From contig JBBELK010000481.1 in NCBI GenBank assembly GCA_037783545.1, positions 1,798,001 through 1,862,000 of the forward strand: 64,000 bases of DNA, read 5' to 3'. Source of the DNA: Henricia sp. BOLD:AAB3569. Taxonomy: Eukaryota > Echinodermata > Asteroidea > Spinulosida > Echinasteridae. The notes beneath the pieces are model-generated. The model saw only the letters and a list, made by a program, of their open reading frames with translations. It searched no databases and was not told the DNA's origin. Below, piece by piece: positions 1 to 64,000 of this stretch (position 1 is its first letter; every line of letters begins with the position of its first letter). Position numbers and translations under genes: made by a program.

Positions 1-133
1 GGCCGTCTGCACGGACAATGGAGTCATCCCAAGATGTTAAAGCCAAGACGTTTGAGAACCAAAAGGAGAAACTGATCCCCGTGAATGGTTTGTATACTTT
101 GGAAGTCCAATTCGTCGCACCAGGTCGAAAAAG
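1..133 (+). CDS. Partial exon of an unknown gene at the window edge
   Basis: The frame beginning at base 3 is open to a good donor, AAAAG|GTAAGC, at 133/134. It contains an ATG at 18-20 and then ESSQDVKAKTFENQ..LIPVNGLYTLEVQFVAPGRK. The composition looks protein-like and the donor is strong. It could be an internal exon continuing from outside the window or a first coding exon. I found no convincing next exon downstream, and the product is not recognised. Confidence 0.4.
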
Positions 134-179
134 GTAAGCTTTTTAGTAGTTTTCAAATGTGGTGGAAAGTATTAGATTT

Positions 180-545
180 GAGTCTTTCCACGCTATAGTG
201 GACCTATTTGAAAAATAAGTCAATAATTTCTTTCAGATGTCTTCAGTTTATCTCAAACTTAAAGAAACTCCTCTGTACTGTTCTCGGGAGATAACCTTTG
301 CCCAAAAAGGTAAGAAAATGCTGCAACATACATCTCTGAAAACTACATGCACAATTTTTCCATATACGTATGTGACGTGGACAGACAAAATTGTGAAATG
401 TTTGTCTGTCCACGTTACATTACGTAAGGGGAAATTTGAACGTTTCAGAAATGTATGTTGTGGCAGCATTTTCTTACCTTTTTGGGCAAAAGTTATCTCC
501 TGAGAACAGTACAAGGGAATTTCAATTTTTTTCTTTGAAAACACT
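180..545. mobile_element. MITE with long internal palindrome (family P)
   Basis: The segment reads into its own reverse complement: TCTGAAA..ACGTGGACAGACAA.. and back, with AGATAACTTTTGCCC-like arms on both sides. It matches the complete element at 53551-53994 along the left end and centre. The right terminus is degraded. Confidence 0.6.
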
Positions 546-1117
546 ATATAATTTTTATGTCATGCTCCTAGGCTTAGTGCATGGAGTCTCAACCGGCGAA
601 AGTGTATGGTATTTTTGGTATGGTATTTTCCAGGTTGTGGGTGGAGTCCTGACCCATCCGTCGTATGTGTGCCCTTGGGCACGACACTTTGTCACAAGTT
701 GCCTCTCTACACCTAAGAGTAAATGGGTACCTGCCGTGGTGTTTTGTGATTAGCCAATAAGTGCAAAAATGGCATCCACTTTCCAGGGAGCTGAGGCTTA
801 AGGAATGATATAATAATGAGCCCAATGACCAGGGCTGATAATAAATGTATATCAGCGCCCTATCACCTTGCGTGGTATAGCCTATATGGTTCCACTTTAA
901 AATGTTAGATGTTGCACAAAACATGATGCAGTGCATGCGGATATGAATGCATTTGGCCATTTAGGCATGCATTTTCATTAGTCGGTTAATACCGTGGGCA
1001 TTGACAAATTTAACGTACGTTTTTATTAATAGGACAACAAATTTCGTGAGTCAAACGATAGCAGTGCTCTGAAAAGCCCGCCTGGCAACAACCTTTGACC
1101 TAATACATGTATCCAAT
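546..1117. other. No gene seen
   Basis: AT-rich DNA between the first palindromic MITE and the 1118 MITE. The frame of 123 codons on minus (589-960) has no protein-like features. Confidence 0.4.
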
Positions 1118-1286
1118 AATAGACAGCCGAAGTGTGACGTGGTTGCCATGGCAACTGGATCTAAACTATCATGGCCGTCGGGAAAAGTACCATTGCAAAG
1201 CACAGGGACACGGTCCAGTGATTTTTTTTAGAGCCAATTGCCTAGGCAACTAACAAAAGATGACGTATTCACTTCGGCAGTCTATT
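1118..1286. mobile_element. Short MITE (family N, about 170 bp)
   Basis: Ends AATAGACAGCCGAAGTGTGA and the inverse TTCACTTCGGCAGTCTATT. GTTGCCATGGCAAC and GTTGCCTAGGCAAC lie in symmetric positions. It is homologous along its length to 12518-12688. Confidence 0.7.
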
Positions 1287-1771
1287 CAAAGCGAAACCGC
1301 GTGACGTTCGCTCAGAAGCCTGACGATTGGTTAATAGTTCTCTGTGGGGGCGTGGTCACGCGGAGATATACGCAATCATGAATAATAATTATTCAAGGCT
1401 GCAGTGTGATCATGAATTACAATGCCATACACTTGTTGGTTTTTTACGTTTTCCGTTTGATTTGGGGGCCCAGTATAATTAAGTTTTTAAAAAAGTAGGT
1501 GTTTACACAAATCCCGGTCCATAATCTTGCAACACTGAGAATTGTCGATAAAAGGAAGCTTGAAAAGTGCTCTATTTTGCCTTAGCGGAGGGATAATTTT
1601 CAACCGTGGCTGCCTTTGGATTTTGCTTATTTTAGGGAAGGTCTTTTTTAGAGGCCTTTTCCGAAAATAAATAAATAAATTGTCACCAAAGTCAAAATTG
1701 TTCCTTTAATCTCCCACTTAAACATTGCAAGACGTTGTCTTGGGTAGCAGACGAACTATTTTTTTACCATA

Positions 1772-2053
1772 GCATTATGGGAAATGTTCCAACTTACTGC
1801 AAACGATGAACGACGTCGACCACGTGGAAGCAAGAAAGTGGTATTGTTTCGCGCGCGCCCAACGTGCAAAACCTGAACTGTGTTGCCATGTTGTTTTGTT
1901 CGTTCGGCTCGCGTCAAATTATTGCCACAGTTTCGTCGAAAGAATGTCATATTTTGCGGGAATTTGCTCTGCTAGCCAACCAGGGCTTGGTTTGGACTGG
2001 AATTTATGGTCTTTGGAGTTGGAAAACGGACCTGCAGGAAAGCTGTAATTTGG
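1772..2053 (+). promoter_or_regulatory. Possible promoter / first exon with a ZNF143-like site
   Basis: GCATTATGGGAA at 1772-1783 matches the reverse complement of the ZNF143/STAF core TTCCCATAATGC. It is followed by a locally CpG-rich stretch (CGACGTCGACCACGTGG, CGCGCGCGCCC) and by a donor-like TTTG|GTAAGTG at 2053. An 80-codon frame runs 1806-2048 but has no recognisable domain. This may be a first exon of a plus-strand transcript; the evidence is only these local signals. Confidence 0.2.
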
Positions 2054-3094
2054 TAAGTGGAAAATTAGCTAATCTAAACCCAGACTAGCTAGCCATCTTC
2101 TGTGGCCAAATAGGCCTACGTACCTCCGCAGGCTAAGGCCTATCATGGAGGAAGGAGGAAGGAACTTCCTCCATGGGCCTATGTACCAAAAAACATGTCG
2201 AGATCTCCAAAAGGTGCCATGCCGGGCGCCCAGGAGTTGCCTTAAACAATGTGAGAATGTTAGTTTGATGATAAAAACGCAAAATTAAGAGGTAAAATTG
2301 TCGATTTTACTGAGGAAAACTTAGTAAAAGCATGGTAAAAGTAAAACATTTTCCGAGCTGGCCCATACGTTTAGTGCATGGGTACCGGGTCTCAGGGGGC
2401 CGGAGGCGATATTTTTTTGCGTACCACATATTCGCTATGGGGCTTCATCGATTGGTGCATTGTAAATGAATATTCATATTTTCTATATAGCGCCTCCAAG
2501 AGTTATTAAATAAAAGGATATAAGAAAGAAAATTCAGGAGTTTGTCGAGTCGTTTGGTAGTCTAGTGGTTAAGACGTAGTGCTATCAATTGAGAGATTGC
2601 AGGTTCGAATCTCCTATCGAATCTCGTATTAATTTTTTTAAACTATTAATTGAGGAAAGAGTGTGGTATGGTGTGGGGTTATGTTGAGGTAGTTATCGAC
2701 AAAACACATCAGTATGCAACATATGCATAGGGGTTAAACCAATCAGAAGCAATGTTCGCTAAACAGCGGTACGGAAAAAAATATCGCGGCCCGGAGCATC
2801 CGTGCTTTATATCGTTCCCTTTAGAAATGTATTATTGATGTGTTACATTCATTGTGCCGATATTGGCATTGGCTGTTGCAGTCATGTTTTCAGAGCTAGT
2901 GTCGTTGCACTCAAAATTGTGACGTGTTCAACTGCCCACACGATATTTTTTTTAGTACAGTGTCTTCATTTGGCAATTTCACCCACAAATTTTGTTCCTT
3001 TTTACGCTATCAATAATTTAGTCAGGTTTTTCTTGTCAACTTGTGAAGTAAAAATTTTTGTGTCGCCGCAAATGATGTAGGCCTACTGGGCTTT
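2054..3094. other. No gene seen apart from the SINE head at 2550
   Basis: Contains a short inverted CTCCATGATAGGCC / GGAGGAAGG region near 2140-2180 and a half copy of family R at 2932-3094. Confidence 0.4.
2550..2627 (+). repeat. tRNA-derived sequence (SINE head)
   Basis: A-box-like TGGTAGTCTAGTGGTTAAGA and B-box-like AGGTTCGAATCTC at tRNA spacing. The acceptor and anticodon stems do not pair well, so I call it a tRNA-derived SINE head, not a tRNA gene. Confidence 0.5.
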
Positions 3095-3474
3095 AAAGGC
3101 CCTATGTATCATTTGCAAGATAAAACTTTTTACAGATTCGTAAAATAAGAGTGTAACATATCTAAGGAAGAATGTTGGTAAACTAGCCTGAAGAAATTTT
3201 AGCTACTTGGATGCATCAATGCTTCAGAAACCTTGAAAATCTATTGGCCTATATGGATTTTGTGTACAAGTGAATGGTAAAAAAGTCCCGTGCACGGGAC
3301 TTTTTTAGAAAACCACCTTCGGTTGTCAATTTCCAGCATGAAATACCATTTTGGACGGAAATAAATTAATGTGGTGTTTGTTACCATTGCTATCAACACA
3401 TTGAGTAACGTTTTCTTGTCAACTCATGAAAAACAGAATTGGGTCATTGCAAATGATACAATGGGCCTTTAAAT
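3095..3474. mobile_element. MITE with AAAGGCCC.. termini (family R)
   Basis: Begins AAAGGCCCTATGTATCATTT and ends with the near inverse GCAAATGATACAATGGGCCTTT. A perfect 28-bp hairpin around CCCGTGCACGGG lies at 3280-3307. The conserved body includes TTGTTACCATTGCTATCAAC and TTCTTGTCAACTCATGAA. Half copies flank it at 2932-3094 and 4435-4757, and a minus-oriented copy is at 28084-28395. Confidence 0.6.
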
Positions 3475-4434
3475 CAGTTATTTTATTTTATGGGCGATTT
3501 ATATAAGCACCACACCGAAAAAAAGAAAAGAATGATTGTATTAAATTTTAAACTATTGTTCCTCAGTCTGTTCCCTGCAGGGCATTGCTTTGTTTCATAG
3601 AGAAGTTGTTTTGATCGTGAGCTCAAAAGGTGATTTATTTTGCGTGATCATCACCTGCACGAGGTGGCAACTTGGCAGGTTCGATAGAAATGCACGCAGA
3701 TGATGGACTCGAACAGGATATGATGAACACTGTGTCGCTAGACACCTTGGCTATTTTTATTATCTACTGTACATTTAGTATTTATGGCAGAAAAGTTCCA
3801 CCTGCTTTTTGAATTTTGAAAAAGAATTGGGTAGTTTATCATGGCTTGTGTACAAAACATATGAGACTGGCTTGATTTTTTTCTTCTAATGTTTCTTCAA
3901 ATGTTCAATTTTCCCATTCTTAAATTTGATTTTTTTCCCTATCAAATCTGCCCTTCGTGATGTCTGATAAGTCATTTTAAAGAAACATTAGACAGTTTCG
4001 GCATCTCAGTTTAATGGTACGTGTTCGCAGACGTATCCGTGTGACATAATACTAATTTGGTGTAAACAAGTCGAGATTAATTTTATACGTACCGCTCCCG
4101 TGTCAAACGGCTCCCATACGTTGTCCTACGTGTGGCTGATCCGCATCACGTACGAGGAGACCGCATAAAGTGATGACGTCAAAGCTGAAAATGGTACGGA
4201 TACGTATACGCGCGCGGATTTTGAGCTTGCCGAAACTGTCTATTAATGATCATACCGCAAACTGTTTGAAAGGTGAAAAGGTTTGGCATTAATAAGCATC
4301 CTAAACAACTGGGTACCAAACGTATAGACTGCTCAAAATCCCCGAGGATCACTGATGTTTTCATATAATTTGTATTGAAAGTACTAATTAAAGACAGATT
4401 ACACGATCGGAAATCTTTAAAAAACTGCATTACA
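3475..4434. other. No gene seen
   Basis: A 960-bp stretch with no ORF, tRNA-like box or obvious repeat that I could pair. Confidence 0.35.
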
Positions 4435-4757
4435 TTACTCAAGAATAATGTTGATAAACTGCCTTGTAGAAATTTCAGCCACATAGATGCAGTAATACTT
4501 CAGAAAACCTTAAAATTCCATGCACGATTTTTGTGTTGAATGAATGTTTTAAAAAAGTATTTGCAATTTTGTTTTAATTTCTTTTAAATGCACCTTCAGT
4601 TGGCAATTTCTCCCACAAAGGTACCATTTTACATGGGAAAAAATCATGTGGTGTTTGTTACCATTGCTATCAACACTTTTAGTCGGGTTTTTCTTGTCAA
4701 CTCATGAAGTAAAATTTTGGGTAACTGCAAACATGATGTATTGCGGCTTGAATGATC
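4435..4757 (+). repeat. Partial copy of family R repeat
   Basis: Collinear with the right two thirds of 3095-3474 (AATGTTGATAAACTGCC.., TTACCATTGCTATCAACA.., CTTGTCAACTCATGAAGT). The left terminal repeat is not evident. Confidence 0.55.
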
Positions 4758-4760
4758 TTT

Positions 4761-5189
4761 AAAGGCAGTATACATCATTGGTAATCTCGAAAATCAGAAA
4801 TGTTCACAGATTTACGCCTAACTTGCACAATATAAACATGATGACCGTAGAAAACTTTCTCTGAAACGGTTTTGTCTGAAGTGCTATAGTCTTTGAGAAA
4901 TGAGTAAAACAATTAGTTTTCGTCTCATGAGACGAAAATTCAATTCGCCTGAGTGCCATTTCGCCCTAAATTACTTCGTCCAAACACTACATCGCCCAAA
5001 GGCCGTGGTTCAGGGCAAAGTGGTTTTGGGGCGAAATGACTGCAAACCCTGTTTTGACTGTTTATGCAAAAGTTAGATGAAGTACGGAGCTGGTTTTTTC
5101 TCAGGTTGGTTTTAATCATGCATATCTTCAATCACACCGGGGAATAAAACTATTTGTAACAGTTTACCAATCATGTATACTATCTTTAA
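4761..5189 (+). repeat. Dispersed repeat, copy 1
   Basis: About 430 bp (AAAGGCAGTATACATCATTG .. CTCATGAGACGAAAATTCAA .. CCAATCATGTATACTATCTT) is repeated in the same orientation at 6876-7286 with a few percent divergence. Part of it is inverted at 56650-56822. Confidence 0.7.
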
Positions 5190-5214
5190 GACAAATGTAT
5201 GTAATACCTTATTA

Positions 5215-5881
5215 GGGTCATTCCGTGTCAATTCAACGAGCTTTGGACCTGACCATCTCGGATTGAAATGAAATTTAGTGTGCTGATAGGACTCCTTGAG
5301 AAACCCCGAGAACTGAAATTTTATGTAATTCGGTCAATTAATTTTTGAGATACGGGTCAACGAACTTTGGACTAATTAGCATGACCTGCTACTGTATGTT
5401 TGGACAATTATATCTCTAAAAGTAATGGACCTACAGAGATAAACTTTACATCATTTTAAAGCTCTTGAAATGGCCTTCATTTTATAAAATAACATCAAAA
5501 TTGTATCTCGTCTCACAAAAAAGTTATGTGAATTTATAACCTTTGACCTTGATTTGCAACAATGCGTATTTGTCAAAATGCGTAATTTGTTTTTATTTGT
5601 TTGCTTAAGATGTAAGGAACATTTCCTGAAAGGTTTGGGATGGGCACTCTTACAGTTTTTGAGCTACGATAATTTTAACATTAAATAACATGTAATTACC
5701 ATGTAAATACCATGTACAGCACATGTACATACACAGTTACATGTTATCAAAAATTAATTGACCGAATTACATAAAATTTCAGTTCTCGGGGTTTCTCAAG
5801 GAGTCCTATCAGCACACTAAATTTCATTTCAATCCGTGATGGTCAGGTCCAAAAGCTCGTTGGATTGACACGGAATGACCC
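5215..5881. mobile_element. MITE with about 150-bp terminal inverted repeats (GGGTCATTCCGTGT type)
   Basis: 667 bp starting GGGTCATTCCGTGTCAATTC and ending in the inverse. The arms extend to TTCTCGGGGTTTCTCAAGGA and AATTGACCGAATTACATAAA. The interior is AT-rich and noncoding. The element at 59286 has the same outermost bases but an unrelated interior. Confidence 0.8.
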
Positions 5882-6404
5882 ATATGTAAGATAACATATC
5901 CATAACTTCTAGCATTAAAACAATCTTATAAAATTTTTCGATACAAATGTGGACAAATGTCCATTTGTCCACATTTGTATCGAATTCATTCACCCCAGTG
6001 GTCCCTGGGTCATAATCCCTACAAATAATCACTTATTCACACTTATAACAATTTTGAGTAGTATGTTTACTATTTAGAATAAATGCATTGCATTTCAAAA
6101 TATAGAGCTTTTTTTTTCTCTCTGAACAATTTTCTAAAACCACTGAGTGACCATAAAAAGAACTTTAATATGAAAAATACACGGAAAGAGACTGGTTGTT
6201 TTTTGCAAAACGCATTTATTGCATGTCTGCCATAAGCAAAATACATTTAAAAATAAACATTTGTGTACACTTGCATAAAATACTTTGATGGGTCTAGAAA
6301 ACACTAATTAACAATTTTTCAGGCACTCAGAATATATTTTTTAAAGTTAGACTATCGGGCACAGTTGTTTTGTTACCACAAACATTAACCTAAAACTATG
6401 AAAC

Positions 6405-6625
6405 TTGAGATGAGAGAGATTGTAAGGGCCTTATCGGGATTTGAACATGAGACCTCCGACTCACCGGGGAGATGCTCTACCAGCTGAGCTATAAAATTGG
6501 GTCCACAGGGAAAACCTGAGGGAGTATACCAACTGTGCCTTATGCTAGCTCAGCTGGTAGAGCAATCTGCCCGGTGAGTCAGAGGTCTCGGGTTTGAATC
6601 CCGATTAGGCCCTTACAATTTCTCT
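6405..6625. repeat. Inverted pair of tRNA-derived sequences
   Basis: GCTCAGCTGGTAGAGC with a following B box (GTTTGAATCCCG) occurs on plus at 6546-6605 and inverted at about 6425-6495 (GGATTTGAACATGAGACC, GCTCTACCAGCTGAGC). TGTAAGGGCC / GGCCCTTACA close the palindrome. The acceptor stems are imperfect, so these are more likely SINE- or MITE-borne than functional tRNA genes. Confidence 0.55.
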
Positions 6626-6875
6626 TATCCCAAGTTTGGTTGTTTCATTTCAATGGTGATCAGGCACCATACCAGATGATGCGTTCGTTACTGAAAAATA
6701 TGGTATGGTAAATTAAAATTTTCTGTTCAAAATACATATCGGAGTTTTATTTTATATTCTATGATGCTCGTATAAATGTCACATTTTGGACATTTTCTTA
6801 TCCCACAAATATCAATTTTACTTGTTTTTCAATACAACCCAATTTTTACACTGCAAAACTAAAATAAAATGGTTT

Positions 6876-7286
6876 AAAGGCAGTATACATGATTGGTAAT
6901 CTCGAAAATCAGAAATGTTCACAGATTTACCCCCAACTTACACAATATAAACATGATGACCGTAGAAAACTTCCCCTGAAATGGTTTTGTCTGAAGTGCT
7001 ATAGTCTTTGAGAAATGAGTAAAACAATTAGTTTTCGTCTCATGAGACAAATCAATTCGCCCCAAAACCATTTCATCCCAAATTACTTCGTCCAAACACT
7101 ACATCGCCCAAATGCCACTCCGTGCACAGGCCGAAATGACTGCAAACCCTTTTGACTGTTTTCTCAAAAGTTAGACGAAGTACGGAGCTGGTTTTTGCTC
7201 AGGTTGGTTTTAATCATGTATATCTTCAATCACACAGGGGGATAAAACTATTTGTAACAGTTTACCAATCATATACTATCTTTAAA
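6876..7286 (+). repeat. Dispersed repeat, copy 2
   Basis: Direct copy of 4761-5189, about 1.7 kb away, with short indels around the GACGAAAATTCAATTCGCC segment. Confidence 0.7.
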
Positions 7287-7829
7287 TACATTTTCACTAC
7301 GATGCTAACTTAAAATTACCAAATGAGGACAAATACTGGAGTATTAAAAAATCTTGTAAACATTGCCAAAGGATACTATTTTCTTTAAAAAAATAAGACA
7401 TTTTGTCTTTTAACCCCAACCCTCCTCAATCCTCCAAAATCAATACAATTTTACATACACCCTAGGTAGTTAGGGTTAAAGCAAAGATCACTACAATATA
7501 TTTTAGATTATAATTTAAATTAAAAATATACACAGAACTGAATTAAACTCTAGATTAATTTGGTGTGCTTTTTACAATTTTAATCTTCAATATAATAGAA
7601 ACACTGTGTACTTTTTCAGAAGCACACTGAAATTACTGTAAAATATATTACATTTGTAAAAGCTTCTATTTATCAAAAGAAACAAATAAAAATTTAGCTG
7701 AACAGCTACTTGTACTTCACTATATGTACAGTTATATTACGCTGTTACAGCATACATTGTTTGCCAGAAAAATCTGAGGGAAAACGGTAACGAAATGTTC
7801 AAACTGTCAACCACTTACACCTCACCCTT

Positions 7830-8374
7830 GAAGTATACTCTCCAACAAAAGAAACTGTGCATGGTAAAAATTGCTGTATTTTTTCAAGGTGGAAAATAAA
7901 CACCAAATTCACAGACAATATTCTCCGACATTGTTAGAAAAAGGTTATGCACTCAAAACCTGCTCGTGCAGGACTTAGGCATGCCTGGGTGTTGATTTCA
8001 AAATAGGGGTCCTACAGGTTGTTATGTAACAGAATTCCATAAAGTTCAGGTCTCGTTAGCAAGCCGTATAAAAGGACTACCCAAAAGTCAATATTCTCTT
8101 TCATGCGCGTGTCATTGGCTCCATGAGGCGAAGATGCACAGCAGTGATTAATGCACAATGGGGACACTGACTTTGTGACTTCAATATTGGCAAGTCGGTT
8201 TTCAGTGCAACCTCTGAGAACACGAAGAACACATTTTGTACATTCCAAGTTCGGTTAACCATTTGAAAGAGTTCCTGGACTTTCATTAACAGTTTATTCC
8301 AGCGAGTTATCTGCCATGGCTGAAAAAATACAGCAATTTTTATCATGCACAGTTTCTTTTGTTGAAGAGTATAG
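7830..8374. mobile_element. Inverted-repeat element
   Basis: GTATACTCTCCAACAAAAGA..ACTGTGCATGGTAAAAATTG at 7830-7897 recurs inverted at 8313-8374. The interior has no recognisable coding content. Confidence 0.55.
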
Positions 8375-8510
8375 GTTTGGCGATTCCAAACATTTTTAGA
8401 ATTATTTCCTGGAATCGCAAAGATAATTGGAATCAGGATTATAATGACTCGGACTCGAGTCCCGATTTTCACTGACTTGACTTGAGCCTCAAATGACTTG
8501 ACTTGAGGGC

Positions 8511-9333
8511 AGTTCCACGGTGTCAGACGTACATTTTGGACACTTTGACCTGCTTTGACGGGGTTTATTCTTAAAGCTACAATTTGAAAGTCGATTGTAA
8601 GTCCATTATTAAACAGACAAGTGTAGTTCGTACAATGATTTAGTAAAAACAGCTAGTCCCAACAAATTTTTGTTGCCCTAGAAAGTGGCTGAAATACCAT
8701 GGTGTCTGACGTACGCAGAGAAATTGATACAGTCAAACTTGTGTATAGTGGCCACCCAAGGGACTGACAAAATGTGGCCAGAATATGCAGGTGGCCCTTA
8801 TATAGAGGTTTAGCGTACACATGCAGGAATATTCAAACCCCATAAAACATACCACAGTGCAGTGTATGAAAGGTTTCCTCATTATAAAGTTGAAATTTGT
8901 TGTTTTTAACAATTTTTTAAAGCTCCTCATAAAATTTCCCACAGTAGCTTGATTCATTGAGGCAATTTACTGTGTTTGGCCAGATTATCCAGGTTCAACC
9001 GCCATAGGATTGTGCATAGAGGTGCCCTGGCCACTGGTCACGTTAGAGAGGGGCCCTAATATCAAGGTTCCACCTCCATATGTTTGTGTACAAACTTGTT
9101 TGAGACCGAACAAATGTGGCCACTTTAGACAGGTGGCCAGCCGCCTCTTTATAGAGGTGGCCTGAAGAGCAGGTTTCACTGTATTTCTAGGAGGGCTAAG
9201 ATTTTTTGGGGCTACGTGTAGTTGTTTTTACTAAATCATTGTACTGACTACCACTTGTCTGTTAATGGACTGACAATCCACTTTCAAGTTGTAGCTTTAA
9301 GAATACACCGCTTTAAGAATACACCGTGGAACT
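8511..9333. mobile_element. Inverted-repeat element, host of an inner Tc1/mariner-type MITE
   Basis: Begins AGTTCCACGGTGT and ends ACACCGTGGAACT. Arms of about 190 bp (CTTAAAGCTACAATTTGAAA, AACAGACAAGTG, TTTAGTAAAAACAGCTA) are inverted at 9185-9310. A unit CTTTAAGAATACACCG is duplicated at the right end. Confidence 0.65.
8730..9181. mobile_element. Tc1/mariner-type MITE, innermost insertion
   Basis: 452 bp flanked by TA. The ends are CAGTCAAACTTGTGTATAGT and, inverted, CAGTGAAACCTGCTCTTCAG, followed by GTGGCCA/AGGTGGCC motifs. The TA flanks and CAGT start fit the Tc1/mariner superfamily. Confidence 0.65.
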
Positions 9334-9744
9334 ACTCGGACTTGTACATTTTTTGACTCGGGTCTGCTAAAAATAAAAATTAAATTGTGAATTTGTTGTC
9401 ATTTTGAGGACCGAACTGTAGCACTAAGATTTCTTTTTTAACATGGAGCATTCTTGGCCATAACAACAAAAATACCCCTTAAGTGTTTCGACTCATTTTG
9501 AAATTAGCTTGAACAAATTTATTGTTGTGACTACTTGACTTGACCAACATGCCTGACTTGACTTGGGACTCGAAGGCTACTTGACTTGACTTGGGACTCG
9601 AAGCAAACTTGACTTGGGACTCGAGCAGAGGGAGACTCGTTACAACCCTGATGGGAATCGATTCCTCCAAAAGACGGAATCAATTCCCAACTTTGAATCA
9701 ATTCTAATCGACTACAGAATGGATTCGCCCAAGCCTACCCTTAC

Positions 9745-10012
9745 GGGTGGCATTCACACTGAGCCTTTTCAAGCGTTAATCTAGGTAAATTTGACGCGCA
9801 TCACTTTGAGAAAAAGTGGCGTGGAGGGAATTGGTGTGAACGGACACACTAACAAATCACCGAATCACAAAAATCTTTTCCATTTTCTGCCCAAGTTGAT
9901 TCTGTGGTTTTCGGACAGTGCATCGTTTTACTCCAAATTCTCTCTGTGCCAAGTTATCGTGAAGTGACGTCGGTCAAATTTACGTGCGTTAACACGTGAA
10001 AAGGCTCAAAGC
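9745..10012. mobile_element. MITE (family T, TTTACGCGCA type)
   Basis: The ends read TTCACACTGAGCCTTTTCA and, inverted, TGAAAAGGCTCAAAG. Inside are GACGCGCATCACTTTGAGAA with AAAGTGGCGTGGAGGGAATT and an inverse half. Relatives are at 24338-24562, 40088-40335 and 50090-50227. Confidence 0.55.
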
Positions 10013-10480
10013 GCCTAACCCCCGCAACGCTACCGGAAATTTGGCAAGTAGTAACGGGTGTACAACACATGCAATTTGATACAACTCCCCCACCTGATCC
10101 CCCTCCCCCACCGACCCCTTTTGGCCAAAACCCACCTCACTTCAAAACGCCGACAGTTCGTTCAGATACAATGACCGTTTTCCCTCAGACTTAACACCCT
10201 GGCATAATACCATACATTCCGTAAAAAACGAAAATGGATTCTACTGTGTGATTAGTATATCGTTCGATGAATTTCATCAAAACTGGGTAATAAAGATAGT
10301 TTGTATTTACAAAGCAGACGCATGTTAGTATTACAGCATACATATATGTCTATAATACAAATTGATACAAATTTACATGCATACTTATTTGCAATTAGGC
10401 AACCACTGTAGCTACACTATAACCCTGAGACATTACTGGTTAAGCAATATGCATTCTAACCACAATTGTAAACAGTATCA

Positions 10481-10949
10481 CCGTGTTTACACTCGAATCG
10501 GCAAAGGTGGATACAGATCTAGCATTTTTATTGCGACCACAAAACTGAACATTTGCTGCACTTACACTACACCCCAAATCGCTTCAACTCGCCTTCAGAA
10601 ACCGCAAAAGTCACCACTAAATGTAACTGCAGCGCATGCGTGAGCCGTTAGGTGTTAATACACTAGTGCCAGATTGGTCAATTAAATCTACTACACTGCG
10701 GGCACCGCCACAAGGACACTCAAATTGCCGAATCTGTATTCGGGTAGCGTTTACACTACAAGCGACCTTGACGATTGCGGGGTTCAACCCTACCCCAAAG
10801 GTGACTTGAAAAAGGCGAATCAGACCCGGGTCTGATCCGCCTTTTTCAATTCACCTTTTGCGTTTACACTTAGTGCCTACCCGGCTTCAACTCCCCTTTT
10901 TGGAAATTGAGGAGTTCGATTCGGCAAAGGCGAATCGAGTGTAAACAGG
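10481..10949. mobile_element. MITE with GTTTACACTCG termini
   Basis: The left CCGTGTTTACACTCGAATCG and right CGAATCGAGTGTAAACAGG are inverted. Internal units (GCGTTTACACT, GGCGAATC, ACCCGGGTCTGATCCGCCTTTTTCAA) repeat in both senses. A partial relative is at 54765-54897. Confidence 0.6.
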
Positions 10950-10963
10950 CTGTAAGGCCCGTT

Positions 10964-11057
10964 TCAAACCAAACGTCCGTGCTTGTGCCGTGTCGAATTA
11001 AACTTGATTTTTTTAAAAATTCGACACGGCACAAGCACGACGTTTGAAACCATTTGG
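10964..11057. mobile_element. Hairpin MITE
   Basis: A stem of about 40 bp: GTCCGTGCTTGTGCCGTGTC and AATTCGACACGGCACAAGCA, with GTTTCAAACC / GTTTGAAACC at the ends. It lies just beyond the previous element. Confidence 0.6.
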
Positions 11058-11346
11058 CTCGGCAAATTTAATTTGGCATGGCAGAAGAGTTTAGCTCGAC
11101 AGTCTGTCGTGCTAACTCAGTTCAGTGCCGACTTGTGTCTTAAAATGTACCAATTGAACAAAATTATTCCCCTTGCCCCACCCAGTCATTACAGATGTAG
11201 CCTGTAATTGTTTGCAGTGAAAATACTTGTACTTTGTCCTTATAACTAATTAGATGTCAAGAAAAATCGCGACTGATTTTTGCGGCGAATTGCTGTACCA
11301 TTGCCTTAGAGCCTTGTTCAACCAGGAAAATATTTTGTTGGGTTAA

Positions 11347-11668
11347 GTGGGTATCTCATTGGCCTGGAGACTAGGTGGCGACCTGGTGGCGACTCGAGTC
11401 TCCGCGACGTCGACTAGCCGGGTTAAATTTTAAATTTTTTGGACACTTTTTCCAGTCTCCAGCAGGTCTCGGAGACGTCTCCGCGACGTCGCGGAGACTA
11501 ATTTTGTCCGCGACTGGGGAGACGTCTCCGCGACCTGCTGGAGACGTCGCCGCAACTGAGAAGAAGTTTCGGAGACGTCGCCTTGGTGAGAGCACAAGCC
11601 ATTTTTTGGTCTCCCGAGTTGCCGCGACTGATCAGTCGCGGCGACGTCTCTGCCAATGAGATAGGCAC
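11347..11668. mobile_element. GC-rich MITE built of GTCTCCGCGAC units
   Basis: The ends GTGGGTATCTCATTGGC and, inverted, GTGCCTATCTCATTGGC. The interior repeats GTCTCCGCGACGTCG and its complement many times, so it is self-complementary and CpG-dense against an AT-rich background. The four 70-110-codon frames here are repeat artefacts. Confidence 0.7.
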
Positions 11669-12084
11669 TTTAAAGTTGATGCATGGCCTGAAAAAAAACT
11701 CATGTGCTGTTATTACTCGGAGCAACTCGGTCCAAAAATTACCCGTTTCATTTCTGGGTAGTGAGAAAACACCCCCAAAAACACATCATACAATTTACAT
11801 AAATATACAAATGGTGGATTTTTGTTATGTACACAAATTCCATGTAGGCTATACTCTAATAACAAAAGGTTGCTCCCAACGACCACAAAGCTTGTCTGGG
11901 GCTTGTCCGGATCCCACCTAGCAAAATGAATTCCAACCATACAGGGTGGATAATACAAAATACGAAACCGAGATATTATCGCTAATTGTGACTAAAGTAG
12001 GGCACATATGAATGAAAGGGAGATATCCACTGTTAGGGTGGAATCTCCTCTTTAAAATGACACCTTGATCATGTCATTATGTTT
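11669..12084. other. No gene seen
   Basis: Between the GC-rich MITE and the 12085 inverted repeat. Short frames only. Confidence 0.35.
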
Positions 12085-12825
12085 CCGGTTGACTGAGCAG
12101 TGATCAATGTTATGCAAGGGTCTAGTTTGGGATTTGCGCCACTTTCTTTAATGGCATCCAGTGGCTTGAACCATGGCATAGCCTGTTTGGATGATCAAGT
12201 ATCCAATGGCAAAACCTGAGACGCCTCTGAAGATCACCAGAAAGCAGTTGATCTGGTCTCACAATTCTGTAAGGGAACCACCGGACAATTTAATTGAACG
12301 TGGTTAGGGCCAGTCCTAAACCATTCTGTCTATGACTGCTGCGTTCTCCCTGCTGCAGGGCCTGCTGAATTGCATTAATGTTCTCGGATGACCGACCAGT
12401 TCCCCTTTGCCCAGACCTTGGACTCAACAAAAAATCACTGCATTCTCATGTAGGACTGAATGTGTTCTGTTTAAGAAAATGCAGGTTCCCCCACCAACAT
12501 TTTTTTATCGGCATGTTAATAGACTACTAAAGTGTGACGTTAGTTGCCATGGTAATTGGGTCTAAACATTCGCTGGTAATCTGAAACGTCCATTGGTATA
12601 GCGCAGGGAAACAGTTCACTGGTTTTAGTGTAGACCCAATAACCATGACGGCACACAAAGGGTGACGTTTTTACTTGAGTAGTCTATTTTTGAGGCGTCC
12701 TAGGTTACCAATGGATACTTGGTCGTCCAAATAGGCTATGCCATGCACTAAGGAAAGTGGCGCAAATCCATATATGTAACTGGACCCTTGCATAACACTG
12801 GTCACTGCTCAGTCAACCACAATTA
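12085..12825. mobile_element. Inverted-repeat element interrupted by a MITE
   Basis: The left arm (12085-12225: GGTTGACTGAGCAGTGATCA, ATGCAAGGGTC, GCATAGCCTGTTTGGA) recurs inverted at about 12690-12825. The middle holds the 12518-12688 insertion. No coding potential was seen. Confidence 0.6.
12518..12688. mobile_element. Short MITE (family N), nested in a larger inverted repeat
   Basis: 171 bp beginning AATAGACTACTAAAGTGTGA and ending with the inverse. The internal TTGCCATGGTAATTGGGTCT is the counterpart of the 1118 copy. It sits between the two arms of the 12085-12825 element. Confidence 0.7.
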
Positions 12826-13190
12826 GCAATGATATCTCGGTTTCGTTCTTTTGATCAACCCTGTTGAAGTAGATTCCAAAAGTTGGAAACAGGTGAATGA
12901 AATGGTTCATCACGAGGCAATGTCACAAGAAACATCCATGAATTTTGATACATCACAAAAAATGGCCAATTGGGTTTATAACATACTTGTACATGTACCG
13001 TCACCTGTGGTGTACATGTAGAGCGAATCACCCTCGCAGTCAATGTATACACTAGTCTCCGAGACCAAGCTTATGTCTCCTGCCAACTTGTAGTATCCGA
13101 ACAGCAACAATTTCGTCAAATCGGACAGCAAGTTGCGTTGTCTTGTCGGTTTCGTATAAACGACACCTCTGTTTTGGTTTCAGCCTACAT
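12826..13190 (-). other. Probable 3' untranslated region of the ANK-pseudokinase gene
   Basis: Follows the TAA at 13193-13191 on minus. No AATAAA was seen; the nearest ATTAAA on minus is about 900 bp from the stop (12294-12289), so the transcript end is uncertain. Confidence 0.4.
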
Positions 13191-13284
13191 TTACAAGAGT
13201 TGCCATAACTCACTGGGCGACACCGAGTGGATGTAATCGTGACACAACTCCCAGTCAAGACGTCTTGCAAGCTCGTCTAGTTCA
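13191..13284 (-). CDS. Terminal coding exon 9
   Basis: The acceptor CTGTCCTTCCATCTTCAG, with a strong pyrimidine tract, precedes 13284. Phase 2 entry matches exon 8. It encodes 30 residues (ELDELARRLDWELCHDY ... ELWQLL) and ends in TAA at 13193-13191. I saw no clear AATAAA within about 1 kb beyond the stop, so the 3' end is unplaced. Confidence 0.78.
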
Positions 13285-16200
13285 CTGAAGATGGAAGGAC
13301 AGGCTAATGTAAGTAGCACTCTTCATAAAAAAAGGGACACTTTTGCATATCTGTCATCCTTGGTATACACGTACTATTCCAGGCCTCGAAATTCGTGTTC
13401 AAAAGGGCACGGCAACAATTGCCTTGCCTTTTTCCACATTTCAAGGGCATCACGGTAATTCTGTCAATTTAAAAAGGGCATCACTGCAGTTTGCTCGAAC
13501 TTGGAGGGCACCACAACAATCATTAATAGTACTTAGCTGGGGTTGCAGTCTGAGGATTGTCTCTTTTATTTATCCGCGTTGAACATGGTATTGCTTCCAC
13601 CTCATCGATAAATCGTCTAGACCTTTCGTTGACATTCGCAACGCGAGCGCAACGAAACGCAGTTCCTGCGGCCGCCATTTTGTGTGCTACGCATGTACAA
13701 TGACCACGGTTATATCACGAACGTCATGCTAATGTTCGTACATATTCGTCTTTGGCCGTATTCTGCAATCGACACGTAAGTGCATGTGTACTTCATCATA
13801 GTCGTCGACGAGTGCACGCACGTGCTGTACACCGAACCCATGACCGAACCGCTAACGGATACCAATGAAGCCCGCTCAATGTACAATTTCGCACGGAAAC
13901 CAGGGCGAAGTTTGATTGAGCAACTACATACAGTAAACTATCGACTACAGAGTCACTCGAGCGACGGATATTTTCCGTGCTGTACACCGAACCGCTAACG
14001 GATACCAATGAGGCCCGCTCAACATGTACAATTTCGCACGGAAACCAGGGCGAAGTTCCGTTGTTCGAGGGACTTTCGTCGAACTGTACCCTTAGTACCT
14101 GTACACGTAGGCTACCGTGCGTGCTATGTGCTATAAAGCTCGGCGTGGTTTTGCAAAAATTGCGTACGGTTTCGTTGCATTTTTAAACAGCGGTGGAAGA
14201 GCTAGTTTTGTCTCCGAAATGTGTCACTAAAAGTGGGAAATTTGACATTTTCATCTGTGTTTTAATGAAGGGCACCGACGGCAGTTAAATAAAAAGGCAC
14301 GGCAATTTATTGCCGTGAAATATTCATTATTTTGAGGGCATCGCGGCAATAGCACAGGGCACCGACGGCAATTGCCGTCGGTTATTTCGAGGCCTGCTAT
14401 TCAGACTCAAACCTACATGTAGACTGGGGTTGAGCTCGGTCTTGCAGTCTAAATTAATACCCAGCGTTTGCCCTTAACATTTTTTCCCAACTGGCCAACA
14501 GGGCCAGTTGGCTTAAATCTTCCCTGGCCCGTCGGCATTTCAAGTGGCCCACCTGGTTACCGTTAAAACTTCTGGTTGTTCTTTTTACACACAGTCAACC
14601 TTTAAAGTTTGCAATAACCACATTTGAGTAAATAATTTAGGAAAATTTGGTAGTCATAATGTTCCCATTAAAAGTTTGAAAATGTGTGGTACATTTTAGA
14701 GCTTTCTGGTGAATTTTAGAGCTATTCTGGAGTCTTGAAAGGCTCTTTTGTTATAAATTCTCAAGGATGCATGTTTTTGTGCAACAGGGAATTGCATATG
14801 CAGTTCTAAGTGTTAGTGTACCGATACTCTTGGGGGCAGTTATACAGAATTAGCCCATACCAGGGCAGAGCTGGTCTCTAACTTGTTGGGGTCAAGTCAC
14901 TTTTTTTGTTTTTGACCTGTGACTTGACCTTGGAGAAAATTACTTGTGACGAGACTTGGGAAATATGATTGATTTATGACTTGAAATAAAAACTAGTCAT
15001 CATTGCATGTTTCCAGCCCCAGAGACATACAAAAAACTGCAAGTGCAGTCTTTTGCTCCAGGGGAATAAATTGGAACAAGGCCGGCCAAGGACATCAGTA
15101 TTATGGCTGTGAGAGTTTTTAACGAAAGAAACTAACAGGACATGGGTCTGTTTTATTGCAACTGGACAGCCGGACCATTTGGGGAGGTATTCCAGCTGGC
15201 CCAAGACGATTTCAACTGTCATTTGGCCAACGAACCAGTGCTAATTCGAATGCTGCATACCACTGCAATAGAGTAAGGCTGTGCCTAACAAATAAAATAT
15301 TAAAATATTCGGTATGTGTTTTTACCACTCCAAACATGTCTTCAGCTAGGAAGAAGTAAAAAACCTTTTTTCTTTGTAAAACGGCTGATTTGATGTGTCC
15401 AGTGTACAAGGGCTGACGATAACTTCTGCAAAAACCTCTTCGAACGAGAGACTGCTATGCAAGTACCATGATAAAGGTCTATGGGCTAACTACCATAAAC
15501 CAAGGACAATCAAGGTGGCTGCTTAAACAACATTTTGGGGGAATTCTTAATGCTGATTAATTCAGACATGCCTAAAACCCCGTTCTCACTAGAAAAATCG
15601 CTTTGTTCGACGATGATTCGACAAAGAGATTTCCTGATGTGAACGCACGTCTCTTCAATCGACGATGATTAGAATCGCTTCATTTGATGAAGGAAATAGC
15701 TTAATTCGACGAAGAGATCGCTTTATTCGACCAAGCAAATTTGTAATGTGAACGGCTCCCTTCGTTCGACGAAGCGATTTGGCGGGCCTGTTGCACAAGC
15801 GCGTTGTGCGTCGAGCGCCTAGCAAGAGTTGTTTTTGACGCGCCGCTGGAAAACCACACAGTGCGTTTAGACGCTTGAAGCTCAGCGCTTGATGCGCGAC
15901 GCACATGCAGCGTTCGCCCTTAACTTTTTTCCCAACTGGCCAACAGGGCCAGTTGGCTTAAGTCTTCACTGGCCCGTCGGCATTTCAAGTGGCCTGGTTA
16001 AAATTTCCGGTTGTTCTTTTTACACACAGTCGACCTTTAATGTTTGCAATAACCACATTTGAGTGAATAAATTAGGAAAATTTGGTAGTCATGAGGTTCT
16101 CCCCAGTACAAGTTATATTTCAACTGGACAGCCGGACCATTTGGGGATGCTTTCCAACTGGCCCGAGATGATTTTAACTGTCATTTGGTCAACGGACCAG

Positions 16201-19200
16201 TGCTAATTCGAACGCTGACATGTACGACCTCCTCAATCTTCGACCTCATTCAATCTTCGTTAGCGGTCGCTCTTCGTTAAGTGATATATAAATGCATGCT
16301 TCATTAACTAACAATGATTAATTACTCTTCGTTGAACGAAGCGACTTCTCTAGTGAGAACAGAGTCTAAGTTTGGAGTCATCTTACCTCGTCTCAAGTTG
16401 AGGTGGCGTTGCCAACATTCTGATTTCCTGAGCTTGTAGCCACGCTTCAACGTCCTCACTGGAGTCGACTGCTGTCCTCCTAGGGCCATACAGCAACATA
16501 CCCACCCTGAAATCAGACACAAAGCACACACTACAATCAAGACAGAGGTCTCGGGTTCGAATCTCAATAAAACCTACGTGGTTTTTCTCTCATTCCATGT
16601 TTAGTACCATGGTCAAGTGGTCTGGTGTATCAGACTCAAAGCCATGTTTCTGCAGGTTATGGGTTCAAATCCATGTATGGTCCATGGTGCATGTGTCCTC
16701 GACACTTATGAGGAATCCTTGGTTTCAGTACCAGAAAGAATAATAGTTCATTGAATGTCATCATGCAAATTCAGGGGTAAGCATGGGGCCTTTAAAAAAT
16801 GGGAAGGGGCGTAGAGAGAAGTAAAGTTGGAATTGTTTTAAAGGCACAGGCTCGTCAGCAATGCGCGCGCCATGTACTTTAATTTAGATTAAAGTACATG
16901 TACCTTTTATGAGTGTAGACTGACACACACAAAAAATTAATTAAAACATTGTTGATAAATACGTCCAATAATGATAAATACTGGCCAATGAACACGTCAG
17001 TTGCCAGTAAACCTTCGTGGGCTGCATGCACGCACGGACACAGTCTTGCCCCCCCCCCATACACTATGTGGACTTCTTTTTGTTCGCATGTACTGTAGAA
17101 AATGTGGCCGAAAATATTTTTTTCCTCAAAATCAAAATGCAGGATTTCGCCCTAACTTTACAATTAGTTGAAGGGCATCGTTACACACTTCCCTTTTTTT
17201 GAACCCTCTTCCCTTATCCTTTTTTAAAATGCTAAGACAACTCGTGCTAAGACAACTCGTGCTACCTGGTTTATGCAGACCTCTTTTGTCCTAAAGTTCG
17301 AATAGTGTATGTAATGCTCGTACACACACAGGTGCGAATCCACATACAATCGCGGACGTCCCTTTGTTCCTCTTTTGTTTGGACATAGTCTATTTTTCCT
17401 TACTCTCGTTGGTTTTGTACAGGAGCGAATCGCGGACGTTCGCTTGCCAATCGCGGACGATATTGTTCTCTTTGTTAGACCTCCCTAAAACGTCCACGAT
17501 TGTTTGGGAGAACAAGCGCACACTCGCACAACTACCTGGCAAGTATGAAGACTTGCACAAGTCTGTTTCACAACGTTACTGAATCAATTAAAAGAGCTAG
17601 GACACTCTTTCCAAACTCCAGAGGGAAAAAATTGGGTCTGTCAGTAGAGAAAAGCGGGAAAATAAAGTCTTGCATGCTCAACGACAAAAAGCGGAAATCT
17701 TCACAAACTTCAAACTGTACCTCAGCATGGCCTCGGTCAAAGTTGGTCTCTCCGCAGGATTATCGCTCAAGATTCGAGCAAACAAAGCTTGTCCCTCGCT
17801 GGAAAGAAACTTGGGAGGTTGATATGTGACCACTGGGAGTGACTTAGCCGTCATTCCAGGCGAAGGTGGCAGGACATCGTCGACAGTTTCATCAGTAAAG
17901 ATGTCGCATAACATGGCAACGGCGCTGTACATGTCGGAACTTTCGTAGACATCAACCAGGGTTAACTACGGAACAGAATATAAAATGGGGAAATTGTTTA
18001 CATTTTCGGAAAAAAAGTTCAAAACAAAAAGTTTAAAAATTATTGTGAATCACCGTGTACAATGTGGGTTTTTCCACAGTAAAGGGGGCATTTTGGCAAC
18101 ACAGACCATACTTTCGAGGAAATACCTTTGTCTGGTCTCAAAATAAAAGAAACAAGTTTCAGTTGTTCTGAAGATATAACTTAAGGGTTACAAATAGTGT
18201 GACAACATGCCTTTTTAAAAACCCTGTGTACAAATTTCCAATATATACGCTCGTAACCGGGACGGCCTAAAATGTAACAAGTGTCCGTCCCAGTTACGAG
18301 CGTATATTGGAAATTTGTACACAGGGTTTTTAGAAAGGCATGTTGTCACACTATTTGTAACCCTTTTTGGGCTTAAGTTCTGGAAAATATGGTCCGTGTT
18401 GCCAAAATGCCCCCTTTACTGTGGAAAGACTCATTTACCAAACTCGAACTTGGTTAAAGCAGGATTTGCAGTGTCCCAAAATTGTTATTGACCGTTTATC
18501 AACGGGGAAAAACTGGACTCGACTGGAAGGTAGAATTGGTTCCAACTGTCCAATGGAATGATTCTGCCAAAAATTATATCTTTTTATGAGAAACTTGTTT
18601 TTCTCATAAAAAGATATAATTATTTTAAGGCTACATATTCTGTGCGGTATACCCAGGGACCTGGCCAAAACTCGCTGGGCCCCCGGGGGAGCGGGGGAGG
18701 TGGCACAACCATTTTGGCCAGGATTGTAGCTTAAATAGGATGGTGGTTTTGCACAATTTCTTGAAAGCATGGACACAGTATTTCAATGATTTCTCAGAAC
18801 GTAGATGAGGTACTCAGCTGACTCATACACAGGTTGGTTTCTTGACTTATAAAAGAAACCAAAAATTTGTTTGGGAACATCTTTTATTTCAAAAAACAAA
18901 CTGTCGATCTATACTCACAACTTTTTGCCACGATTTTGGAGGTCCATTTATGGAAAACTGCAAGAGTTCTGGGGACCACGCCAACTTGTTCCCAGCCCCG
19001 ATTTGGCTCTTCTCCACAAACGGAATTCCTTGTCCTTCGTCATTAAGCAACTTTCTGGCGTACCCAAACTCTGCCAAAACGAGTCTCAAGCTCCAGTCTA
19101 TGACCACGGCTTTTGAGTTGACGTCGCGATGCGCCACGCCGTGGTTACGCAAATGCAACAACGCTTTGAGTAGCTGTAGCAATAATCTCAAAACTAACTC

Positions 19201-22200
19201 TTCCCTCGGGGGTTGAACCCGGGCGCCGTTTGCGGACGAACTGTTGCCATCCGTCCGCAGCGACGATACCAAATGATCTAAAGTTGTACAGTAATCGGGA
19301 AAGATGACAATCGCAGTCCTGTCTGCTAATTGACTAGAGAGGGCACTGTCCAGAAACGTCGAAATGTCCAAAAGGTTACGAAGTTCCGATGTCTGGATGT
19401 CGAAATGATGGTATATTCTCGTGATGTGCGGATGTGGTGCGTCGCGGAGTGACTCCAGTATGCTGAATTCGGCTCCGCGCATGTCGGCCGAACATGTGTG
19501 ACTTGAGGGTCTAGGCGATCGTCTATGATTCACTAGAACCTGAATTAAATCCAGGAAAAAAATTGAAACATTGTTACAACACTTTCAAAAGTGGCACACG
19601 GTAGAGTACGATAGAACGCGGTGCTATACCGTGCTCTACCGGCCCGAAAATTGCGTAAAATCACGTCGACGGTCGTCTCGAGGGTCGACGGTCACTGTCC
19701 CCCCGGTAGGGCGCGGTTCCCACACGGTACAATACGGCAGAACGCGGTAGAACACGGCGCCAACACGATGCAAATGCGGTAGAACGCGGTAGAGCACGGT
19801 AGCCTCACGGTACATGCGGTAGGAACACGGTACATGTACAGCACGGTGTAGCACGGTAGAGCGCGGTAGAACACGGTAGCCACATACCGCGGTCTACCTT
19901 ATATCTACCGTGTTGCTACAGTGTTCAAACGTACATGTACCTCCCGGTAGAACACGGTAGAACGCGGTGTCTACACGGTAGCCCCGGCGCCAACACGGTG
20001 TCCACACGGTAGAGCCGGTGCCAGCACGGTAGCGCATGGTAGAGGCGACGCAGCCGGTACAGTGCAGTGTCCGTGCGGTTAATTCTTAATTTTTAAACAT
20101 TTTGAAAATTAGAAATCCGTTTCCCGGCACAGCGCGGTAGCCTACGGTACAGCACGGTAGAGCGCGGTAGCCCACGGTACCGATACGGTTACCTCTGCGG
20201 TAGAGCACGGTAGATGCCGATCTTCAACCGTGCTCTACCGTGCTCTACCGTACCTCCAATGTGACTGTAGCTTTAGTGCACTCCTCTCTACTCACACATC
20301 CGAGCCTCTGTTTAAATTTGTACTGTTTTGTTGTTGAAGCAGCAGCAGAAAATTTGTCGCCGCTCCAGGCCAATCAAGACACTTGTAACATGGGGCGTTC
20401 CGTGTCAAATTTTGTATACGTGGGTCTTTCCACAGTAAAGGGGGCATTTTGGCAACACAGACCATATTTTCGAGGAAATACCTTTGTCTGGTCTCAAAAT
20501 AAAAGAAATAAGTTTCAGTTGTTCTCAAGAGATAACTTAGGCCCAAAAAGGGTTACAAATAGTGTGACAACATGCCTTTCTAAAAACCCTGTGTACAAAT
20601 TTCAAATATACGCTCGTAACCGGGACGGACACTTGTGTTACATTTTAGGCCGTCCCGGTTACGAGTGTATATTGGAGATTTGTACACAGGGTTTTTTAGA
20701 GAGGCATGTTGTCACACTATTTGTAACCCTTTTGGGGCCTAAGTTATCTCTTCAGAACAACTGAAACTTATTTCTTTTATTTTGAGACCAGACAAGGGTA
20801 TTTTCTGGAAAATATGGTCTGTGTTGCCAAAATCCCTCTTTACCGAGGAAGGACTCACATGCACAGATTGTAAACACAGTGCATGTCCGTGCTCGGCGCA
20901 CTTGGGGATTGGCTGCTATTTTAATCCTACAGTGGTACATGTACAAAGGCAATCTGTTTTATAATTATGTTTGGCAATTTGCATCCCTTTGATTAATTTG
21001 AAAAAATGCAAAGTAAATAAAAACATTGCCGGAAATTTCGGTGGGAAGGGATAGTCATAAAAAATACATCCAAATGACTCATGTGTGCGTTCGCTAAGCG
21101 TAACAGCCGCTTAACTTCAAATCTGTGCTGGTATTTCCTCAGGGGGATTGTAATGCACTGAGCAGAGTGGAAATACTCAAGATCTCAGGATGCAAAAAAA
21201 TGACATTGACCCTGTTCTCACTTGGAAATCGCTTCGTTCGACGATGATTAGTTAATCATCGTTAGTTAATGAAGCGTGCGTTCTCATCTCAGTTAACGAA
21301 GCTCGAATGAAGAACGGTACCGTACACATTATAAGCGACTGCTAAACAAAGATCGAATGAAGTTGTGCGACGCCCTCTGTTGATTGATTTTTACACTTAC
21401 GGTGTAAAATTGTAGACTGGTCCCCTGTCCATGTGCGATACGCTGCTCTCGCTATACGACGAAGGGGATGTAAATATGAGGACAGGGAACCAGTCTACTA
21501 AAATTGTGACCTTAAGACCCGACATGACCCCCATATATACACCAATCCGGTAACTAATATCTCCTCCCTGCATATCCGCCATAGCTGGGGGGCGTCCAGT
21601 GCATGGGCTGTGCATTTTGTGTTGCTGTTAGAACGAAAAGCGCTCATCCATTACATGCACGAACGAGCCTCCTTCGCGTATACGCAACGCGCACACAACC
21701 CTACAAAGACGCGCAACTTGTTCAAAGTAAAAAAATGCAGCTTCAGCAACAACAAAAACATACAGTTCCCCAGCTATGGCGGATATACAGGGAAGAAGAC
21801 CTTATTACCGGATTGGTGTATACCGGAAATACGTATTAAGGTCACTCATGTGTCAAATCGCTTCGTCGAACAAAGGAAGCGTTCGCAATAGAAATTTGCT
21901 TTGTCGAATGAAGCGACCTCTTCGTCGAATGAAGCTAATTTGCTTCGTCGAATGAAGAGATTCTAATCATCATCGAATGAAGAGGCGTGCGTTCACATCA
22001 GAAAATCTCTTCTTCGAATCATCATCGTCGAACGAAGCGATTTCTCATTGTGAATAATGGTAGGTGAATATGGGAGTTAAGACAAACTGGAGAGCTCAAA
22101 ATATTTGATACTTAAATTTTGCAACGCTAATCCTACATATGCACGAACACCAAAGCATCAACTAGATGTTTACAAGTGTACATGTACCACCTGCTGCGCT

Positions 22201-25200
22201 GACGCAAAATTATTGTCTCCTTAGGAGTTTGAAACCAAGATCAGAATTCTATTCACAAAAGAAGTATTGTCTCTATGACCCCGTTCTCACAAGTGAAATC
22301 ACTTCGTTCGACGAAGATTAGTTAATCATCGTTAGTTAATGAAGCGTGCGTTCATATATCACTTATCGAAGATCGACCGCTAACGAAGATCGAATGAAGC
22401 CGTGGGGGGTCGTACATGTGCGTCGCGCATTACATGTAAGTGCTGAGCTTCAAGCGTCTAGACGCGCTATGTGGTTTTCCAGCGGCGCGTCAAAAACAAC
22501 TCTTGCTAGGCGCTTGACGCACAACGCGCCAGGCCCGTTAAATCGTTCACATGACAAATTTGCTTCGTCGAATGAAGCGATCTCTTTGTCCAATGAAGCT
22601 ATTTCCTTCATCAGGAAATCTCTTCGTCGAATCATCGTCGAAGCGATTTCTCTAGTGACAACGGGGTCTTTGATGTTGTTCTAGAATCCCAGTTTGGCAA
22701 GCACAAAGAAGCTCAAAACAGACATGCCATAGAAGCACGCATAAAATATTACAATCCTCGGTATTGAGGAAACTCACCTTCATAATGTACGTTTGATTTT
22801 TAAAGAGAACCCGCAGACACATCTGAGATATGAATCCGTCTTCAGAATGGTTCAATTCCCTGTCCACGGGTCTCCCACCCAAGATCTTATAGTCTTCTTC
22901 TAATGTCCACTGTTTCCCTGGCTCGTCCGAGAATTCCTCGTTCATTTTGTTCAGGCTTGCTCGTATCATGTCAAGCCTTTTCACTGTTGTCACCTTCAAG
23001 ACGGCGATTGCCGCTTTTCCCTCCTGCATCAACGCAAAAACTTGCTGCAGGCTGGAGTCCTGACACAAGTAGGGTTTTTGGAGGTAGGTACAGATGCTCC
23101 AGGTTTCAGTGTTTTGCTTCTTACGACACAAGCTGTTGCACTCGGAATTCAAGCTGTCTGTTCTGACCGAGGTACTCAATGAGGATGAATCAGTTGACGA
23201 GTTGTCTAATGAGTGTCTTCGAGTGAATCCCTGCTGCGATTGCTTCAGGTGGAACAACTCAAGCACCAGCTGGCGATTTCGGGCATCCGATGCCCTTCTC
23301 TCCAGCCGTTGTCTTTCCAAGTCCTCCGTCGTTCCGTGAAGCTTCTGCTCGAGTTCCTTCCGGATGAGTTCCTGGCTCGGGCTGCCGCCACCCTCGCGAA
23401 GCTGCATTTCTAACGCTTCCTTCTGCGAAGTCAACAGCGCCATCTTGAGTTGCAGACTGTCGATCACGCTGATGTAATGATCGCGCTCAGTTTCTTCCTG
23501 TTGCCGGTGGAAGTCCGTCTCATCCGACATGATATTGCTGACTTTGGCCGGGTCGGAAAACTCTCTGATATTTAGAGGTCTTCCGAAAGGCAACGTTGGG
23601 GTTGGATCCGAGAAGGGCCTGTGGTGATGGTGAAAGCCTGGGCTGGATGGCTTCTGGGAGAGCTGGTTCAGGGTCGTTTGGATGGGTTTGGTTCCCGGTC
23701 TAAGTAAGAAGAAAAATGGATTACCTCGTGTGCTTTTCAGGCATCTTCTAAAATCCCGCTAGCAGTTGACGCCAGGATTATTTTTGGCGAAAAATACAAT
23801 TTTTTTATAAAGGCAAATATGATTGGCCAAAAGTTAAGATCGGGTCAAGCACCACAAATACCGACTCTTGAGAGTCATTTCTACATTCATTGTATGAATC
23901 TTCTCACCAAAAGATCATCTTTTGCAACACGGACGCCATAGACCGATATTTGCTACACTGACAGGCTGTCCACAGCCGTCAAGTTCACGATGTGGACAAG
24001 TTTACACGTCAACCGTAGAAGACAGCGGCAAAGCTGACATTTTAACTCATCAACCGCCCCTCTGACTATACATTGCCAGATCATGTTTACACGTCCTCTG
24101 GCGTCAGATGGTTAAGAATTGATCAAGATAGTTTAACATCGGAATTGTTTATGCTTTCCTGATGTAATTTCTGAACACTCTATCATGTCTATGCTCAGGA
24201 GCAAGAAATATGTCAGTGTACTCAAGTAGGGCTCGAACCCACAACCACCTACACTCTAGAACAGACACCTTAACCTCTTGACCACCAAGTAAACTGGTGC
24301 TGAATGGCTGGTTTGAGGTAGTACTGAGCTTACTTAAGGTGGATTCACACTGATCTTTTTCATTCGCACGTAAATGCGACGCGCGTCGCTTTTAGAAAAA
24401 GCAGTTTGGAGGGATTTTGGAGTGAAATGAGGTAATCACAGAATCAACTTGGGCGGGAAGTGTTTTTGTGATTCTGTGAATTTCAGTGCCTCATTTCATT
24501 CCAAAGTCCTTCCAAACCGCTTTTTTTAAAGCGACGCGCATCGCATTTACGCGCAGGTTGGTTTTTATCGTACACATCTTCAATCACACTTGGAAATAAC
24601 GCCAAGTTTCCCATCCATTTCTATTTACCTCTCATTCATCTCGACTTGTTTTTCCAGCGAAGACGCAAGGAGGTTCTTCCTCAGGCTCGTCTTATGGTTT
24701 CGCAGCAAAGAGTCGTCGCTGTCGCTGACGTGTTGTCGTAGTCTGGCCTTCGCGATGTCGCGATTTCCCGCTGTGAGTGGGTAGGACGAGGATCGGTGAG
24801 CTTTGTTGTTGTTGTTATTGTTAAGACGCAAGAAGCGCAGTGTTAATAAGAAAGAAAAGAACATAAAAAACGAACATTTCCAAATGTGCATGCTATAGTT
24901 AGATAATAAAGAGGCATACATTTTTGCATACTGATTTTGAAAGCAATAGACCGATCCAGTAAGCTCCGCCCATTTTGGAATTGACCAATCACAGCCTCAG
25001 GTAACCAAAAAGTGGATCTCCGTTTTGGTGACCCGAGTCCTCAAAATTTTGTGCACAGAGATACGACAAACTGCAGCACGAGTGACACAAAAACACAATA
25101 AACATCATTTTTATCAGCGCCCAGGACCCTAGCCAGTTTTCAACGGATTGTTTAAGATTGGCCAAACCTACTTTTAATACATACATAAATACTTTTTTTG

Positions 25201-28200
25201 TGTAAATCGGTAAAATTCATCAAAATTTATAGCTTGTCGTTTTGCCATATTTTGCATTCACTTTCCTACACCGCATTCTAGATGTGCATCGTTGAGTTGT
25301 TTTGTTTGATCGTGTGCATTACACGTAAAGCTAATGTGTTGTGCGCGCAAGCACATGACCAGATACTTGTCACAGTGCACATTTTGCTTTCCAGCATGCA
25401 GTTTCTGTGTGCGTGCGCGTGTTTCATACGCGCTGACCAGGACGTGGGCGCGGCCGGAAAGCAGTAAATAAAATGCTATGTTGACGGGCAATTGCTAAAT
25501 GGGCGGAGCTTACTGGATCGGTCTATTGAAGAGTTCCATCGCCTTTAAAACATGGCTAGCGCAATAAACTGATGCCCAATTTCCACCAAACCTCGTCTGA
25601 TAGTTCTTGAAAACCTTACCTTCCATGTGTCTATGGATTTTTGGCAGAATTTTGTAATTTAATTATCGAAAATCCAAGGTTTATAAGTCAATGACAATGG
25701 TACGTATGTCATGCAAAAAAGTGCATGTTGCAACCGCTGTTGTTGCCCTCTAAGATGGATTTTCAAGAATTAAAAGGACAAATTCAGACAAATCCATAGA
25801 CGGACGCAAGGTATGATTCTCGAGAACTATCGGACAAAGTTTGGTGGGAATTGGGCAGCAATTTTTTGCTCAAGCCATGTTTTAAAGGGCCCCTGAAATG
25901 GTGTTTTTATCAATGAAATATGTGCTATGGAACTAGTCCATTAATTTACAATCATAAAATCCTACTTGGAAGTTGTTTGGGGTGTTAAAATCAAGGTTTT
26001 TGATTTTTATGCTAATGAAAATTTACATATGCATGAGCAAAGTGCACGGTGATGTCACTTTAGGAAAACACAGGAAAATCTCATTCAACTGTGTACAAAA
26101 GTTTCCACAATTTTTTCCACTTTGCTGAAACTTTTGTAACCCATGACGGTTTAGGTTTGTTTTACATGTTGCCTGTTGCAAACCATGAAAAAACTAATGC
26201 TGGAAACAGCAGCATTTTTCCACATTTCCAGTTTGAAGTGTTATGTTTTTTCTTTGCTTTTCTGCTGTGTGTTCCTAAAGTGACATGCCCCAAACAGCGC
26301 CCTCTTTCTGTGAGTTTATGTGAAGAAATTTTCAAAGTTGAAAAATGCCACTTTTTATTCATGAGGCATCAAAATGAACAGTAGTATTGTCTTTCTACAC
26401 AAGTAATCCTTCATATGCAGCAAAAACTGTGCATAAAGTTATTGAGCATTTCATGCCCTTTAATGTCCGCTTGTTAAAGTTGCTGCACAACCATACATAA
26501 TAGTTCCAGGGGTGTACATGTATATACCATATACGGCAATGTTAGTAGAAAATGTCATTAAATATACAAGATGACGATAAACAACATGCAAATGAGGAAT
26601 AGACGAGAATGAAACTACACACGATAATATATAAAACTGGTCTATCCAACTTTCAAAATGCATGCCCGTACTGATGGATATTGGAAACGTTAACATTCGA
26701 AAAAAAAAAAAAAAATCAGTACTGATCGTTAAACAGAATAAACACACTTTGCGGATCCAGTATAATCCTCGTACTTCCCCCTTTGAACGAAATTATGACT
26801 CATCCGACGTTTCCTCTAAAAGCAAAAGTGATGAATTGAAATATTCATTCCAAATGCTTTGAAATTAATATGTGCATGATGACTGTTGGTTTTAACCTTA
26901 CAATTCACTGCAGACGGAAAAGGCAAAATTCCAACAACAGCAATTATAAATCAAAAGGAAGAAATTTCAGCTCTGTCAAATGTACCACGTTTTCCAAAAA
27001 CATGAAAATCCATATGCGTTTTACCGGTCTTGGCTGGGTGTTTCAAATATTCGTTCTCAGTCAGTCGCGTACTCTGTGGCTCGCGTCATGCACTCTGTGG
27101 CGCGCGTCATACAACAACATGTGCGCGCGACCCATAGAGTTAAACAAATTCAACAAACACGCAGTACACAGCGGCCATTTTGTACCACCCAGATGAGAAC
27201 TGTTTGCAAATGATTTAAATAATTTTATCTTCATGGATTATTTATGGATTAATAAGTAGGTTTGGCTAGTTTTAAACATATGTTTTAAACCGTATAGGGT
27301 CCTGAGCACTGATAATGGCCCAAGCCGAAGGCTTGTTCGATCGCGTGCCTTACGCGTAATGCAAGCGTGTTGTATGCGCACGCACACGACCGGGTACTTG
27401 TCACGGTGCACAATTTGCTTTCGGGAGCGTGCAGTTTCTGTGTGCATGTGCATGTTCCATACTCGCTGACCAGAGCGCTGGTGCGGCCGCTAGCGAGGCT
27501 CAAAAGTGTTTTAAGACTGACTGGGCCTTTATTATCTGTTTAAAACTGCCCACGTGATGTGCTTTCAGCCAATAGGGATGCGTAAACTGTCTAAGGTATT
27601 TATGAATATCTGGTAAAATTATATCATCTCGGGCGGAAACATTTCATTGTCCGGCATGTTTTACTACTCGCATCTTCCACATGGTTACTAGGTGACGTCA
27701 TTACACTGTGCCTTACACCAGAGACCCGGCCACGAGCTCCGGCAGTGGTGTCAGCCACCAGAGCAGACAAGTGTAAGTTGGTGTTACACGGTGTAAGCAT
27801 CTCGAACGCCCCTACTAATGACATGACGCCAGACCCAAATTCGTCTTACCAGGTTTTTTTTCCGAAAACATCCTGGTGATATCCTTGTGTTGTGCCCCCT
27901 CTGCCTCATGGTGGGATGACTTGCCGTGGTTATTGAGAATGTCCGGGTTGGCCCCGTGGCAGAGGAGCATTTTGCAGGCCTCGGATTTGCCGCGGAGGGA
28001 CGCGAGATGTAGTGGCGTGTCGCCTTTGTCATTTTGGGCATTTACGTTGGCTCCACTAAGAAAAACAAACAAACACAATTTATTTAAAGCCCCAATACAT
28101 CATTTGCCGTTTCCCAAAAATTTACTTCACGAGTTGACAAGAAAAACCTGAATAAAAGTGCTGATAGCAATGGTAACAAAATGTATGATTTTTCCCATGT

Positions 28201-31112
28201 AAAATGGTACCTTTCTAAGAGAAATTGCCAACTGAAGGTGCTTTTTTTAAAATGTCTGCAGACAATCTTTTTTATCATTCATTCAACACAAAAACCATGC
28301 ATGGATTTTTTAGGTTTTCTGAAGTACATTTCTGAAATTCATTCTGAAGTACATATCCAAAATGGGCTGAAATTTCTACAAAGCAGTTTATCATCATTAT
28401 TATTTCGTTATGTAATGCTGTTGTTCCTGTTTTAAACAGTTTTTTGCGCGTGTATTTGACGCGAATACGTTGCATTATAGCCGTTTTCAAAACCACTTAA
28501 TTCGGCTTCAGACGATCCCATGCGATTTTCTGTTCTGGCCGTGTGTACTCTAATTGTTTAGGTTTTGTTGGTGGTTGTTATCTACTCTCAGCAGAAGTGA
28601 ACGTTCAAACAGACGTACAAACCAGATATGTTAAGCCGCGTTAATATTTCTACGGAGATGCACTAGGCCTGAGCCTGCCAATTCGTAAAGAGTACTTGCA
28701 AACCGGAAACTAAAGATCAAACATCTTTATTTGTTTGTGACAATTTCGGACAACATTTTCTTCATTGAATCGGTAGAATTTAAGGTGCTTTATAATTTAT
28801 TGGTGTTTGGGCGCTTACAAACGTGGTACGGTAAAGTGATAATTCAAAGAAGATCATCGCAACATTAAAACCCCTTTAGCATTCCCTGACAGGTCTCCGC
28901 AAGTGTGACACCCAGTCTATTGCATTGCTTTGTGTAAACGGATAAATTACATGTAGTTTACAGAATATCGGTGTTTTTTTTTTATAATATCCTTGAAAAT
29001 ATACGGATTGAGAGAGCGAAATTTCAGAATGGTAATGAGAAAAATATGACAAATGATATGGTACTATCAAACCCTCAACACCCATGGGAAAAATGGGGGC
29101 GTCAAAAATGTGATCTAGACAGTGGACACTACTACCGCTTGGCGAATAGCTTGATTAAATGATTAATCGCGAGTAGTAAACAGTACTCGTACTCGTGACT
29201 ATCATTTTTAAACTACTCGATTAATCGTGGCGCCGCGAGTACCGTTACATACTTGCGAATAATCGCGATTATATGCTATATTGTTACATTGTAACGGGCC
29301 TGTTTCCCAGCACACTTAAAAGGCGACCTGTGTGCAGGTGACTTATTTGTTGTGTATGCCGACTATTTCAATTCACTGTGTCTTTTGTGCTAGCCGAAAA
29401 TCCGACAAGCATGTTTTGAACCACAACGATTAAGTACAACGACTGCGTGTACGCCCGGTTCAATGAACTGTTTCATTGCGCTACTTGTAAATTCGCGATT
29501 AATACATGCTATGTTACATATGTGACAGTAGCTACATGCATGGGTTGAAGGAGAATTATGGCAAACTTATGCCGTCTAATCGCGAAGCATGACCGTTTGA
29601 TTTTCATTACTCAAAGGTAATCGAGGTAGTTTTTTTTTTTAGGAGAGAAATTCAAAATAATCCTTGCTGAAGTTCACTATCTATATATGCACAGATTAGG
29701 CAAATTTCCGCTGTACAGTTGGTTACTTATACACACAAACATGCATTTTGTTTTTCCCTCCCTTTTGATACCTTGCCAACTACTCGTGATTAATCGATTA
29801 CTCACGAGTAATTGCTGCAACTACTCGCGAGTAGCAAAATCCACTAGTCGCCCAGCGGTAGTGGACACGCTTCTTCAACAGTTCCATGAAATTGGCCCTA
29901 GATCAAAAGCTCATATTGGCAAAACAAAATTGGCGGTGCTAGGACATTTTGTCCAACCACTTTGTCTAAATTCACGTTCTGATCTATTATTACAACTCCT
30001 GTTTTTTTTGCTTACTATCGCAGAAGATGCATGATGCACTCGGTGTGGCCCTGATATGCAGCCGCGTGGAGTGGTGTCGAACCCCACTTGACCGCTAGCT
30101 TCACGTCAGCCTCCCTGCTGAGGAGTAGTCGACATATCTCCCAGTGTCCTCTGCACAGAAATAAAATGGAAACATTCCAATCAGTAAGTTTTTAGAATAA
30201 AAGATCCCGTTCTCACTAGAGAAATCGCTTTGTTCGACGATGATTCGATGAAGAGATTTTCTGATGTGAACGCACGCCTCTTCATTCGACGAAGATTATA
30301 ATCTTTTTGTTCGATGAAGCAAATAGCTTCATTAGACGAAGAGATCGCTTTATTCGACGAAGCAATTTTGTAATGCGAACACTCCCTTCGTTTGAAGAAG
30401 CGATTTGGTAGGCCTGTTGCACAAGCGCGTCCTGCGACAAGTGCCTAGCAAACATTGTTTTTGGCGTACCACTCAAAAACCACACAGCGTGTCAAACACA
30501 AGTTTGACGCGCATTTACGGCCAGGCACAAGTCCATTTTACACGGGCACTAAAAACTGGGGTCCTGTGCGATGAAATTGCATCTACAGTTGTAGTCAGAA
30601 GTTTACATACAACTGTGTTAAAACTGGTGTTCTTAAGCTTGCGTTGTCACCATTTTTTTAACAGTCTTTACTAAATTCTTGATTTTGTGGAATTCCTCAC
30701 GTGCATGCAGTACTTAAAACATAGCTTGTACACCTTGCAATGGTTAGGGTAGTCCTGTTTACCATTTTGGGTGATGATGGTAGTGGTGTACATGTATGTA
30801 AACTTCTGATTTCAACTGTATGTCACAAACTCAGGGATACACACATGTATGGTGTCGTGTGAAAGTGCATCCCTGTCACCAAATCGCACGGGTTGCCATG
30901 TGTACCATCGCGCGGATCGAGACCTCAAAAATGTCATCGATGCGATGATCACTGTGTAAAATTTAATAATTAAAAAACACTTACCCGCATGCTGCCCAGT
31001 AGAGCGGCGTGGCACCATCACTGTCCCTAGAATTAACCAGCGCACCTTCCCGAAGTTCAGCCAAGACTCGGTGGTATATTCCCCGCTTAGCAGCAAGGAT
31101 TAGCTCAGCCAT
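13191..31112 (-). CDS. Ankyrin repeat - coiled coil - PINK1-like pseudokinase, 9 coding exons, 870 aa
   Basis: Seen: nine minus-strand segments joined at GT..AG borders give 2613 nt (870 codons plus TAA). They are 31112-30985, 30150-30016, 28055-27850, 24770-24629, 23699-22778, 19539-18919, 17965-17721, 16506-16387 and 13284-13191, and phases agree at all eight junctions. Residues 1-131 hold about four ankyrin repeats (TPLHAAA, TPLHLAS). Residues 264-360 are heptad-rich, and 364-390 are Ser-rich after RRHSLD. The kinase fold has IMK at 509-511, a candidate helix-C Glu at 535, HRD at 648-650, EFG at 668-670, SPEL at 700-703, helix-F Asp 729 and helix-I Arg 791. Family knowledge: APHPHI..I, AHRD, the GAGN..SPE segment and a C-terminal extension with LLYGP/WLQAQ resemble PINK1. 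Odd: no GxGxxG, HRD is followed by VNSKA (catalytic Lys and Asn lost), and DFG is EFG. Inference: a cytosolic scaffold-type pseudokinase. No N-terminal mitochondrial targeting signal is apparent. The exon chain is secure; the family assignment is moderate. Confidence 0.86.
13380..14396. mobile_element. hAT-like non-autonomous element in intron 8
   Basis: 1017 bp with termini CAGGCCTCGAAAT / ATTTCGAGGCCTG and a target duplication CTATTC (13374-13379 and 14397-14402). Inside, a direct repeat (GTGCTGTACACCGAAC .. ACCAGGGCGAAGTT, 13823-13913 and about 13978-14057) and GGCACGGCAA units near both ends. No transposase frame. Confidence 0.7.
14462..15255. mobile_element. CAGCGTTYG element, long form
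   Basis: Begins CAGCGTTTGCCCTTAAC and ends TTCGAATGCTG. It carries AACTGGCCAACAGGGCCAGT near the left end and CTGGACAGCCGGACCATTTG near the right. It is the same family as 15908-16217 and 50722-51092 but has extra interior. Confidence 0.65.
15577..16366. mobile_element. GACCCCGTTCTCAC element, interrupted by a CAGCG element
   Basis: The left end ACCCCGTTCTCACTAGAAAA with many TTCGACGAAG motifs. The right end TTCTCTAGTGAGAACAGAGTC is the inverse. The intact copy at 22277-22668 shows what the uninterrupted form looks like; here it is split by 15908-16217. Confidence 0.7.
15908..16217. mobile_element. CAGCGTTCG element, short form, with ACATG duplication
   Basis: 310 bp with ends CAGCGTTCG / CGAACGCTG. 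The flanks are ACATG at 15903-15907 and 16218-16222. The uninterrupted target in the sister element (inverted near 22405-22435) has one ACATG, which supports a 5-bp duplication. Confidence 0.75.
16387..16506 (-). CDS. Coding exon 8: C-terminal extension of the kinase
   Basis: The acceptor CTGATTTCAG precedes 16506 and the donor GACGAG|GTAAGA follows 16387; residues 800-840, phase 2 in and out. It encodes VGMLLYGPRRTAV followed by SSEDVEAWLQAQEIRML. A short leucine/tryptophan-containing helical segment just after the C-lobe recalls the PINK1 C-terminal extension; this is a resemblance by eye. Confidence 0.78.
16605..16740 (+). repeat. tRNA-derived SINE fragment upstream of exon 8
   Basis: GTCAAGTGGTCTGGTGTATC with GTTATGGGTTCAAATCC, then CGACACTTATGAGGAATCCT, a tail also seen at 40734-40750. 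A second B-box-like GGTCTCGGGTTCGAATC lies at 16546-16562. Confidence 0.5.
16840..16878 (+). repeat. Half of the GGCACAGGCTCGTCAGCAATG MITE
   Basis: TTAAAGGCACAGGCTCGTCA followed by GCAATGCGCGCGCC matches one end of 58441-58580. The rest is replaced by an AAAGTACATG hairpin. Confidence 0.45.
17721..17965 (-). CDS. Coding exon 7: kinase C-lobe
   Basis: The acceptor TTCTGTTCCGTAG precedes 17965 and the donor CTGAG|GTACAG follows 17721; residues 719-800. It encodes helix F (SSDMYSAVAMLCDIF), a linker, FLSSEGQALFARIL and the helix-I hallmark DNPAERPTL. If the donor is not used, translation would run 14 more codons to a TGA at 17678-17680. I prefer splicing because exon 8 continues the fold in phase. 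Confidence 0.88.
18064..18433. mobile_element. Palindromic MITE (family P, subfamily 2), in intron 6
   Basis: The ends GTGGGTTTTTCCACAGTAAA and its near reverse complement enclose arms containing CCTGTGTACAAATTTCCAAT and TACGCTCGTAACCGGGACGG, each present inverted on the other side. It is close to the copy at 20420-20857. Confidence 0.75.
18567..18625. repeat. Short perfect hairpin in intron 6
   Basis: TTATATCTTTTTATGAGAAA and its exact inverse are separated by CTTG-type loop bases. Confidence 0.6.
18919..19539 (-). CDS. Coding exon 6: kinase core with altered catalytic motifs
   Basis: It has 621 nt, residues 512-718, phase 0 at both ends. The acceptor TTTAATTCAG precedes 19539 and the donor GTT|GTGAGT follows 18919. 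It encodes VLVN directly after the beta-3 Lys, helix C (RGAEFSILESL), APHPHITRIYHHF, a hinge-like IFPDYCTTLDHL, LLLQLLKALLHL, then HGVAHRDVNSKA, LVLAEFGYARKL, GAGNKLAWSPELL. HRD is kept. The Lys and Asn of HRDxKxxN are Asn and Ala, and the DFG Asp is Glu. Confidence 0.92.
19596..20250. repeat. CACGGTAGAGCGCGGTAGAA minisatellite in intron 5
   Basis: About 40 variant units of (C/A)RCGGTAG(A/C)RCNC cover 19596-20250 and are interrupted near 20080-20125. The first and last units are inverted (CCGTGCTCTACC), so the array can fold back. It begins 57 bp from the exon 6 acceptor. Short frames within it are artefacts. Confidence 0.75.
20420..20857. mobile_element. Palindromic MITE (family P, subfamily 2), in intron 5
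   Basis: 438 bp with the same termini and internal palindrome as the copy at 18064-18433. It keeps about 65 bp of sub-terminal arm (TTGTCTGGTCTCAAAATAAA and inverse) on both sides, and the 18064 copy has lost this on its right side. A 174-codon frame across it is a by-product of the palindrome. Confidence 0.75.
21208..22060. mobile_element. GACCCYGTTCTCAC element split by another insertion, in intron 5
   Basis: The left half (21208 to about 21370) has GACCCTGTTCTCAC and TTCGTTCGACGATGATTAGT. The right half (about 21848-22060) has runs of TTCGTCGAATGAAG and ends AGCGATTTCTCATTGTGA. The centre is a different repeat (21375-21845). Confidence 0.6.
21375..21845. repeat. Insertion containing an inverted AGCTATGGCGGATAT pair
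   Basis: ACCAATCCGGTAACTAATAT..CATATCCGCCATAGCTGGGG at 21534-21592 recurs inverted at 21772-21833, and a third copy is at 39760-39812. AGACTGGTCCCCTGTCC / GGACAGGGAACCAGTCT at 21416-21500 forms a separate imperfect hairpin. Confidence 0.5.
22277..22668. mobile_element. Intact GACCCCGTTCTCAC MITE, in intron 5
   Basis: 392 bp with ends GACCCCGTTCTCAC / GTGACAACGGGGTC. The interior is rich in TTCGTCGAATGAAGC and in AAAACAACTCTTGCTAGGCG. It lies within 110 bp of the exon 5 donor. Other members: 15577, 21208, 30203. Confidence 0.75.
22778..23699 (-). CDS. Coding exon 5: coiled coil, Ser-rich region and kinase N-lobe start
   Basis: This is the longest exon, 922 nt, covering residues 204-511. The acceptor CTTCTTACTTAG precedes 23699 and the donor ATGAAG|GTGAGT follows 22778. 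It holds a Pro/His-rich start (HHHH at 227-230), a heptad-rich helix at about 264-360, a Ser/Thr-rich stretch after RRHSLD (a plausible basophilic kinase site), a second helical segment, and then EEDYKILGG..VLFKNQTYIMK. The last codon is the presumed beta-3 Lys511. No GxGxxG loop is present between YKILGG and the Lys. Confidence 0.9.
24215..24297 (-). repeat. tRNA-derived SINE head in intron 4
   Basis: On the minus strand CTTGGTGGTCAAGAGGTTAA (A box) and TGTGGGTTCGAGCCC (B box). The stems are incomplete. Confidence 0.5.
24338..24562. mobile_element. MITE (family T), in intron 4
   Basis: An imperfect palindrome: AAATGCGACGCGCGTCGCTTTT..AGTTTGGAGGGATTTTGGAG and the inverse CTTTAAAGCGACGCGCATC. 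The centre is TGATTCTGTG/CACAGAATCA. Confidence 0.65.
24629..24770 (-). CDS. Coding exon 4: charged linker
   Basis: The acceptor CCCACTCACAG precedes 24770 and the donor GAGAG|GTAAAT follows 24629. It encodes residues 157-203, a helical, Arg/Asp/Ser-rich stretch (RLRQHVSDSDDSLLR .. LEKQVEMNE). Phase 1 entry matches exon 3 and phase 2 exit matches exon 5. The domain is not recognised. Confidence 0.8.
24945..25527. mobile_element. 583-bp MITE in intron 3
   Basis: Perfect ends AATAGACCGATCCAGTAAGC..TCCGCCCATTT and the inverse at 25497-25527. The interior has GCGCGCAAGCACATGACC-type sequence shared with 27236-27510 and 54003-54360. Confidence 0.8.
25884..26462. mobile_element. AAAGGGCCYCTGA element, in intron 3
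   Basis: Ends AAAGGGCCCCTGAAATGG and, inverted, AAAGGGCATGAAATG. The body has GTTTACATGTTGCCTGTTGC. Homologues: 45684-46116 (reversed) and part of 56400-56575. Confidence 0.6.
26925..27510 (+). repeat. Two repeat blocks shared with 43875-44200 and 54003-54360 (intron 3)
   Basis: 26940-27180 (GAAGAAATTTCAGCTCTGTC, CAAATGTACCACG, TTCGTTCTCAGTCAGTCGCG) matches 43915-44130. 27255-27500 (TAGGTTTGGCTAGTTTTAAA, GGGTCCTGAGCACTGATAAT, TGCACAATTTGCTTTC) matches 54008-54340 and, inverted, 25133-25480. Confidence 0.55.
27850..28055 (-). CDS. Coding exon 3: ankyrin repeat 4 and linker
   Basis: The acceptor TTTTTCTTAG precedes 28055 and the donor CCTG|GTAAGA follows 27850. It encodes GANVNAQND, the complete repeat TPLHLAS..GKSEACKMLLCHGANPD, a truncated His-rich fifth unit and a basic linker ending EKKP (to residue 156, phase 1 exit). 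Confidence 0.9.
28084..28395 (-). repeat. Family R repeat in intron 2
   Basis: Reverse-oriented copy: AAGCCCCAATACATCATTTG, then GAGTTGACAAGAAAAACCTG and GATAGCAATGGTAACA. It ends in a stretch matching the 4435 copy. Confidence 0.55.
29131..29861. mobile_element. hAT-like element in intron 2
   Basis: The left CTACCGCTTGGCGAATAG and right inverse CTACCGCTGGGCGACTAG are flanked by TGGACAC(T/G). Sub-terminal ACTACTCGATTAATCG blocks are on both sides. It shares them with the short element 61594-61934. Confidence 0.65.
30016..30150 (-). CDS. Coding exon 2: ankyrin repeats 2-3
   Basis: The acceptor TTTCTGTGCAG precedes 30150 and the donor ATA|GTAAGC follows 30016. It encodes residues 43-88 (the rest of repeat 2 and most of repeat 3, with GHWEICRLLL and TPLHAAAYQGH). 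It enters in phase 2 and leaves in phase 2. The join to exon 3 rebuilds the ankyrin hairpin LLRYGANVNAQND exactly, which confirms the splice. Confidence 0.9.
30203..30505. mobile_element. Truncated GATCCCGTTCTCAC element, in intron 1
   Basis: The left terminus and the TTCGACGAAG-rich half match 15577-15890. The right half is missing. It lies 52 bp from the exon 2 acceptor. Confidence 0.6.
30586..30818. mobile_element. Tc1-type MITE with Sleeping-Beauty-like ends, in intron 1
   Basis: 233 bp flanked by TA. The ends CAGTTGTAGTCAGAAGTTTA and inverse CAGTTGAAATCAGAAGTTTA closely resemble the outer repeats of salmonid-type Tc1 elements (the Sleeping Beauty lineage). No coding sequence remains. 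Confidence 0.8.
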
Positions 31113-31203
31113 CTTACGGCTTAGCGGCGGGGACAATGCCTATATCTCCTCGTCTCCCTGGTAGACCTAATGGTAGTCGTCTCTCCTCCTTCATCGAGGT
31201 CAC
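30985..31203 (-). CDS. Exon with start codon of the ANK-pseudokinase gene (coding 30985-31112)
   Basis: The acceptor TTTTCTCTTCCAG precedes 31203 and the donor GG|GTAAGTG follows 30985. The ATG at 31110-31112 has the context AAGATGG, and an in-frame TAG lies 30 nt upstream inside the exon, which fixes the start if the exon begins at 31203. It encodes the first ankyrin helix pair and the TPLYWAAC start of repeat 2 (residues 1-42, phase 2 exit). Because an acceptor precedes it, at least one noncoding exon and the promoter probably lie at higher coordinates; I could not locate them securely. Confidence 0.85.
31114..31194 (-). promoter_or_regulatory. Upstream ORF, 26 codons, ending one base before the main ATG
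   Basis: On the minus strand an ATG at 31192-31194 opens a frame of 26 codons that ends in TAA at 31116-31114. The main start codon follows after a single G (TAAGATGG). The uORF lies wholly within the start-codon exon as bounded by its acceptor. This layout is known to permit termination-reinitiation or to damp main-frame translation; that it does so here is inference. Confidence 0.5.
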
Positions 31204-31236
31204 CTGGAAGAGAAAATAAAGAGACTAATTTCCATG

Positions 31237-31687
31237 AATGCATAGTTCCGACCCATCAATCAAGCTGAACTTGCGTGACCATATATGACCAATCACAACA
31301 GAGCTACGCAGACAGCGCATTAGCGTATCGCTCACAAACAGTACACATGTATGCTTGTAAGCGCAGTTCTCGGCCGTACCATGCGTATTGCAGCCCCAAG
31401 TAAATGTTGGTTTCAATGTCGGGTTATTCGCTGTTCAAAGATAAGAAAGCGCATATTTTATGAATATATGACATTCCTGTAACACTAGTCCTTTACTCAG
31501 TGTGTGCTACGGTAACTGTCGACCCCGAAACATAAATACCTTTGAGTTTTCCCCAATGAATTTCTGCTTTTCATGGCAGTCCTCATTGCTTCGTGCGTTG
31601 TGTGTCGCCATTTTTGCGATAGCTTGTGAGGCATAGCAACAGTAACCAAGTGGGGGGAGGGGTTAACAGGGCAATCTTGGAACTATG
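31237..31687. mobile_element. AATGCATAGTTCCGA element next to the start-codon exon
   Basis: 451 bp with the left AATGCATAGTTCCGACC and right inverse GGCAATCTTGGAACTATG. The interior is the inverse of 40875-41285 (CTTTGAGTTTTCCCCAATG, GTGTCGCCATTTTTGCGA). Its end is 34 bp from the exon acceptor at 31203. Confidence 0.7.
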
Positions 31688-31689
31688 TG

Positions 31690-32352
31690 TAGGAGGTCAT
31701 GGGTTCGAGTCCCGCCCAAGCACGCTATGAATTTTAAGCCTGTTCTCGGGAAATTCGCCCGCTTTAGGATATTTGAAATTGCTTTTCAGCACTGGCAAGC
31801 TTAGTCAAGTAGTCATCTGCTTAGTATGCAGGAAGTTGTTGGTTCGAGTCCCACCTGAGCACGCTATGAGTTCTTAGCTTGTTCTCGGAAAGGTCACCTG
31901 CTTTAGGATATTATTGCAATTGTTCTTTGGCTCTGGCAAGCTTGGTGATCGAGTACTTGTCTGCTCAGTATGCAGGAGGTTGTGGGTTCGAGTCCCACCC
32001 AAGCACACCATGAGCTTTTAGCCTGCTCTCTGGACAGTCGCCCGCTTTAGGATATTTAAAATTGCTATTCGGCACCAGCAAGCTGGGTGGCAAGTAGTCA
32101 TCTGCTTTTTACAGTATGCGGGAGGTTGTGAGTTCGAATCTATCCAGAGCATGTTCTCGAAAAAAAAAAAAACTATAGTGTATGGTGCATACACTGTGTC
32201 GTGTATGGGTAAATTACAACATCCATTTAACGCAATAATTATTTTATTTCATATATTTTCATTCACCTGATTTTAGAAATTTAAACCCGTCGACGGTTAA
32301 GGCGTCTGCTCAGTATGCAAGATAATGTGGGTTCGAGTCCTACCCGAGCATG
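31690..32352 (+). repeat. Tandem array of five tRNA-derived SINE heads
   Basis: The B-box motif GGGTTCGAGTCCCRCC followed by GAGCACGCTATGA recurs at about 31703, 31843, 31987, 32131 and 32333 with about 142-bp spacing for the first four. Each copy carries CTGCTTAGTATGCAGGAGGT before it and CTTTAGGATATTTGAAATTG after. The stems are imperfect, so these are not tRNA genes. Confidence 0.7.
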
Positions 32353-32877
32353 CTAAATTTTGTTTGCATGTTTTTGACAAAAAGCACTGTGTATAGTGCA
32401 TATACTGCATTGTGTATGACCACTCGAATTACCTCCATTTAACACCGTATGGACAAATGAAATAATTACCGATACCTTATTTCATGCCAAAAGAACAGTT
32501 CTTTATGATCTCTAATAGACAGAAATGACACATACCATAAAACACTTCGCTACAGTTACAGCGGTGTCTGAACGCTTGGCGCATTTTGATGTTATGACAA
32601 GCCCCAGCCGTGACTTACCTATGTACCATTTTAACTTACCGTTTGACATGTACGTGCAACACACCTGAACATATAAACAACTGTGTGCAGGGACGCAAAA
32701 ATGAAAGCTATAGAGACAGGACGACGTTTTGTGATGAATACAAAGACTCTTTTCATGTTCATGGAGATATTCACCAGAATCAGGAACTAAAGTGACCACA
32801 AAACAGGATCTAACATGTACAACGTGTCGCACACTCATGTATTAAAAATGTGATGGTCATAGCATGGTGGACTCTCG

Positions 32878-33250
32878 TGGGGTACTGTGGCCGAGTGGTT
32901 TGGGCCACTGACTTGCAACACTCGGGTGGAAACTTGGGGTTGGGGTTCGATACCCGGCCGTGGTACCTGTGCCCTTGAGCAAGGCACTTAAACACACCTG
33001 CTCCATCCATCGGAAGGGATGTAAAGCCGTTGGTCCAGTGTGTTGTGTAATGCACTTAAAATATCCCAGGGGCCCTCTTTCGTGAAGAGTAAGGGGATTT
33101 CCCCGGTGTCTCTGGCAGTTGGCTGCTAAATGTACAGTATCTCGATGTTTAAGTGGAGTATTAGCTTCGTAAAAACCCATTATAATGTGAAGTGCATGTG
33201 AACATATCCATTATGGAATATGCGCTATATAAATGTAATAATAATAATAG
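32878..33250 (+). mobile_element. Full-length SINE with (AAT)n tail
   Basis: A tRNA-like head (TACTGTGGCCGAGTGGTTTG .. GGGTTCGATACCCGGCCGTG), a body beginning GTGCCCTTGAGCAAGGCACT, and a 3' end GCGCTATATAAATGTAATAATAATAA. The CCTTGAGCAAGGCACTTAA phrase and the TATATAAAT plus microsatellite tail are widespread in animal SINEs and their partner LINEs. Confidence 0.75.
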
Positions 33251-33255
33251 TATAG

Positions 33256-33560
33256 CGCACACGTCTATAATTCTACAGGGTACTCCTGGCGCTGTTGCCA
33301 TCATTACTGCTGCCATCAGGGAATCACCAGAACCGTTTCGCTTCAACTACGTAGGTGGCTACCTGGCAAAAGGCGCACAACCCTATCAGCAGTTAGATTG
33401 TGGCATTCCCCTTAATGGCTCTCCAGATATCGCTTGGGTTGATGAGGCAATTGTGATTAAGTGTCTTGCCCACGGACACAAACACGTTGGCACAAGTGGG
33501 GCTATAACCCTTCGATTACGAGCACGGCTGTATACCTACTAGACCACACGTGCTCCCACT
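33256..33560 (-). mobile_element. Second SINE-like element, opposite orientation
   Basis: AAGTGTCTTGCCCACGGACA and ATAACCCTTCGATTACGAGC..CTAGACCACACGTGCTCCC read on the minus strand as a tRNA-like head followed by a SINE-type body. It abuts the previous SINE. A 116-codon plus frame here is an artefact. Confidence 0.5.
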
Positions 33561-33587
33561 CTAACACTGCAAAATACTGCAACAACT

Positions 33588-34237
33588 ATACCCCTTTCCC
33601 ACTACAAAATCTCCGGGTTATTAAACTCAATCCTTAACCCCGAGATACCCCGGGACAGCGCAAGCGTTCCCACTACTCTTTTTCTGCCCCGGGTTAAGAC
33701 AAAAAATTTGGCCGTTACCCCAGGGTTCGTTAACCCTGCCAGCAACCAGGGTTAAGGATGGCAGTCTCGGGGTTAACGGCCAAACCCCGGGGTTAGCATT
33801 GTAGTGGGAAACCAAGCAGGGTTAAGTGTTCACAGGCAATCTCGGGGTTAGCGCACGCTGCACTGGCACACATCATATACATACGTACATGCACATTTTT
33901 GCTCTTCCAATTAAGGTATGGCTTCTCAAGCACCGTATATATCTCAATTCTTAACGAAAAGAAGAGAACAAAAGTGTGGAAAGAGGAAGAAAGCTCCTTA
34001 TCCAGGCCTAGTCGATAGACAGTAACAACCCGATGGGACTACTCAAAAATCGAAATAAGATGTTTGCAGATTTCTGTTCCTCCAATCCCTATTTTCAGAC
34101 TATGCCTGTGTCTAGTGGGAAACCGCACTGCGCTAACCCGGGGCAAGCTGCCCCCAGGTTTTGCATAACCCGGGGTTAACGAACCCCGGAGTAAGAGAAG
34201 CTTAACCCGGGTTTGTAGTGGGAAAACGGTACTATAG
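33588..34237. mobile_element. CCTTTCCCACTACAAA element
   Basis: The left ACCCCTTTCCCACTACAAA and the inverse right TTTGTAGTGGGAAAACGGT. The interior repeats CCCGGGTTAA, GGGGTTAACG and GTAGTGGGAAACC. A related element is at 59907-60195. Confidence 0.6.
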
Positions 34238-34354
34238 TGTTTTGGTTCACATATTTGTAACTGTTTCACAATTTGCCGACCTCTTGAAAAATCTGTTGTC
34301 CTGAGAAAAAAACCTGTACTTCTCAGAAAAAATTGTGTCCTCATAAAAACATAT

Positions 34355-34857
34355 GGGGCAGATTGCAAACAAATCGACTTAGCCACTGGTCTAAGACCGG
34401 TCTTTTATAGCCGGCTATTCAACTTAGCCAGTCTCGGCTTAGTTACTGGTTTAGCCCATTGTAATAAACCAGTCTAACTGAAAGTGACGCAGCCAGCTAT
34501 ATACTTGCATAATTTCAAGCCAAGCAAACGTCCTCACGAAGCCACTTGATGCCGCGTGTGCTTCCACGGGATTTGCAAAGAAACTGATCGCGAAAGTTAT
34601 CAAAAAGCACTAAAAATGCACCAATAACGTGCATTCTGTTCGCAACTCTCAGCACAAATTTCAAGAGGCAGCGCCTTGTCTAAAAAATATAGACTGATTA
34701 TAGCCTGCTCGACGCGGGCTTAAATTTTAAGACGTCTTACATTAAGACCACGACATTGCAATGCAAGCGGGCTATAATTATAGACCGGTCTTAGTGGACG
34801 CCGCGATAGCCGGCTAAGCCTATAGACCGGTCTTAGACCGCATATTGCAATATGCCC
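34355..34857. mobile_element. TAAGACCGGTCT element
   Basis: GGGGCAGATTGCAA..TCTAAGACCGGTCTT..TAGCCGGCTA at the left is mirrored by ATAGCCGGCTAAGCC..AGACCGGTCTTAGACC..TTGCAATATGCCC at the right. Confidence 0.65.
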
Positions 34858-35639
34858 TTGAGCTCAGAAAAATCTGCATCGAAGAAAAACGTCCTGTGTA
34901 CATGTACGTCCTTAAAAAAGGTGTCCACAGAAAAATGTGTCTTTATAAAACCCAGTGAATCTCGTTATAACGCCCCTTGATATAAAACTTATTTTTAAAC
35001 TCCACATTAGTAGGTCTCTTTAAGAACGCTATATTGACAGTTTATTGACCGAATAGTTTTCTACGAGAAACACGTACTGCACTTACTTTGTCATCACACG
35101 TCGAAGGATAGTACATGTAAACCACACACATCTGGCTACAAACTCAGATCCATATGGGTCCACACCAGGAACTCCCCAATCAAAACCAATCTTCCATGCA
35201 CTGAACACCCGCACTGAGCAGGCTTACACAACTTGCCAAAAGTCCAGTATACTGCACTTCAGTCGGCCTTTTTATAGGCAAGTTCCCCAATGAGGAAGTA
35301 AAGTAAAATGCAGTCACACATTACATGTACGTCCCAGCAGATTGCGTGCGTGCGTGTGCACATTATGTTGCTTCATACATGTACTTTTTTTTGACAGTGG
35401 TTTATTGAACTAGTATTTTGTGTAAACAAGCAAATAGGAAGTTCGTTTTACCATGGAGCTATAAAAAGGACTTGCAGGGCTGAGTGATATACATGTGCCC
35501 TTTGATTGGCCTTTGCATAAACCAAAAATTGTATAATACTGTTCAAAGATGTGTGCGTGTATTGCAAAATATTCACCAGTTGAATTGTGTAACTTTACAT
35601 ATGTGGAAATGTGGATGTTGCAAAAGTAATGTCATTAGG

Positions 35640-38340
35640 TGATCGGGCCAACAGCCCGATCACCTATTGCTCTCGTACGATTTCTTTATTTTTTAGGTGA
35701 TCGGAACTCATTCCGATCACCTATTACTATTGTACGATTTCTTTGTCTTTTTTTTTTCTTTTTCTTCTTTTTCCACTCAAACGTTTCCAGAGCTTTTCTT
35801 CAAAACGGTTCAAGCTATCAACTTGAAACTTTGTAGGAACATCAACCCCAATGTGAAGGTGTGCATACAAGTGTGACGTCATTGTGACGTCATTGGGTAT
35901 CAAATTACAACCCAAAAATGACTAAAATATGCATGTTTTAAAATGCTTCCGTCTGGAAAACCACGTGACCCATGATTTTCGTATTTAGTAGGCTTATAGA
36001 TAAGATCATGGCCTATAATTTTCTTCGTGTGGGCATTTTCATCTGACCCTTCCTTCTGGGGTCAATCTGAGGTCAAAGTTCAACGAAAACGAAAATCTCA
36101 ATTTTTGCACTTATTGAGCAACAATGCCCATCAAACCAAGCTGAATCTTTAAGTAACTAAGTACAGGCACAGGTCCTATGGCAGACTTTCACCAGCGTGT
36201 ATAATATTATGATGGCATCAAGCGTGACGTCATTGTGACGTCATCAAGTATCAAATTACACCCCCCAAAAAACCAAAATATGCATATTTTAAAATGCTTC
36301 CGTCTTGAAAACCACGTGACCCAGGATCTTCGTATTTGGCAGGTTTATAGATGACATTCTGTGCTACAATTTACTTTGTGTGGGCATTTTCATCTGACCC
36401 TTCCTTCTGGGGTCAATTGGAGGTCAAAGTTCAACGAAACTGAGAATCTCAGTTTTTACACTTACCAGCAACAATGCCCATCAAACCAAGCTGAATCGTT
36501 AGTAAATTAGATACAGACATAGGCCCTACGGCAGACTTTCACCAGAATGTATAGTATCATGATGGCATCAAGTGTGACGTAATCATGACGTCATCAGGTG
36601 TCAAATTACAAACATTCAAAGGTTATTATTTCAAAAATTCATATCTCAAGAACCGTATAAGATACTTGAACAATTCTTTCACAACATGATAAGTCTAAAT
36701 GAACTGAACAAATCATACGATGTCATGACCCCTGTGTGACGCCTACTTCCGGTCCAAACCGGAAGTTGTTCGAAAATGTGCATTTTTTAAGCGTTTTGAA
36801 TGCAAATAGATTCAAAGTGGTAGTGAATTTGACCATATTTCTACGGAACGAAATGTTTCCACACATGTGGACTTCTTGACTATATACCATTGGTGACGTC
36901 ATCACATGGACGGTAGTTACGTAATGTGGTGTCAAAATACGCAAATTTGCAGCTGAATTGTTTAAAAATGCTGTATCTTGAGAACTACAGCAGATATTTG
37001 CATGATTCTTTCGCCACATTTAAGAACATGATGTTTATCAAATTGTTGAACAATTTGTGCACAACATTGTGACGTCATGATATCGTCACAGGTGTCAAAT
37101 TACAAAAATTAAATGGTTTTTATTTCAAAAATTCATATCTCAAGAATCATAATACATACTTAAACGATTCTTTCACAGCATGATAGGTCCCAATGAACTG
37201 AACAAATCATACAATGGCATGACCCCTGTGTGACCCAAACCTCCGGTCCAAACCGGAAGAGGTTCGAAAATGTACACTTTTTTAGCATTTTGAATGCAAA
37301 TAGGGCCAAAGTGGTAGGGAATTTGACCATAGTTCTACGGAACGAAATGTTCCCTCACATGTGGACTTTATGACTACATATACATGTACCACTGATGACG
37401 TCATCACGTGCACGGTGGTTACGTAATGTGGAGAAATTATTTGTTGGGTCCCTTGATAATTAAGGTAACTCATTCGTTTGAGGGCGCTATGCCAAGCCTC
37501 CACAAATCTGACGATTTGCGCCCATATATAGTGCTCGACTTCTAATAATAGAACTTGTATCTAGGCGGCCTGTCTCGGGTCAGAGGTCATGATGTATCTC
37601 TTTAGGGAGGATGTCTGGGCCACACGGCCAATGATATACACGTACGTACGTGCGCGTGTAATGAATAAGTCAGACAGACGAGACATAATAAGCAGGGCTT
37701 GATTTACAACCGAGAAAATTTGACTTTTGCTAGTTTCCGTGGCATCATCGCCAGGAGAGTTGAATGAACACTTGATAGCACAAGGACATTTACTTTTGGT
37801 GACTTAGTTGTTGTATCTTGGGTGTAATTATGTACGGCTAGCCTTAGTCGGCGGACCAGAGTAAATATGTCTTCTCCCCGAAAACTGTGAATGTGACATG
37901 CTGGAAATCGTTGCTGTGTTGGAAATAAAATGGACATGGTGGACCGCAACTCAAGTTGACTGGAGCGTCAGTTTATTCTAAATGCAATTGAACCCCAAAT
38001 CCCCACACGGCGATATACTACAGTAATATGATCTCAAATGACAAAATCTTTAGAACTGTAATAGATATTGAACAGATTCTTTCACCACATATGCATGTCA
38101 AAACTTGTTCTTCAGTAGATACTTGAACAATCTGTGCACACAATAGTAACGTTATGATGAGATTGACAATTATGACGTCATCAGATACACAATTTTAGCG
38201 TTGAATAGTCAGTCATGTCTTGAGAATTCCAATACTTTTCCAACATCAAACAATCTCAAAACTGTGTCGTCATCATCATTTCAATGTTTATGTCACCCGA
38301 TCACCTTGCGTTTGTAAAAAACACAAACGCGAAGCTCTAG
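35640..38340. mobile_element. Helitron/Helentron-like non-autonomous element 1
   Basis: The 3' end at 38308-38340 has the hairpin GCGTTTGT..ACAAACGC, 6 nt, then CTAG followed by T, the classic Helitron end. Just upstream CCGATCACCT (38299-38308) is the inverse of AGGTGATCGG, which lies in two hairpins at 35637-35725 near the presumed 5' end, as in Helentron-type sub-terminal repeats. The body has direct repeats (36600-36930 and 37090-37430). No Rep/helicase coding. The 5' boundary is approximate. Confidence 0.6.
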
Positions 38341-40050
38341 TTTTTTTTTTTTTTTTTTTTTTCTTTTTCTTTTTCCACTCAAACGTTTCCAGAGGTTTTC
38401 TTCAAAACGGTTCAAGCTATCAACTTAAAACTTGGTAGGAACATCAACCCCAATGTGAAGATGTGCATACAAGTGTGACGTCATTGTGACGTCATTAGGT
38501 ATCAAATTACAAACCAAAAATGACCAAAATATGCTTGTTTTAAAATGCTTCCGTCTGGAAAACCACGTGACCCATGATCTTCGTATTTGACAGGCTTATA
38601 TATCAGATCATGGCCTACAATTTTCTTCGTGTGGGCATTTTCATCTGACCCTTCCTTCTGGGGTCAATCTGAGGTCAAAGTTCAACGAAAACGAAAATCT
38701 CAATTTTTGCACTTATTGAGCAACAATGCCCATCAAACCAAGCTGAATCTTTAAGAAACTAAGTACAGGCATAGGTCCTATAGCAGACTTTCACCAGCGT
38801 GTTTAATATTATGATGGCATCAAGCGTGACGTCATCGTGACGTCATTAAGTATCAAATTACACCTCCCAAAAAACCAAAATATGCATATTTTAAAATGCT
38901 TCCGTCTCGAAAACCACGTGACCCAGGATCTTCGTATTTGGCAGGTTTATAGATGACATTCTGTGCTACAACTTTCTTTGTGTGGGCATTTTCATCTGAC
39001 CCTTCCTTCTGGGGTCAATTGGAGGTCAAAGTTCAACGAAAACGGAAATCTCAGTTTTTACACTTACCAGTAACAATGCCCATCAAACCAAGCTGAATCG
39101 TTAGTAAATTAGATACAGACATAGGCCCTACGGCAGACTTTCACCAGCATGTATAGTATCATGATGGCATCAAGTGTGACGTAATAATGACGTCATCAGG
39201 TGTCAAATTACAAAAATTCAAAGGTTATTATTTTCAAAATTCATATCTCAAGAACCGTAATAGATACTTGAACAATTCTTTCACAACATGATAAGTCTAA
39301 ATGAACTGAACAAATCATACGATGTCATGACCCCTGTGTGACGCCTACTTCCGGTCCAAACCGGAAGTTGTTCGAAAATGTGCAATTTTTTAGCATTTTG
39401 AATGCAAATAGATTCAAAGTGGTAGTGAATTTGACCATATTTCTACGGAACGAAATGTTTCCACACATGTGGACCTTTTGACTATACCATTGGTGACGTC
39501 ATTACATGGACGGTGGTTACGTAATGTGGTGTCAAATCACGCAAATTTGGAGCTGAGATGTTTTAAAATGCTGTATCTTGAAAACTACAACAGATATTGG
39601 TATGATTCCTTCGCCACATTTAAGAACTTGATGTTCAACATATTGTTCAACAATTTGTGCACAAAATTGTGACGTCATGATGTCGTCACAGGTGTCACAT
39701 TACAAGATTTCAAAGGTTATTATTTCAACAATTCATATCTCAAAACGGTGCAAGCTATCAACCCCCAGCTATGGCGGATATGCAGGGAGGAGATATTAGT
39801 TACCGGATTAGTGTATACAGCAGCCGATTTCACGAAACTTCACGCAATTGCGCAAGTTCACTTACGCCATAAGTTATTGCGCAAGTAATGGCGTAAGTGG
39901 ACTTGCGCAATTGCGTAAAGTTTCGTGAAATCGGCTGCTGAACTTCCATTTTTGCCATTCCACAGGTGATAACAACGTCTGAAATTCATCACAAAATGTT
40001 CATTTAACCCGATCACCTGGCGTTTGTAACAACAAACGTCATACCTCTAG
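38341..40050. mobile_element. Helitron/Helentron-like element 2, in tandem
   Basis: It starts at the T-run directly after element 1. 38360-39665 is collinear with 35757-37075 at high identity. It ends with CCGATCACCT, the hairpin CGTTTGT..ACAAACG (40021-40038) and CTAG at 40047-40050 followed by TTTT. It is itself interrupted by 39760-39940. Confidence 0.65.
39818..39940. mobile_element. Perfect-hairpin MITE within Helitron-like element 2
   Basis: 123 bp with ends CAGCAGCCGATTTCACGAAA and the inverse. The middle is CACTTACGCCAT / ATGGCGTAAGTG. It is flanked on the left by an AGCTATGGCGGATAT fragment shared with 21534-21833. Confidence 0.75.
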
Positions 40051-40087
40051 TTTTAACCTTGGAAGGAAACTTGTTTCGCTCCATGGG

Positions 40088-40335
40088 TGAATTACTCACA
40101 ATGAGCCTTTTTGCATGTAAATGCGACGCTTGTTGCTTTGAGAGAAAGCGATGTGGATGGACTTTAGAGTGAAATGGTGCACTGAAAACCATTTTACAAA
40201 AATGCTTTCTGTCCAAGTGAGTTCTGTGTTTTTTTATTGTTTCGTTTTACTCCAATTTCTGCAAGGATGCTTTTTTTTTTCAAGCGACGTGCATAGAATT
40301 TATGCGCGAAAAATCTGCATGTGAAACCAGCCCTA
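40088..40335. mobile_element. MITE (family T)
   Basis: ATGAGCCTTTTTGCATGTAA..GAGAAAGCGATGTGGATGGA is mirrored by CAAGCGACGTGCATAGAATT and TGCGCGAAAAATCTGCATGT. It starts about 40 bp after the second Helitron-like 3' end. Confidence 0.5.
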
Positions 40336-40559
40336 GAGGCGTGCATCTGTACTGTTTCATCCATATGTGCCATGTCAAGACGTACCTCATCTCTCACCTC
40401 TGTGGTCTTGGGTTCAATTCCAGCCAGATTAAGTATTTGAATTTAGAAATTGATTTAGCTTGTGTCAGGGAAACTGAATGTTAATTAAGGTTTGTTTTGC
40501 ACTTACCCGACGTAATTATTAACACTCTATACTTTCCCAAGACACTATGAAAAACTTCA

Positions 40560-40612
40560 CAGCGTGCTCGGGTGGGACTCGAACCCACGACCTCCTGCAA
40601 ACAAGGCAGACG
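40560..40612 (-). repeat. Single SINE head of the same family
   Basis: The minus strand reads TTGCAGGAGGTCGTGGGTTC and GAGTCCCACCCGAGCACGCT, matching the units in 31690-32352. Confidence 0.6.
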
Positions 40613-40874
40613 TCTTTAGTTTTCAGTGCCTACTTGATTTTGTGGCTTTTCTTCCCACCTCTAAAACTGAGCATTTCTTCATCATCAGGTTTCTTCAGGC
40701 TTACCGGGTACAAGCTACAGTACCTCGGGCACTTCTAAGGAATCCTTGGTTTCAGAACCAGATAATTAATAATTACGACTTGGAATGTCTAAGCCCAATC
40801 TCGCAATATAGGGAATATTTTTGCAGAAAAAAAAACAAACAAACATTTTTAGAAATAATCCAATCATAGGCAAC

Positions 40875-41285
40875 AATGCATAGTTCCGAGATTGCCCAGT
40901 TAACCCCGCCCCTTAGATATTGTTGCTATGTGCTCACAAGCCATCGCAAAAAAATGGCGACACAACGTACAAAGCAACGGGACTCGGCATGGAAAGCACA
41001 GATTCATTGGAGAGAACTCAAAGGTATTTATGTTTTAGGGTCGATAGTGATAGCACACACTGAGCGAAGGGCTAGTAATGCAGGGATGACAAATATTCAT
41101 AAAAATGCGCTTTCCTACCTTTGAACAGCAAATCGCCCGACATTGAAACAAAAATTCACCCGGTCACTGGCGCATACAAACTGTATGGGCAGAAAATCGC
41201 GTGATTGTTGTGATGATTGCATCTGCTAGCTCTGTTGTGATTGGTCGGCGGGTTCGGCTTGATTGACAGGTCGGAACTATGCATT
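40875..41285. mobile_element. AATGCATAGTTCCGA element, complete
   Basis: 411 bp with the ends AATGCATAGTTCCGAGATTG and inverse GGTCGGAACTATGCATT. It contains AAAATGGCGACACAACG and AACTCAAAGGTATTTATG. Homologues: 31237-31687, 41528-41640 (fragment), 47689-48111. Confidence 0.75.
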
Positions 41286-41527
41286 GCTATGCTTAATGCA
41301 AAATTTTGCTCAAGTGTAACAAAACCTTTTATGACATTTAATATTTACTAAATTCGCTATAGTAGTGTTTTAGCAAACACTACATGTACTAGTGGTTTGA
41401 CCCCAAAATTTCATAAAAGCTAAGTTATGTTGAGAAATAACCCAACAATATTGCACAAAGAGTCAGACATAAATTTGGCCAAATACTTTACATTGTCTGT
41501 TTTTTTTTCAATCAAATCGAAATCCCT

Positions 41528-41640
41528 CATAGTTCCGACCTGTCAATCAAGCCGACCAATCACAACAGAGCTAGCAGATGCAATCATCGCAATCACGCGA
41601 TTTTCTGCCCATACAGTTTGTATGCGCCAGTTATTTCCAG
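41528..41640 (-). repeat. Fragment of the AATGCATAGTTCCGA element
   Basis: CATAGTTCCGACCTGTCAAT..GACCAATCACAACAGAGCTA..CAATCACGCGATTTTCTGCC is the inverse of 41165-41280. Confidence 0.65.
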
Positions 41641-42355
41641 ATAATTAATATTTGTTTCCAAACTAGTATTTTCCCCTTTCCCTCCCTTCCCCTACCCCTC
41701 CCCAGAATTCCAGGGACAAATAATTCCAGGGGCAAAATTCTTGCACTCCAAACTAACAGTTTCCCCCTAAATTTCCCCAAAAGCAAATTTGCGGCAAATC
41801 CTGTTGCTTCTTTGATAAAACTCATCCAGGGTTCGCCAAAATTCTGCCAGGTGTAGACAACAAACACCCCCCTTTATTTATTACCTGTAAGCGCTTCCTT
41901 TATTATTTCGTGTTATTTTTATTCACAGTGTAACAGGACAATATACAACGGGAAATCCCCTTATTGTTCCGCCATTCGTCCCTTCAACAGTAGCGGCTTG
42001 TGGTCTGGCTATAATTACGATAAACCCACAGCATCATTATCTACGGTAACTTTTGTGTGTGAACAGTCGTTCACAATACAAATTCATAAAAAAATTCTGA
42101 ATGAACAAATACGGCCCGCCCAAAACAGTGGAAAATCTCTTTTGTTGCACACAATTGCTCTGAAATCTTTTAACAGGCTTTTGATCACACTAAAACTCAT
42201 TAAATGCAAGTTGGTTATTTTGTCAACCCGATCCTATACCTGGTACACCTTAGAGACCGGGGTATATAATAGGGAACAGAAGGAATGGATGAAAAGGTCT
42301 CCACAAGGATTTCACGAAATGATTTTTACTAAAAAAGGAGGAATTTCCTAGGTAT

Positions 42356-42928
42356 ACACCACCCATCAAAACTTTGGAAACACCTTGAAAGTTTCAGGTT
42401 TTTGAGAAGAAAACGTATAATTTTGTGAAAGCAAATGTAGGTGTATTCTAACAAAAAGCAATATATATATCCTAATTTTAGTGCCATCTTTGGCCTCAGT
42501 AGTGGGCTTTATCAACAAATTGGAGAGCATGCAAAAAGGAACGGCTAAACTTGATGTTCATCAAAGAATCCCCCCTTAGCAGTTATGACAGCTACACACA
42601 ATTCTCTGCATCCTGATTGTCAGTTTCTCCCGTCCAAATATTCAGTGGAAATACACCTCTTTTAAGACTCTCCAAAGGTTTTTTTTTGGCTGGTTGGGCA
42701 TTTCTTTCTGACCTTACGATCCAACTCCTCCCAGAGCAGCTCAATGGGATTGAGATCAGGTGACTGGGCAGGCTATTCCATGATGGACAGCACTCCAGAT
42801 TACTGCTTTCTCTCCAGATACCCCTTACACTGCTTTAATAGCTTGGTTTATTATGAATAAACAAAATAATACTTCCTTCTCAAAACCTAAAGCTTTCCAG
42901 GTGTTTCCAAAGTTTTGATGGGTAGTGT
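42356..42928 (-). mobile_element. Dead, internally deleted Tc1 transposon
   Basis: The ends ACACCACCCATCAAAACTTT and inverse ACACTACCCATCAAAACTTT are TA-flanked. The interior, on minus, keeps the C-terminal part of a DDE transposase. At 573 bp it is about a third of a typical Tc1 element. Confidence 0.8.
42697..42771 (-). pseudogene. Tc1 transposase fragment (C-terminal DDE region)
   Basis: The minus strand encodes PAQSPDLNPIELLWEELD followed by RKVRKKCP, the hallmark segment around the last catalytic acid of Tc1 transposases. A stop (TAG) sits directly before it where the family has Trp, and further stops follow, so it is non-functional. Confidence 0.85.
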
Positions 42929-42981
42929 TACTTATCTACGGAGCCCGTAAAGGGACATGAGTGAAAAAAAAGTTTGAGACA

Positions 42982-43365
42982 AATTTACGTTCGGGCGAAC
43001 AATATTTACGTTCGGGCGAACAATATTTACGTTCGAACGAAAAATATCTTCGTGCGAATGAAAAATATTTACGTTCGAACGAAAACAATCTTGGTGCGAA
43101 CGAAAATAATCTTTGTGCGAACGAAAACAATCTTGGTGCGAACGAAAACAATCTTGGTGCGAACGAAAACGATCTTGGTGCGAACGAAAACGATCTTCGT
43201 GCGAACGAAAACGATCTTCGTGCGAACGAAAACGATCTTCGTGCGAACGAAATTTAAAGTTCGTGCGAACGAAAAAAACAGTTCGTGCGAACGAAAACAA
43301 AAGTTCGTGCGAACGAAAACAAAAGTTCGTGCGAACGAAAACAAAAGTTTGTGCGAACGAAAAAA
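42982..43365. repeat. Left-arm tandem array of the fold-back element
   Basis: About 17 units. The first dozen have an exact 21-nt period (TTACGTTCGGGCGAACAATA to CTTCGTGCGAACGAAAACGA). Later ones are 20-23 nt. Because 21 is divisible by 3, several frames stay open for 90-147 codons; these are not genes. Confidence 0.85.
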
Positions 43366-44351
43366 GGTTGGAAAGGTAAGCGCACCGCGGTTAAAGTTCA
43401 ACAAATTTGAACTTTAACCCAGTTCGAAATGTTTTGCGCGTCGCGATAGGCCGCGTAGATTGGTTCCCGATCCTATCGCTTATTGCGAAAATATGAGGAT
43501 CGGTAAAGGGCAGCCATGACGGGCAGAATTCTGCCCGCCATTAATGCCCTTTACCGTGGTCACGTGGTTATTATTATAATTTGTTGTTGTTGAGCTGGGT
43601 CAAAGTTCAAATTTGTTGAACTTTTATTGGGGTGTGCTGCAGCCTTTCCAACGCGTAGCCTATAAGGCATCAGAGATGCCCCACTGGGTTGAATTTTCTA
43701 TTTTGGAAAGATCGGCGATTTGGTGCTCATGCAATGCGGTGAGTGCAGCACGGTAGTTATAGTGTGATTTTTCCGCAATAGTGTGAACGCCCCTTAAGCC
43801 TCATTTTTGTTCGCGAGTTGAAAGGCTATGTTAAAGGCCCTGTAGATGATCTGTTTTTGAGCGATTCTGCGAATAAAACCATTATAAATCATAAGAAAGA
43901 CATCAACAAACTCATCCGAAGAAATTTCAGCTTTGTCAAATGTACCACGTTTAAAAAAAACATGAAAATCCATATGCATTTTCCTGGCCTTGGCGGGGCG
44001 TTTCAAATATTCGTTCTCAGTTGATCGGGTACTATATGTGGCTTGCGTCATGCATTCTGTGGCGCACATACTGCGTGTGCGTGTGCGCGATCAGTACACA
44101 GTACACGCACACAGTACACAGCGCCCATGCATTTTGGACCGCGTAGATGCGAACCAAAAATAAGTAAATCGTTTGCAAACGATCTAAATAATTTCATCTT
44201 TACGGATTATTTTCTGGTAAAATTATATCATTTTGAGCGAAAACCTTTCATTGGGAAGTTGCTATTAATTCAATCTTTACTTTCAGAACTTTTCCCCTGT
44301 AAACTCGTCGATTATTTTTTGGGGTCATTGCAAATGATCCACTGGGCCTTT

Positions 44352-44786
44352 AAGGGGAGTTCACACTATCACGGAAAAATCACACTGCCGCGCTGCGCTC
44401 ACCGTAGTGCATGATGTCTCAATCGCCGATCTTTCCCAAATAGAAAATTTAACCCCGGTGACTTGGGGCTTCTCTGATACCTCATTGGTTGCGCGTTAGA
44501 AAGGTCAGCGCACCGTGGTCAAACTTCAACAAATTTTAGCTTTTACGTTTTGCGCGTCGCGGTAGGCCGCGCACTAGTACAGTTTGCCGCTTGTTTGCCA
44601 TCGTGCGGTCCATCATGCGTGCCATGTTATGTTTACGTTTCGGAGGAACTATAGCCTCGGTTTGGTAAAATGAGGCTAGACTTTTAAGAAAGGCGTATTT
44701 GGGAAATATCGGCGATTGAGACCTCATGCAATACGGTGAGCGCAGCGCGGCAGTGTGATTTTTTTTGCGATAGTGCGAACGCCCCT
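44352..44786. mobile_element. TTCACACTATCGCGG MITE inside the fold-back element
   Basis: The ends AAGGGGAGTTCACACTATCA and inverse AGGGGCGTTCGCACTATCG. The interior has CACTGCCGCGCTGCGCTCAC and GCGCACCGTGGTCAAAC. Related halves flank it at about 43380-43797 and 45229-45320. Confidence 0.65.
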
Positions 44787-44952
44787 GCAGGCGCCTTTCC
44801 TTTGGTCCGTTTTCATCCGTTTTGCGTGCGTTGCGTTTGCGCAATTCTGCGATTCAGACGCAAACACAACGCATGCACGAGACGGATGAACAACGGACCT
44901 AAGGAAAGGCCGCTTTACTCGCGAAAAAAATGAGGCTGTGTGAATCCAGTCT

Positions 44953-45228
44953 AAGGGGCGTTCACAATATCGTGGGAAAATGGCTTTGCGAGCAGCTGCT
45001 CCATACGTTTGTACAGAAACTGGTTTGCCGCTTGCGCGCGGCCTATATGTTGAACTTTGACCGCGGTGCGCTGACCTTTCCAACGCGCAGCCAATGAGGT
45101 ATCAGAGAAGCCCCAAGTTGCGGAGTTGATTTTTTTTTTTTTTTAAATCGACGCTTGGGACCTTATATGCAAGGCAGTGAGCGCAGGGCAGTAGTGTGAT
45201 TTTTCCGCGATAGTGTGAACTTCCCTTT
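44953..45228. mobile_element. Second TTCACACTATCGCGG MITE
   Basis: 276 bp with ends AAGGGGCGTTCACAATATCG / inverse AAAGGGAAGTTCACACTATC. Between it and the previous MITE, 44788-44912 is a separate hairpin (TTGGTCCGTTTTCATCCGTT and inverse). Confidence 0.6.
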
Positions 45229-45331
45229 AAGGGGGTTCACACTATCGCGGAAAAATCGAACTGGGTCAAATTTCAAATTTGTTGAACTTTGACCACGGTG
45301 CGGTTACCTTTCCAACGCGCATTTTTGTTGG

Positions 45332-45560
45332 TTCGCACGAAGATTATTTTCGTTCGCACGAAGATTGTTTTCGTTCGCACGAAGATTGTTTTCGTTCGAA
45401 CGAAGATTGTTTTCGTTCGCACGAAAATTGTTTTCGTTCGAACGTAAATATTTTTCGTTCGAACGTAAATATTTTTGGTTGGCACGAAGATATTTTTCGT
45501 TCGAACGTAATTATTTTTCGTTCGCACGAAGATATTTTTCGTTCGAACGTAAATATTTCT
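45332..45560. repeat. Right-arm tandem array of the fold-back element
   Basis: About 11 units of TTTCGTTCGCACGAAGATTG, the inverse of the left-arm units, with 21-nt spacing. Frames of 90-113 codons here are artefacts. Confidence 0.85.
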
Positions 45561-45683
45561 CAAACTTTTTTTTTCACTCATGTCCCTTTACGGGCTCCGT
45601 ACTTATCTGTCGCAAGTTGAAGTTTTTTATATAATTAAGGGACATTCGGTTGAAATTTCACTTCAGGAAAGTAATTCTGGTTT

Positions 45684-46116
45684 AAAGGGCCTATGACATG
45701 CTAAACAACTTTTTGCCTAATCTTTGCTTCATATGATGGATTACTTGTTCAGCAAGACATGCTATTGTTTGGATGTAAAATCGATAAAAGGTAGCCTTTT
45801 TCAACTTTGAAGATTTCATGGCTTACAACAGGAAACATGTAGAACAAACTCAAACAGTCACTGATTACAAAAGTTCCAAGACGTTTAAGGAAAAAGTGGA
45901 ATCTTTTGTGCACAGTTGAATGTGATTTTCCTGTGTTTGCCTCTTGTGACATCATAACCTTGGTCATGAATATGCATATTTGCATTAGCATAAAAACTAA
46001 AAACCTTTGTTTTAACCCCCAAAAACAAGCTAAAAATAGGATTTTTATGAATGTAATTGAGTATATTGGTTTTATAGCATAGATTTCATTAATAAAAATC
46101 CCAAATAAGGGGCCCT
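45684..46116 (-). mobile_element. AAAGGGCC element
   Basis: Begins AAAGGGCCTATGACATGC and ends GGGGCCC. The interior is the inverse of 25884-26462 (GAAACATGTAGAACAAACTC, GTTCCAAGACG, ATTTTCCTGTGTTTGCC). Confidence 0.6.
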
Positions 46117-46649
46117 AGTTTTAAAAACTGCTTTCTTCACAAAAATACAAATTAAAGTAGTGTTGCGTTGAGCCCAGCATCGTTTCACACCCGTTTTTGT
46201 GTAAACTAAGCTTACTTTTCCCTGGGGTAAGCGCGAACGATTCACACTTGGCAGAGCCTACCCGGTGTAAGCACGAAAACAAATCACAGTGCTCAACTTA
46301 AGGTGGGTTCAAACCTTGTCATTTCACAATAGCATTTTTAACCCAGGTTAAAAATGTTTAACCCGGGGTAAAAGTAATCTCGAGGTTGGCATGGGACTGA
46401 AATGTGAAACATAATTGGTTTTTAACCTAACGTCAAGCCATTATTACGAACATTTCTAAGGAAAATGTACCTAGAGTTTTACATCCCATCTGCAGGATGG
46501 AGCAACTGCCGTAAAGTGCTTTACGCAAGCTTGCACCACGACCAGGCTTTAACCAACAAACCCGGGCCCTTCCAAAAAGCAGACTTCAACCAAGTTTCGG
46601 GGGTGAGATTGGAGGAAAACAAAAATTCCGGAAGAGGTGTGGCTTCCTT

Positions 46650-46723
46650 GGGGGGGGAGGGGGGGGGGGGGGGGGGGTGGGGGGGGTGGGGGGGGGGGGG
46701 GGGGGGTGGGGGGGGAGGGGGGG
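46650..46723 (+). repeat. 74-bp poly-G tract
   Basis: Almost unbroken G with isolated A or T. It can form G-quadruplexes on plus and a C-rich strand on minus. Frames of poly-Gly or poly-Pro through it are artefacts. Its length may also be affected by assembly error. Confidence 0.85.
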
Positions 46724-47688
46724 ATTGGAGAGACGTACCGTAAAGACCACAAAGACAAACTTTTGGGGTCATTTTAAACACCACCATCGTGTAAATTGCA
46801 ATGTCAAAAATCAGGTATCACAAGAACCAGTTTTGTTTTAAATATTTACCTTGTACAAATGTGGATAATACATTATTTAAAAGAATCTACATGTACAATG
46901 TAGGCAACATCGAGCGTTGAGGACGGTAAAGCGAAAGCGGAGGGTAATATCGGTTCGTTGCCCACTGCTTGCCGCATCGCGCCAGCCGCGCACTGCACAC
47001 AAATGCACATCACACGCAACACACGACCGTTGCCAGTTTACGATGCAGGAAAAGATAGCGCTTGCTTAGGGATTAGACTTGTACACGTCTGCTTCGCTAC
47101 TCGTTGCAGTCTCAGTCTGCTCGCCGAGAGGCACAATACATACAAGACATGGTACAGCACTATGTCATGACACTTGCGTGGCGACTAGACTTGCACAAGT
47201 TTGCTTCGCAAAATTACTGAATCAATTGAGGGCGCTCGTTAAAAAAATATGGCCCGCTGAAAGGGCAAAAAAAGCAGAAAATAAAATGTGGATCGCGGAG
47301 CACACAACAAAAAAGAGGAAATCAGCAAATAATTCGGAGATTTCATAATGAAAAACAGAAAACTCTCAAATCCGGACATGTCGGTAAAATTCCGGAAATC
47401 CGGACAAACCTGGACAAATCTCACCCCTGAAGTTGATGTAGTCTGCCAGGATATTCCGGTTTAACACTTCTCTTCCTAAATACTCTTTCTAATTGTGTTG
47501 TACTTGGCAGCCACTATGAAGAAGTTTGGCATACTGTCACACGAAAGATTAATCTGGTACACTTTAAAATGAACGAAACCATTCTACTGTACTTGAAAAA
47601 ATCTTGTTGGAACCGGTCAACTGATTTTCTGGCATGCTTCCAACTTGTGCAGTTATTAAAACAACTAAAGTTTGGCATGTTGTCCAGA

Positions 47689-48111
47689 AATGCATAGTTC
47701 CGAGTTTGCCTAGTTAGCCCCGCCCCCTTGGATATTGTTGCTATCGTCAAAATGGCGACACACAACGCACAGGGACTTTCAACGGAAAGCACAGATTCAT
47801 TGGAGAAAACTCAAAGGTATTCGTGTTTCAGGGTCGACAGTTATCTTAGAACACACAGTAAAGGGTCAGTAATACAGGGATGTCATATCATGACATACGT
47901 GCTTTCGTACCTTTTGAACAACGAAACGACCGGCCTGGAAACCAAAAATTCACTCGGATCATCGCATACAACACTGTAAAAATTGTATGGGGCAGAACAT
48001 CGCGTGATGTTGTTGTGAGACGGTGCACTTTGACCTATGTGGGTGATCTCTGCTAGCTCTGTTGTGATTGGTCGGCGGGTTCGGTTGATTGACAGGTCGG
48101 AACTATGCATT
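47689..48111. mobile_element. AATGCATAGTTCCGA element, complete
   Basis: 423 bp with ends AATGCATAGTTCCGAGTTTG / GGTCGGAACTATGCATT, and AAAATGGCGACACACAACGC inside. Confidence 0.75.
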
Positions 48112-48117
48112 GGAGTT

Positions 48118-48402
48118 ATAGCTGTGTTCAGACAGTCACAACCCCACGAGTGGGCTATAAAAATGTATAAAGGATGGGTACAGGGTAAAATGCATACCCT
48201 CGAGGGTACATGTAAGTGCATCCACACGGCACAAACCTCCAAGTTTCCCTCGAGGGTTTGCAAATCCCCCAAGTTTTTTAGGGGGAAACTCGGAGGAATA
48301 ACCCCCACCCCCCACCCAGTCACAAACCTCTAAGTTTTCCTTGAGGGTTTGAAACCTCCACGTTTCCCCCGAGGGTACGGCCGCCGTGTGGACATGCCTT
48401 AT
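48118..48402. repeat. GTTCAGACAGTCAC..CTCGAGGGT repeat
   Basis: CCTCGAGGGTACATGTAAGT, AACCTCCAAGTTTCCCTCGA and their inverses alternate several times, ending CCGTGTGGACATGCC. It is a self-complementary MITE-like unit directly after 47689-48111. Confidence 0.45.
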
Positions 48403-49525
48403 AAACAATAAATTCACTTTCAAAACACAAAAAAAAACTTCCCCGGACAAAAGTTAGCTACATCTGTAAAAACTTAATCTGTATTTTTTTTTTTTTAATT
48501 GAGATGTGAACCTGGGACTTTTGATGTACTGTACCAGTTCTCTAACCTTCTGTTAGCTCTGTAAAACTTGAGAAAATTTAACAAAATTTAGTCCAAAACT
48601 GACAGTTGACCAACTCCCGAAAATTGTCAAGCTTACAATTTTGGGCAAATGCAGACCTGTGACATTCAATGTTTTTTTCAACAAATTTTCCTTAGCCTCA
48701 CAAAAATCCAAGGAGAAATCATCCAAATTCAGATTAAAAAGGACTGTTTAGGTAACGAACTGTGCACTCATTTCAAATTCAACAAGATAACTTTAAGGTT
48801 CTGAATGAAATGAACTAAATTGTCATGGTGTCCCGGCTACATCCAAAATGCCCACTTTATCAAATAAATAAAAATTGTCACACTACATCAAGACTGAAGA
48901 CTCCAAAAATAACCAAAAACAGTTAAAGCGACCATATTTCAAGATAATTATATAAATGGTAACTTGTTGCGTACTTATTTACCATTTTGTGAAAATAAAG
49001 AAATATCACATTTTTTGTTTTTAAGCTTCATACAATATACATTGTATTGAGAAACAGTGTATATTAACCAAATGCATGTCAAAATTAATGGTCACAGATT
49101 TTTCAGTTTAATTGCAAACTCACATTCAAACTACTAATCTGACCAATTACTGCCAACAAACAGTTAGCCTGGCCCGGTTGAGCAAACAATTTTACCAGAT
49201 CAATAACGACTGCTGAGGGCAGGTGTCTGTGCATTATAGCATGGGGGGAGTCCCTCGCTTACCACAAAAATATGGCAAGTTCCTTCTATCTTTGTCGGGG
49301 ACGACAAAAGGCCATTCTTCTGTCCAGGACAGGTGTTAAAAAGGCTGGGACCGGTAAAAAAAAAAAAAACTAGAAAGATTTTGCACGGCTGTTATCTTAA
49401 ACTTCCTTGTACAGTACAACCCTGGATATACATGTAGTTCAGGTGAGCCATATTATATACATGTATTACAGTGAACACTGTATTCCCAGTGCAATGTACA
49501 TGTTATCTAACATTTATAACCAATT

Positions 49526-49947
49526 CACCCTGTTTACACTTGATCCCGAGCTCGGGGTCGAACACCGAGCTCGGGATCAGCCCCGGATTACAAACTGAGT
49601 GTAAACGCTCTCGGGACCAAATTGACCCCGGATTTTTGTCTCTCGCGTTGGCGGAGGGTTGATCCCGAGCTCGGGATCAGATTGCAGTTAGATAAGCAAT
49701 TAATCTTTACCGCATCCGCTCCACAGCGGTAGCGGGGAAAAGCCCGCAAAATTTAAGTGGCCTTGTACACTGTACCCGGTACATGCACACATAGAGCATG
49801 ACCTTTGACTGCAACTTCTGGCACCGCGCTCGAGATCAACTACAGAATGTAAACGCGGCACTCAGGATCATTGCGGTTAACTCTGACGCATTCTTATCAG
49901 GGGATCAATCTTAATCCCGAGCTCAGGACCAGTATAAACACGGTGTG
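49526..49947. mobile_element. GATCCCGAGCTCGGG element
   Basis: 422 bp. The left CACCCTGTTTACACTTGATC and inverse right CACACCGTGTTTATACTGGT. GATCCCGAGCTCGGGATCAG-type palindromes repeat at 49541, 49563, 49658 and 49913. Confidence 0.65.
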
Positions 49948-50089
49948 ATCCCCAATCCTCCAAAATCAATATGACTTTACATACACCCTAGGGAGTTAGG
50001 GTTAAGATTAGCTTTATGTTCAGAAGACGATTTAAAATCAGAGGCTTTCTGAGGCAAAGTACTTTCCGAGAATTCCCTCAGAGAGCTCA

Positions 50090-50227
50090 AAAAGGAATTC
50101 ACTGGGCTTTTTCGACACGCTCGCTTTGAGAAAAAGCGGTGTGAAGGAATTTGGGGTTAATAAAACACCTCCAAAATTCACTCCACGCGTCACATTTACG
50201 CGCAAAAAAGCTTGGTGTTAATCCACC
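50090..50227. mobile_element. Short MITE (family T)
   Basis: CGCTTTGAGAAAAAGCGGTG..GAAGGAATTTGG..CTCCACGCGTCACATTTACGCGCAAAAAAGC; a shortened family T copy. Confidence 0.45.
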
Positions 50228-50517
50228 CTAAGTCAGCTCAGTACCTCACCTACGTTCCGAGAAAACAATTAAAAACCGTGTCCATGCTTTCATGAAATTG
50301 TGCAAAGCTACCGTCCTATAATTTACATAGGCTGGTTCCCTGGTTATACTACATGGGTTTATTAATATCAGTAGTCAAGGGTTGGATGAAACAAGACGAT
50401 TCTGATGATTCCCTGATGGCAATAGCAAAATCGTTTGCGGTCTGTTCTCGCGCCCGAATGGCGGGAACACGACTGCCTATCACACACCACCTACATGTAT
50501 CCACCGAGAACTAATTA

Positions 50518-51121
50518 CAGTTGAAGTCAGAAGTTTACATACTGGTGTGCTTAAACTTGCGTTGTCACAATTTTTGTAACAGTCTTTACTAAAGTCTTGA
50601 TTTTATGGAATTCCTCACGTGCTTGCAGTACTTAAAACATAGCTTGTACACCTTGCAATGGTTCGGGTAGTCCTGTTTACCATTTTGGGTGATGATGGTA
50701 GTGGTGTATGACATGTACATGCAGTGTTCGAATTAGCACTGGTCCATTGGCCAAATGACAGTTGAAATTGTCTCGGGCCAGTTGGAAAGCCTCCCCAAAT
50801 GGTCTGGCGGGCCAGTTGAAATAAAACAGACCCATGCCGTAACTCACACATTGCATTTCATGTAGGTAGGGTATTATCATACAGTGCCTCCTTTTTGAAG
50901 AAAATTGAATGGAAAATCTACCAAATTTTCCTTGTTTATTCGCTCACATGTGGTTAATTCAAACAACTGGCTGTGAGTTAATAAAATAAATAAATAAATA
51001 CAAATTTGAACCAGGCAACTTGAAATGCCGATGGGCCAGTAAAGACTTCAGCCAACAGGCCCTGTTGGCAAAAAAGTTAAAGGCAAACACTGACATGTAT
51101 GTAAACTTCTGACTTCAACTG
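50518..51121. mobile_element. Tc1-type MITE interrupted by a CAGTG element
   Basis: Same family as 30586-30818: CAGTTGAAGTCAGAAGTTTA at the left and its inverse at the right, TA flanks. Removing 50722-51092 and one ACATG restores a unit of about 230 bp. Confidence 0.8.
50722..51092. mobile_element. CAGTGTTCG element, nested in a Tc1-type MITE
   Basis: 371 bp in the opposite orientation to the 15908 copy (CAGTGTTCGAATTAGCACTG .. AAAGGCAAACACTG). Flanking ACATG lies on both sides (50717-50721, 51093-51097). It interrupts 50518-51121. Confidence 0.75.
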
Positions 51122-51516
51122 TACCCATGTCAAGAACAGACCGCCTGGACTTGACCTATAGGCTACTTTGGCGATATCATAAGACATTCTACAAGATAAG
51201 AACAAGCCAGTGTTAACATATATTTGCAAGCACCCTTGTAGTACACATGGACTTTCTGACGGGAAAAAATGCCCCAAACAAGTTACATTTGTACAAACCA
51301 GGAAGTGAAAAATTAATTTAAAATAAATAAAAAAAACTAAACAAAATCTATTTATAAAGTTCCCCTTTTAGACCATATTGCACGCACCATTAAAATGGCA
51401 TGACAAGTCATGACCTAGGTGTACACATGTGTGTGACAACTTTTGGCATCAAAATCACGTGCTATAGGACCACATTAATAATAGCTTCAGTTCAGTAATT
51501 GGATAGTTAAAGCCGG

Positions 51517-51929
51517 TATATACTAGCCCGAATGTCTCTGGCCGTCACACATGATGGCCAGAGCGGTCTACCGGCCCCAGCGGCCGGACCTTTTTGTAGT
51601 GAATTTGCTACATACTTTTTAAGCGAGATTATCCTCTCACCCAGGTAAGAGATTTCCAAGGTTAGGGTACCTACACATAGGTTCTCATACCTTTTCCAAA
51701 ACACGTTCCCTTATCCAGAAATCTTCATCTATCTGGCCAAGAGGCGACGATCATTCTGCAAGTTCCAGAAATTTGGTTCCGTTTAAAAAAACATGCTGGC
51801 GGCCTCTGGGCATGTTGTAATGCATTGGGCGCGTACATGTACAAATGTACATGTAGCGCGCTAAATGTGCCCAAAAAGGTCCGGCTGTTGGGGGCGGTTA
51901 TCCGCTCTGGCATTCGGGCTAGGTATATA
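51517..51929. mobile_element. TATATACTAGCCCGAATG element
   Basis: 413 bp with left TATATACTAGCCCGAATGTC and right inverse TATATACCTAGCCCGAATGC. Sub-terminal GCCAGAGCGG and GGCCGGACCTTTTTG are inverted at the other end. Confidence 0.65.
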
Positions 51930-52162
51930 CAGTTGAAGTCATAAGTTTACATACATGTACACCACTACCATCATCACCCAAAATAGTAAACAGGACTACC
52001 CGAACCATTGCAAGGTGTGCAAGCTATGTTTTAAGTACTGCATGCACGTGAGGAATTCCACAAAATCACGACTTTAGTAAAGACTGTTACAAAAATGGTG
52101 ACAACGCAAGTTTAAGAACACCAGTTTTAACACAGTTGTATGTAAACTTCTGACTACAACTG
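51930..52162. mobile_element. Tc1-type MITE, inverted copy
   Basis: 233 bp, same length as the 30586 copy and in the opposite orientation (CACCACTACCATCATCACCC .. AACACCAGTTTTAACACAG). TA flanks. It begins directly at the right end of another MITE (51517-51929). Confidence 0.8.
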
Positions 52163-53550
52163 TACTGGACTGAGTTTTGCCAAGTATTTTCTGGGATAAT
52201 TATCCTGCAGGTACATGTATAAAAGATCTCGGAAATCCAATTTTGTTTGGTTTTCAAAATGATTGAACCTGCATGACAAGAGCTGACCACTGCATCTGCG
52301 CATCTCCCAAACGGCCCTAGAAGTGCTGGAGCTCAGAGCAACACTTCAGGCAGGGTGGCACACCCTGCCTCTGCGGCTCTGAAAACACCATAATTTTTTT
52401 TAACAGGATTCCCTTTTAATAACGGAACAATACATAATGTAAATAACCTTCAGTGCTCCCAAAATATCTGGGAAAGGCCGACTGTTTTTGTGGAGCAATG
52501 AAGCCTTCCTTCCTCGAGCAAATTCTCAGAAAACGAGGGAAAGTCCATCCACTACAAAATCCTATTACTAATCCCTTCATGGGAAATCGATTTAGGAAAA
52601 GAAACGCAGAGTACTTCCCGAGAATTCCCTCAGAGAGCCCAAAAAAGAATTTAATGTATTCTGAAATAAGGTCTCATATCACGCAACTGAAATGGGAAAA
52701 GGGCATTTACATTAACAAATCAAAACTGTCAAAGAGCAGGAAGGCCATGACCAGAGGCAATTAAAATTGAAAATAAAAAAAAATTCACAAAAATTCAAAT
52801 TAATATTTTGAACAAAACCAATTACTAACTTAATGAAAAAGAAACGTAAAAATTGATTTTCATACCTGAAAATTGTAGGTGAAATTTTCGTTTCTGCTTG
52901 AATCTTCCCCGGTGTAAAAAAAACATCTACGTGTTAGTGCGATCGAGGACAAATTGTGCGCAAGTTGAAATTTTAGGGTGGTGGCTGGACTGCATCACGT
53001 GTTTCCGCGTACGGATATTTTCGAGACGGACACAAACATGCAAAAGACGTGCCAAGTCAAATATACACATACTAAGGGACTAACTTGCTTCTGGAGCAAA
53101 ATGTTAAAACGGAATATAAAATTCCTGCTTCACTTACGGTATTTGCACCAAAAGTTACTAAAATCTGAAATTTATTTCACTTTGATCAACAAAATATCTT
53201 ATTTCTGTTTTTCCCCATCACGTAATTCACTGCATAAAATCAACCACGTCCAATTAAGCTTCTATTATTAATTTGCATGAAGTTGATTTATGGTAACAAG
53301 GGGCTGTCCCCACCCTCTCTTGAATGGAACAGTCCGTGAGGGGATTCCCCTGTACTCTCCCAAAACAGCTGCATGTAATTAAATATTCATGAGTCCAGTA
53401 TATATAGCATTAACAGGAAGATGGTAAACTGTATACCATGGTAAACTGTATACCATGAAATGGATCTAGTGCATGTACATGTACTTTGTACACCTGAAAA
53501 GCATACTTACATGTAGTTCTATCTGATATCAGCTGATACGGGATTTAACA
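52163..53550. other. No gene supported
   Basis: A 103-codon frame at 52453-52764 has no recognisable domain and includes a segment (CGAGAATTCCCTCAGAGAG) repeated at 50072-50090, which argues for repeat origin. Confidence 0.35.
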
Positions 53551-53994
53551 ATATGGGTCTGTCCACAGTAATGGGGTACATTTGAAAAATAAGTCAATAA
53601 TTCTTTTCAGATGTCTTTAGTTTATCTCAGAATTAAAGAAATGTCCTTGTTTTGTTCTCAGGAGATAACTTTTGACCAAAAAAGTAAGAAATTTCTGCCA
53701 CAACATACATTTTTGAAAAGCTTGTGTACAAATTTTCCTATTACGCATGTAACGTGGACAGACAATTTTGTGACATTTTTTTCCGTCTTTGTTACATGCG
53801 TAATAGGAAAATTTGTGCACGAGGTTTTCAGAAATGTATGTTGTAGGACTATTTTTCTTACTCCTTGGTGAAAAAGTTATTTCCTCAGTTTAGCTTGATA
53901 ATTTAAAGATAAAATTAAGACATTTGAAGTGAACTGGGACCTAAGATCTTGAATGTTACAGAAATGTACCCCATTACCGTGGACAGACCCATAT
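53551..53994. mobile_element. Complete palindromic MITE (family P)
   Basis: 444 bp with terminal inverted repeats starting ATATGGGTCTGTCCACAGTA and nearly perfect at the other end. A second inverted pair inside (ATTTTCCTATTACGCATGTA and reverse) lets the whole element fold into one hairpin. No open frame of any length, so it is non-autonomous. It is the best-preserved member of the family at 180, 18064 and 20420. Confidence 0.75.
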
Positions 53995-54002
53995 ACAAAT
54001 AA

Positions 54003-54360
54003 TTAGGGGTTAAAAGTAGGTTTGGCCAATCTTAAACACACGTTTAGAGCCAGCTAGGGGTCCTGGGCACTGATAATGCCCGAGCCGCCAGGCTGGTTTT
54101 GCCATATTTTGCATTCACTTTCCTATGCCTACAGTCTAGTGTCAACACGGCGTTTGTACAACTGCGAGCTGTGCGTGATGTTGTTTTTGTTCGATCGCGC
54201 GCGTTACGAGTAACGCAGGCATGTTGCTCGCGCACGCACACGACATGGATATTAGTGCACAATTTGCTTTCAGGCGCGTGCAGTTTCTTTGTGCATGTGC
54301 GTTTTCCATATACGCGCTGACTACGGCACAAACGCGGGACAGCCAGCCGGGCATTATTAC
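54003..54360 (+). repeat. Copy of the TAGGTTTGGC repeat
   Basis: Collinear with 27250-27500, including TTGTTCGATCGCGCGCGTTAC and GCGCGTGCAGTTTCTTTGTG. The flank TGCCCATGTGACGTGCTTTC also matches 27548-27568. Confidence 0.55.
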
Positions 54361-54764
54361 TATTCTTTATCGCTAATTTAAGACTGCCCATGTGACGTGC
54401 TTTCAGCCAATAGGGATGCGTAAACTGTCCAAGGTATTTATGAATGAATGTTTATGAGTTGAATGGAACACATTCCATCTTTCACCAAATGAAAATATTC
54501 CTCCCATTGCACGAATTAAAACATTCATTATTTGTTTTATATGACGGCCAAGTAGAACCTTGTCATCCTACTTTTTTTACAAATTATTCAGGGTTAGCCT
54601 TCGAGTTTATTTCATCGTCCGTCATAAGTACAAAACCCGCTATGTCGCTTGTGCATGTGAGTTGTACATGTAAAACGTTTGTGTCGGGGCCGGAGTCGCG
54701 CTCGCGTCATACATTCGACATGCACATAGTTATACACGTACGCGCTGGATTAATACAGTGGGCG

Positions 54765-54897
54765 CGGGCGCCTTTTTCAATGCACCTTTTGTGTTTACAC
54801 TTGGCGCTTACCCGGCTTTAATTAACCTTTTTTTAGAAAAATGCAGGGTTCGATTCGGCCTGTTTGCCTTGCCGAATTTAGTGTAAACAGGCCTCAA
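54765..54897. repeat. Partial copy of the GTTTACACT element
   Basis: CCTTTTTCAATGCACCTTTTGTGTTTACACTTGGCGCTTACCCGGC matches 10838-10885, then GGTTCGATTCGGCC and AGTGTAAACAGGCC close it. (Motif given in two parts: 10838-10862 and 10863-10885 are the matching positions.). Confidence 0.45.
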
Positions 54898-55036
54898 TAC
54901 ACTTTTCTCACTTATTTTACAAGCACCCAGGCCACATGGGTACGTCATGATATCGTCAAATGACACACAAAATGGCGGAACACATGACGTCACCGGAAAG
55001 CAGTCTATACCATTACCAAATGTTAACAGTTAACGA

Positions 55037-55482
55037 CTAGGCTTGGGCTATTCCATGACAGAATCCACTTTAGGAATCGGAATCGCAATTCCAGATTTTT
55101 GAGGAATCGATTCCCAGTAGAAATCGATTCCCTTTTATCTAGATTCGATTCCCAGTGATAACTCGCAAAATGGTCAAAACAGCCTAGCAAATCCAAAACA
55201 CAACATTTTTGCAAAAATATTCAGCCCTTTGATAATGTTTTAATACATTATATCAGGAATGTGCGAGAGGAACAGGCCGGAATTATTTGCTGGACGTTTA
55301 GTGCCGTTCGGTGCCAATAATTAGGTCGTCTACACACATTATGCATTGCTATCAATTGCTTAACACGCTCAGTATATTTACTGTTTTCCCAGTGAAAAAA
55401 AATGGAATCGATTCCGAATGGAATCACGATAATTTTTTGGAATCGGAGTCAACTCCGAAAATGCTGGGGTCACCCAAGCCTA
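55037..55482. mobile_element. AGGCTTGGGCT element with GGAATCGATTCC motifs
   Basis: The left AGGCTTGGGCTATTCC and inverse right AGGCTTGGGTGACCCC. GAATCGATTCC occurs near both ends. A fragment (GGGAATCGATTCCTCC .. GCCCAAGCCTA) is at 9655-9738. Confidence 0.6.
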
Positions 55483-55595
55483 TTAATTATTATATAAAAT
55501 GAAGCTTTTGCGGACACCGTGCGTTTCTGTTACTGTGCAGCACAGAGCCCAGATTCGATGTGCGTGCACGTTGGGCACACAACGAACACACCCAT

Positions 55596-55824
55596 CAGGG
55601 CTCGAAATACCCACTGGACCGGTGGACCGAGGCCAGTAATTTAAGCCTCGGTCTAGTGCTTTCTCTACCGTACTAGACCAGTGGTCCAGTGCATTTTTAA
55701 ACTAACGAACAGTAAATCCACGTTCCTTGTGGCTTTGGTCTTGTAAAAATAGCGTCGGTCCAATAAATGATTTAAGCTACTAACCCTGTGGTCTAGCAGA
55801 TTTTTTCATGAAATTCCAGCCCTG
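55596..55824. mobile_element. CAGGGCTCGAAAT element
   Basis: 229 bp with ends CAGGGCTCGAAAT / inverse CAGGGCTGGAATTT. The interior has CTGGACCGGTGGACCGAGGC and GACCAGTGGTCCAGTG. hAT-type terminus; no clear duplication was seen. Confidence 0.55.
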
Positions 55825-55988
55825 CGCGTACGCGCGCGTCATGGATCGAGGGAATGTACAGTAACAAAACATTCTGTACAACAGTAACAAAAGTGCATGC
55901 ATTTGTAAACTGACGTTTTCAACACCAAACAGACAAAAATCTCGCGGAAATCTTTCAAAACAAAGCTTCATTTTATATAACAATAATA

Positions 55989-56124
55989 ATATTGGATGTC
56001 TTTTCGGGTGATATGAGAATATACCGCACTCGTCATGAAAATACCAAACTCACCTTCAGCTCGTTCAGTATTTTCATGACTCGTGCGGTATATTCTCATA
56101 TCACCCTCAAAGCCATCCAATATT
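55989..56124. mobile_element. Hairpin MITE
   Basis: 136 bp: TATTGGATGTCTTTTCGGGT..GATATGAGAATATACCGCAC..CATGAAAATAC, then the inverse. Near-perfect stem. Confidence 0.7.
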
Positions 56125-56399
56125 ATATAAATGACTATTGAAAGAGAAAAATGTTCTTAGATACAGTACCTTGAGTGCTAATCCACTTGATCATGAAGTT
56201 GTGGGAGAGCTCACATAATGTACAACGTCGGTCACTCTTGTGCTTGTCTACAAGAATGCGTTTCTATTTCAGTCAAATAAGCTGATGGTGAATCACCTAT
56301 AATGACAGGAAAATGTCGTAACTTTAATCGTTTATTAGTCATCATTATGCACGCATCAATATACATGTACAGTACGGTTCTAAGTTGGAGTTTGACAAA

Positions 56400-56575
56400 G
56401 CTGTAATGTCATACTAGGCAAACACAGGAAAATCTCATGCACAAAGATTTCAGTATTTTCTCCAACTTGCTGGAACTTTTGTAACCCATGATTGTTTGAG
56501 TTTGTTTTACATGTTGCCTGTTGTAAGCCATGAGAAACCTAAGGCTAGAAACTGCAGCAATTTTCTACGGCCTGT
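56400..56575 (+). repeat. Partial copy of the AAAGGGCC element
   Basis: AACACAGGAAAATCTCAT .. TTGCTGGAACTTTTGTAACC .. GTTTTACATGTTGCCTGTTG, collinear with 26065-26205. Confidence 0.55.
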
Positions 56576-56649
56576 GGCATTTTGGTGAAGTGGTGTTTGT
56601 GCAAGGTGGTTTGGGGGTGAAGCTCAGTGGCTTTTGGGCAATTAGTGGT

Positions 56650-56822
56650 CCAGGGCGAAGTGGTTTTGGGGCGAAGTGAATTTTCATTTCATGAGGCGAA
56701 AATTGTTTTACTCATTTCTCAAAGACTATAGCACTTCAGACTAAACCATTTCAGGGGAAGTTTTCTACCGTCATCATGTTTATATTGTGTAAGTTATGTG
56801 TAAATCTGTGAACATTTCTGAG
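56650..56822 (-). repeat. Dispersed repeat, inverted partial copy
   Basis: Reverse complement of the middle of the 4761/6876 repeat (CTCATGAGACGAAAA, TTGAGAAATGAGTAAAAC, ATAAACATGATGACGGTAGA). Confidence 0.6.
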
Positions 56823-57279
56823 GGGGAGTTGGAGCCAATGCGTACCGGTACACCCAACGTTAAAGTATATGGGTGACGTCACAAATTTTGCGTACAGCGG
56901 GGAGGCGGGGGTCTAAAAAGTCGGCAACACAGACAAAGTTTCTCTGTCACAGACAAAGTTTCCCTAAAAAGTGCAATACCACCAAAAGGCTTATAGCAGG
57001 AATTTTCATATCCTGGTACATGTAGCCCAAAGATCCTTTTAAGGTCACAGTGTTGTGCTCCCAGTAAAAAAAGTGTTCCAGGTGTCTGTGTGGGAATTTT
57101 GGAAATCCTGGTTTGTCAGACTACCGGTATAGCTCGAATGTTCATAATTAGCCATCGGAAGTTGTTACATGCACACCTTGTTTTATGAAGAATAACGGAA
57201 ATTTTGTGGGTGGGAAGATATCGATCTATAGCAGGAATCAACATTATAAGGGGCTTGTCACTCCAGCATTAATTTTTGT

Positions 57280-57895
57280 CCAAATTTTTAAAGGGCACCG
57301 ACTGGAGGGGCACCACAGCCAACCGTGTTCCAAACGTGTACTGGTTATTAGTGTACACAAGCCTCATGAAATTTAAGAGGATAGGACATGCTGGCCAAGT
57401 TGGCCTTAGAAAGTGTATATCGGGGCCAACTCTGCAGGGCACGAGGCCATTGGCCTTGGTGGCCTTGGTTAATGTCAAGGCTTGGGATAGGGCATTCTGG
57501 CCAAGTTGCAGGGAAGGAAATTTGTCACTGCCATTTGTGTTTTTGGAGTTTTATAAAGGGCACTTCCATTGAAAAATGAAAAAGTCTATGGGAGAATTGC
57601 AAAAGGGCACCAAGGCCAAGACCAGGGGCAACGGAGGAAATGGCCTCTGTGGCCTCCGTGAAGTTGGCTTTAGAAAGTGTATATATCTTGAAGGGGCATC
57701 GAGGCCAACTCAGCAGGGCACGAGGCTGTTAACCTCGGTTAATGTCAAGGCCTGGGACTATAGGGCATGCTGGCCAAGTTGGCCTCAGAAAGTATATCTT
57801 GAAGGCCGGGGCATCAGGGCCAACTCTGCAGTGCATGTCATGAGGCCATTGGTCTCGGTGGCCTCAGTTTTAATAATGTCAAAGCCTGCAAAACA
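57280..57895 (+). repeat. Imperfect tandem repeat
   Basis: Units with AGGGCATGCTGGCCAAGTTGG .. AGAAAGTATATCTTGAAGG .. GGGGCATCAGGGCCAACTC recur at about 57386, 57655 and 57765. The open frames across it are repeat-derived. Confidence 0.5.
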
Positions 57896-57952
57896 CTGAA
57901 AGGGGTCAGTAATTTTAGCCATAAAGGCTACATGTACCTAGTAATACCTGAA

Positions 57953-58200
57953 TAGGACGACCGTTTATGGGTAAAAAAGGCGTATTAGGACGACCGATAG
58001 CCGGTCGTCCTAACGCAGAGTGCTCAAAAAACCATCTTAAAGAGGTCAAAAACCATTTTTATTAGGTTTGTAACCATTTTGGTCAAGGTCGCAAAACATT
58101 TTTCTTAGAAATTTAGGTGAACAAATCGGTGTCAATTCAGGATCTTCTTGCCGACAATTTAGTGGTCACTCACGACATTCTAGCCAAAACGGTCGTCCTA
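57953..58200. mobile_element. TAGGACGACCGTTT MITE
   Basis: 248 bp with perfect ends TAGGACGACCGTTT / AAACGGTCGTCCTA. An internal inverted CCGATAGCCGGTCGTCC sits near the left end. The 83-codon frame overlapping its right half is probably fortuitous. Confidence 0.7.
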
Positions 58201-58440
58201 TACGGGGAAAGGCAGTTGTATATATATCCAAACAATGCATTAGCTAAATTGGTAAAAGTTAAAATGGCACCTCATATTTTTACAACAAAAAATGTATTTC
58301 TTCCCAAAATAAAATTATTTCTTCCCCACTGCCTTCCCTTAATTCTGTGTCTATTAAACCTTTTTTAAATAGTTAATGATCGTATTTCTCTAACCATATC
58401 TCTGCCTTAATACCAAGATGTAACTAGATTTTGTAATTCT

Positions 58441-58580
58441 TAAAGGCACAGGCTCGTCAGCAATGCGCGCGCGCCAAATTCGTGCCACGAAATACGCAGC
58501 TCCATGCCTTTGCTATGGAGCTGCGTATTTCATGACACGAATTTGGCACGCGCGCATTGCTGGCGAGCCTCTGCCTTTAA
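58441..58580. mobile_element. Near-perfect hairpin MITE
   Basis: 140 bp reading TAAAGGCACAGGCTCGTCAG .. GGAGCTGCGTATTTC and back with few mismatches; the centre is CTCCATGCCTTTGCTATGGAG. Confidence 0.7.
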
Positions 58581-59285
58581 ATGTACAAATAAAAACACCA
58601 ACATGACCAAGCAAAACAAAAATGGCTGAAGCCTGATATGGAATTGCAGCATTGCTTCAGTGAATTTACCTGTACACCTGCTGAAGCATGAAATTGCAAT
58701 ATACACAACAAAACAGCTCTATACCTGGACAGAAAAATGTCAATAGTTTAAACTGTGTCGCAATTGAGATATCGAAAGTTGAACTTGTGGAAATAGAACA
58801 ACTTTTTTTTTCCAACAGGATTTTAGAAAAAACAACTTTTCTGCAAGACTGGACTTGGACAAAACTGGATTGGACAAAACAAAACTCGGAAATGGCACAA
58901 GGAATTCTACAGTGCGAGTCAAAAAACATACTCTTTTAAAATTGCTTGTTATGTTTTAGTGTACCAATATTTATTGCTGTACGTATGCGTGGGTTTATTT
59001 TTAGTTAAAACATGGAGGGCGGAAGACAACTGAACTCATTAACCATATGCGGTGAGGTATTGTTGTTATGTTGATGCACCGTCATTGTACACCACAATGT
59101 CGCTTTGTTATAAACTTTCTTGGCCATTTCTCTTAGAAATTACTGCGAGTGTAGACGTCAAACGCAGTAACAAACAAATTTCTCCTAAACGTGTTTACTA
59201 TTCCTCTGCTACACCAATGGGGAAACCTTGGCATGTTTACACGTCCTCCGGCCTCGTCAAATGGTTAATAACTGTAGTTGCTTTT

Positions 59286-59834
59286 GGGTCATTCTGTGTG
59301 AAATCACCTAGAGGTTGTCAGGGGTCCGACTCAGATTTGACGAAACTTTTTCTAAAAATACTTTAACCTATGTCATGAACATGTAAAAAAAATTAGAGGC
59401 CAACTCCAACTCATTGCTGAGATATGACCTCCAGAAAATGCCTACCCTACACACATTTTCCCAATCATAGCCGTGCCATTGACGTTTTGTGCATTTTTGG
59501 AGGCCTGTAGCTCAAAAATGCTTGGGAATTTTTACCTGAAAATTAATATACACATGGAATATTCTAATCTGAATGATTCTGTTATCAAAAGTACGGTACC
59601 ACGTTTCATTTACGAGATGTCGCTCCCTATGATTGCATGGCTATAATTTGGAAAAAAGTGGGTAGGGTAGGCATTTTTTGAGGTCATATCTCAGCAACGA
59701 GTTGGAGTGGGCCTCTGAAATTTTGTGCGTGTTCTTGACATAGGTTGAAGTATTTAAAAAAAAGTTTCGTCCAAATCTGAGTAGGACCCCTGACAAATTT
59801 TCTGAAATTTAGGTGATTTCACACGGAATGACCC
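59286..59834. mobile_element. MITE with about 200-bp terminal inverted repeats (GGGTCATTCYGTGT type)
   Basis: 549 bp with ends GGGTCATTCTGTGTGAAATC / inverse. Sub-terminal AGGGGTCCGACTCAGATTTG and GAGATATGACCTCCAGAAAA each recur inverted. The possible target duplication is TTTT on both sides. No coding frame. Confidence 0.75.
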
Positions 59835-59906
59835 TTTTAACAAAAATGTGTGCACATTTTTAAACACAAAAACCATGCATGGATTTTGAAGGTTTTCTGA
59901 AGCATT

Positions 59907-60195
59907 AGGCCTTTTCCCACTAAAACAACAATCCCCGGGGTGTACTCGCCCCAGAGATCGGCACCTCGTCCCTCACTTGAACAAGAATTAAAGAACTCTC
60001 CCCTTCCCCTCTTTTCCCACTACTATTCTCGCCCCGGAGAATGTGTCTCGCCCCGGGGAAAGTGTCACGCCCCGGGACCAAAATTTTTAACCCAGGTCCT
60101 GAGCAGGGTTAAACTCGCCCTGGGGAATGAGTAATCTCGGGGGGGTGGTGAAGGGTTAGACTTTCACCCCGGCGTAACCCTGGGGCATTCTTTTG
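59907..60195. repeat. Partial CCTTTTCCCACTA element
   Basis: CCTTTTCCCACTAAAACAAC then several CTCGCCCCGGGG units and AACCCTGGGGC. It resembles 33588-34237 in theme but lacks a clear right end. Confidence 0.45.
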
Positions 60196-60574
60196 TGCAT
60201 GTTTATCCTTTGCTTCTTGTTGCTGGACTTGTGCAGGGCTTGTCACGGACTTGTGATTTTATCGGCTCTGGACTTGTGATATACTTGTGATGGACTCTAC
60301 TACAACCCCAATACAATGGTGCCTTTAAAGGAAATACCTTAAATAGTACATGTATCTTTGTTTCAACTCCAGCAGTGCAATACATGTTAATACATGTATT
60401 AGGTTACCAAAACTCTAGACGTGGCTTTTAAAAAATGCATTCGAAGCATGCCAAATAAATACAAAAATAAGGAAGTTAAAAGGAATGTGAAACTTGAAAC
60501 TAAAGTGAAAATGTGGAAATTTATCATACTGTTTATCCTTTTAATATATCAGGTTTAGTGTTAACACAACTCTT

Positions 60575-61215
60575 AAAGGGGCTGGCCCGGTTTGCGCATG
60601 CGCCAAATCCTTTCAATTTTTGACATGCGTGCCCGCTCAGATAAATGTAGTGCAATTTCGTTACACAACGCCATTGGTTCGTGTGCGTAAATGTACATCG
60701 TGTACTTAGCACGTGCTGCATGGGCAATGTGTGTTCTTTCATGAGTGTTTACAATATGCAAATTTCAACTACATAGTACATCGTGTTGCGTGCCTTTCCA
60801 TCGACAGAAGATATGCTGTAAAATGGCTGTCGGGACCAAATAAGCATACCAGTTTGGTGGAAATCAAGGTTGAACAAATTGCTGTATCCATCCATGTCAT
60901 TCATATCATTCGATGTCGGTTCTGTCATGTTTTTTGATGGGATGAAAAAACTGTCTTTTGAACGACGGCCGCACACCCGGTGATATTGATGTTTGGCGGC
61001 TTAAAAATATGGCAAACAGCGCCATTTCAAGTAAAAAGTAATGCATCGGGACAACCTGGGCGTTGACAAGTACACCACTGCCAAAATTACTAAAGGATTA
61101 TAAGGGATGGCAAAGATTGAATAGGATATGCAAAACCCAGCGACAACATTTTAAAAAGTTAGCCCAAATTTTTCAAGTTTTGCTGCGCATGCGCAAACCG
61201 TAACAAAGCCCCTTT
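60575..61215. mobile_element. AAAGGGGCTGGCCCGGTTTGCGC element
   Basis: 641 bp. The left AAAGGGGCTGGCCCGGTTTG with GCGCATGCGC, and the inverse right GCGCATGCGCAAACCG..CAAAGCCCCTTT. Confidence 0.65.
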
Positions 61216-61593
61216 AAATTTAAGGAAATAAACTTATACAGTTGTTTTTTCCATGGTTTCACACAGCAAAACTAAAACCAAGACAAAATGATGAAGGGGA
61301 AGTCCCATTTTCCATATTTGACATTCATTTGGCGTCGTTTAGAACCGTTTGTTTTCATTTTAATAACTTTCTTTTTGTTTCTATGCGGTTAAGTTCGAGG
61401 TTATTGACACCATGGCCAATTTTTTTATTACTTTCGAAACTCGCACACATTCAATAAATGGTGGAAAAAGTTCATAAAGTTTGTATTTTTTACGGGTCAA
61501 ATTTTTGGCAGAGAGACATTTCAGTTCACACTTTTACTGCTGAGGGCGCTCTCAGAGAAAAGTGCAATTATGCTTGGGAATGGACGTCACGAC

Positions 61594-61934
61594 TAGGGCT
61601 GGGCGAATAGCTCGCGAAATTTTAGCATTTTTAAACTACTCGATTAATCGCGGCGCCGCGAGTACCGTTACATACTCGCGATTACGCTATACTGTTACAC
61701 TGTGACAGTCCCCTTTCTTAAAAGACGGCCTGTGTGCAACTGAATTTTATTGTGTTGGCCTATGCTGACAATTTTAACACAGGCCTACATGTACAATTTA
61801 CGTACATGTACGTGTTTTTTGTGGGTTTTTTTTGCCTTTTGATACGTTGCCAACTACTCGCGATTAATCGACTTGTCGCAAGTAATTGTTGCAACTACTC
61901 GCGAGTAGCAAAATCTACTAGTCGCCCAGCACTA
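61594..61934. mobile_element. hAT MITE with perfect 8-bp target duplication
   Basis: 341 bp. GTCACGAC occurs immediately before (61586-61593) and after (61935-61942). The ends are TAGGGCTGGGCGAATAG and, inverted, TAGTGCTGGGCGACTAG. Sub-terminal CTACTCGATTAATCG and CTACTCGCGAGTAG. An 8-bp duplication and this terminus are typical of hAT transposons. Confidence 0.85.
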
Positions 61935-62158
61935 GTCACGACGCCATTATTGACGTCATTCTCGGCTGCCATACTTCAAGGTAGTGAGTGGTTGCTATGC
62001 GAACTGGCATGCAGCATCGTCAAGTTTGGATATGCGTGCGGCGCCCGCGTGATTCCATATCACGCAAACAACGACCTACTTCATTAGGCGCGTTCAGACG
62101 ATCGTTGGTAGTGGGCGCTTGTGAGTAAGCTCGTAAGTAGTGACTTATCATTTGAAGA

Positions 62159-63192
62159 AGGGTATTTTTTTCCTTATACATGTACATTGAACAAAGATTT
62201 AAATTAAATTACCTCCTGGAATCCACAGATCATAAATTTTAAGATATAGGCCTACTTCCCACTTGCACTTTGTCGCAAATGTTGCATTTCTGAGATAAAT
62301 AAATAATAAAATTACTGCATAAAATAAGCACAAAATTATGGCACTGCACGCGCGCGGGAATGGTTATCTTGTGCACTATTAAACTGAATTCAATTTTTGG
62401 AGAAAATTAGCTAAGATAATCTCAGCTCTTGCTTTATCATTTTTCATTGGGATGTGGTCTTTTCACCAGTAGAGCTGAGAATGTTTAAGAACATGAACAC
62501 GCTATCACAAAAACAGGACAAAACAAATGTGTCATTTTCTCATTGTGACACACTAATTCCCCCCTGGAACTCACCCAAACCTTGTCAGGCATAACCACTA
62601 CGCAGGTCCTTGAGGGAAATAACCAGCCACGATGAATATTTAGCCAACAATTCCAGCGAAACAAACCGGTATGCTCACAGCCTAGCCGTTGTCTGGTTGT
62701 CATGTTGTGTTCAAAAAGAGTATGTGTCTAGTCTGTGTACAAAGGAATACCAATGCGCATTGGTTACCAGACGTGATCTAAAAATAAGCTGGAATTGTTG
62801 GCTAAATATTCATCGTGGCTGGTAATTTCCCTCAAGGACCTGCGTAGTGGTTATGCCTGACAAGGTTTGGGTGAGTCCCAGGGGGAATTAGTGTGTCACG
62901 GTGAGAAAATGACACTTACATTTGTTTTGTCCTGTTTTGTGATAGCGTGTTCATGTTCTTAAAGCTTCTCAGCTCTACTGGTGAAAGGACCACATCCCAA
63001 TGAAAAATTATAAAGCAAGAGCTGAGATTATCTTACTTTTCTTAGCTAGAGAAAATGTGATTTTTCCACAGAAAAGCAACATTTGCGACAAAAGTGTAAG
63101 TGGGAAGTATATCTTAAAATTATATTATCTGTTGATTCCAGGAGGTAATTTCCTTTAAATCTTTGTCCAATGTATACGGAAAAAATACCAAA
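62159..63192. repeat. 1-kb palindrome
   Basis: Two arms of about 450-500 bp (62159-62670 and 62785-63192) are mutual reverse complements at high identity: GTATTTTTTTCCTTATACAT, CCTCCTGGAATC, CACTTTGTCGCAAATGTTGC, ATGAACACGCTATCACAAAA, CCTTGTCAGGCATAACCACT. The spacer is about 110 bp. Noncoding. Confidence 0.8.
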
Positions 63193-63257
63193 ATATACGA
63201 AGGCCGTTCAAAGTTCAAAAAAAAGGAGTTAATTTCACGAACGCACTTCTGAACGGT

Positions 63258-63589
63258 AGTACTATTTACCGGAAAACACCAGAAAACACCGGAAAACATA
63301 CTAAATACCGGAAAACATACTAAATACCGGAAAACACCGGAAAACAGTATTTTATGGTGTTTTCTGCAGGTAGTGGGGGTGGTGTTATTAAGTGCTTTCG
63401 GGTGTTTTCCGGTATTTAGTGTGTTTTCCGGTATTTAGTATGTTTTCCGGTGTTTTCCGGTATTTAGTGTGTTTTCCGGTGTTTTCCGGTATTTAGTGTG
63501 TTTTCCGGTATTTAGTATGTTTTCCGGTGTTTTCCGGTGTTTTCCGGTATTTTCCGGTGTTTTCCGGTGTTTTCCGGTATATAGTATCA
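63258..63589. repeat. Palindromic CCGGAAAACAC / GTGTTTTCCGG minisatellite
   Basis: The left part repeats ACCGGAAAACA and ACTAAATACCGG. The right part repeats the inverse GTGTTTTCCGGTATTTAGT about 15 times. The outer edges TACTATTTACC / GGTATATAGTA are inverted. Confidence 0.8.
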
Positions 63590-64000
63590 CCCTCCTGAAC
63601 AGCTGAACTTTTGAACCATAGAGAAGTGAAGTCTAAGTTGAAATGGAATCGTTGAAATCTAATCCATAAACTTCACGTTTGCGCAACTTACCGTTATGTC
63701 TGCTTGTGTAGCATGTCAATGTCTTCCACAGATTCTCAAAAACTGGGAAATTAAGTTGAAAAACACATCAAAAATTGCAGTACACAGGCCCACTCACGAT
63801 CGTCAAATCGTGCATTAATCAACCGGACGACCTCGACCATGAATCAACTGCATTTAAACAGTCGGACACCAGTGCAGTATACTCCAAAAATCGCAATACA
63901 CAGAGTGAAACGTCAGGGTACATGACATCGGACACGCAATACTAAATTAGGTCATCGAACAATGAAACAGGGAATTCCCCTTCTCGCTTCAATGCAGCTC
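63590..64000. other. Window end; only the candidate exon at 63692-63742
   Basis: CpG content is somewhat higher (CGACCTCGACC, CGTCAAATCG) than in the flanking intergenic DNA. No long frame. Confidence 0.3.
63692..63742 (-). other. Possible small minus-strand exon
   Basis: An acceptor-like CAACTTAATTTCCCAG precedes 63742 and a strong donor AACG|GTAAGTTG follows 63692, bounding 51 nt with one open frame (FENLWKTLTCY...). It could be a coding or 5' noncoding exon of an upstream gene, or of the ANK-pseudokinase transcript. Nothing else supports it. Confidence 0.2.

Follow-up and report, generated by a model that had tools for sequence, protein, structure and literature searches.

To our knowledge, PINK1 is generally regarded as a solitary kinase of mitochondria with no close relatives in animals. 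An excerpt of an eLife 2017 study (PMC5679756) lists three insertions and an extension at the C-terminus among the features peculiar to PINK1, and reports that ubiquitin recognition needs the third insertion, Ins3, which lies between beta4 and beta5 and is unique to PINK1. The same excerpt places Ins1 early in the N-lobe, at residues 182-192 of Tribolium PINK1, where it is a remnant. It also states that the K219A change in PINK1 abolished the phosphorylation of Parkin and ubiquitin in cells and that D359A serves as the kinase-inactive form of Tribolium PINK1.

Several described proteins combine ankyrin repeats with a kinase domain. According to an excerpt of a second paper (PMC9573974), the ankyrins lie N-terminal to the kinase in TNNI3K and in ILK (452 residues), and RIPK4 and ANKK1 have the kinase first and the ankyrins last. 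The protein studied here shares its order with TNNI3K and ILK, of which ILK is far shorter, whereas RIPK4 and ANKK1 show the reverse. TNNI3K and ILK are TKL kinases, ILK being a pseudokinase, and we know of no PINK1-type insertion in either. TEX14, which belongs to another kinase family, has ankyrin repeats before its pseudokinase and a coiled coil after it; compared by general description only, it resembles our protein in the first respect and differs in the placement of the coiled coil. RNase L consists of ankyrins, a pseudokinase domain and a C-terminal ribonuclease domain. It thus also has ankyrins before a pseudokinase, but Pfam detected no ribonuclease domain in our protein. The original prediction for this locus, made from the sequence alone, had named other domain orders for known ankyrin kinases, which left out TNNI3K and ILK (PMC9573974), and RNase L as well. 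The order of ankyrins before kinase is not new in itself; the unusual feature is that the ankyrins are joined to a PINK1-like domain. Among the matches listed for open-licence PMC papers, no title or start of an abstract mentioned an ankyrin-PINK1 protein, and an oyster kinome paper contained none of the searched terms.

The window that we analysed is a stretch of 64 kb on contig C481 of a 740.7 Mb sea star assembly. The mitochondrial DNA of this assembly is echinoderm-like and probably that of a sea star: COX1 has 11 in-frame TGA codons, COX1, ND4L and COX2 (recognised by eye) stand one after another and are open when read with the echinoderm code, and tRNAs for Leu, Gly, Tyr, Leu and Asn are on the opposite strand, an arrangement typical of sea stars. 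On the minus strand of the window, from 31112 to 13191, nine spliced exons yield a single open reading frame of 870 codons followed by a stop codon (Table 1). All eight introns have GT-AG borders and the phases agree at all eight joins. Position 31203, where the range of the original prediction ends, directly follows a good splice acceptor in the 5' leader. A stop codon lies in frame ahead of the ATG; it sets the start at 31112 and leaves no room for a longer N-terminus within that exon.

Table 1. Features of the ankyrin-pseudokinase gene in the window (positions count from the first base of the window).
Feature	Position	Strand	Basis
5' leader exon piece (likely)	31113..31203	-	acceptor directly before 31203; stop codon in frame ahead of the ATG
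Exon 1: start codon and first ankyrin repeat, residues 1-42	30985..31112	-	splice sites, frame, codon test 0/500, Pfam Ank_2 (residues 4-96)
Exon 2: ankyrin repeats	30016..30150	-	splicing and frame, Pfam, codon test 0/500
Exon 3: ankyrin repeats; the repeat block ends here	27850..28055	-	splicing and frame, Pfam, codon test 0/500
Exon 4: linker between ankyrin and helix parts	24629..24770	-	splicing and frame, codon test 0/500
Exon 5: linker, two long predicted helices (residues ~254-365), beginning of the kinase fold as far as beta3 lysine K511	22778..23699	-	splicing and frame, codon test 0/500, structure model, motif positions
Exon 6: kinase fold beyond K511, through the SPE motif (HPHI, beta4-beta5 insertion, AHRD, EFG, GAGN-SPE)	18919..19539	-	splicing and frame, homology searches, motif positions
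beta4-beta5 insertion, residues 551-584 (34 residues), at the place of PINK1 Ins3	19321..19422	-	length and shuffle comparison; Ins3 as defined in an excerpt of PMC5679756
Exon 7: kinase C-lobe to RPTLTEAM	17721..17965	-	splicing and frame, codon test 0/500
Exon 8: first part of the C-terminal extension	16387..16506	-	splicing and frame, codon test 10/500
Exon 9: end of the C-terminal extension and stop codon	13191..13284	-	splicing and frame, codon test 103/500

The codon-use model behind the codon test was trained on 4,233 codons from the same genome. As a null we took 500 stretches of the same length from elsewhere in the window, free of stops except for the long exons 5 and 6, where stops were allowed; Table 1 gives the number of stretches that reached the score of the exon. 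For all nine exons the model preferred the frame that is read over the other five. No null stretch reached the score of any of the exons 1 to 7 (0/500 each, including exon 6), so that coding support is strong for these, fair for exon 8 and weak for exon 9. Since the codon test is weaker there, exon 9 and to a lesser degree exon 8 depend chiefly on their splice sites and phases. A codon-use scan of the 64-kb window found no comparable gene elsewhere in it (best outside stretch at most 17.6, compared to 76.5 for exon 5), and we found no second copy of the gene in the whole assembly. Splice sites, phases and codon use together confirmed the predicted chain of nine in-phase exons and 870 residues as real and support a single intact gene.

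We also considered that two adjacent genes, one for an ankyrin protein and one for a helix-kinase protein, were merged in the reading. Exon 5 does hold in-frame Met codons, and AATAAA or ATTAAA is found in seven of the eight introns, as expected for AT-rich introns, with none in the intron between exons 4 and 5. However, the phases agree from exon 1 through exon 5, and exon 4, the link between the ankyrin and helix parts, has no in-frame stop and is clearly coding. We consider a merger of two genes very improbable.

The N-terminal part is made of ankyrin repeats. Pfam reported Ank_2 with 139.1 bits and marked repeats across residues 4-126 in three stretches, compared to about four repeats when counted by eye. 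NCBIfam returned ankyrin or kinase matches only, all of them far below their cut-offs. For the middle part we modelled exon 5 alone from its single sequence and obtained two long helices, at residues ~254-308 and 311-365, with pLDDT values of 87-96 in the helix cores and a mean of 56.4 over the model. Pfam, this model and the exon chain thus agree with the predicted order of ankyrin repeats, helices and kinase fold in one gene. The predicted coiled coil is likely, but the heptad periodicity of this part was not above that of shuffled sequences.

PINK1 carries a mitochondrial leader, and we compared the N-termini accordingly with the PINK1 of the same sea star (described below). The window protein begins within its first ankyrin repeat, and a leader is absent, with the ankyrins starting at residue 4 and an in-frame stop upstream. 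Its first 40 residues contain five basic and five acidic residues, compared to nine basic and two acidic ones in sea star PINK1. The highest hydropathy over 19 residues was 1.05, which gives no clear membrane segment; this is a weak test, as none is clear in sea star PINK1 either.

The C-terminal part matched Pfam Pkinase with 36.6 bits (cut-off 31.7). A model of exon 6 alone by AlphaFold was uninformative (pLDDT 37.6). We took the roles of the catalytic motif positions as they are generally assigned in protein kinases. On this basis the beta3 lysine (K511) and the HRD motif with D650 are retained, whereas the catalytic-loop Lys is replaced by N652, the catalytic-loop Asn by A655 and the Asp of DFG by E668 (EFG), and there is no GxGxxG. 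Because the glycine loop, the catalytic-loop Lys and Asn and the DFG Asp are lost, the domain is by its motifs a pseudokinase. This point was absent from the original prediction, which had spoken of a kinase.

Two other readings of these motifs were weighed. A relative of PINK1 could still phosphorylate, using K511 and D650 and a Glu in place of the DFG Asp, in the manner of odd active kinases; CASK, for example, is active without the usual residues. The combined loss of the catalytic-loop Lys and Asn, the DFG Asp and the glycine loop speaks against it, as do the K219A and D359A forms of PINK1 cited above, and we regard continued phosphorylation as quite improbable. Worn catalytic motifs and the lack of a second copy would also be seen in a decaying, disused gene. 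Such a gene would hardly keep 870 codons without a stop or frameshift, intact splice sites and a strong codon bias, which makes decay exceedingly improbable.

To compare the pseudokinase with PINK1 from the same animal we used an ordinary PINK1 gene on contig C797, found with an 80-residue piece of Tribolium PINK1 as the query. We joined its eight exons, and the kinase part of the product agrees with solved PINK1s at 1e-82. When this sea star PINK1 kinase was searched against the whole genome (28 rows), the window gene came first after the top five rows, which belong to PINK1 itself, with E 1.6e-6 and a match of 30% across positions 54-204 of the query. All further rows outside PINK1 begin at query residue 91 or beyond and so do not span the beta4-beta5 insertion. 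With the 80-residue Tribolium piece as the query (38 rows) the window gene was the second gene (E 1.8e-4), the next following narrowly at 9.7e-4. The whole Tribolium PINK1 kinase placed it only as the sixth locus. In the opposite direction the window protein found C164 (E 0.105) and PINK1 (E 0.133) as the best other loci of the genome, both weak and tied. A query with exon 6 gave no relatives in prokaryote genomes, viral contigs or phages.

The main competing view assigns the domain to another family, PLK-like or unplaced, as a diverged pseudokinase whose PINK1-like insertion and loop arose independently. Among solved structures, phmmer ranked PLK4 first for the whole kinase part (33.2 bits, PINK1 30.5), whereas PINK1 came first (30.6 bits, PLK4 24.9) when the query was a stretch of 165 residues from exon 6. 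Smith-Waterman scores were 150, 134 and 140 with three PINK1s and 138 with a piece of PLK4, compared to at most 79 with 12 controls. In local HHalign comparisons the PINK1 profile reached 105.2, sea star PINK1 alone 78.9 and the PLK4 piece 74.4. In ten single or paired profiles the 15 control kinases scored at most 46.1; with all 15 pooled, in a profile with more rows, the score was 116. The global mode gave 87.7 for the PINK1 profile, 56.3 for sea star PINK1 alone and 70.3 for the PLK4 piece, with controls at 37.5 or below in the ten profiles and at 108.5 pooled. As the PLK4 piece here exceeds sea star PINK1 alone, this result lowered our estimate both of PINK1 kinship and of the explanation that builds on it, and raised that of the PLK-like or unplaced alternative. 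One ordinary kinase (47.0) also exceeded the window protein (44.6) in its score with the PINK1 profile. When PLK4 was used in reverse, however, its piece placed the window gene only 145th of 150 rows, with 150 of 317 candidates scored, compared to first or second other gene in two of the three PINK1 searches.

We then built a tree with 15 sea star kinases out of 30 fetched loci (the rest were copies or shorter matches and were left out), four PINK1s and the PLK4 piece. The window kinase joined PINK1 at 93/90, at a point where two long branches meet. A clade with PLK4, for which only the piece was available, is absent from the best tree and at p 0.252 was not rejected. The tree favours a place beside PINK1 with the reservation of these long branches, and leaves PLK4 as a contender. 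A count of PINK1-specific signature sites (13 of 30 aligned sites, compared to no more than 5, out of 21, in any of 16 controls) was set aside, because the N-lobe frequently stayed unaligned in the controls and common sites therefore looked specific.

Since the raw scores give PINK1 no clear win over PLK4, the case for PINK1 rests on the reverse searches, the insertion, the loop and an intron. From HPxI to beta5, the stretch that forms the beta4-beta5 insertion, the window protein has 34 residues, close to the 36-38 in all four PINK1s and far from the 9-15 in all 15 control sea star kinases. The FG-to-PE loop has 29 residues, compared to 28 in all three PINK1s and 19-27 in the 15 controls. Both stretches were picked by hand for a shuffle test of their similarity to PINK1; the score was reached by 74 of 5000 shuffles for the insertion and by 104 of 5000 for the loop. 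The window gene and sea star PINK1 also share an intron right after the codon of the beta3 lysine, in phase 0. By a hand estimate with four and six introns and ~1,080 sites, the chance of one exact match is about 0.02. We saw no other coinciding introns between the two genes by eye.

Other parts of the domain show less likeness to PINK1. At the place of Ins2 (alphaC-beta4) we found no PINK1 similarity, with 3333 of 5000 shuffles reaching the score; the distance from the beta3 Lys to PHP is 34 residues, compared to 48-53 in PINK1 and 17-28 in the controls. The N-lobe before K511 gave no confident alignment at the Ins1 site. The C-terminal extension, predicted to be PINK1-like, is so in length, but its sequence did not match PINK1 beyond shuffles: 184 of 2000 shuffles reached its score with the PINK1 profile, and none of its three matches among solved structures was PINK1. 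It was rejected as proof of PINK1 ancestry.

Taken side by side, PINK1 (including the sea star gene) and the window protein have in common the long beta4-beta5 insertion, the length of the activation loop, the GN-PE spacing, AHRD, the intron after the beta3 lysine and some 70-80 residues past the kinase core. They differ in that the window protein has ankyrins and long helices instead of a leader, a shorter distance from the beta3 Lys to PHP, lost catalytic residues and an unlike sequence of the C-terminal extension. The alphaC region and the C-terminal extension, together with the PLK4 scores and the clade that was not rejected, leave some room for a PLK-like or unplaced origin; given the rank in the PLK4 search and the fit to PINK1 of insertion length and position, loop length and intron, we regard it as unlikely. 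The kinase domain is, as judged from these comparisons, probably akin to PINK1. The predicted kinship is supported, with reservations, by the reverse searches, insertion, loop, intron and tree, and tempered by the long branches, the PLK4 scores and the short Ins2. As the leader, the catalytic residues and Ins2 were each looked for and not found, we do not class the gene as PINK1 itself.

With modest confidence we favour the explanation that the protein is a cytosolic scaffold of ankyrin repeats, pairing helices and a C-terminal pseudokinase that goes back to an old duplication of PINK1. In this copy the leader for mitochondria and key residues of catalysis would have been lost, and the PINK1-type beta4-beta5 insertion kept. 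The ankyrin repeats may bind a partner, and the long helical, probably coiled-coil part may pair copies of the protein. The pseudokinase would now act as a docking or switch domain in a protein that is presumably soluble and cytosolic. Because of the Ins3-like stretch, ubiquitin or a Ubl fold would be a candidate ligand.

We found the zf-RING_12 domain, which we take to be a mark of Parkin, in the same genome (four rows on two contigs, all above the cut-off), and the usual PINK1-Parkin pathway is therefore likely present. One can go further and propose a second old PINK1 branch, known so far from a sea star, that left the mitochondrion, no longer transfers phosphate and retains the insertion that faces ubiquitin. 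Linked to ankyrins and a coiled coil, such a protein would be soluble and would read or restrain ubiquitin or Ubl signals next to an intact PINK1-Parkin pair. We consider this extended proposal rather unlikely.

If the PINK1 origin is true, PINK1, which is known mainly as a mitochondrial enzyme, gains an apparently non-enzymatic branch outside mitochondria. This would allow us to ask what the fold and its insertion do beyond the phosphorylation of ubiquitin, and when PINK1 became mitochondrial. As PINK1 and a Parkin-type domain are found in the same genome, both roles could be compared within one animal.

The introns of the ankyrin/PINK1-like pseudokinase gene carry a GAAATCGCTTCGTTCGACGA-type element, which is probably a short transposon, and exon 8 lies only about 20 bases from the end of one of its copies. 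In the 144-base unit found upstream of the gene we observed the word GGTTCGAGTCCCACC, which we take to resemble a tRNA B box. The two arrays consist of one 21-base unit in mutually opposite orientation, and the first of them has an open frame that reads as a protein-like repeat.

Repeats and microRNA precursor located in the window
Feature	Position	Strand	Details
mir-375 microRNA precursor	1847-1919	+	61.2 bits vs gathering score 46.7
GAAATCGCTTCGTTCGACGA-type element	15574-15866, 16241-16366, 21225-22604, 30201-30492		gene introns; several copies, direct and inverted
144-base unit	31691-32137		upstream of gene; about 3 copies
21-base unit array, first	42979-43363		unit GTTCGCACGAAGATTGTTTTC / reverse complement
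21-base unit array, second	45331-45549		unit common to both arrays, GTTCGCACGAAGATTGTTTTC / reverse complement

Elsewhere in the assembly, the mitochondrial COX1 region is present on contig C955 in three copies (L001-L003) spaced 16,221 bases apart, and therefore the mitochondrial genome was probably assembled there as a head-to-tail multimer. Across contigs C291, C615, C221 and C1123 we also detected 20 clustered matches to the Pfam protein kinase domain (Pkinase) with near-equal scores (64.6-65.5 bits) and open frames of 157-159 residues. These may represent a recent kinase gene expansion, and part of them may be haplotype copies.
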